IMG/VR virus record: IMGVR_UViG_3300035182_000741
Span: 1-20,860 of that record
Direction: 5' to 3' (one strand)
DNA from: a virus
DNA: 20,860 bases
The notes under the pieces: generated by a model
Database searches by the model: none
Seen by the model: the letters and a program-made list of their open reading frames with translations, nothing else
Told to the model about the DNA's origin: nothing
Part shown: positions 1 through 20,860 of the stretch, piece by piece
How the letters are laid out: the number at the start of each line of letters is the position of its first letter
Position numbering within the stretch: the stretch's first letter is position 1
Position numbers and translations under genes: made by a program

Positions 1-80
1 TTGAAATCTGCCAGTTTATTCTCCTCCTCCTTCTGCTTTAACGCAGTAAGGGCTCGGATCAATTCGAGTTCGTTTCCCAT
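1..80 (-). CDS. Partial CDS, N-terminus of unknown helical protein
   Basis: An open frame starts at an ATG at 80 and runs leftward off the window edge with no stop, giving 26 complete residues. They begin MGNELELIRALTALKQ and continue very rich in Glu and Lys, which suggests an alpha-helical or coiled-coil N-terminus. I do not recognise a family. No strong Shine-Dalgarno site is visible. The frame is divergent from the small gene at 167. It has the same orientation as the small-terminase operon at 3249-4836, so the leftward unit may resume here, but that is inference. Confidence 0.45.
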   Translation of the reverse strand, partial: MGNELELIRALTALKQKEEENKLADF

Positions 81-95
81 CAGTTACATATTGTG

Positions 96-124
96 TTGCA
101 AATTGCATCCTGTCAACCTATACT
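96..124 (+). promoter_or_regulatory. Sigma-70-type promoter upstream of the 45-aa gene
   Basis: TTGCAA at 96-101 and TATACT at 119-124 are separated by 17 bp, close to the sigma-70 consensus. The predicted start near 131 leaves a short leader before the AAAGGAG ribosome binding site at 154-160 and the ATG at 167. With the strong terminator at 330-359 it would make a stand-alone transcript. Confidence 0.6.
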
Positions 125-166
125 CTCATTCGGGGACAACGATTCTTTTCTCTAAAGGAGAACTCA

Positions 167-304
167 ATGGCTGGTAACAAGAAAATGCAGGCCCAGAAGC
201 CCGCGACCGATAAGTCTGGGGCCAAATTCGACTTCCTGGCTCCTGCCGCTGCCGCTGGTGGCTACAACCAGGTGTCCGCTAATACGGACGGCAAGAAGAA
301 GTAA
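167..304 (+). CDS. Small Lys/Ala-rich protein (45 aa), unknown
   Basis: A 45-residue protein starts at an ATG seven bases after AAAGGAG. The N-terminal 20 residues are basic and Gln-rich (KKMQAQKPATDK). An Ala-rich turn follows (FLAPAAAAGGY), and the protein ends in a GKKK tail. There is no cysteine and no transmembrane segment. It has its own promoter (96-124) and intrinsic terminator (330-359), so it is an independent, probably well-expressed unit. The composition would suit a nucleic-acid-binding or structural accessory peptide, but no family is recognised and function is unassigned. Confidence 0.65.
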   Translation: MAGNKKMQAQKPATDKSGAKFDFLAPAAAAGGYNQVSANTDGKKK

Positions 305-329
305 GTCTCTAGCCTCAAGGGGCAGAGCC

Positions 330-359
330 GGGGGGTGGCAAAGTGCCGCCCCCCTTTTT
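330..359 (+). terminator. Rho-independent terminator after the 45-aa gene
   Basis: GGGGGGTGGCA at 330-340 pairs with TGCCGCCCCCC at 344-354 across an AAG loop. This gives an 11-bp stem with one G-T wobble, followed directly by TTTTT at 355-359. It lies 25 bp after the stop codon at 304. Confidence 0.9.
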
Positions 360-628
360 CTGTACCGGAGTATAAATTGAGAATGGAAATCATTTCTATC
401 GTGGGACCAATATTCAAGTGAAGTGGTCTGTGGTATGTGCCGAAACAAGGCAAAAGACACCATCTAGTGGCAGTGGTCTGTGCCAATATTGTTGTGGGAC
501 TTGACGTGGGTAAGAAAAGAAAAGAAAGTAAGCAAAGAAAAGAAAAGAAGGCTCATTAGAGGTAGTGATTCAAGTGAGGTACTGAATAAAGGTAGTACCT
601 TGAGATAGTACTTAAGGAGTAATCTGCC
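360..628. other. Gene-free stretch with repeats and a purine tract
   Basis: No credible gene is seen here. AGTGGTCTGTG occurs twice (about 422 and 472). A polypurine stretch from about 515 to 550 repeats AAGAAAAGAAAAGAA. An inverted repeat AGGTACT/AGTACCT at about 577-600 could form a 7-bp stem just before the ribosome binding site of the HNH gene. No clear promoter was found. Confidence 0.5.
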
Positions 629-1156
629 TTGCCGAAGAAGTTCCCACCAAACTCTCTAACCCAACCTGAGTGCATGAGGTTGATGTCAACTATCTACCGA
701 TCCCTAAAAGAGTCGGGTTGCAAATGGAAAAATGATCCGCGAACATTTGTCAAGACTAACCTATACTTCCTCGGGTTGACTCCCGAAGGAATCCCTAAAT
801 CGAAGAGCTTTAGCGTTTTTTGCAGGCTCCTCATGCCAATCGCCCAAAGACTGATCGAGAAGAAACCGATCTATCAAGAAAAGGCATCCCCAGGCTATAG
901 GATGCTAAAGGCTTACCTGCTTACAGACGAGGGGATCACCAAGTGGCGTCAGGTCAGATTTGAGGCGCTACGCCTTTCAAACGGAGCATGTTGCCTATGC
1001 GGAGCGAGGGCAAAAGACGGGGCAGTTCTCCATGTTGACCATATCAAGCCAAAAAGCCTCCACCCGGAACTAGCGTTTGATGCGGACAATTTACAGGTGC
1101 TATGCGCTGACTGTAATCTGGGCAAGGGGAACAGAAGCGATGACGACTTCAGATGA
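629..1156 (+). CDS. HNH endonuclease (175 aa)
   Basis: The C-terminal third carries a zinc-bound HNH nuclease core. C121-x2-C124 is followed by HVDH at 135-138 with the catalytic His, Asn154, and C159-x2-C162-N163 ending in GKGN. The N-terminal 110 residues are helical and not recognised. The TTG start at 629 is preferred because AAGGAG at 614-619 precedes it by nine bases; the alternative ATG at 674 lacks such a site. HNH proteins of this kind cut or nick DNA, and in many phages sit near the terminase and assist packaging, or act as homing nucleases. The small terminase lies 2 kb away on the opposite strand. The role here is inferred. Confidence 0.85.
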   Translation: MPKKFPPNSLTQPECMRLMSTIYRSLKESGCKWKNDPRTFVKTNLYFLGLTPEGIPKSKSFSVFCRLLMPIAQRLIEKKPIYQEKASPGYRMLKAYLLTDEGITKWRQVRFEALRLSNGACCLCGARAKDGAVLHVDHIKPKSLHPELAFDADNLQVLCADCNLGKGNRSDDDFR

Positions 1157-1334
1157 TTCAATGGACCTTCACCGCAACCTCGACCCACTGAAAAACCTGT
1201 CCTTCTTCAGCGACCAGTGCCATTGCTGCGGTCGCTGGCTGATCGGGGCCATTGAAGAGGAACGAGATACCAGTTGGGCAGCCTGCAAATGCGGTCATGT
1301 CTTTGAGTGCAAGAACAAGATCAAGTGGCACTGA
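1140..1334 (+). CDS. Small zinc-ribbon-like protein (64 aa)
   Basis: The ATG at 1140 overlaps the end of the HNH gene by 17 bp, so the two are probably translationally coupled. The protein has six cysteines in two clusters: C27, C29 and C30 (CHCCGRW), then C49, C51 and C57 (CKCGHVFEC). This looks like a zinc ribbon. The charged N-terminus has no membrane segment. An in-frame ATG at 1161 is an alternative start. Similar tiny zinc-ribbon proteins recur elsewhere in this window. Function unknown. Confidence 0.6.
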   Translation: MTTSDDSMDLHRNLDPLKNLSFFSDQCHCCGRWLIGAIEEERDTSWAACKCGHVFECKNKIKWH

Positions 1335-1342
1335 ACAAAAAC

Positions 1343-1370
1343 TTGCGCGTTTCTGAGATTGGCGTAAACT
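1343..1370 (+). promoter_or_regulatory. Promoter with embedded GTAAAC word
   Basis: TTGCGC at 1343-1348 and TAAACT at 1365-1370 are 16 bp apart. GTAAAC (1364-1369) overlaps the -10 element. The same TTGCGCGTTT start is seen in the promoter at 2152. It would drive the gene at 1392. Confidence 0.45.
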
Positions 1371-1391
1371 TGGATTGAGGAGCGGGAGACT

Positions 1392-1634
1392 ATGAACCCA
1401 AAATATGAACAGGACCATGGGACCGTGTTTACCGTAAGTTCGGTTGGTCAAATTGGAACCTTCAAAATTGCACCACCACCGAAAGCCGTGGGTCGGTGGG
1501 AGCATCGAACGGGATTTGAAGGATCTACAGGGGTAGCTAGCCTACAACTTTATATGTACCGAAAGCCTAGCTGGATCACACGATATTTGATGAAACACTT
1601 GATGGAAATTCACTGGGTTGATGCACAACCTTAA
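1392..1634 (+). CDS. Hypothetical protein (80 aa)
   Basis: An 80-residue protein starts at the ATG after AGGAGCGGGAG, the same Shine-Dalgarno block used by the next gene (AGGAGCGGGG). The first half is Gly/Pro-rich and probably beta. The C-terminus (KPSWITRYLMKHLMEIHWVD) is an amphipathic, basic-aromatic helix. There is no cysteine. A likely promoter with GTAAAC in its -10 lies just upstream. No family recognised. Confidence 0.55.
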   Translation: MNPKYEQDHGTVFTVSSVGQIGTFKIAPPPKAVGRWEHRTGFEGSTGVASLQLYMYRKPSWITRYLMKHLMEIHWVDAQP

Positions 1635-1664
1635 TCCCATAATAAATAGGAGCGGGGTCAATAG

Positions 1665-2003
1665 ATGGGGAGTAGTGGTCGGAAGAAGTTTTTTAATAAA
1701 AGGGAAATACTCTGGTACGAGCAGGGCGGCCTTTGTCATTTTTGTGGCAAAGAAATGATTTGGAGAGATTTTAGTGAAGAAGACAAAATGGGCCCAGACG
1801 ATGCCACAATAGACCACCTTGACGAAATGGGCCATCTAAACCGTGGAAAGGAACGCTCAACTAGAAGGCTCGTATTGTCGTGTTACAGGTGCAACCAAGC
1901 TCGCGGACTTGACTATTCTAGGAATAAACATGAATACTCCAGAATGTCTTTTTTTGAAGAGTTTAATCCAGTCGCTACAACATTCCTGACGGATGAACTA
2001 TGA
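1665..2003 (+). CDS. HNH endonuclease (112 aa)
   Basis: A compact HNH nuclease. C24-x2-C27 (CHFC) forms the first half of the zinc site. IDH at 49-51 supplies the catalytic His. C73-x2-C76-N77 (CYRCNQARG) completes the site. The ATG follows AGGAGCGGGG by six bases. It is unlike the HNH protein at 629 outside the core, so the pair is not a recent duplication. The AT-rich composition of this gene and its 3' flank (2004-2150) differs from the surrounding DNA and suggests separate acquisition, as for homing or packaging-associated HNH genes. Confidence 0.85.
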   Translation: MGSSGRKKFFNKREILWYEQGGLCHFCGKEMIWRDFSEEDKMGPDDATIDHLDEMGHLNRGKERSTRRLVLSCYRCNQARGLDYSRNKHEYSRMSFFEEFNPVATTFLTDEL

Positions 2004-2151
2004 AGCCTAGTTGCATTTAATAAATGAAATGACTAATATAATTAGTGCTTGCCGCGCTTGATATCAGCTGGTGAATATATATATGCAGTAAGTAATAAAA
2101 ACTGTTACCTTGTGCATATTAAGATGAACAAAAGAAAACTCACAAGTTCTC

Positions 2152-2179
2152 TTGCGCGTTTACCAGAAAAGCCTATATT
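2152..2179 (+). promoter_or_regulatory. Promoter with GTTTAC in the spacer
   Basis: TTGCGC at 2152-2157 and TATATT at 2174-2179 are 16 bp apart, with GTTTAC at 2158-2163 directly after the -35. The AT-rich DNA before it (2004-2150) contains the dyad ACTAAT-ATA-ATTAGT at about 2033-2047 and no gene. It should drive the genes from 2215 to 3239. Confidence 0.6.
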
Positions 2180-2214
2180 TTAGGTATTGCCCATTCCGGG
2201 CAGGAGGAGAACAG

Positions 2215-2388
2215 GTGGCTAAGGCGCGTTGGATTCGGACTGAGTGCGGTTGGGCTGGTAGGAAGGGGTTTATCATGCAGGCCCCTAAAGGGGAAACCTG
2301 CAAGTATGTGTATCAGACCTATGGTGGCGGGGAAAAACTTTACTCTGATCTGATCTCTGACTTGAAGAAGAACGCAGACCAGGAATAA
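2215..2388 (+). CDS. Hypothetical protein (57 aa)
   Basis: The GTG at 2215 is chosen because AGGAGGAG at 2202-2209 precedes it. The upstream in-frame TTG at 2152 falls in the promoter -35. The protein is small, basic at the N-terminus (AKARWIRTECGW) and helical at the C-terminus (DLISDLKKN), with two cysteines. It is the first gene of a short operon leading into the YqaJ-type nuclease. No family recognised. Confidence 0.55.
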   Translation: MAKARWIRTECGWAGRKGFIMQAPKGETCKYVYQTYGGGEKLYSDLISDLKKNADQE

Positions 2389-2409
2389 CGAATAAAATCT
2401 GGAGCATCC

Positions 2410-3030
2410 TTGACCAACGAAGAAAAAGCACAAGCTCACCAAGCCTGGCTTGAGTCTCGTAAGCTCGGTGTCTCCGGGTCTGATATTGCCTGCATCATGG
2501 GAGCCAACCCCTACAAGTCAGAGGACGCCCTTCTCCTCGACAAACTGGGGGTTGGCAAACCCTTCACTGGCAATGCAGCGACTAGGGCTGGTCAGCGTCT
2601 TGAGCCGATGGTGGCAGACTGGTATGCCAAACGGAATGAGAAGATTCTTATCAACGGGGCCTTTACCAAGTCAGCAGAAGATCCTAGGTTCATAGGAACC
2701 CCCGACTTTTTGACAGCATTTGGGGGAATTGACACCAAGACAGGGGCACAGCATACCTATCGTGCCGGATGCCCCAAGTATTACGAACTCCAGGTCCGGT
2801 GGTACAATATGCTCTGTGGCGGGGAGCATTGGGACATCGTGGTTTGCATCGTCCCTAAAGACCGGGCAGAGATTCCTCTTCAGGAGTCGGATGAGTTTTT
2901 GTATCAATGGGTCCAGAATCGTCCAGTTCTTGAATACCCGTTCTACCGGGATCTTCAGATTGAGAGAGAGATGAAAGAGGCCGCACTTCGGTTCCTAGAT
3001 AGGATTGAGATCCTTAGGAGAAAACGATGA
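2410..3030 (+). CDS. YqaJ/lambda-exonuclease-type recombination nuclease (206 aa)
   Basis: The N-terminus shows the YqaJ signature GVSGSDIACIMGANPYKS, followed by an aligned GNAATRAGQRLEP block with Glu65. The PD-(D/E)XK core reads TPDF (Asp99), then GIDTKTG (Asp108, Lys110), then ELQVRWYNM (Gln128). The usual EIKT or EVKT is DTKT here, a conservative change in an active-site acid. Such enzymes resect 5' ends at double-strand breaks and feed a RecT, Beta or Erf annealing protein. No annealase is evident in the window, although an SSB-like protein is encoded at 13515. The TTG start has GGAG five bases upstream. Confidence 0.8.
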   Translation: MTNEEKAQAHQAWLESRKLGVSGSDIACIMGANPYKSEDALLLDKLGVGKPFTGNAATRAGQRLEPMVADWYAKRNEKILINGAFTKSAEDPRFIGTPDFLTAFGGIDTKTGAQHTYRAGCPKYYELQVRWYNMLCGGEHWDIVVCIVPKDRAEIPLQESDEFLYQWVQNRPVLEYPFYRDLQIEREMKEAALRFLDRIEILRRKR

Positions 3031-3239
3031 AGATCCGTTTTTACTGCGATATTTTGGTGCCCTACTATCTCCCGAAAGGCCAGACACTCAACCTCTGCGC
3101 GACCACTATGCCCTACCAGGGGAAGGTTCCAGAGGGGTTTAAGCGGGTCTGCTTCGACGCTGACTTCCCGCCTGGGTTTATCACCGAGGGTATCCTAATC
3201 CCATCTACCCCTGCGGTCGAAGTCCCACCTGTAGATTGA
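3027..3239 (+). CDS. Hypothetical protein (70 aa)
   Basis: The ATG overlaps the stop of the nuclease gene (ATGA), implying translational coupling. The protein is beta-rich (MKIRFYCDILVPYYLPKG) with a Pro-rich C-terminus and three cysteines. No transmembrane segment. It is the last gene of the left rightward block and converges with the terminase operon; only nine bases separate the two stops and no terminator is visible. Function unknown. Confidence 0.6.
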   Translation: MKIRFYCDILVPYYLPKGQTLNLCATTMPYQGKVPEGFKRVCFDADFPPGFITEGILIPSTPAVEVPPVD

Positions 3240-3248
3240 TCTTATCCA

Positions 3249-3902
3249 CTAATCTTGCGTTGAGTTGGGAAGTTCCGGTAACTCAATCGGAGCAGCGTCT
3301 AGCATTTGAGTAGCTACACTACTTAAGGATGGGTCAGCCTCAATCATGCGTTTGACCTGCGCCCTAAGTTGCTCCGTGGACATGTTGGCAAATTCATCCT
3401 TTTGCTCAATGACCTGCTTGTCCTGGAACCTCTTATTCCCTCTAGCCGCAGCGCGGAGAAGCACATCTACCTTGAGCTTATCAGCCTGGACATTCTCTCG
3501 GTCTGTATTGATCCCAATATCTAGTGCTTTTTCACCTAGTTTATGGGCTCGGATTTCCTCAGCGCGGTCATAGTCCCGCAAGAACTCGGGATGGTTGTCA
3601 AACCAACTATAGACCTCCTGCATGGTAGGCATACCGCGTTGGTCACAAAGCTCGGGGAGCGAAGTCCCGGACGCTACAAGCGCATTAATGTAAACCATCA
3701 TCTTCTGACGGTTGAGGATCTTCCCATCCACGATCCATTCCTGCTTGTAGTCCATCTTCCTCAACTCCTTCATCCTTCTGTTGTAAAGCTCCAGACGTTC
3801 CTTGGCCTTCCTATCCCCGAACTGAGCGGCCAGACGAAGTTCGTAAGACTCCTTCAACTGCTTGGCAGATACCTTGAATCTGTAAGGCTTTTTATTCGCC
3901 AT
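3249..3902 (-). CDS. terS: Phage terminase small subunit, Sf6/G1P-like (217 aa)
   Basis: The central part (about 80-125) matches the helix-turn-helix region of Sf6-type small terminases: SLPELCDQRGMPTMQEVYSW, then HPEFLRDYDRAEEIRAHKLGE. The LKVDVLLRAAARGNKRFQDK segment follows, corresponding to the K-x-D-x-R-K-W...KYGDK region of the family. The small subunit binds the packaging site and hands DNA to the large ATPase subunit. The N-terminal 60 residues are highly charged helix and longer than usual. The ATG at 3902 overlaps the upstream gene by 11 bp; its Shine-Dalgarno site is weak. No large terminase lies next to it: the next DNA holds convergent rightward genes. Confidence 0.75.
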   Translation of the reverse strand: MANKKPYRFKVSAKQLKESYELRLAAQFGDRKAKERLELYNRRMKELRKMDYKQEWIVDGKILNRQKMMVYINALVASGTSLPELCDQRGMPTMQEVYSWFDNHPEFLRDYDRAEEIRAHKLGEKALDIGINTDRENVQADKLKVDVLLRAAARGNKRFQDKQVIEQKDEFANMSTEQLRAQVKRMIEADPSLSSVATQMLDAAPIELPELPNSTQD

Positions 3903-4077
3903 TTTTTGTGCCAGGTCCGTGATGAATGCGGTCGAGATCATCAAGTGTTGGCAGATCACCGCTAGATCGCCATTCAATGTAGTCCAGATCCTTCTCGAAG
4001 ATCCAGACCTCGCCAGCAATGGGGTCATTTCGCATATAGACAAACCGGTAAGGCCCTACCCAGTAATTGATTCTCAT
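3892..4077 (-). CDS. Hypothetical protein (61 aa)
   Basis: Starts at the ATG at 4077 inside an ATGA overlap with the preceding gene, after CTGGAG. The sequence begins MRINYWVGPYRFVYMRND, aromatic and probably beta-stranded, then is acidic (EKDLDYIEW). It overlaps the terminase start by 11 bp, so translation may be coupled. No family recognised. Its position in the packaging operon is the only functional hint. Confidence 0.55.
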   Translation of the reverse strand: MRINYWVGPYRFVYMRNDPIAGEVWIFEKDLDYIEWRSSGDLPTLDDLDRIHHGPGTKNGE

Positions 4078-4316
4078 TGTTTACTCCAGATTCCAGAAGA
4101 CTTGTCGCGGAATGCGGTTGAAATCGCAGCAGCCAGGCTATCCAGGATTCTTTCTCTCTCGTGCGGGGATTCGATCATAGTGAAGTAGTCATCATAGGAC
4201 ATGGTGACATAAACACCCTCGTTACCCTTTACAAAGAGGATGGTCCGGCCTGCTTTCCCATCCCGAACATCCTGGATTCGGAACCCGTAGAAGTTATCCC
4301 CCTTGTCGAGAATCAT
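4074..4316 (-). CDS. Hypothetical protein (80 aa)
   Basis: The ATG at 4316 is preferred over the farther upstream in-frame start because AAGGAGGAGGA lies directly before it and it forms an ATGA overlap with the HTH gene. The protein reads as beta-strand (YGFRIQDV, RTILFVKGNEGVYVTMSYDD) followed by a helix (ERERILDSLAAAISTAF). No membrane segment or cysteine. No family recognised. Confidence 0.6.
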   Translation of the reverse strand: MILDKGDNFYGFRIQDVRDGKAGRTILFVKGNEGVYVTMSYDDYFTMIESPHERERILDSLAAAISTAFRDKSSGIWSKQ

Positions 4317-4513
4317 TCCTCCTCCTTGTCGCGGGCCCGCAGCGCAAGGGTCTCTTTGACCCAATACAGGGGAACACCGGGCTTCCCCTTCTCATCCCGG
4401 TCACAAGGGATGGATTTACGCAAGCACCGCTGATAGATATTTTGCCTCGTTGATCCCAACTTGCGGGCCACCTCCGCAAAGGAAAGATGTGTAGACCAGA
4501 ACTCATCAACCAT
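4313..4513 (-). CDS. Small helix-turn-helix DNA-binding protein (66 aa)
   Basis: Residues 12-36 (FAEVARKLGSTRQNIYQRCL) form a clear helix-turn-helix with the A-x3-G turn. The following KGKPGVPLYWV resembles the wing seen in MerR/excisionase-like or terminase-associated HTH proteins. It sits in the small-terminase operon, so it could help recognise the packaging site or regulate the operon. The ATG at 4513 follows AGGA; a TTG at 4519 is possible but is too close to that site. Function beyond DNA binding is inference. Confidence 0.65.
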   Translation of the reverse strand: MVDEFWSTHLSFAEVARKLGSTRQNIYQRCLRKSIPCDRDEKGKPGVPLYWVKETLALRARDKEEE

Positions 4514-4515
4514 AA

Positions 4516-4836
4516 TCAAATCCTATCGATTAGAAAAATCACGAGTTTACGAAGATCATTAAGATGGCTGACGGTAGCATCAAACAATTCTTTACTCACA
4601 CCACCCGTTGCGCCTGTTGGCTTAATACCGAACTCCCACAACATGTCGGCAAGGGCTTGCAGGTCATCTTTCTCGACACCGAAGCCGCAGTTATCTGGTA
4701 GCTTTGTGCTTGGGTCATATTCCTCAAACGACACAACCCCAATCTTACTCACCCGGCCATTTACCTTTTGGGCGAATCGGAACCTACTCCCGTAACTATC
4801 GGGATCGGGAAGAACTTGGAAAACCATGTTGCTCAT
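4516..4836 (-). CDS. Hypothetical protein (106 aa), first gene of the leftward operon
   Basis: The ATG at 4836 has GGAGG seven bases upstream. The in-frame ATG at 4848 would lie at the predicted transcription start and is less likely. The N-terminal half is beta-rich (VFQVLPDPDSYGSRFRFAQ). The C-terminal half is helical (DDLQALADMLWEFG, then LFDATVSHLNDLRKLVIFLI). There are no metal ligands. It is separated from the next gene by only a few bases. No family recognised. Confidence 0.6.
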   Translation of the reverse strand: MSNMVFQVLPDPDSYGSRFRFAQKVNGRVSKIGVVSFEEYDPSTKLPDNCGFGVEKDDLQALADMLWEFGIKPTGATGGVSKELFDATVSHLNDLRKLVIFLIDRI

Positions 4837-4853
4837 GTAAACCTCCATACTGA

Positions 4854-4881
4854 ATTATACGTAAACCCGTAAACCTGTCAA
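4854..4881 (-). promoter_or_regulatory. Consensus promoter of the terminase operon, with tandem GTTTACG in the spacer
   Basis: On the minus strand TTGACA (4881-4876) and TATAAT (4859-4854), both perfect, are 16 bp apart. The spacer contains GTTTAC twice (4874-4869 and 4866-4861), and a third copy lies between the ribosome binding site and ATG (4842-4837). The copies look like operator sites, which would let a repressor silence this strong promoter. Confidence 0.85.
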
Positions 4882-4935
4882 CTGCCCGGACCATTCAAAC
4901 TGCACCCATGTCCACGATTCATGAACAGTAAATAA

Positions 4936-5020
4936 CCCCTACGGGGAAACAACCCCCTTCGGGGAAATACCTCCCCACTCGGGAGAACAATCCCGAACAG
5001 GAAGAACGCCCCCTTGCGGG
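4936..5020 (+). repeat. Array of four small GC hairpins with A-rich linkers
   Basis: CCC-TACG-GGG (4937-4946), CCC-TTCG-GGG (4955-4964), CTCCC...GGGAG (4971-4985) and CCC-TTGC-GGG (about 5011-5020) follow one another with short linkers such as AAACAA and AAATAC. The first two carry UNCG-type tetraloops closed by C-G, which are unusually stable in RNA. Read on the plus strand this would be a beads-on-a-string RNA. No promoter for it is clear. Confidence 0.6.
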
Positions 5021-5309
5021 AACCCAAAACCTCAGACAAGAGCAAACGCAACACCAGTGCGGTTCTCCGCTCCCCCAGACTTGAAACCCGTAAACCCAAG
5101 TCCAATTCTTCCCCACGTCAGTGTGACTTATTAACATAAGCCCCCCATCGTCATCCACCCTCCCTCGCTCATACTGCTATAATTATTATATTACTCACCA
5201 TTATACTCTACATAGACTTACGAGGTAGTCTTACCCCCGGCGTAGAGGAGACCACCCTCTGCAACTGCATTATGCTTATTCCATTATAAATCTGTTATTG
5301 CAATATGTT

Positions 5310-5385
5310 GATGTAAACTCATCCGAGAAATCGGTCCGTGTACTGAACGAGGTGTAAACTCACCTGAGAAAATGGTTCGTGTACT
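5310..5385 (+). repeat. Two 35-nt direct repeats with a covarying stem
   Basis: Copies at 5310-5344 and 5351-5385 match at 29 of 35 positions with a 41-bp period. Each starts with a stem around TAAACT: GATG/CATC in copy 1 and GGTG/CACC in copy 2, so two differences compensate each other. Copy 1 then forms CCGA-GAAA-TCGG, a GNRA hairpin, which is weakened in copy 2. Each also contains GTAAAC. Confidence 0.65.
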
Positions 5386-5771
5386 TGTCGGAGTGCTTTC
5401 GCCCGCCGCCGCCTGATTCCGCTGGTCCCATCCCGGGGGGCCTGGTGAGGGTTGTCCTGCTGGCTCAGGCTAGTGGATCGGCATCTGGCGCGGATCTATG
5501 GCATACTCCCAGGCATACAGCCAGCATATATGCGGGCCTATGATACTAGCATTGCGTTATATTTAATATTTGCGCGGGGGCAGGCGGTGAGCCCGTAGCA
5601 CCCTCGCCCAGTTTGCGGGGCGAATTCCTGTAGCTGTGAATCCGCGTTTATTGGGAAAGGGGGAGTGGAGTGTGGGAATTTGCACTATTCTCGGGAAACA
5701 GCATCATTAAACTGCATCCCACGGCCAGCCACTCAGCGCCTGGGTCTCTCCTTTATCTGTTGTCTGATACC

Positions 5772-5787
5772 ATCTGGCCCGCGATTT
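5772..5787 (+). repeat. Copy of a dispersed repeat containing TGGCCCGCGA
   Basis: TCTGGCCCGCGATTTG here resembles the 23-nt repeats at 6551-6573 and 7111-7133, which read TCTGGCCCGCGACTTG and CCTGGCCCGCGACTTG in the corresponding part. All three copies are intergenic. Confidence 0.4.
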
Positions 5788-5809
5788 GGTTCTGCCGGTC
5801 CGAAGTCTG

Positions 5810-5856
5810 TGACGTAACACGTCAGTTTACGGTGACGCGGGTGACGCAACACGTCA
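5810..5856. promoter_or_regulatory. Paired TGACG(T/C)-AAC-ACGTCA dyads, probable operators
   Basis: TGACGT-AAC-ACGTCA at 5810-5824 is a perfect 6-bp dyad. TGACGC-AAC-ACGTCA at 5842-5856 repeats it 32 bp downstream, about three helical turns. A further half-site TGACGC lies between them at 5833-5838. This spacing on one DNA face is typical of cooperative repressor binding. The binding protein is unknown. Confidence 0.55.
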
Positions 5857-5927
5857 GTCTATCTATTAGGGTAGTTCAATCTGTATTCCAGCCAGGGAAT
5901 AATAAAACATTAGACTTAGGTACTCTG

Positions 5928-5956
5928 CAACATGCGATCTGCAACATGTTGTTTTT
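5928..5956 (+). terminator. Terminator-like hairpin before the rightward gene run
   Basis: CAACATG (5928-5934) pairs with CATGTTG (5945-5951) around a 10-nt loop, followed by TTTTT (5952-5956). CTGCAACATG itself occurs twice within it. The stem is not GC-rich, so strength is moderate. As no gene precedes it, it would end a noncoding transcript. Confidence 0.45.
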
Positions 5957-6038
5957 CGCATCGCGTTCTAGGCTCTGATATGGGCAGAATGGCCAGTCTT
6001 ATTAGTGTCCCGCAAATTGGTACGGTCTCTGCTTCCAT

Positions 6039-6056
6039 TATTACCAGGAGGTAATA
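6039..6056 (+). promoter_or_regulatory. Hairpin enclosing the ribosome binding site of the gene at 6059
   Basis: TATTACC (6039-6045) pairs with GGTAATA (6050-6056) around an AGGA loop. The Shine-Dalgarno sequence AGGAGG spans the loop and stem. The ATG follows three bases later, so folding would mask the site. Confidence 0.6.
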
Positions 6057-6058
6057 CG

Positions 6059-6217
6059 ATGATTATGTACTCGCTGGCCCTGGGTCTCGACATTGATCTG
6101 TCGGGAGAACTGTCCGACACACAGATTGAGGCGATCTACCGCGATCTGGAAGATCCCAGCATGGCCCCCGGCATTCGTTCCGCCTGCGAAACCGCGATTC
6201 GTCGTGTCTGTTGCTAA
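6059..6217 (+). CDS. Hypothetical protein (52 aa)
   Basis: First gene of the long rightward run. The ATG at 6059 follows AGGAGGT, which is enclosed in a 7-bp hairpin (6039-6056) that could limit translation. An ATG two codons later is an alternative. The protein is acidic and helical (SGELSDTQIEAIYRDLED), ending in a basic, Cys-containing stretch (RRVCC). No family recognised. Confidence 0.55.
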   Translation: MIMYSLALGLDIDLSGELSDTQIEAIYRDLEDPSMAPGIRSACETAIRRVCC

Positions 6218-6239
6218 TGACCTTGTGCTCATCCAACCC

Positions 6240-6270
6240 GTGGCCGATGCCACAATCTTAGGAGTCTGAC
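6240..6270 (+). promoter_or_regulatory. Leader hairpin with CGAT loop, copy 1
   Basis: GTGGC-CGAT-GCCAC (6240-6253) forms a 5-bp stem with a four-base loop. It is followed by the invariant GGAGTCTGAC and the ATG at 6271. Near-identical leaders precede the genes at 6613 and 6888. Confidence 0.65.
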
Positions 6271-6549
6271 ATGCTAGCTTGTGACAAGTATAAAACGATA
6301 GACTTCCCCCATGGGATCACCGTCAACGATGGTTCGTGGAATCCGGCCACACTCATTGCCGTGGACATGGCCTACGGTGGGCCTTGTTTCATCGTCACTC
6401 GTGACATTAAAGGAAAGTGTGGCGACATTCTAGACTCTATCGCGCCAGGTTTGGCAGAAATAGCGGAAACCTTCGCCATGGAATGCCACCTTGCGGGCGA
6501 TGTATGGTCCAAGCATAGTCCTATGGTCAGGATCGAATCCAATATCTAA
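6271..6549 (+). CDS. Hypothetical protein (92 aa)
   Basis: Starts at the ATG after GGAGTCTGAC, downstream of the copy-1 leader hairpin. The sequence has beta-like segments (ATLIAVDMAYGGPCFIVTRDI) and a helix (APGLAEIAETFAMECHLAG), with four cysteines that do not form an obvious zinc motif. No transmembrane segment. It shares its 5' leader but not its protein sequence with the next two genes, so the leader seems to have been reused for unrelated coding units. No family recognised. Confidence 0.6.
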   Translation: MLACDKYKTIDFPHGITVNDGSWNPATLIAVDMAYGGPCFIVTRDIKGKCGDILDSIAPGLAEIAETFAMECHLAGDVWSKHSPMVRIESNI

Positions 6550-6550
6550 A

Positions 6551-6573
6551 ATTCTGGCCCGCGACTTGCAACC
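6551..6573 (+). repeat. 23-nt intergenic repeat, copy 1
   Basis: CTGGCCCGCGACTTGCAACC follows the stop of the gene at 6271 almost at once. The 23 bases at 6551-6573 match 7111-7133 at 22 positions, and a related shorter copy is at 5772. Each sits between a stop codon and the next gene's leader hairpin. Confidence 0.6.
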
Positions 6574-6581
6574 TTTATTCT

Positions 6582-6612
6582 GTGGCAGATGCCACTAGCT
6601 CAGGAGTCTGAC
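6582..6612 (+). promoter_or_regulatory. Leader hairpin with AGAT loop, copy 2
   Basis: GTGGC-AGAT-GCCAC (6582-6595), then AGGAGTCTGAC and the ATG at 6613. Only the first loop base and the linker to the Shine-Dalgarno site differ from copy 1. Confidence 0.65.
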
Positions 6613-6843
6613 ATGGTCCGCTTTGAACATACCGACACTTTCGGGGGCGAGGCAAATTACGCTTGGGTCCGTCGAGGTGAATACAAGGGAAACAAGGGAG
6701 AATCCGATCTCAGCTTGGTCCGTGCTGCAAAGAAGTTCGCTGGATTCACTAGTCTCAAGTGCAGAGTGGACCACTATGGCGACATGATCGCTATTTATCC
6801 TAGCGGTCTGTGTCAGGTCTGTTTTGTTTATTACGAATACTGA
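6613..6843 (+). CDS. Conserved phage/plasmid-type hypothetical protein (76 aa)
   Basis: The ATG at 6613 lies seven bases after AGGAG in the copy-2 leader. The N-terminus (DTFGGEANYAWVRR) and the middle (DYGDM-like HYGDMIAIYPSGLCQVCF) resemble a small conserved hypothetical family that I recall from phages and plasmids, without known function; this is recognition by eye only. The order is beta-rich start, helix (LVRAAKKFAGF), then beta. No catalytic motif is evident. An accessory or host-interaction role is likely, given the context of small early genes. Confidence 0.65.
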   Translation: MVRFEHTDTFGGEANYAWVRRGEYKGNKGESDLSLVRAAKKFAGFTSLKCRVDHYGDMIAIYPSGLCQVCFVYYEY

Positions 6844-6855
6844 CCAATTCAATCA

Positions 6856-6887
6856 GTGGCCGATGCCGCAAACCTTTGGAGTCTGAC
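6856..6887 (+). promoter_or_regulatory. Leader hairpin with CGAT loop, copy 3
   Basis: GTGGC-CGAT-GCCGC (6856-6869) keeps the stem through a T-G wobble where the other copies have T-A. It is followed by TTGGAGTCTGAC and the ATG at 6888. Confidence 0.65.
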
Positions 6888-7109
6888 ATGGAAACCTTAA
6901 TTCTGCTCAGAACGTGGAAGTATTCTGGATTTACTGGCTATTCTGAACATATCGCTCCGGTCGAGTCATGCGAAGCCCTGGTAAGGCAGGCGATGAAAGA
7001 AGACGGAGTCTATACCGCTCGCGCCACAGCCTATACCTTCGGCGCCGGGAAGGTCGTTAATGCCTTCCAGACTGGTACCAAACCTTTCGATACAGGTTGG
7101 AGATACTAA
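6888..7109 (+). CDS. Hypothetical protein (73 aa)
   Basis: Starts at the ATG after the copy-3 leader. It begins METLILLRTWKYSGFTGYSE and ends NAFQTGTKPFDTGWRY, and is alternating beta and helix with many aromatic residues. One cysteine, no membrane segment. It has some compositional likeness to the gene at 6613 but no convincing alignment. Function unknown. Confidence 0.6.
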   Translation: METLILLRTWKYSGFTGYSEHIAPVESCEALVRQAMKEDGVYTARATAYTFGAGKVVNAFQTGTKPFDTGWRY

Positions 7110-7110
7110 C

Positions 7111-7155
7111 ATCCTGGCCCGCGACTTGCAACCATTAAACCGGGCCGGATGGCCC
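7111..7155 (+). promoter_or_regulatory. 23-nt repeat copy 2 plus leader hairpin with GGAT loop
   Basis: The 23-nt repeat at 7111-7133 is followed by GGGCC-GGAT-GGCCC (7142-7155), a 5-bp stem whose sequence differs from copies 1-3 while keeping the GAT loop. The ribosome binding site AGGAGG and the ATG at 7169 follow. Confidence 0.6.
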
Positions 7156-7168
7156 AACAGGAGGAAAT

Positions 7169-7492
7169 ATGAACCGCAAAGAATACATGGCCAACCCCAA
7201 CAAGCTCCATAGGGCCTACTACGGGCAATTCGTGACTCCCTCCATCCGGCGCTACGTGGCGAATTGCATCGGCATTGATCAGATTAGGGCGTCCAAAGAC
7301 AGATACTTCAACGATATCCCCTTGCCTAGGTGGGACCGGTTGAGCGGTTCTTTGCAGCATGTTCTCTCGGTACCTGGAGAGATTGAATACCCGAACCACC
7401 CAGAATATGCGGGGAAAAGGTTTTATTCACTTTGTAATGGTGTCTGTATCCTCAAGGAAGCTGCCCGCCAACTGCTGGAATGTGCAGAATGA
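7169..7492 (+). CDS. Hypothetical protein (107 aa)
   Basis: Good AGGAGGAA Shine-Dalgarno site. The sequence has a charged N-terminal helix, a segment (AYYGQFVTPSIRRYVANCIG) and a motif FNDIPLPRWDRL that look like a folded conserved domain. The C-terminal VCILKEAARQLLE helix has a cysteine. I associate the YYxQFVTP and NDIPLxxWD patterns with uncharacterised phage proteins, without a function. Its stop overlaps the next start in ATGA, implying coupled translation. Confidence 0.6.
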   Translation: MNRKEYMANPNKLHRAYYGQFVTPSIRRYVANCIGIDQIRASKDRYFNDIPLPRWDRLSGSLQHVLSVPGEIEYPNHPEYAGKRFYSLCNGVCILKEAARQLLECAE

Positions 7493-7659
7493 ACTCCTTT
7501 CGCGTCCAATTTGAAGACGGTAACACAATCGTCACGGGTTTCAATGGGGCACTTGCCGACGCCCAAGCCTATTATCTCGGCCAATATTTCAACTTTGGAG
7601 ACACTGATTCGTGCCCGAAGGATCGCATGGTGAAAGCTGTTCTTGTGGAAGTTTATTGA
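7489..7659 (+). CDS. Small conserved phage protein (56 aa)
   Basis: Starts in an ATGA overlap with the gene at 7169. The sequence MNSFRVQFEDGNTIVTGFNG, followed by ALADAQAYYLGQYFNFG and an ending MVKAVLVEVY, resembles a small uncharacterised family common in phage genomes. The pattern is beta-beta, helix, then a VKAV-type beta strand. It has no catalytic residues of note. Length (56) fits the family as I remember it. Function unknown. Confidence 0.65.
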   Translation: MNSFRVQFEDGNTIVTGFNGALADAQAYYLGQYFNFGDTDSCPKDRMVKAVLVEVY

Positions 7660-7663
7660 ACCC

Positions 7664-7677
7664 GCGTTGCAAAACGC
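7664..7677 (+). promoter_or_regulatory. Leader hairpin with GCAA loop
   Basis: GCGTT-GCAA-AACGC is a perfect 5-bp stem with a GNRA tetraloop, nine bases before the TTGGAGG site of the gene at 7695. Confidence 0.55.
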
Positions 7678-7694
7678 ATCATCTTGGAGGCTTT

Positions 7695-7802
7695 ATGCTT
7701 CGTACTCGCCTAATCCTTTGGCCTGTTCTTGCCTCGGGCTTGGTCTACATCCTGCTTAACATTTATGAGGCTCTGGAGGCTGTTAGGGTTTGTCTCTTCT
7801 GA
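7695..7802 (+). CDS. Small single-pass membrane protein (35 aa)
   Basis: The ATG follows GGAGG by four bases, after a GNRA leader hairpin. After a basic start (MLRTR), residues 6-26 (LILWPVLASGLVYILLNIYE) form one transmembrane helix. A short cytoplasmic or periplasmic tail follows. The positive-inside rule puts the N-terminus in the cytoplasm. Such micro-proteins in early phage regions often modify host membranes or superinfection; this is only inference. Confidence 0.55.
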   Translation: MLRTRLILWPVLASGLVYILLNIYEALEAVRVCLF

Positions 7803-7841
7803 CCCGCGCCCGTCCCCGTCTCGTCTCGCTATGCTCAACTC

Positions 7842-7854
7842 GCCGGCATCCGGC
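7842..7854 (+). promoter_or_regulatory. Leader hairpin before the gene at 7870
   Basis: GCCGG-CAT-CCGGC forms a 5-bp stem about six bases before the AAAGGAA ribosome binding site. Confidence 0.5.
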
Positions 7855-7869
7855 CTCGAAAGGAATACA

Positions 7870-8139
7870 ATGACAAAGTCCATGAAATCTTACAGCGGCA
7901 AGGGTATTTTCGACCCCAAGGAAGCCAAGTCAAGGCGCAAGTGGTTCCGTTCCCCACGGTTCCGCGATCTGTGCCGTGGTGTCGTTAAGATCCAAGGCGG
8001 TCATGGTCAGATTGAGGCCACGGAAGAGGGGTGCATCGCCCTGGCTATCGCAGAATCTACTTTTGAGTACCAATGGTTTGATGGGTCACTCGAAGAATGG
8101 CTTGACGGTAAACCGTTCGAGACTCGGAAAGTAGGTTAA
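7870..8139 (+). CDS. Hypothetical protein (89 aa)
   Basis: The ATG follows AAAGGAATACA, downstream of a GC hairpin. The first 40 residues are strongly basic (KSYSGKGIFDPKEAKSRRKW), and the rest is mixed (CIALAIAESTFEYQWFDGSLEEWLDG). The composition suits nucleic-acid binding but no fold is recognised. An internal in-frame ATG four codons later is possible. Confidence 0.55.
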   Translation: MTKSMKSYSGKGIFDPKEAKSRRKWFRSPRFRDLCRGVVKIQGGHGQIEATEEGCIALAIAESTFEYQWFDGSLEEWLDGKPFETRKVG

Positions 8140-8185
8140 TGCCACATAACCCTAACAGACTTGAAACAGTCAACAGGAGAACACA

Positions 8186-8392
8186 ATGCACAAGCCGTTC
8201 TATTCTGTCCAGTGCTACGAATACGATGCACCAGGTTTTAACGCAATCATTCATTGTTCAAGCCGCCGCAAGGCTTCCCGCGTCTTTGGGCAGCTCCGGT
8301 CGAAGTTCCCCGGTTCTATCGTCACACTGAACCGGAGGCAATACTTCGGCGAAGGCGTTTGGCTTACCACCACTCACCACTGGAAGGGCTGA
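8186..8392 (+). CDS. Hypothetical protein (68 aa)
   Basis: The ATG follows CAGGAGAACACA. A weak hairpin GACT...AGTC precedes the ribosome binding site. The N-terminus is aromatic (KPFYSVQCYEYDAPGF); the middle is basic and helical (SSRRKASRVFGQLRSKF); the end reads beta (GVWLTTTHHW). This strand-helix-strand layout is compatible with a small alpha/beta fold. No family recognised. Confidence 0.55.
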   Translation: MHKPFYSVQCYEYDAPGFNAIIHCSSRRKASRVFGQLRSKFPGSIVTLNRRQYFGEGVWLTTTHHWKG

Positions 8393-8450
8393 AAGACCTG
8401 GCACGATCCTCGCGACCTAGCAACCGGCTACAACGCCCAACGGAGACACA

Positions 8451-8588
8451 ATGCTGAACCTCGAAACGATCTGTCGAATGCTTGAGGGTGCCATGACTGA
8501 CGCCCATGTCTGGGCAGAATCAGGCTACATTTTCATCGAACAGGACGGGGAGACCTCCCGCCTGTCTATTGACCGGGTGCGGCAATGA
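8451..8588 (+). CDS. Small hypothetical protein (45 aa)
   Basis: Starts at an ATG after CGGAGACACA, the same ribosome binding block seen at 9140 (GGAGACACA). The protein is an N-terminal helix (MLNLETICRMLEGA) followed by a beta hairpin (VWAESGYIFIEQDGETSRLS). It ends in ATGA overlap with the next gene. No family recognised. Confidence 0.5.
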   Translation: MLNLETICRMLEGAMTDAHVWAESGYIFIEQDGETSRLSIDRVRQ

Positions 8589-8764
8589 AGCCCCAGCGGA
8601 TCGACACTGAAAGGCTCCAGGCCATGCTTGACTACGCCAACGAGAAGGCGCGGGCCGATGACTGTATCCACCGCCTAGAATTGAGGAACGAGGTGGCCAA
8701 GTTGCAAAATGCAACGCGAATCGGGATCTTGAGGGCATTGGGAGGGGATTATGTTGGTTTGTGA
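8585..8764 (+). CDS. Small helical protein (59 aa)
   Basis: Starts in an ATGA overlap with the gene at 8451 and ends 14 bp inside the next gene, so three frames are chained. It is almost wholly helical with charged heptad-like spacing (TERLQAMLDYANEKARADD, then IHRLELRNEVAKLQN), suggesting a coiled coil. Within the gene TTGCA-AAA-TGCAA makes a short dyad. Function unknown. Confidence 0.5.
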   Translation: MKPQRIDTERLQAMLDYANEKARADDCIHRLELRNEVAKLQNATRIGILRALGGDYVGL

Positions 8765-9071
8765 ACCACGCCGAATCGTCTCGAATGTGGATCGGATGGC
8801 ATACGACCACCTGCTAAGGGCTGGCATCATCCATACCAACAGCGCCGGACGTCCCAAGGTGCAGAAGAAACTCCCGAAGGCGCGGATTGGGTGGAAGAAA
8901 CTCGGCCCCATGCGGAGTGGAGGCTGTAAACAATGCGGAGACGCCCCTAGTCAGGTTCCGGTTGGGCTTCCCAAGTCCGAAGATCCCAACCTCTGCGACA
9001 GGTGTTTCGCTGTCCTAGCTAACTCTCGGCGGTATTGGATCGCCTCTGAAGATTTCCCGTGTGCGGGATAA
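8751..9071 (+). CDS. Zinc-ribbon protein (106 aa)
   Basis: The ATG at 8751 is preceded by GGGAGGGGATT. The N-terminal half (RMAYDHLLRAGIIHTN) is helical and basic. A zinc ribbon is formed by C59-x2-C62 (CKQC) and C82-x2-C85 (CDRC). The spacing between the pairs (19 residues) is normal for a treble-clef or ribbon. A nucleic-acid or protein-adaptor role is likely. It is followed by a new promoter, so it closes a transcription unit. Confidence 0.6.
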   Translation: MLVCEPRRIVSNVDRMAYDHLLRAGIIHTNSAGRPKVQKKLPKARIGWKKLGPMRSGGCKQCGDAPSQVPVGLPKSEDPNLCDRCFAVLANSRRYWIASEDFPCAG

Positions 9072-9079
9072 AAAACCCC

Positions 9080-9108
9080 TTGCTTCCGGTTTACGCTGGA
9101 CCCATAAT
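9080..9108 (+). promoter_or_regulatory. Promoter with GTTTAC in the spacer
   Basis: TTGCTT (9080-9085) and CATAAT (9103-9108) are 17 bp apart. GTTTAC lies at 9089-9094 in the context CGGTTTACGCTGG, close to CGGTTTACATTGG in the promoter at 18583. Confidence 0.5.
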
Positions 9109-9115
9109 CTAACCA

Positions 9116-9127
9116 GCCCATGAGGGC
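9116..9127 (+). promoter_or_regulatory. Leader hairpin before the gene at 9140
   Basis: GCCC-ATGA-GGGC forms a 4-bp GC stem three bases before the GGAG site. Confidence 0.5.
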
Positions 9128-9139
9128 AAAGGAGACACA

Positions 9140-9448
9140 ATGAAAATCGAGAGCAGGCACCTCAGTTCCGCCTCATTCAAAGGCCCGGTCAACACCGGTC
9201 TTGAGTACCGGATCGACGCGAATTGTTACAGCGTCCAGCTCGGCTTCCACGACGGATCTGGCCTGTATAGCAACATCTTTTTCAACTCCCTGCCGAGGCT
9301 TCTCAACTTCTACCGGGAGCTGGGCGAAGCTATTGATTTTGTTCAGCCCGGTGTCATCAACCCCCTGCCCGATGGAGACCCTGGCGAAGTGGACGCCATG
9401 AAGGTCATCTTCGAGGCCGACCAGCTCAAGAAGGGAGTCGCCGTATGA
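9140..9448 (+). CDS. Hypothetical protein (102 aa)
   Basis: First gene after the promoter at 9080. The ATG follows AAAGGAGACACA. The sequence is beta-rich (GLEYRIDANCYSVQLGFHD, then YSNIFFNSLP) with a helix (RLLNFYRELGEAIDFV) and a Lys-rich end. No metal site or membrane segment. It ends in ATGA overlap with the Tad2-like gene, so expression is probably coupled. No family recognised. Confidence 0.6.
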   Translation: MKIESRHLSSASFKGPVNTGLEYRIDANCYSVQLGFHDGSGLYSNIFFNSLPRLLNFYRELGEAIDFVQPGVINPLPDGDPGEVDAMKVIFEADQLKKGVAV

Positions 9449-9708
9449 AACCGACAGTAGGGAGTGCGCCCAACATCATTGCCCAGGCCCTAGAATTAGG
9501 TATTCTGTGCAGGCCCATGCACTCGTCAAGGGTAGGGGTTGGGGAAGCCCTGGTCGTCTCAAGAGACCTTTTCTGGCTCCAGGATGGGTACGAAGGGCGG
9601 CTCAAGGTATTCTCTCCCAGCCCTGATGAACTCATGCAGGATTGGGAGCTTACCACCCCGGACTTGATTCGGTCTGAATGGCTGAAGTCCTGCGAAGAAC
9701 CGTTTTAG
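9445..9708 (+). CDS. Possible DUF2829/Tad2-like protein (87 aa)
   Basis: The segment FSPSPDELMQDWELT near residue 66 resembles the C-terminal W-x-PS-x-x-DL-x-x-DWE signature of DUF2829, and the N-terminal IIAQALELGILCRP resembles its A-x-x-x-G-x-x-v-x-R start. Length also fits (about 80-90 residues). DUF2829 includes Tad2, which sequesters the Thoeris signal nucleotide and so counters that host defence. The middle is divergent, so this may be a distant relative with another ligand, or a false match. It is coupled to the gene at 9140 by an ATGA overlap. Confidence 0.4.
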   Translation: MKPTVGSAPNIIAQALELGILCRPMHSSRVGVGEALVVSRDLFWLQDGYEGRLKVFSPSPDELMQDWELTTPDLIRSEWLKSCEEPF

Positions 9709-9717
9709 GGGTTTACG

Positions 9718-10158
9718 ATGAATGGTCCAGAACTTGTTGAGAAGGTGAGATCGGGGTTCAGCTACCAGAACCTCACCAAACTAGAGCAAAAGGCTTACTG
9801 GGCGGAGATCACGCGCCCCAGATTTTACGGGATGGTTGGCAAGTGGAGAAGGAACAACTGTTCCTTCCGCTACACCCAAGAAGGATGCCGCTCTGATATA
9901 GAGGAAGGCACCTTCGGGGCTATCGCCCCGCTGTTCTGCGAACGCTGCGGCCCGGTTTGGGGGGAACTCGAAAGCGTTTGCACCCATCGGGGCTGTGGTT
10001 TCGAGAATTACTGGGGGCCGGAGCCTGACGAATACGAGGACTTCTGCCCGTCCTGTGGTCGATCTGAGTGCTGTGGGGAGAACGAAGACCCGCAACTTGC
10101 CTTCAAGGTTGTAAACCGCTATACCCAACCAACCCGCCTTCGGGCCAAGGTGAACTAA
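9718..10158 (+). CDS. Cysteine-rich multi-zinc-ribbon protein (146 aa)
   Basis: Ten cysteines: C48 and C57, C74-x2-C77 (CERC), C88 and C93, C110-x2-C113 (CPSC), and C118-C119. At least two zinc ribbons are likely. The first 45 residues are helical (NLTKLEQKAYWAEITRPRFY). The ribosome binding site is TAGGGG, and GTTTAC lies between it and the ATG. Zinc-ribbon proteins of this type usually bind nucleic acid or act as adaptors on host complexes; no specific family is recognised. The stop overlaps the next start by one base. Confidence 0.6.
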   Translation: MNGPELVEKVRSGFSYQNLTKLEQKAYWAEITRPRFYGMVGKWRRNNCSFRYTQEGCRSDIEEGTFGAIAPLFCERCGPVWGELESVCTHRGCGFENYWGPEPDEYEDFCPSCGRSECCGENEDPQLAFKVVNRYTQPTRLRAKVN

Positions 10159-10253
10159 TGAATTACTGGGTATTTGTCCTTCTCTGGACAATCTTCTGTG
10201 CCGGGTGCTTTGTCACTTGGCACCTTTACCACGAACCTAAGAGGTATGAATGA
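10158..10253 (+). CDS. Small membrane protein (31 aa)
   Basis: Starts at TAATG, sharing one base with the upstream stop. Residues 2-22 (NYWVFVLLWTIFCAGCFVTW) are one hydrophobic helix, followed by a short charged tail (HEPKRYE). The end overlaps the next gene (ATGA). With the next gene it forms a pair of coupled single-pass proteins. Function unknown. Confidence 0.5.
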   Translation: MNYWVFVLLWTIFCAGCFVTWHLYHEPKRYE

Positions 10254-10342
10254 GACTGTTTTCTAGGCTGCTGTCTGTCCTGCTTTTCTTTTGGGTGGCT
10301 GGGATCTTGGTCGCAGCCATCTTTCACAAGTTTTTCATCTAA
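10250..10342 (+). CDS. Small membrane protein (30 aa)
   Basis: ATGA overlap with the gene at 10158. A basic start (MRLFSR) is followed by one transmembrane helix (LLSVLLFFWVAGILVAAIF) and HKFFI. It could also be read as a signal anchor. The pairing of two micro-membrane proteins is notable. No family recognised. Confidence 0.5.
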   Translation: MRLFSRLLSVLLFFWVAGILVAAIFHKFFI

Positions 10343-10540
10343 ACCCACCGGCGCGGATTCGCGCTGATCTTGTCCAAGATCCGCTGGGGCATGTCGAATA
10401 CATACGACATAGGTAAACGGGTCGCAACCGTAACCGAGAAAAGTCCGTGGCACCTCACAAGGACGAATGCCGCACCAAAGCGGGAGTCGTGACCCGCCCC
10501 CAGCACCCTTTCAACGAATGTCCACTACCAGGAGGCACCA
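10343..10540 (+). other. Short gene-free leader with three consecutive hairpins
   Basis: GCGCG-GATT-CGCGC (10351-10364), GATCTT-GTCC-AAGATC (10366-10381) and ATGTCG...CGACAT (10391-10410) follow one another. A 33-residue frame runs from 10391 to 10492 but lacks a good ribosome binding site. GTAAAC occurs near 10412. The region may be a structured leader for the gene at 10541. Confidence 0.45.
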
Positions 10541-10675
10541 ATGAACCAGAAAGAAGCATATGAATTCCTACGCGCCCATGCTGACTGGCTAAAAGAGAAC
10601 TGGGAGATGACCCCTGAAGGTCGCGCCTACCAGATCAGATTCAACGAAGCTCTGGCAGCCATCATACCGAACTAA
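10541..10675 (+). CDS. Small hypothetical protein (44 aa)
   Basis: The ATG follows AGGAGGCACCA. The protein is two helices (KEAYEFLRAHADWLKENWEM and RAYQIRFNEALAAIIP) with the turn TPEG. Charged and Trp-rich, probably soluble. It is separated by two bases from the next start. No family recognised. Confidence 0.5.
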   Translation: MNQKEAYEFLRAHADWLKENWEMTPEGRAYQIRFNEALAAIIPN

Positions 10676-10677
10676 AT

Positions 10678-10848
10678 ATGTCTATCCCTCAAAAACTCCG
10701 AACCCTCTCCCTCGATATGAAGCAGCTCGGAATCAATATGGTTTGCACCGGGCAGCCCGATGCGGTTACCCACGGGGAAGAACTCATCAACGCCGGGGAA
10801 ATGGCTGAATCGTGGGCGCGGGAACTCGACGCCCTTGACCTTTTTTGA
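10678..10848 (+). CDS. Small hypothetical protein (56 aa)
   Basis: Starts two bases after the upstream stop (TAAATATG), with no separate ribosome binding site, so translation is probably by reinitiation. Helical at both ends (KLRTLSLDMKQLG and GEELINAGEMAESWARELD), ending in the hydrophobic LDLF. No cysteine cluster. No family recognised. Confidence 0.5.
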   Translation: MSIPQKLRTLSLDMKQLGINMVCTGQPDAVTHGEELINAGEMAESWARELDALDLF

Positions 10849-10876
10849 TCTTGTCTATCCTCCACAGGGAGCCCCA

Positions 10877-11119
10877 ATGCTAAGATTCATGAACGGCCAG
10901 CGCATCCAGATCAACAATCCCTCTCCCGATCATAATAGGATTGAGGGCTGGGTTGGGACCGTGGCCCGACTTCGCAAGACCGATGATGCCGCATGGGTCA
11001 AGATGGCCCGCGACCTCCCGCTCAACCTTCAATCTTTCCCGGCAGACGATGACTGGCACCGCCACATCATGCTCTGGCCCGACGAGTGCAAGCCCGTCGA
11101 ACCCGCTACCCGCCCGTAA
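10877..11119 (+). CDS. Small SH3-like/KOW-like protein (80 aa)
   Basis: The ATG follows AGGGAGCCCCA; CTCC-ACAG-GGAG could pair around that site. Residues 1-45 read as a small beta barrel (GQRIQINNPSPDHNRIEGWV, then GTVARLRKTDDAAWVKM) with the G-x-V-G-T-V pattern seen in SH3/KOW-like domains. The C-terminus is unstructured. The next gene shares a similar start (GDFVRVDF). Function not assigned. Confidence 0.5.
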   Translation: MLRFMNGQRIQINNPSPDHNRIEGWVGTVARLRKTDDAAWVKMARDLPLNLQSFPADDDWHRHIMLWPDECKPVEPATRP

Positions 11120-11138
11120 CTGTCTATTTGGAGGAACC

Positions 11139-11324
11139 ATGGCGATCCAAGCCGGTGATTTCGTGCGAGTGGATTTCCACAACGCGAACTACACCCTCAC
11201 CACTCGATCAGAAGTCCTCTATGTGCCCTGTGCAACGGGCGATAGTTGGCAGTTACGGGATGTCGAAACCGGACTGCTGCGGTACGTCTCTGAGGGCTGC
11301 ACCATCACTAAACTCACCAAGTAG
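11139..11324 (+). CDS. Small SH3-like hypothetical protein (61 aa)
   Basis: The ATG is part of the stereotyped GGAGGAACCATG (11130-11141). The sequence opens MAIQAGDFVRVDFHNANYTL and continues with alternating strands (SEVLYVPCATGDSWQLRDVE), consistent with a small beta barrel of the same general type as the preceding protein. No metal site. Function unknown. Confidence 0.55.
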   Translation: MAIQAGDFVRVDFHNANYTLTTRSEVLYVPCATGDSWQLRDVETGLLRYVSEGCTITKLTK

Positions 11325-11346
11325 CTCTTCTCTTTCTGGAGGAACC

Positions 11347-11718
11347 ATGACTATCCGCCCCGCAAAGACACCGATGGAAGGTGGGTTCAGCCTGGAGAAG
11401 TTCATGCCGAACACCGATCCCGAAACTGCCCAGGCCTTGGGTGATGTCCTCGACGCACTGGAGAAGGAGCGAAAGTTGAAAGGCTGGATTCCCTGCGCTG
11501 ATCGCCTCCCCGAGAAGGATCAGGAAGTGCTGATCTACCTGGATGAGAACGAAGGCGGGATGCTCGAACTTGGATACACCAGCCGAATCACCATCGCCAT
11601 CTACACCGGGGAAGGTGATGAGTGGTCCCGTGATTGGGAAGCTGATGCCAATGCGCCCATCGAGGACGGTTGCCAGCCGACCCACTGGATGCCCCTCCCT
11701 GAACCCCCGACCGTCTGA
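11347..11718 (+). CDS. DUF551 domain protein (123 aa)
   Basis: The C-terminal 75 residues match DUF551. They start WIPCADRLPEKDQEVLIYLD and end THWMPLPEPP, the classic W-I-P...THW-M-P-L-P-x-P-P layout. The N-terminal 45 residues (FSLEKFMPNTDPETAQALGD, then a charged helix) are an added segment. DUF551 is very common in phages and has no agreed function. Start by GGAGGAACCATG (11338-11349). Confidence 0.8.
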   Translation: MTIRPAKTPMEGGFSLEKFMPNTDPETAQALGDVLDALEKERKLKGWIPCADRLPEKDQEVLIYLDENEGGMLELGYTSRITIAIYTGEGDEWSRDWEADANAPIEDGCQPTHWMPLPEPPTV

Positions 11719-11738
11719 CGAATGTCCCCGGAGGAACA

Positions 11739-11957
11739 ATGAACGAGAAACCCGCTAATGCCTATTGCTTCTGGTGCGGCAGATACTTCAAGCACCTAAT
11801 GCCCCACAACAAATTGAAGGAACGGGTTTGCCCCGTCTGCGATGAAGACCCGGACTACCAGGACCATGTTCACCGGAACATTCGTATCGCCAACCGCGAA
11901 GCCAAAATGATAGTCAAGGGCCACAATAGGCCCACCATGGTCTACAATGCCGATTGA
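11739..11957 (+). CDS. Zinc-finger protein (72 aa)
   Basis: Two Cys pairs, C10-x2-C13 (CFWCG) and C31-x2-C34 (CPVCDE), separated by 17 residues, form a zinc ribbon. The remainder is basic and helical (HVHRNIRIANREAKMIVKGH). The ATG follows GGAGGAACA. It overlaps the next gene by 11 bp. A nucleic-acid-binding role is plausible but unproven. Confidence 0.65.
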   Translation: MNEKPANAYCFWCGRYFKHLMPHNKLKERVCPVCDEDPDYQDHVHRNIRIANREAKMIVKGHNRPTMVYNAD

Positions 11958-12192
11958 CTACCTATGCACCAAGGGACGCGCCAAGGTCCGTATCCTGGCC
12001 TACAGGCCAGCCAATGACCCTTTGCCGGATGACTTCTTGCGGGTAGTGATCCAGGCGATGGAGCCGAGTGGCCCGATTGCCGAAGATCCCCTGCATGTTG
12101 AAAATTGCCACGAGTTGGACCTGGCCCGCGAGTTGCACCTAATGAGAAATGAAGGCTGGGAAATTGTGGCGAACAGGGCTATGACCGCGTAA
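11947..12192 (+). CDS. Hypothetical protein (81 aa)
   Basis: The ATG lies within the end of the upstream zinc-finger gene, so translation should be coupled. Beta-type N-terminus (KVRILAYRPANDPLPDD), then acidic middle and a helix (HELDLARELHLMRNEGWEIV). The last part resembles the W-E-x-V strand found in many small phage alpha/beta proteins. Function unknown. Confidence 0.55.
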   Translation: MPIDYLCTKGRAKVRILAYRPANDPLPDDFLRVVIQAMEPSGPIAEDPLHVENCHELDLARELHLMRNEGWEIVANRAMTA

Positions 12193-12201
12193 ACTAATTG
12201 T

Positions 12202-12214
12202 GCCCGCAAAGGGC
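12202..12214 (+). promoter_or_regulatory. Leader hairpin before the gene at 12227
   Basis: GCCC-GCAAA-GGGC forms a 4-bp GC stem directly before AAGGAG. GTAAAC occurs just upstream at 12189-12194, where it includes the preceding TAA stop. Confidence 0.5.
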
Positions 12215-12226
12215 AAGGAGAATCAA

Positions 12227-12607
12227 ATGGGACCAGATTACTCAACAAGCCCATCCTGGCAGTTCATCGCAAGCCCGCCTAATTGGTGGGCAATCTACAA
12301 GAACGACAAGGGCTTTAAGATCGCCCTCCCCATCGTTGCCTGGAGGATGATTGCCGACAACCGCGACCCCGAATCCATCGAGAATAGCCCGGAGCGCCAA
12401 TGCCCCTATGGAGAGCCGATGATTATGGGCGGGGACGGGCTGCTGGAGTCCTGCTTCCAGGAGGGCAATGTGATCCCAGGCGACAGGCACGGTTTCCGCT
12501 ATGACTTCCGAGAGGGTTGGGTGTTTGCCTACGCTGATTTCATCCCCAAGATGAAGGGGATTCTCCGCAAGCCCGAAGGGGATTGCATCTACTGGGAGGT
12601 TTTGTGA
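12227..12607 (+). CDS. Hypothetical protein (126 aa)
   Basis: The ATG at 12227 follows AAGGAGAATCAA, downstream of a short hairpin. Aromatic-rich N-terminus (WQFIASPPNWWAIYKNDKGF), then a middle with NRDPESIENSPERQCPYG and a beta-rich C-terminus (GFRYDFREGWVFAYADFIP). Three cysteines do not make an obvious zinc site. It ends overlapping the next start (GTGA). No family recognised. Confidence 0.6.
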   Translation: MGPDYSTSPSWQFIASPPNWWAIYKNDKGFKIALPIVAWRMIADNRDPESIENSPERQCPYGEPMIMGGDGLLESCFQEGNVIPGDRHGFRYDFREGWVFAYADFIPKMKGILRKPEGDCIYWEVL

Positions 12608-12807
12608 ATAAGTTTTGTGGTGTCTTAATTTGTCTTTTGGCGGGGTTTGGTGTGTATTGGTTAATCAGATTTATTGGTTGGTTTGATTCTCTGACTACCA
12701 TGCGAACTGCTTTCTACTGGCAATTTAACCACTTTGCTGCATGGGCGATGGGCTGCATCGTCTGTATTGGTGCTTTTCTGGTTGGGGTGAAGAATGAAAC
12801 TGTTTGA
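12604..12807 (+). CDS. Two-helix membrane protein (67 aa)
   Basis: The GTG at 12604 forms a GTGA overlap with the upstream stop, with GGGAGG just before it. Residues 4-26 (FCGVLICLLAGFGVYWLIRF) and 43-63 (HFAAWAMGCIVCIGAFLVGV) are transmembrane helices joined by a short loop. The size and topology would fit a small holin-like or host-membrane modifier, but position in a replication operon argues against lysis. It overlaps the Gp157-like gene by 14 bp. Confidence 0.6.
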   Translation: MNKFCGVLICLLAGFGVYWLIRFIGWFDSLTTMRTAFYWQFNHFAAWAMGCIVCIGAFLVGVKNETV

Positions 12808-13309
12808 TCTTGGGCCCCTGTTCGAGCAAGTGAAAGACGATCTTGAGGCAGGCCGGGAACCCGATCCTGCGGTTGTGGCCTTAATCGTCGAGGAAGGCCC
12901 CAAGGCGGTCGATGATTGGTTCCTGATGATCGAGGAGGTTGAGGGCGACATCAACACGCTGAAGGCCCATCTGGACGCAATCAAGGGGCGTCTGGAGGCC
13001 CGCAAGCAGACGAAGGAGCGGATGGAAGGCATGATCCTGGACATTATGAAGCGTCACTTCCCCAAGATGGACAAGGCTGGGAATGTCACCGGGCACGGCC
13101 TCAAGACTGCACTCGGAACCTACTGGGTCAGGACTACCACCCGTTACGACTTCTCTGGCATGGACCCCGTAAAGAACCCCCTGTTCTTCAAGTTCCCCGA
13201 ACCCGAGTTCAAGAAGTCTGAGGCAATCCGGGTTTACAAGGAGGGCGTTCTGCCCGATAATGTAAGCGTTGTGGAAAGCGTTACAGAAGGCGTGGGGGTT
13301 AGGCGATGA
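12794..13309 (+). CDS. Gp157-like protein (171 aa)
   Basis: Matches the layout of siphovirus Gp157 proteins: an N-terminal leader (KLFDLGPLFEQVKDDLEAGR), a long coiled coil (about 35-85, including VEGDINTLKAHLDAIKGRLE) ending in MEGMILDIMKRH, then a beta tail (ALGTYWVRTTTRYDF). The C-terminus (NVSVVESVTEGVGVRR) is typical. Family members are associated with phage recombination/replication operons and in Streptococcus phages with resistance; the biochemical role is unclear. Here it precedes the SSB-like gene, which is the common gene order. Confidence 0.75.
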   Translation: MKLFDLGPLFEQVKDDLEAGREPDPAVVALIVEEGPKAVDDWFLMIEEVEGDINTLKAHLDAIKGRLEARKQTKERMEGMILDIMKRHFPKMDKAGNVTGHGLKTALGTYWVRTTTRYDFSGMDPVKNPLFFKFPEPEFKKSEAIRVYKEGVLPDNVSVVESVTEGVGVRR

Positions 13310-13476
13310 GGTTTTTTGCTGTTTGTATGGTCATATCGCTCTTTCTTGAGGCGCTGTCAAATCTTGCACTTTTGGCGAACGGTAACGATAGGAAAAGCCC
13401 CAGAGAATTTGCCCTTAATGTGTTTGTAAATACCGCCCTAGCCATCTGGGGCCTATTGGTTCTTTACCGCGCCTAG
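13306..13476 (+). CDS. Small two-helix membrane protein (56 aa)
   Basis: ATGA overlap with the Gp157-like gene. Two hydrophobic segments: residues 2-24 (RFFAVCMVISLFLEALSNLA) and about 38-54 (LNVFVNTALAIWGLLVLY), joined by a charged loop (NGNDRKSPRE). The stop codon falls inside the hairpin at 13470-13488. Function unknown. Confidence 0.55.
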   Translation: MRFFAVCMVISLFLEALSNLALLANGNDRKSPREFALNVFVNTALAIWGLLVLYRA

Positions 13477-13488
13477 CGGATCTAGGCG
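13470..13488 (+). promoter_or_regulatory. Perfect hairpin before the SSB-like gene
   Basis: CGCCTAG-CGGAT-CTAGGCG is a 7-bp perfect stem with a loop ending in GGAT. It contains the upstream stop codon and precedes the AAAGGA site by 13 bases. It has no T run, so it is unlikely to be a terminator. Confidence 0.6.
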
Positions 13489-13514
13489 GAACAACCAACA
13501 CAAAGGAAGTGTTT

Positions 13515-14123
13515 ATGAGCTTTTTCACCCCCAAAGTCCACGAGGACAAGGTTTTTGAACTTGTCCCCGAGGGCAAACACGCTGCAATCGTCAAGTATGT
13601 AGTTGACTGCGGCCATCACCGGGACAAGGACATGCAGGGCAAGGAGGTTGTCAAACACCTTGTCTTTGTCGGGTTCCAGTTCCCCGAAGTCCTGAACAGC
13701 GAGGGCGAACCGCACTGGAAGGGAGACTTCTGGACCGTGACGGATTTCAAGTCCGGCAAGGGTTGGCTGTTCCACGAACGGAGCAAGTTCAACGCCTACT
13801 TGCGGTCCTGGACGAACGAGGATGCTAAAAAGGTGCAGTGGAAGACATTCCTGGAGGATCTGGTGGCCCGGAACCACCCAGCCTATGTCACTATCGAACA
13901 CAACCCCAGCAAGGACGGGACCAAGACTTACAGCAACATCCTCTCCGTGAAGCCCTACACCGGCAAGAAGGAGGTCAAGATGGTCGGCCCCCTCATCACT
14001 TGGGGCTTCGGGGAGGAAGGCTTTGATGAGCTTCCTAGTAACATTAAGCGGAAGATCGAAGCCTCCATCGAAAAGACTGAGAAGGCTGGTGCCGAAATTG
14101 ACGATGCCGGGATTCCCTTCTGA
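13515..14123 (+). CDS. Phage single-stranded DNA-binding protein, DUF669/SSB-like (202 aa)
   Basis: The protein has an OB-fold-type beta-rich body (KHAAIVKYVVDCGHH, HLVFVGFQFPEV, then YVTIEHNPSKDGTKTYSNIL). It ends in DDAGIPF, a near copy of the DDDIPF tail of bacterial SSBs, which recruits helicase, polymerase and repair partners. The K-x-x-x-Y-L-x-S-W and Y-x-N-I-x-S-V-x-P patterns resemble phage recombination-associated SSBs. It follows Gp157 and lies upstream of the initiator and helicase, the expected replication context. ATG at 13515 preferred over GTG at 13509. Confidence 0.7.
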   Translation: MSFFTPKVHEDKVFELVPEGKHAAIVKYVVDCGHHRDKDMQGKEVVKHLVFVGFQFPEVLNSEGEPHWKGDFWTVTDFKSGKGWLFHERSKFNAYLRSWTNEDAKKVQWKTFLEDLVARNHPAYVTIEHNPSKDGTKTYSNILSVKPYTGKKEVKMVGPLITWGFGEEGFDELPSNIKRKIEASIEKTEKAGAEIDDAGIPF

Positions 14124-14136
14124 CGCTACAAACCAC

Positions 14137-14169
14137 GGGCGGGGGTCTCCGGGCTCCCGCCCTTTTTTT
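14137..14169 (+). terminator. Rho-independent terminator after the SSB-like gene
   Basis: GGGCGGG (14137-14143) pairs with CCCGCCC (14156-14162) around a 12-nt loop, followed by seven Ts (14163-14169). It starts 14 bp after the stop. Confidence 0.9.
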
Positions 14170-14180
14170 ATGGAGCAAAA

Positions 14181-14735
14181 ATGGTTTTTCTTCGGTTTCT
14201 TTGGATGGTTATCTCGTTCCTGCTGGTTGAGGTATTTATCTTCCTCCCCCTCTACCTGCTGGGGTTGATAGCCTTCCCTGTTGCCTACCGCTACGCTTCG
14301 TTAAAAGGTGAGGACTCTTTTATTAACAAAAACCAGCGCATCATCTCCTTTAGGAACCCCGTTCTCAATGAATGGCTGGGGAACCGCGAGGATGGATTGT
14401 GGCCCGAATGGTGGGCGAAGGAGCGGGGCGGATCTCCATACGGTTGGTTCATCCGCAACCCCGTAACCAATATGCGGTTCTGGCCTATCGTCTCCACCCT
14501 CCCAAATCCAGAAAAGACTGGGTTTGTTGGGACACTGGACCATGTTCCCGATTCGGCGGATGAAACGGGATGGTTCTTTTGTTGGGAAGGGCTATATGCC
14601 GGTTTCTTCTACCAGGGGAAGCGGTTTGGATGCTGGTTTGGTTGGAAAACAAATCCCCGCGACAGGGAGCCTGATGCGCCAAGGTGTTACCGTTACTACG
14701 GGCTGGGAACGGCCTGCCAGGTTTGGAGGTCTTAA
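14181..14735 (+). CDS. Membrane-anchored phage protein (184 aa)
   Basis: Residues 3-36 (FLRFLWMVISFLLVEVFIFL and onward) form one or two transmembrane helices. The rest is soluble and aromatic-rich: GLWPEWWAKERGGSPYGWFI, then RNPVTNMRFWPI, then GWFFCWEGLYAGFFYQGKRF. The W-x-x-RNP-V-x-N pattern recalls uncharacterised phage membrane proteins such as DUF7338, but I am not sure. It starts just after a terminator, with GGAG and no visible promoter, so it may be expressed by read-through. Confidence 0.6.
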   Translation: MVFLRFLWMVISFLLVEVFIFLPLYLLGLIAFPVAYRYASLKGEDSFINKNQRIISFRNPVLNEWLGNREDGLWPEWWAKERGGSPYGWFIRNPVTNMRFWPIVSTLPNPEKTGFVGTLDHVPDSADETGWFFCWEGLYAGFFYQGKRFGCWFGWKTNPRDREPDAPRCYRYYGLGTACQVWRS

Positions 14736-14902
14736 TGGCAGAATCAACTCAGCAGGTTGTCACACTCCTCCCTATTGACCTTATCGCCAGCCTAGATGCC
14801 CTGGCCCGCGAGTACAAAAGCAACAGGTCTGCCCTAATCAGGGAAGCCTGCCGAGCCTATGTGGATAAGGCTAAGGGAGCCAGGAGGAACGATGACAATT
14901 GA
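14735..14902 (+). CDS. Ribbon-helix-helix DNA-binding protein (55 aa)
   Basis: Shows the CopG/Arc plan: a beta strand (TQQVVTLLP, residues 5-13), helix 1 (DLIASLDALAREYKSN), and helix 2 starting RSALIREACRAYVDKAK. The R-S-x-L-I-R-E-A pattern is diagnostic. The TAATG start shares a base with the upstream stop, with GGAGG close by. As a dimer it would bind a short palindrome; the dyads in the large gap are candidate targets, but no link is shown. Confidence 0.8.
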   Translation: MAESTQQVVTLLPIDLIASLDALAREYKSNRSALIREACRAYVDKAKGARRNDDN

Positions 14903-15227
14903 TGAACTAAAGAAGCTGGAAGCCGAAGCAACCCCCGCACCTTGGGGAGCAGAGGTCGCCCAGGGGGAAACACGAAACGGCTTGGAAGGCGTGTTTTACG
15001 CTTACGCTGGTGGTCCCACGCATGAGTGCGGGATACAGTTGAGCCCGTGCGGAATCCAAGGGAAGGCGATGACAGACGCGATGCTGATAAAGGCTTTGCG
15101 GAACCTTGCGCCGGAGTTGATCGCCATGTGGGACGAACTGAACATGATGGAGCCAGCGTTGGACGGGAACCTCCTGACGGTGCTCTACGAACTTAACAAA
15201 AAAGCCAAATCAACCATCGTCGGCTAA
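14892..15227 (+). CDS. Ead/Ea22-like phage protein (111 aa)
   Basis: The opening MTIDELKKLEAEATPAPWGA matches the L-x-x-L-A-x-x-A-T-P-G-P-W start of lambda Ea22/Ead-type proteins. The later MTDAMLIKALRNLAPELIAM matches their D-x-x-x-I-A-x-x-N-x-x-P-x-L segment. Ea22-type proteins are accessory early proteins of unclear function. The start overlaps the RHH gene; GGAGGAACG precedes it. The TAA stop lies inside the left arm of the attC-like palindrome, as for cassette ORFs. Confidence 0.7.
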   Translation: MTIDELKKLEAEATPAPWGAEVAQGETRNGLEGVFYAYAGGPTHECGIQLSPCGIQGKAMTDAMLIKALRNLAPELIAMWDELNMMEPALDGNLLTVLYELNKKAKSTIVG

Positions 15228-15311
15228 CGACCCAAACTGACCGGCCCCGCCCGGTAGCTCGATTGAAACCAAACACCGGATGCGGGGTCCGGTTGAGCGC
15301 ATGGTTAGGCG
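15221..15311. other. Integron attC-like recombination site
   Basis: CGGCTAAC (15221-15228) pairs with GTTAGGCG (15304-15311) with one mismatch, fitting the R''/R' core sites of integron attC. Inside, CCGGCCCCGC (15241-15250) pairs with GCGGGGTCCGG (15282-15292), with one bulged T, and CCGG 15251-15254 pairs with CCGG 15276-15279. The 91-bp length and bulged, imperfect palindrome fit attC folding. The upstream gene stops in the left core and the next gene begins just after the right core, the normal cassette arrangement. No integrase gene is in the window. Confidence 0.6.
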
Positions 15312-15324
15312 AGAGAGGATGGAC

Positions 15325-15570
15325 ATGACAGCGTTTGAGTTTTTGAAAGAACTGCATACGGTCTGCCACTTCCAGACACGGGAGGGGCGCAAGGTTGGCA
15401 AGGCTTCATCCAATGAGTTGAAACGATGGTTCGATAACGGAGCGGTAGTCATCAATGGGAAACGGGTGGGATGGCGAAACGAGGTGGCGTTCCCAATCAC
15501 TTCCATGGTGCTGTTCCCTAAGAACCCGGTTACTCTCGCATATCTTGACACATGGGTAAAGACGGTTTAA
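15325..15570 (+). CDS. Possible S4-like RNA-binding protein (81 aa)
   Basis: The ATG at 15325 follows AGAGG by six bases; an ATG at 15319 is possible. After a helix (FEFLKELHTVCHFQTREG), the segment SNELKRWFDNGAVVINGKRV resembles the helix-turn-strand of an S4 domain (x-x-L-K-x-x-x-x-G-A-V-x-V-N-G-x-x-V), which binds structured RNA. The C-terminal part (SMVLFPKNPVTLAYLDTWV) looks phage-specific. It starts directly after the attC-like site. The S4 assignment is tentative. Confidence 0.5.
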   Translation: MTAFEFLKELHTVCHFQTREGRKVGKASSNELKRWFDNGAVVINGKRVGWRNEVAFPITSMVLFPKNPVTLAYLDTWVKTV

Positions 15571-15684
15571 ATTATTCTTGAGCCAAATCGTCCCTGCGCT
15601 CCCTCAAAATCCCTTCAACAAACCTCCCTCCGGTGCCTGCGTAGCAGGGGACGACGCCGGGGGGAGACCTATCCCGGAGGCCGT
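15571..15684 (+). promoter_or_regulatory. Untranslated leader of the zinc-ribbon gene at 15685
   Basis: Contains the small hairpin CCTGC-GTA-GCAGG (about 15636-15648) and CCGGG...CCCGG (about 15657-15677). The second partly overlaps the CGGAGG ribosome binding site of the gene at 15685, so translation could be modulated. No clear promoter. Confidence 0.4.
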
Positions 15685-15870
15685 ATGGCTTGGGTTGGCC
15701 AAACAATGAACTACCGTAAAGGCGTGACGCAACTTCGATGCCCTAATTGCGGTTGGCGGGTTTCCCGTGCCGAGTGGGATCAAATTAAGATTGACCCTGG
15801 ATGTGGTGGATGCGGAAACCCATGGATTTTCTTTCAGGATGTTGTGCCCACCCCGCCGCCCATGACCTAA
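15685..15870 (+). CDS. Zinc-ribbon protein (61 aa)
   Basis: C19-x2-C22 (CPNCG) and C40-x2-C43 (CGGCG) make a standard zinc ribbon of about 25 residues, with GWRVSRAEWDQI between. The Pro-rich tail (VVPTPPPMT) is flexible. The ATG follows CGGAGGCCGT; an in-frame ATG at 15706 lacks a site. Function not assigned; the ribbon resembles those of small transcription- or translation-linked phage proteins. Confidence 0.6.
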   Translation: MAWVGQTMNYRKGVTQLRCPNCGWRVSRAEWDQIKIDPGCGGCGNPWIFFQDVVPTPPPMT

Positions 15871-15895
15871 AAGGGAAGGGAGCCAGTAAGCTCCC

Positions 15896-15924
15896 TTGAC
15901 TCCCAATAACTTTTGTTGTATGCT
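15896..15924 (+). promoter_or_regulatory. Promoter of the replication genes, with an upstream hairpin
   Basis: TTGACT (15896-15901) and TATGCT (15919-15924) are 17 bp apart. The -35 overlaps the end of a perfect 8-bp hairpin AAGGGAGC/GCTCCCTT (15876-15897). The hairpin lacks a T run, so it could be a weak terminator, an operator or both. It would drive the HTH, initiator and helicase genes. Confidence 0.65.
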
Positions 15925-15984
15925 TACTCCAGTTGCGATCCGGGCGGGTTGCATGAACAGGAGCAATTCTCATGGTGGGCCAAA

Positions 15985-16176
15985 ATGGATACTTTGTCAA
16001 TCCTGAAAAGGCTAGTGGATCGTCACGGACCCGCAGAAACGGCCAGGTTGGTTGGCGTCACTTACCAATCGGTATGGCGGTGGATGACCGGGAAGGCCGC
16101 GATTCGCGGAGGGTCGGCCAAACTGATCCGTCTTGCTGGAGAGGCCGATGAGCAGGGCAAGGTGTTGGAACCTTAG
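15985..16176 (+). CDS. Small HTH regulator, Cro/YdaS-like (63 aa)
   Basis: Residues 2-35 contain a helix-turn-helix: HGPAETARLVGVTYQSVWRW followed by MTGKAAI. The A-x-x-V-G-V-x-x-Q-S-V-x-R-W pattern matches phage Cro/YdaS-type proteins. The C-terminal helix (AKLIRLAGEADEQG) would dimerise. The ATG at 15985 has only a weak site (GGTGGG); a TTG at 15949 is an alternative. Being the first gene of the replication operon, it may control its own promoter or the GTTTAC-bearing promoters; this is not shown. Confidence 0.65.
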   Translation: MDTLSILKRLVDRHGPAETARLVGVTYQSVWRWMTGKAAIRGGSAKLIRLAGEADEQGKVLEP

Positions 16177-16897
16177 ATTCAATCTGGACATATTCAACTC
16201 TGCCTTCGCCTCTCTGGACACGGATCAGGAGAGGTCAGACTTCCTTATCGGGCTCTCCAAGGGGGCGAATGGCGGCAAGGTCAAAGACGATTGTTCAGAC
16301 CCCATGTCGGTAGGCTATGCCATCGGGACCGAAATGCGGGGTGAAGCGGAGGCGTTTCGTGCCAAGGCGGTAGAAACGGGCTCCATGCGTAAGTCCAATA
16401 AAAATGACCATACCGTTCACGGTCCCGTTGACGGTACCGTTGACCAAAGTGGCACCCAATCCACAATCCTCAATCTACAATCTACAAACAACAATCCACC
16501 ATCCAAGAAAGAATCCTCGCCCTCGCGGGCTCGTCCGTCTGCGAGGAAGAAGGAACCTGCCACACCGCCAGGGCATATTTTGCCCAAACTGGCCACTATC
16601 GCAAAAGACTGGCCGAGACATTCCGACTACAAGGGCGTCCCTACACGTGTGTCCGTCCTGGCTAGGCCAGCCGATGTATGGGACCGGGTTGTTCGCTTCG
16701 TTGCGGAACCCGACCGTGAGTTGGCAGTGAACTGTGGGCTCGTTTACCTGGACGAGATTGATCTACGCGACAAGGGTGTGGACGGGCTGATCCCCAATGT
16801 GTGTGCGATGACAAACTTCTATGGCGAAGCGGAGCTTTGGAAGAAGATGGTTGCCAAGGTGGATGAGACGCTTTCAAAACGGGGTGAAAATGCTTGA
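16148..16897 (+). CDS. Phage replication initiator-like protein (249 aa)
   Basis: The gene precedes the DnaB-like helicase, the usual place of initiators and helicase loaders (lambda O, P22 gp18). The N-terminus (about 12-60) has FNSAFASLDTDQERSDFLIG, a helical domain I associate with phage replication proteins. A low-complexity Ser/Pro/Asn/Lys linker (about 85-145) separates it from a C-terminal helical domain (ILPKLATIAKDWPRHSDYKG through ELWKKMVAKVDETLSKRG). The linker DNA carries 12-bp repeats (16411-16446) and an AT-richer tract, as in lambda O. The ATG at 16148 overlaps the HTH gene by 29 bp. Confidence 0.6.
   Translation: MSRARCWNLRFNLDIFNSAFASLDTDQERSDFLIGLSKGANGGKVKDDCSDPMSVGYAIGTEMRGEAEAFRAKAVETGSMRKSNKNDHTVHGPVDGTVDQSGTQSTILNLQSTNNNPPSKKESSPSRARPSARKKEPATPPGHILPKLATIAKDWPRHSDYKGVPTRVSVLARPADVWDRVVRFVAEPDRELAVNCGLVYLDEIDLRDKGVDGLIPNVCAMTNFYGEAELWKKMVAKVDETLSKRGENA
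16411..16446 (+). repeat. Three 12-bp tandem repeats, possible iterons
   Basis: CCGTTCACGGT (16413), CCGTTGACGGT (16425) and CCGTTGACC (16437) recur with exact 12-bp spacing inside the initiator gene. Each full copy is nearly palindromic. An AT-richer, A/C-biased tract follows (16455-16510), which could be a duplex-unwinding element. Confidence 0.5.
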
Positions 16898-16925
16898 AGA
16901 TCAATCATTGGAACAGAATGAACCC

Positions 16926-16937
16926 GCCCCTATGGGC
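16926..16937 (+). promoter_or_regulatory. Leader hairpin before the gene at 16953
   Basis: GCCC-CTAT-GGGC forms a 4-bp GC stem immediately before CAAGGAG. Confidence 0.5.
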
Positions 16938-16952
16938 CAAGGAGAATAAACC

Positions 16953-17174
16953 ATGAACCAACTTCCGCTTGACACCTGCCGATGCACCAGCCCTACCTGC
17001 CACGTCCGAAGCCTTTGCGCCCGGTTCATGGACTCTCCCGCTGGACCTCGCACCCCCTATGCCGATATGACCAACGAGTGCCAGGACATTGGATCAGAGC
17101 GCATGTTCATCCCCTATAGCCCAACCGGTGACAAATTGTCACCAGTTGAAGAAACCCCAAAGGGGGATAAGTGA
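16953..17174 (+). CDS. Cys-rich small protein (73 aa)
   Basis: N-terminal cysteine cluster C9, C11, C16 and C22 (CRCTSPTCHVRSLCARF), with a further C43, suggests a compact zinc site. The PAGPRTPYADMTNECQDI segment is of a type I recall from small phage proteins of unknown function near replication genes. The ATG follows AAGGAGAATAAACC. Its end overlaps the helicase start (GTGA), so the two are coupled. Confidence 0.55.
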   Translation: MNQLPLDTCRCTSPTCHVRSLCARFMDSPAGPRTPYADMTNECQDIGSERMFIPYSPTGDKLSPVEETPKGDK

Positions 17175-18580
17175 AAGGGGACGATAACCCTTGGGAAGGG
17201 ACCGAGTTTGACCATGCCCCAGCAAAGAAAACCCGCAAACCCAAGGCCCAAAGCTGGATTCCCGACCGTCTGCCCGAGGACATTGAGGCCGAGGCGTCCT
17301 TCATCGCTACTGCCGGTGCCTCGTATTCCGGCAAACCAGAGCTTGAAGCCTGCCTTACCCTTGCACCGGATGACTTTGTTCACCCGGTCTACAAGAACAT
17401 TTTTATTGCGATCCGCAACTTGCAGTCCAAGGGCTCAGAGATTAACTCCCTGACCATCAAGGACGAATCCGAGAAAATGGGGGTTTTGGACAAGGTTGGG
17501 GGGTTCGCTGGGATTGTAGAGGCTCTAGCCCACGAAGATGTTGCAAACCTGATGGTTCTGGCTGACATCATCAGGGAGAAGTCCAAGCTCCGAAAACTGA
17601 TCCATGTTGGGGCTAAAATCGTCGCCGATGCTTCCGGGCTAGGGGATTACCACGAAATCATTTCCGGGGCTTCTGAGGCCATCACACGCCTCGCAACAGA
17701 CCATCCTGGGAGCCAGATCATCTCCGATATGTCAGACCTGCTGGACGATCTCGCGGACGGGAGGCAAATCACCACCCAAAACGGGGGGAGGGCGATGAGT
17801 TGGGGGGACGATACCCTAGACCGGATCTGCCCCATTCCACGGGGGGAACCGACCCTTGTTACCGCTAGGCCCAATGTGGGTAAGTCGGCTATGGCAATCC
17901 AGATCCTCGTTGCCACCATCGAGCGGGGGCTGGGGACCCCCCTCTTCTTGAGCTTGGAGATGGGCCGGGATAAGGTGAAGGCCCGCATTGCCGCTCACCT
18001 GTCCGAGGTCAACTCGCGGGTATTCCGGGACGGGCAGTACGATGGGGGCATGATTGAACGGATCATTGACCGGAAGCGGGTTCTATCCGGCATGAAAACC
18101 ATGTTCCCCAAGCAGCAGTGCCGGGTTGAGGAGATCGAGGCGCTGGTCCAACATGCGGTTGATGTGCATGGGATTACCTGCGTGGTGCTGGATCAGTTCT
18201 CGCATGTAGCCGCCCCGAAAGAATCCCTTAAAGAGAACTATGCCATTGCTAACGCGCAAATCTCCAAGCACCTTACAGCACTGGCGAAGAACCTTAACCT
18301 GGGTTGGGTCACGCTGGCCCAGATCAACAAGGACGGGGAGGATTCCCGTAGGCCCACAATGAAGGATTTGGCCGCTACGGATCGGCTGGCCCAGGATGCC
18401 GCCGTGATCTTTGGGATGTGGAACAAGGGAACAGACGAGAACCAAGAGGTTTGGGGCACGGTGATGAAGAACCGTGACGATGGGTTCAAGGGCTGGCACA
18501 AGCCCCTTACCGCTGATCTTGGGACTTGTTCTTTCCGAGTTACCGAGTTCTATACGGAGACGCGGGCGACCCGTTTCTAG
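17171..18580 (+). CDS. dnaB: DnaB-like replicative helicase (469 aa)
   Basis: N-terminal DnaB domain (about 35-150): LPEDIEAEASFIATAGASYS, DDFVHPVYKNIFIAIRNL and GFAGIVEALAHEDVANLM. The RecA-type motor follows: Walker A ARPNVGKS (232-239), the FLSLEMGRDKVKARI segment (259-273), Walker B CVVLDQ (337-342), and the sensor WVTLAQINK (379-387). Such hexamers unwind DNA at the phage fork. Length is typical. The usual E-x-A-x-L-G N-terminal motif is degenerate (EAEASFI). GTG start in a GTGA overlap after AAAGGGGG. Closed by the promoter at 18583. Confidence 0.9.
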   Translation: MKGDDNPWEGTEFDHAPAKKTRKPKAQSWIPDRLPEDIEAEASFIATAGASYSGKPELEACLTLAPDDFVHPVYKNIFIAIRNLQSKGSEINSLTIKDESEKMGVLDKVGGFAGIVEALAHEDVANLMVLADIIREKSKLRKLIHVGAKIVADASGLGDYHEIISGASEAITRLATDHPGSQIISDMSDLLDDLADGRQITTQNGGRAMSWGDDTLDRICPIPRGEPTLVTARPNVGKSAMAIQILVATIERGLGTPLFLSLEMGRDKVKARIAAHLSEVNSRVFRDGQYDGGMIERIIDRKRVLSGMKTMFPKQQCRVEEIEALVQHAVDVHGITCVVLDQFSHVAAPKESLKENYAIANAQISKHLTALAKNLNLGWVTLAQINKDGEDSRRPTMKDLAATDRLAQDAAVIFGMWNKGTDENQEVWGTVMKNRDDGFKGWHKPLTADLGTCSFRVTEFYTETRATRF

Positions 18581-18582
18581 GC

Positions 18583-18610
18583 TTGACATAACGCCGATGC
18601 GGTTTACATT
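18583..18610 (+). promoter_or_regulatory. Promoter with GTTTAC at the -10
   Basis: TTGACA (18583-18588, perfect) and TACATT (18605-18610) are 16 bp apart. GTTTAC (18602-18607) overlaps the -10. It lies just after the helicase stop and drives the genes from 18643. Confidence 0.65.
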
Positions 18611-18618
18611 GGTGTTTA

Positions 18619-18630
18619 GCCCAGATGGGC
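18619..18630 (+). promoter_or_regulatory. Leader hairpin with AGAT loop before the gene at 18643
   Basis: GCCC-AGAT-GGGC forms a 4-bp GC stem directly before CAAGGAGACGAG. The loop is the same as in the leader at 6582. Confidence 0.55.
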
Positions 18631-18642
18631 CAAGGAGACGAG

Positions 18643-18978
18643 ATGAGCCAGGACGAAACGCAGGCCATTGGGTCCGAGTCGAGCGCACGGTTAGGCGGTG
18701 CTGAATCAGAAAACAATCTCATCATCAAACTTCAATTCGCTGAATCCGTGGTCCGTGACCAAGACAAAGCCATCAAGGAGATGGTCGAAGCCTATGGCGA
18801 GATGGAGAAGGGCATCGAAGACCCGATTCTCTGTCATTATAACGGCCTACGGTTGCACAACGCCATGGAGGATCTTCGCGCTCTGGTGACCCCAGGCTAC
18901 AAGCCGAACTACGAGCCGAACACTGAGCCTGAACTGGATGGATCATCCAAAGAAAACCTCAACCCAAGCCTGAAGTAG
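18643..18978 (+). CDS. Hypothetical helical protein (111 aa)
   Basis: First gene behind the promoter at 18583. Acidic N-terminus (SQDETQAIGSESSARLGGAE), then a long helix (LIIKLQFAESVVRDQDKAIK, AYGEMEKGIED), a second helix (NAMEDLRALV), and a disordered tail rich in Pro, Asn and Glu (YKPNYEPNTEPELD). The part encoding ESSARLGG lies on DNA resembling the right half of the attC-like site. No family recognised. Confidence 0.6.
   Translation: MSQDETQAIGSESSARLGGAESENNLIIKLQFAESVVRDQDKAIKEMVEAYGEMEKGIEDPILCHYNGLRLHNAMEDLRALVTPGYKPNYEPNTEPELDGSSKENLNPSLK
18670..18697 (+). other. attC right-half-like sequence inside a gene
   Basis: 24 of 27 positions match the right half of the attC-like site at 15285-15311, with one extra base, ending in GGTTAGGCG in both. 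No matching left half is found upstream, so it cannot fold as attC. It may be chance or a remnant. Confidence 0.3.
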
Positions 18979-19000
18979 CACCTGTCCATCTGGAGGAACC

Positions 19001-19306
19001 ATGAACAGCCGCCCACACAGATCATGTAAGGCCATCCACGCACCTGACTGGATGATCATTGATGCCGTCCGCTATGCCATGGGCAGGCGATCCTATCAGG
19101 TTGGGATTACGGCAGAATGGGTAAGGTGTTCCTGGAACCTGCTCAGTGACCATGCTCGGCAGATCATCAAACAGGATATTGAGGATGAGTTCCAGCGGGC
19201 CGAGAGGACTGGGAACTATTCCGCCTTGGGGGCTGATTGCGACCGGCGAGAGTGGGAGGATGTCCGTGCCCTTTGGAAACCCAAGTCACAATCGGAGGAA
19301 CCATGA
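19001..19306 (+). CDS. Conserved phage hypothetical protein (101 aa)
   Basis: The stretch DAVRYAMGRRSYQVGITAEW followed by WNLLSDHARQIIKQDIEDEF and GADCDRREWEDVRALW matches a small conserved family that I recall from phage and plasmid genomes: Y-A-x-G-R-x-S-Y, then W, then I-x-x-D-I-E, then C-D-x-x-x-W. No function is known. The ATG follows GGAGGAACC (18992-19003). It overlaps the next gene in ATGA. Confidence 0.7.
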   Translation: MNSRPHRSCKAIHAPDWMIIDAVRYAMGRRSYQVGITAEWVRCSWNLLSDHARQIIKQDIEDEFQRAERTGNYSALGADCDRREWEDVRALWKPKSQSEEP

Positions 19307-19485
19307 GCGAAGACTTCTGCCCTATTTGTGGTCGCCCTGACGGGGCTGGCCACGACAGACGGGAGTGTTTCGAGCCTATACAGGAGCAGGGTATCGGCGT
19401 TGAACCCTTTATCGTCCAGCCCGAAGCCGAGGCCATCTTTCTCGCGTTGGTCAAGGCGCTTGGCTACAAGGCCACAAAGGTATGA
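19303..19485 (+). CDS. Small zinc-knuckle-like protein (60 aa)
   Basis: The N-terminus has C6-x2-C9, then H17 and C22 (CPICGRPDGAGHDRREC), a CCHC-type zinc knuckle. The rest is helical (EAEAIFLALVKALGYKATKV). GGAGGAACCATG (19294-19305) gives the start. It is in ATGA overlap with both neighbours. Probably a nucleic-acid or protein-binding adaptor; function unknown. Confidence 0.6.
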   Translation: MSEDFCPICGRPDGAGHDRRECFEPIQEQGIGVEPFIVQPEAEAIFLALVKALGYKATKV

Positions 19486-19676
19486 ATAACGGTGTGGCCT
19501 ATCTCCTACGCCTCAAATTCCTATTGGATCTGGATAATCTGCCCATGCCCAGGGGGATTGTTCTTACCGATAAGATGTTCGATGACATCCGCCATGCCTA
19601 TCCAGCCCTAATTGATGGGGAAGATTCCGGTATGTTTTTGGGGATCAAGGTCCACAGGGAGAAGAAGTCCCAATGA
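19482..19676 (+). CDS. Hypothetical protein (64 aa)
   Basis: ATGA overlap at both ends. Helical N-terminus (GVAYLLRLKFLLDLDNLP), then beta-turn segments (RGIVLTDKMFDDIRHAYPAL) and a basic end (KVHREKKSQ). No cysteine. No family recognised. Confidence 0.55.
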   Translation: MNNGVAYLLRLKFLLDLDNLPMPRGIVLTDKMFDDIRHAYPALIDGEDSGMFLGIKVHREKKSQ

Positions 19677-19849
19677 CTAAAACAATCGGGGAAACATTAT
19701 TCGACTATGACGAGGCCAAAGAAACAATGAGGACGGCCTCTCAAGAGCTAATCCAAAAAGCAGTAGAACAGGGATGCAACGAGAAAGCTGCACAAGACGC
19801 AAGGGTAGCCTACGCCTATCTGGTGGGCCTTACACGGAGGAAGAAATGA
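19673..19849 (+). CDS. Small helical protein (58 aa)
   Basis: ATGA overlap with its upstream neighbour and with the RNA ligase (start at 19846). All-helical, charged (TLFDYDEAKETMRTASQELI, then KAAQDARVAYAYLVGLTRRK). The tight coupling suggests co-production with the ligase, as a partner or regulator; this is inference only. Confidence 0.55.
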   Translation: MTKTIGETLFDYDEAKETMRTASQELIQKAVEQGCNEKAAQDARVAYAYLVGLTRRKK

Positions 19850-20499
19850 CGGAGTTCTTGGAGTTCCCCAAAATTGGCAGGTGGTCTCGGGAGATTATTG
19901 TAACCGAGAAGATTGATGGGACTAACGCCCAAATCTATATCGAGGCGCTTGAAGGGTATCCATCAGACGATCCCCAATGTGTATATCAGGCAGATGGGTT
20001 AGCCATGTGGGCCGGTTCAAGGAATCGGTGGATCACCCCCGCTAACGATAACTATGGATTTGCTTCATGGGTAGTGAAGAACGCCGATGAATTACTCAAA
20101 CTTGGTCCAGGACGCCACTTCGGAGAATGGTGGGGGCAGGGTATCCAGCGTAAATACGGGCTCTCGGAGAAGCGGTTCAGTATGTTTAATGTGCAGCGAT
20201 GGTGTTTGAATGGCGGAACGCCCATCAGCACACCTGCCCTTAACCCGAAGGATGCGCCTAAAACACAGCAAATCCTGCCCCCATGTTGTGGGCTGGTCCC
20301 CATCCTCTACCGTGGCATGATGGACGAGGGCCGGATTGACCAGTGTCTTTCTTATCTACGCGACTCTGGGAGCCTCGCTGCTCCTGGATTTATGGATGCG
20401 GAAGGTATTGTGATCTACCATACAGCCAGCGGGGTAGGGTTCAAAAAGACGCTAAAGAACGACGAAACGCCAAAGTCTCTGGCGGGGAGTAGAGGATGA
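19846..20499 (+). CDS. RNA ligase (217 aa)
   Basis: Nucleotidyltransferase motif I is EKIDGTN with catalytic Lys22. Motif III is HFGEWWGQGIQRKYG with Glu94, motif IV is EGIVIY (186-191), and motif V is KKTLK (200-204). SRNRWITPANDNYGFASWV follows the family pattern. These phage ligases reseal RNA cut by host anticodon nucleases such as PrrC. The protein is the ligase domain only. No kinase/phosphatase partner is seen in the window. ATG at 19846, after GGAGG; the in-frame start upstream is rejected. Confidence 0.85.
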   Translation: MTEFLEFPKIGRWSREIIVTEKIDGTNAQIYIEALEGYPSDDPQCVYQADGLAMWAGSRNRWITPANDNYGFASWVVKNADELLKLGPGRHFGEWWGQGIQRKYGLSEKRFSMFNVQRWCLNGGTPISTPALNPKDAPKTQQILPPCCGLVPILYRGMMDEGRIDQCLSYLRDSGSLAAPGFMDAEGIVIYHTASGVGFKKTLKNDETPKSLAGSRG

Positions 20500-20606
20500 A
20501 GAAAGAGGTCAAAGAGGGCTGCGTTTGGACGGTGGTAGGAGGTTGTGCGGCCTTCTACGCCTTCTGGTGGGGCCTGGTTAAGGTCGCTGCGCTGGCGTGG
20601 CGATGA
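20496..20606 (+). CDS. Small membrane protein (36 aa)
   Basis: ATGA overlap with the RNA ligase. Basic start (MKKEVKEG) then a hydrophobic helix (VWTVVGGCAAFYAFWWGLV) and a short basic end (AALAWR). N-terminus predicted inside. It overlaps the nuclease start in ATGA. Function unknown. Confidence 0.5.
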   Translation: MKKEVKEGCVWTVVGGCAAFYAFWWGLVKVAALAWR

Positions 20607-20860
20607 GAAGAACAGAGCTGGAGGACGAACTTGCGGGCCAGTTGGACCTAGCGGGTATCAAATACACCCGAGAATACAAGGCCATCGAGAACAGGCGGTT
20701 CAAATGGGACTTCTTCTTCCCGAAGGGAGAAAGGGGCGTTTTATTGGAGGTCCAAGGTGCAATCTGGGTCAAGGGGGGGCACTCGACGGGGACCGGAATC
20801 ACTAGAGATGCTACAAAACTCAATCTGGCGACTCTGGCGGGTTATTCAAGTCTCGTGGTG
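20603..20860 (+). CDS. PD-(D/E)XK nuclease, partial at the right edge (86 aa seen)
   Basis: The core is KWDFFFP (Asp36) then LLEVQG (Glu49-x-Gln51), then GGHSTGTGITRDATKLNLAT with His60 and Lys72. The D-x-n-E-x-Q pattern and the G-G-x-H...RD-x-x-K-x-N motif match phage endonuclease-like proteins of the restriction-endonuclease fold, related to resolvase-like or VRR-NUC-type enzymes. No stop is reached. Its place near the replication operon suggests a role in recombination or DNA processing. The ATG overlaps the upstream stop (ATGA). Confidence 0.7.
   Translation, partial: MRRTELEDELAGQLDLAGIKYTREYKAIENRRFKWDFFFPKGERGVLLEVQGAIWVKGGHSTGTGITRDATKLNLATLAGYSSLVV

What the first reader, a model, noticed from the sequence alone, without database searches (positions are those of the whole stretch)
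6240..7155. Reused leader hairpins with a constant GAT loop before ribosome binding sites
Three genes (6271, 6613, 6888) start with a near-identical 31-32 nt leader: a 5-bp stem, NGAT loop, then GGAGTCTGAC and ATG. A fourth (7169) has a different stem (GGGCC/GGCCC) with the same loop type. The stem changes preserve pairing (including a T-G wobble in copy 3) while the loop stays NGAT. The genes themselves are unrelated. This pattern suggests an RNA element acting on translation or processing, such as a target of a phage or host RNA-binding protein.
Basis: partly seen in the sequence, partly recalled or inferred. Interest (0 to 1): 0.75.

Follow-up and report, generated by a model that had tools for sequence, protein, structure and literature searches.

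The report
Promoter–hairpin modules heading phage genes
In a group of phages that probably infect Geothrix-like soil and sediment bacteria, many small accessory genes carry the same kind of start cassette: a promoter, often of the unusual sigma-54 type, then a short RNA hairpin at the predicted front end of the message, then the ribosome-binding site; this looks like a reusable expression module that is swapped between genes.

Summary
Four leaders with a 5-bp stem and an NGAT loop precede four unrelated genes; about 0.01 such hairpin+SD+start arrangements are expected per strand. Related IMG/VR contigs show more copies, stems that change with pairing kept, and a strongly preferred NGAT loop.

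The hairpin is tied to promoters, not to particular genes. In 14 of 14 intact modules it begins 10–13 nt (core 12) after a sigma-54-type -24/-12 site (TGG-N10-GC), that is at predicted +1/+2. Four of the six best sigma-54 sites in the window lie in this cluster. Elsewhere the same kind of hairpin follows sigma-70-like -10 boxes at predicted +1. Where a gene has been inserted, the hairpin stays with the promoter in four ortholog comparisons.

Best reading: a promoter / 5'-terminal hairpin / RBS module, shuffled among accessory genes and analogous to T4 PeSLs, whose hairpin most likely shields the mRNA 5' end and keeps the RBS open. Two of the four leaders (6240, 6856) have no recognisable promoter here. 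A loop-binding protein is not excluded. All is sequence inference; no transcript was measured.

The parts
6018..6032 (+). sigma-54-type -24/-12 site TGGTACGGTCTCTGC upstream of the first gene of the cluster (6059); no comparable hairpin at +1 here
   Evidence: GG-N10-GC; third-best sigma-54 PWM site of the window, 12.2 bits
6240..6253 (+). leader hairpin GTGGC-CGAT-GCCAC before gene 6271; no promoter recognisable upstream in this window (present at the ortholog in L016)
6260..6264 (+). Shine-Dalgarno AGGAG of gene 6271
   Evidence: sequence
6271..6549 (+). small gene of unknown function, 92 aa
6555..6569 (+). sigma-54-type -24/-12 site TGGCCCGCGACTTGC, 12 nt upstream of the hairpin
6582..6595 (+). 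leader hairpin GTGGC-AGAT-GCCAC, at predicted +2
6602..6606 (+). Shine-Dalgarno AGGAG of gene 6613
   Evidence: sequence
6613..6843 (+). small gene of unknown function, 76 aa
6856..6869 (+). leader hairpin GTGGC-CGAT-GCCGC (T·G wobble) before gene 6888; no promoter recognisable here, but promoter+hairpin precede its ortholog in L021
6878..6881 (+). Shine-Dalgarno GGAG of gene 6888
   Evidence: sequence
6888..7109 (+). small gene of unknown function, 73 aa
7115..7129 (+). sigma-54-type -24/-12 site TGGCCCGCGACTTGC, 12 nt upstream of the hairpin
7142..7155 (+). leader hairpin GGGCC-GGAT-GGCCC, at predicted +2
7159..7164 (+). Shine-Dalgarno AGGAGG of gene 7169
   Evidence: sequence
7169..7492 (+). 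small gene of unknown function, 107 aa
7842..7854 (+). leader hairpin GCCGG-CAT-CCGGC before gene 7870; in L021, L042 and L048 the ortholog carries the GTGGC leader instead (leader swap)
8399..8413 (+). sigma-54-type site TGGCACGATCCTCGC; only a degenerate hairpin (GGC/GCC) 12 nt downstream, before gene 8451
2189..2201 (+). leader hairpin GCCC-ATTCC-GGGC after a sigma-70-like promoter (TTGCGC ... TATATT); the 55-kb relative has ATCGCCT-CGAT-AGGCGAT at the same place
9080..9108 (+). sigma-70-like promoter TTGCTT-N17-CATAAT
   Evidence: sequence; conserved in relatives
9116..9127 (+). leader hairpin GCCC-ATGA-GGGC at predicted +2 of that promoter; replaced by GGGC-ACGAT-GCCC in L021, L042 and L046
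12201..12215 (+). leader hairpin TGCCC-GCAAA-GGGCA; orthologs GCCCA-TGA-TGGGC and TGCCCA-CAG-TGGGCG
18583..18610 (+). sigma-70-like promoter TTGACA-N16-TACATT
18619..18630 (+). leader hairpin GCCC-AGAT-GGGC (NGAT loop)
5884..5901 (.). conserved imperfect palindrome TATTCC-N6-GGAATA, about 117 bp upstream of the first sigma-54 site: candidate enhancer (UAS), untested
   Evidence: present in close relatives, weaker in contig 402 and the 55-kb one

Best explanation
These are modular gene-start cassettes: promoter, then an RNA hairpin at the extreme 5' end of the transcript, then SD and start codon, placed in front of individual accessory genes of a Holophagaceae phage group. Supported by sequence: (1) the hairpins are enriched at intergenic starts, structured, and phage-specific; (2) in the accessory cluster most of them follow a sigma-54-type -24/-12 element at a fixed 12-nt distance, and elsewhere they follow sigma-70-like -10 boxes at predicted +1; (3) the hairpin stays with the promoter when genes are inserted or swapped. 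Inferred: transcripts begin at the base of the hairpin; the blunt GC-rich 5' hairpin denies single-stranded 5' access to the host decay machinery (RNase J, RppH, RNase E/G) and keeps the SD free, so every captured gene gets a stable, translatable message. Also inferred: host RpoN plus a host enhancer-binding protein drives the sigma-54-type copies; and the shared leaders act as homology patches through which accessory genes are exchanged. Hairpins at 6240 and 6856 would then be modules that have lost their promoter in this contig.
For: Hairpins before the SD: 51 of 128 intergenic starts against 14.3±2.9 in dinucleotide shuffles; starts close to an upstream gene 7 of 60 against 5.1. Holophagaceae chromosomal DNA: 67 of 292 against 56±6, and no GAT loops. 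TGG-N10-GC upstream of hairpins: 15 of 77 against 1.9±1.2 expected; other spacings 0-7, against about 2 expected. Gap from GC to hairpin: 10-13 nt (core 12) in 14 of 14 genuine modules. PWM made from 29 ChIP-chip sigma-54 sites (PMC3844500): 11 of 77 leaders at 10 bits or more against 0.18 expected, none at 8 bits when the spacer is 9 or 11; four of the six best of about 41,700 window positions are 6018, 6555, 7115 and 8399. Ortholog leaders chosen by gene homology: gene 9140 keeps its promoter and SD while the hairpin changes from GCCC-ATGA-GGGC to GGGC-ACGAT-GCCC; gene 2215 keeps its -10 while the stem is replaced in the 55-kb relative. The hairpin follows the promoter, not the gene, in orthologs of 2215 (contig 1393), 6888 and 8186 (contigs 402, 841) and 8451 (contig 836). 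Leader swap at gene 7870. Holophagaceae encode RpoN with an intact RpoN box ARRTVNKYRE, RNase J and RNase E/G. Protection by 5' hairpins is established in E. coli and B. subtilis (PMC3997798).
Against: Leaders 6240 and 6856 have no recognisable promoter here, so their hairpins may be intercistronic. The first sigma-54-type site (6018) has no clear hairpin at +1, and 8399 and the site at 12496 of contig 841 have only degenerate ones. Two modules in L021 have an 11-nt spacer, which sigma-54 should not tolerate. No enhancer-binding protein was found in nine phage records. The preferred NGAT loop is not explained by 5'-end protection alone. Some hairpins (GCCGG-CAT-CCGGC, CCTGC-TGAT-GCAGG) have no clear promoter. 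No transcript 5' ends or mRNA half-lives are available, and the host is inferred.
Confidence: 0.6

Rival explanations
1. The hairpin is the binding site of a phage or host RNA-binding protein (translational regulator, or a boxB-like antitermination protein) that reads the NGAT loop on a stem of variable sequence.
For: GAT-ending loops in 8 of 36 stem classes against 0.7% of chance hairpins; tetraloops of the 5-bp class are mostly CGAT, TGAT, AGAT or GGAT; no such loops among 74 hairpins in host DNA. A hairpin near the promoter with variable stem and fixed loop resembles the layout of lambda boxB (own knowledge).
Against: Orthologous and neighbouring modules carry CAT, TAT, ATGA, ATTCC, GCAAA, CAA, ACAAC or CGTATA loops at the same place; no RNA-binding protein was identified; no Rfam family matches.
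Confidence: 0.2
2. The leaders exist mainly as short homology patches that let the phage recombination system exchange accessory genes; the hairpin has little role in expression.
For: The same leaders precede different genes and the same gene has different leaders in relatives; these phages encode a YqaJ/RecE-type exonuclease; promoter-stem-loop elements with such a role are described in T4-type phages (cited in PMC4503421, and PMC3950731).
Against: Homology alone does not need base pairing, fixed promoter-hairpin spacing, or compensatory stem replacement at the same locus. Probably a consequence, not the only function.
Confidence: 0.1
3. The inverted repeats are DNA operators overlapping the start of transcription and bound by a dimeric repressor.
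For: Inverted repeats centred near +8 are a classic operator position (own knowledge).
Against: Half-sites differ between modules of one genome (GTGGC, GGGCC, GCCC, GCCGG), so no common DNA sequence is offered; G·U pairs (GTGGC/GCCGC, GGGCC/GGCCT, GTGGC/GTCAC) preserve RNA but not DNA symmetry.
Confidence: 0.05
4. Only recent duplication of a leader, with no function of the structure.
For: The three GTGGC leaders are near-identical paralogues (D6 and D10).
Against: Unrelated stems at equivalent positions, enrichment over shuffles only at intergenic starts, fixed spacing to promoters.
Confidence: 0.04

Closest known systems
PeSLs (early promoter plus stem-loop) of T4-type phages (Arbiol 2010; Comeau 2014; both seen only as cited in PMC4503421 and PMC3950731)
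   Same: A compact promoter plus stem-loop unit repeated between small genes in a variable region and linked to gene shuffling
   Different: Here the stem-loop lies downstream of the promoter at predicted +1, joined to the SD, and has no U-run; the 2014 title calls PeSLs promoter-terminator motifs. The promoters here are sigma-54-type or sigma-70-like, and the phages are not T4-type (portal and terminase of another kind)
Intergenic motif of haloarchaeal virus HGTV-1 (TATA-like box plus inverted repeat, PMC3950731) and promoter repeats of halovirus HF2 (PMC8707807)
   Same: Repeated promoter units in front of many genes, with an inverted repeat in HGTV-1
   Different: Archaeal promoters, unrelated sequences; not tested here for a hairpin at +1
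Start-associated sequences (SAS/ESAS) of Cluster K mycobacteriophages (PMC3203893)
   Same: Repeated element next to start codons of non-structural genes; about half of them have an upstream inverted repeat
   Different: SAS is one fixed 13-bp sequence, GGGATAGGAGCCC; ESAS has 17-bp inverted repeats. Here sequence varies and the structure stays
5'-terminal stabilising stem-loops of bacterial mRNAs (bla with an added 5' hairpin and others, PMC3997798)
   Same: GC-rich hairpin at the very 5' end, upstream of the RBS
   Different: Here a standard part repeated over many unrelated phage genes, with a preferred NGAT loop
Sigma-54 (RpoN) promoters (PMC3844500)
   Same: TGG(C/T)N(C/T)(G/A) ... GC with a 10-nt GG-GC gap, many copies
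   Different: Multiple sigma-54-type promoters on a phage accessory region; no activator gene found; weaker (7-15 bits) than the training promoters (14.5-20 bits)

Membership tests
Sigma-54 (-24/-12) promoter | GG at -24 and GC at -12 separated by exactly 10 nt | tested here: met
   15 of 77 leaders against 1.9 expected; other spacings near background; two L021 copies have 11 nt
Sigma-54 (-24/-12) promoter | Match to the experimentally defined consensus outside GG/GC | tested here: met
   PWM from 29 ChIP-chip sites: 11 of 77 leaders at 10 bits or more against 0.18 expected; -21 is C/T in all 14 modules
Sigma-54 (-24/-12) promoter | RpoN present in the host | tested here: met
   Four Holophagaceae genomes encode it, RpoN box intact in the two read; host assignment itself is inferred
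Sigma-54 (-24/-12) promoter | Enhancer-binding protein and upstream activating site | tested here: inconclusive
   No PF00158 in nine phage records; a host activator is possible; candidate palindrome 5884-5901 untested
Sigma-54 (-24/-12) promoter | RpoN-dependent transcription start 12 nt downstream | not testable with these tools
   needs RNA 5'-end mapping
T4-type PeSL | Promoter plus stem-loop unit between small genes of a variable region | tested here: met
T4-type PeSL | Terminator-like stem-loop | tested here: not met
   No run of T after the hairpins; the SD follows instead
T4-type PeSL | Occurs in a T4-type phage with its early promoters | tested here: not met
   Different promoter class and different portal/terminase families; not filed as a PeSL
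Cluster K SAS/ESAS | 13-bp GGGATAGGAGCCC at the start site | tested here: not met
   absent from the leaders
5'-terminal stabilising stem-loop | Hairpin within a few nt of the transcript 5' end | tested here: inconclusive
   Predicted +1/+2 from sigma-54-type and sigma-70-like promoters; not measured
5'-terminal stabilising stem-loop | Prolongs mRNA half-life | not testable with these tools
   needs a reporter or rifampicin chase
Known Rfam RNA family | Match to a covariance model | tested here: not met
   No hit up to E = 1 in 5000-9500

The most novel reading that the evidence does not exclude
A lineage of Holophagaceae phages expresses its exchangeable accessory genes through a standard cartridge, host-RpoN promoter plus 5'-terminal NGAT hairpin plus SD, and so couples phage accessory functions to the host's sigma-54 stress or nutrient signalling, with the hairpin read by a dedicated phage or host factor.
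Probability: 0.2. Interest if true: 0.75.

Novelty: new variant of a known kind. Interest (0 to 1): 0.5.

Why it matters
Promoter–stem-loop cassettes that travel with accessory genes are known from T4-type phages, and a similar motif has been reported in a haloarchaeal virus. If confirmed here, unrelated phages of a poorly studied bacterial group (Acidobacteriota) have arrived at the same solution with a different promoter class and with the hairpin fused to the RBS. An array of sigma-54-type promoters in a phage would be unusual: limited searches of the open literature library brought up no described case. It would tie phage gene expression to host RpoN activators. The spacing rule (-12 GC, 12 nt, hairpin) makes it directly testable by 5'-end mapping.

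Tried and rejected
N4-type hairpin promoters: the hairpin lies at or after predicted +1, not upstream of it; no single-subunit RNA polymerase was found, but the PF00940 search had no working control. Intrinsic terminators: no T-run. A conserved upstream ORF from the ATG inside NGATG: frames and stops differ between copies, so rejected as a general feature. CsrA/RsmA site (GGA in the loop): of the four window leaders only the 7142 copy has it. Known RNA family: none. Sigma-70 reading of the accessory-cluster leaders: the position where a -10 box should be reads AACCTT, ACCATT or ACTAGT. DNA pattern search for GATGCC...GGAGTCTGAC in IMG/VR: 22 hits, of which two contigs (L016, L021) have the hairpin leader and the rest look like chance. 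Module pattern search: eight hits, four of them chance. Terminase search in genome contigs: nothing. The covariation count on A6 is biased because its sequences were chosen as hairpins; the ortholog comparison carries the argument. No covariance model was built: a 14-nt model would carry too little information.

Full report
WHAT WAS CHECKED. The window is a 20,860-bp IMG/VR virus record with no near match among 50,697 annotated phages. It encodes a DnaB-type helicase, a YqaJ/RecE-like exonuclease, an Sf6-like small terminase subunit, an RNA ligase and many small unknown genes. A scan for a 5-bp NGAT hairpin followed by SD and start finds exactly these four on the + strand, none on the other strand, and 0.01 is expected per strand. 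The four downstream proteins are unrelated and have no Pfam match.

THE PATTERN IS WIDER THAN THE FINDING. Close relatives were found in IMG/VR through the helicase, a small conserved protein, the terminase and DNA patterns, plus a 55.5-kb more distant relative whose contig shows a 19-nt terminal repeat. Short contig names used below: 836 = L016, 2466 = L042, 841 = L052, 402 = L044, 1393 = L046, 1940 = L021, 1826 = L048. Short GC-rich hairpins just before the SD occur at 51 of 128 intergenic starts against 14.3±2.9 in dinucleotide shuffles, but at starts close behind an upstream gene only at the chance rate, 7 of 60 against 5.1 (gene calls are crude). Chromosomal DNA of the probable host shows no such excess, 67 of 292 against 56±6. 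The GAT-ending loop is a real preference: 8 of 36 stem classes against 0.7% of chance hairpins, although some stem classes may share descent.

STRUCTURE, NOT SEQUENCE, IS KEPT. Leaders compared because the downstream genes are orthologs, not because they fold, show stem replacement with pairing retained. Gene 9140 keeps promoter and SD, while GCCC-ATGA-GGGC becomes GGGC-ACGAT-GCCC. Gene 2215 keeps its -10 region, while the GCCC/GGGC hairpin becomes ATCGCCT-CGAT-AGGCGAT. The stem before gene 12227 differs in three phages. In a set chosen as hairpins, all five pairs show changes on both sides, and three single changes give G·U pairs; that set is biased by selection and only illustrates the point. 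RNAfold forms each of the six hairpins tested, though total leader folding energy is not unusual.

THE HAIRPIN IS TIED TO A PROMOTER. Upstream of the hairpins TGG-N10-GC occurs in 15 of 77 leaders against 1.9 expected, while other spacings stay at 0-7. This is the -24/-12 signature of sigma-54. In the 14 genuine modules the hairpin begins 10-13 nt after the GC; for the core stem the distance is 12, which places the stem base at predicted +1/+2. As an independent test, a weight matrix was made from 29 ChIP-chip sigma-54 sites of Salmonella listed in PMC3844500: 11 of 77 leaders reach 10 bits against 0.18 expected, and none reach 8 bits when the spacer is 9 or 11. In the window, sites 6018, 6555, 7115 and 8399 are four of the best six of about 41,700 positions. 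Two of the other high-scoring + strand sites (12122, 11075) lie inside coding sequence. The phage sites score 7-15 bits, mostly below the 14.5-20 bits of the training promoters.

THE SAME RULE WITH ANOTHER PROMOTER CLASS. Before gene 9140, TTGCTT-N17-CATAAT ends 7 nt before the hairpin; before gene 18643, TTGACA-N16-TACATT ends 8 nt before it; before gene 2215, TATATT lies about 8 nt before it. The hairpin again falls at predicted +1/+2.

THE HAIRPIN FOLLOWS THE PROMOTER, NOT THE GENE. In contig 1393 an inserted gene separates promoter+hairpin from gene 2215, which then has neither. In contigs 402 and 841 the ortholog of 6888 lies behind an inserted gene, and the promoter+hairpin stay in front of the insert; for 8186 there and for 8451 in contig 836 the leader hairpin likewise stays in front of the inserted gene. 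Conversely, gene 7870 has a different leader in the window than in three relatives. So the unit that moves is the leader module. Whether it moves by recombination at the leaders themselves was not tested.

HOST. A DnaB pattern search in 84,980 bacterial and archaeal genomes returned 43 loci, all from Holophagae or from acidobacterial MAGs (the two short patterns used could bias this). Window DNA matches several Holophagaceae genomes at phage-like genes and at integron recombination sites. Four Holophagaceae genomes encode RpoN, with the RpoN box ARRTVNKYRE in the two read, as well as RNase J and RNase E/G. The assignment is a strong inference, not a demonstration.

MECHANISM. Supported by sequence: promoter–hairpin–SD modules, RNA structure under constraint, loop preference, modular movement. 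Inferred: start of transcription at the stem base, use of host RpoN, protection of the 5' end from single-strand-dependent decay (general principle reviewed in PMC3997798), and an open SD. Unexplained by this model: the NGAT preference and the two hairpins (6240, 6856) without a recognisable promoter; for 6271 the ortholog in L016 still has a weak sigma-54-type site upstream of the same hairpin. No enhancer-binding protein was found in nine phage records, so a host activator would be needed.

COMPARISON. The closest known things are the promoter–stem-loop cassettes (PeSLs) of T4-type phages and the similar motif of haloarchaeal virus HGTV-1 (read only through PMC4503421, and PMC3950731), promoter repeats of halovirus HF2 (PMC8707807) and SAS/ESAS of Cluster K mycobacteriophages (PMC3203893). 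It works like a PeSL but is not filed as one: promoter class, phage type and the non-terminator hairpin downstream of the promoter differ.

VERDICT. Real, functional-looking, and a new variant of a known kind.

Noticed in passing
window 15213-15312 and 18626-18705; L129; L060 about 3300-6000: Integron attC-like recombination sites in the phage: a full site at 15213-15312 and a half site inside gene 18643 (GGGTCCGAGTCGAGCGCACGGTTAGGC) matching many Holophagaceae genomes at 25-90 nt; the 55-kb relative has about six such sites in a row, i.e. a gene-cassette array. attC sites in phages are known (PMC9892861), but that paper does not mention Geothrix or Acidobacteria.
   Followed up: partly
whole window: Probable host group Holophagaceae (Geothrix relatives), from DnaB similarity, attC matches and phage-like genes in their genomes.
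   Followed up: partly
window 5810-5856: Two dyads TGACGTAACACGTCA / TGACGCAACACGTCA upstream of the accessory cluster, kept with changes in L016 and L048: candidate regulator sites.
   Followed up: no
window 4925-5035: Row of short GC-rich hairpins (CCCCTACGGGG, CCCCCTTCGGGG, TCCCCACTCGGGAG, ...) upstream of the minus-strand genes that include the terminase; meaning unknown.
   Followed up: no
window 5312-5385: 33-nt near-identical tandem duplication TGTAAACTCATCCGAGAAATCGGTCCGTGTACT in the long non-coding stretch.
   Followed up: no
window 6246-6249 and other loops: NGAT plus the next stem base makes an ATG inside many hairpins; frames relative to the gene are not conserved (6582 in frame, the other three not).
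   Followed up: partly
L021 8315-9178: A relative carries a pentapeptide-repeat-like protein gene (ADLSGANL units) as cargo behind one of these modules.
   Followed up: no
window 14137-14170: Strong terminator-like hairpin with T-run (GGGCGGGGGTCTCCGGGCTCCCGCCCTTTTTTT) between genes 13515 and 14181, conserved in relatives.
   Followed up: no
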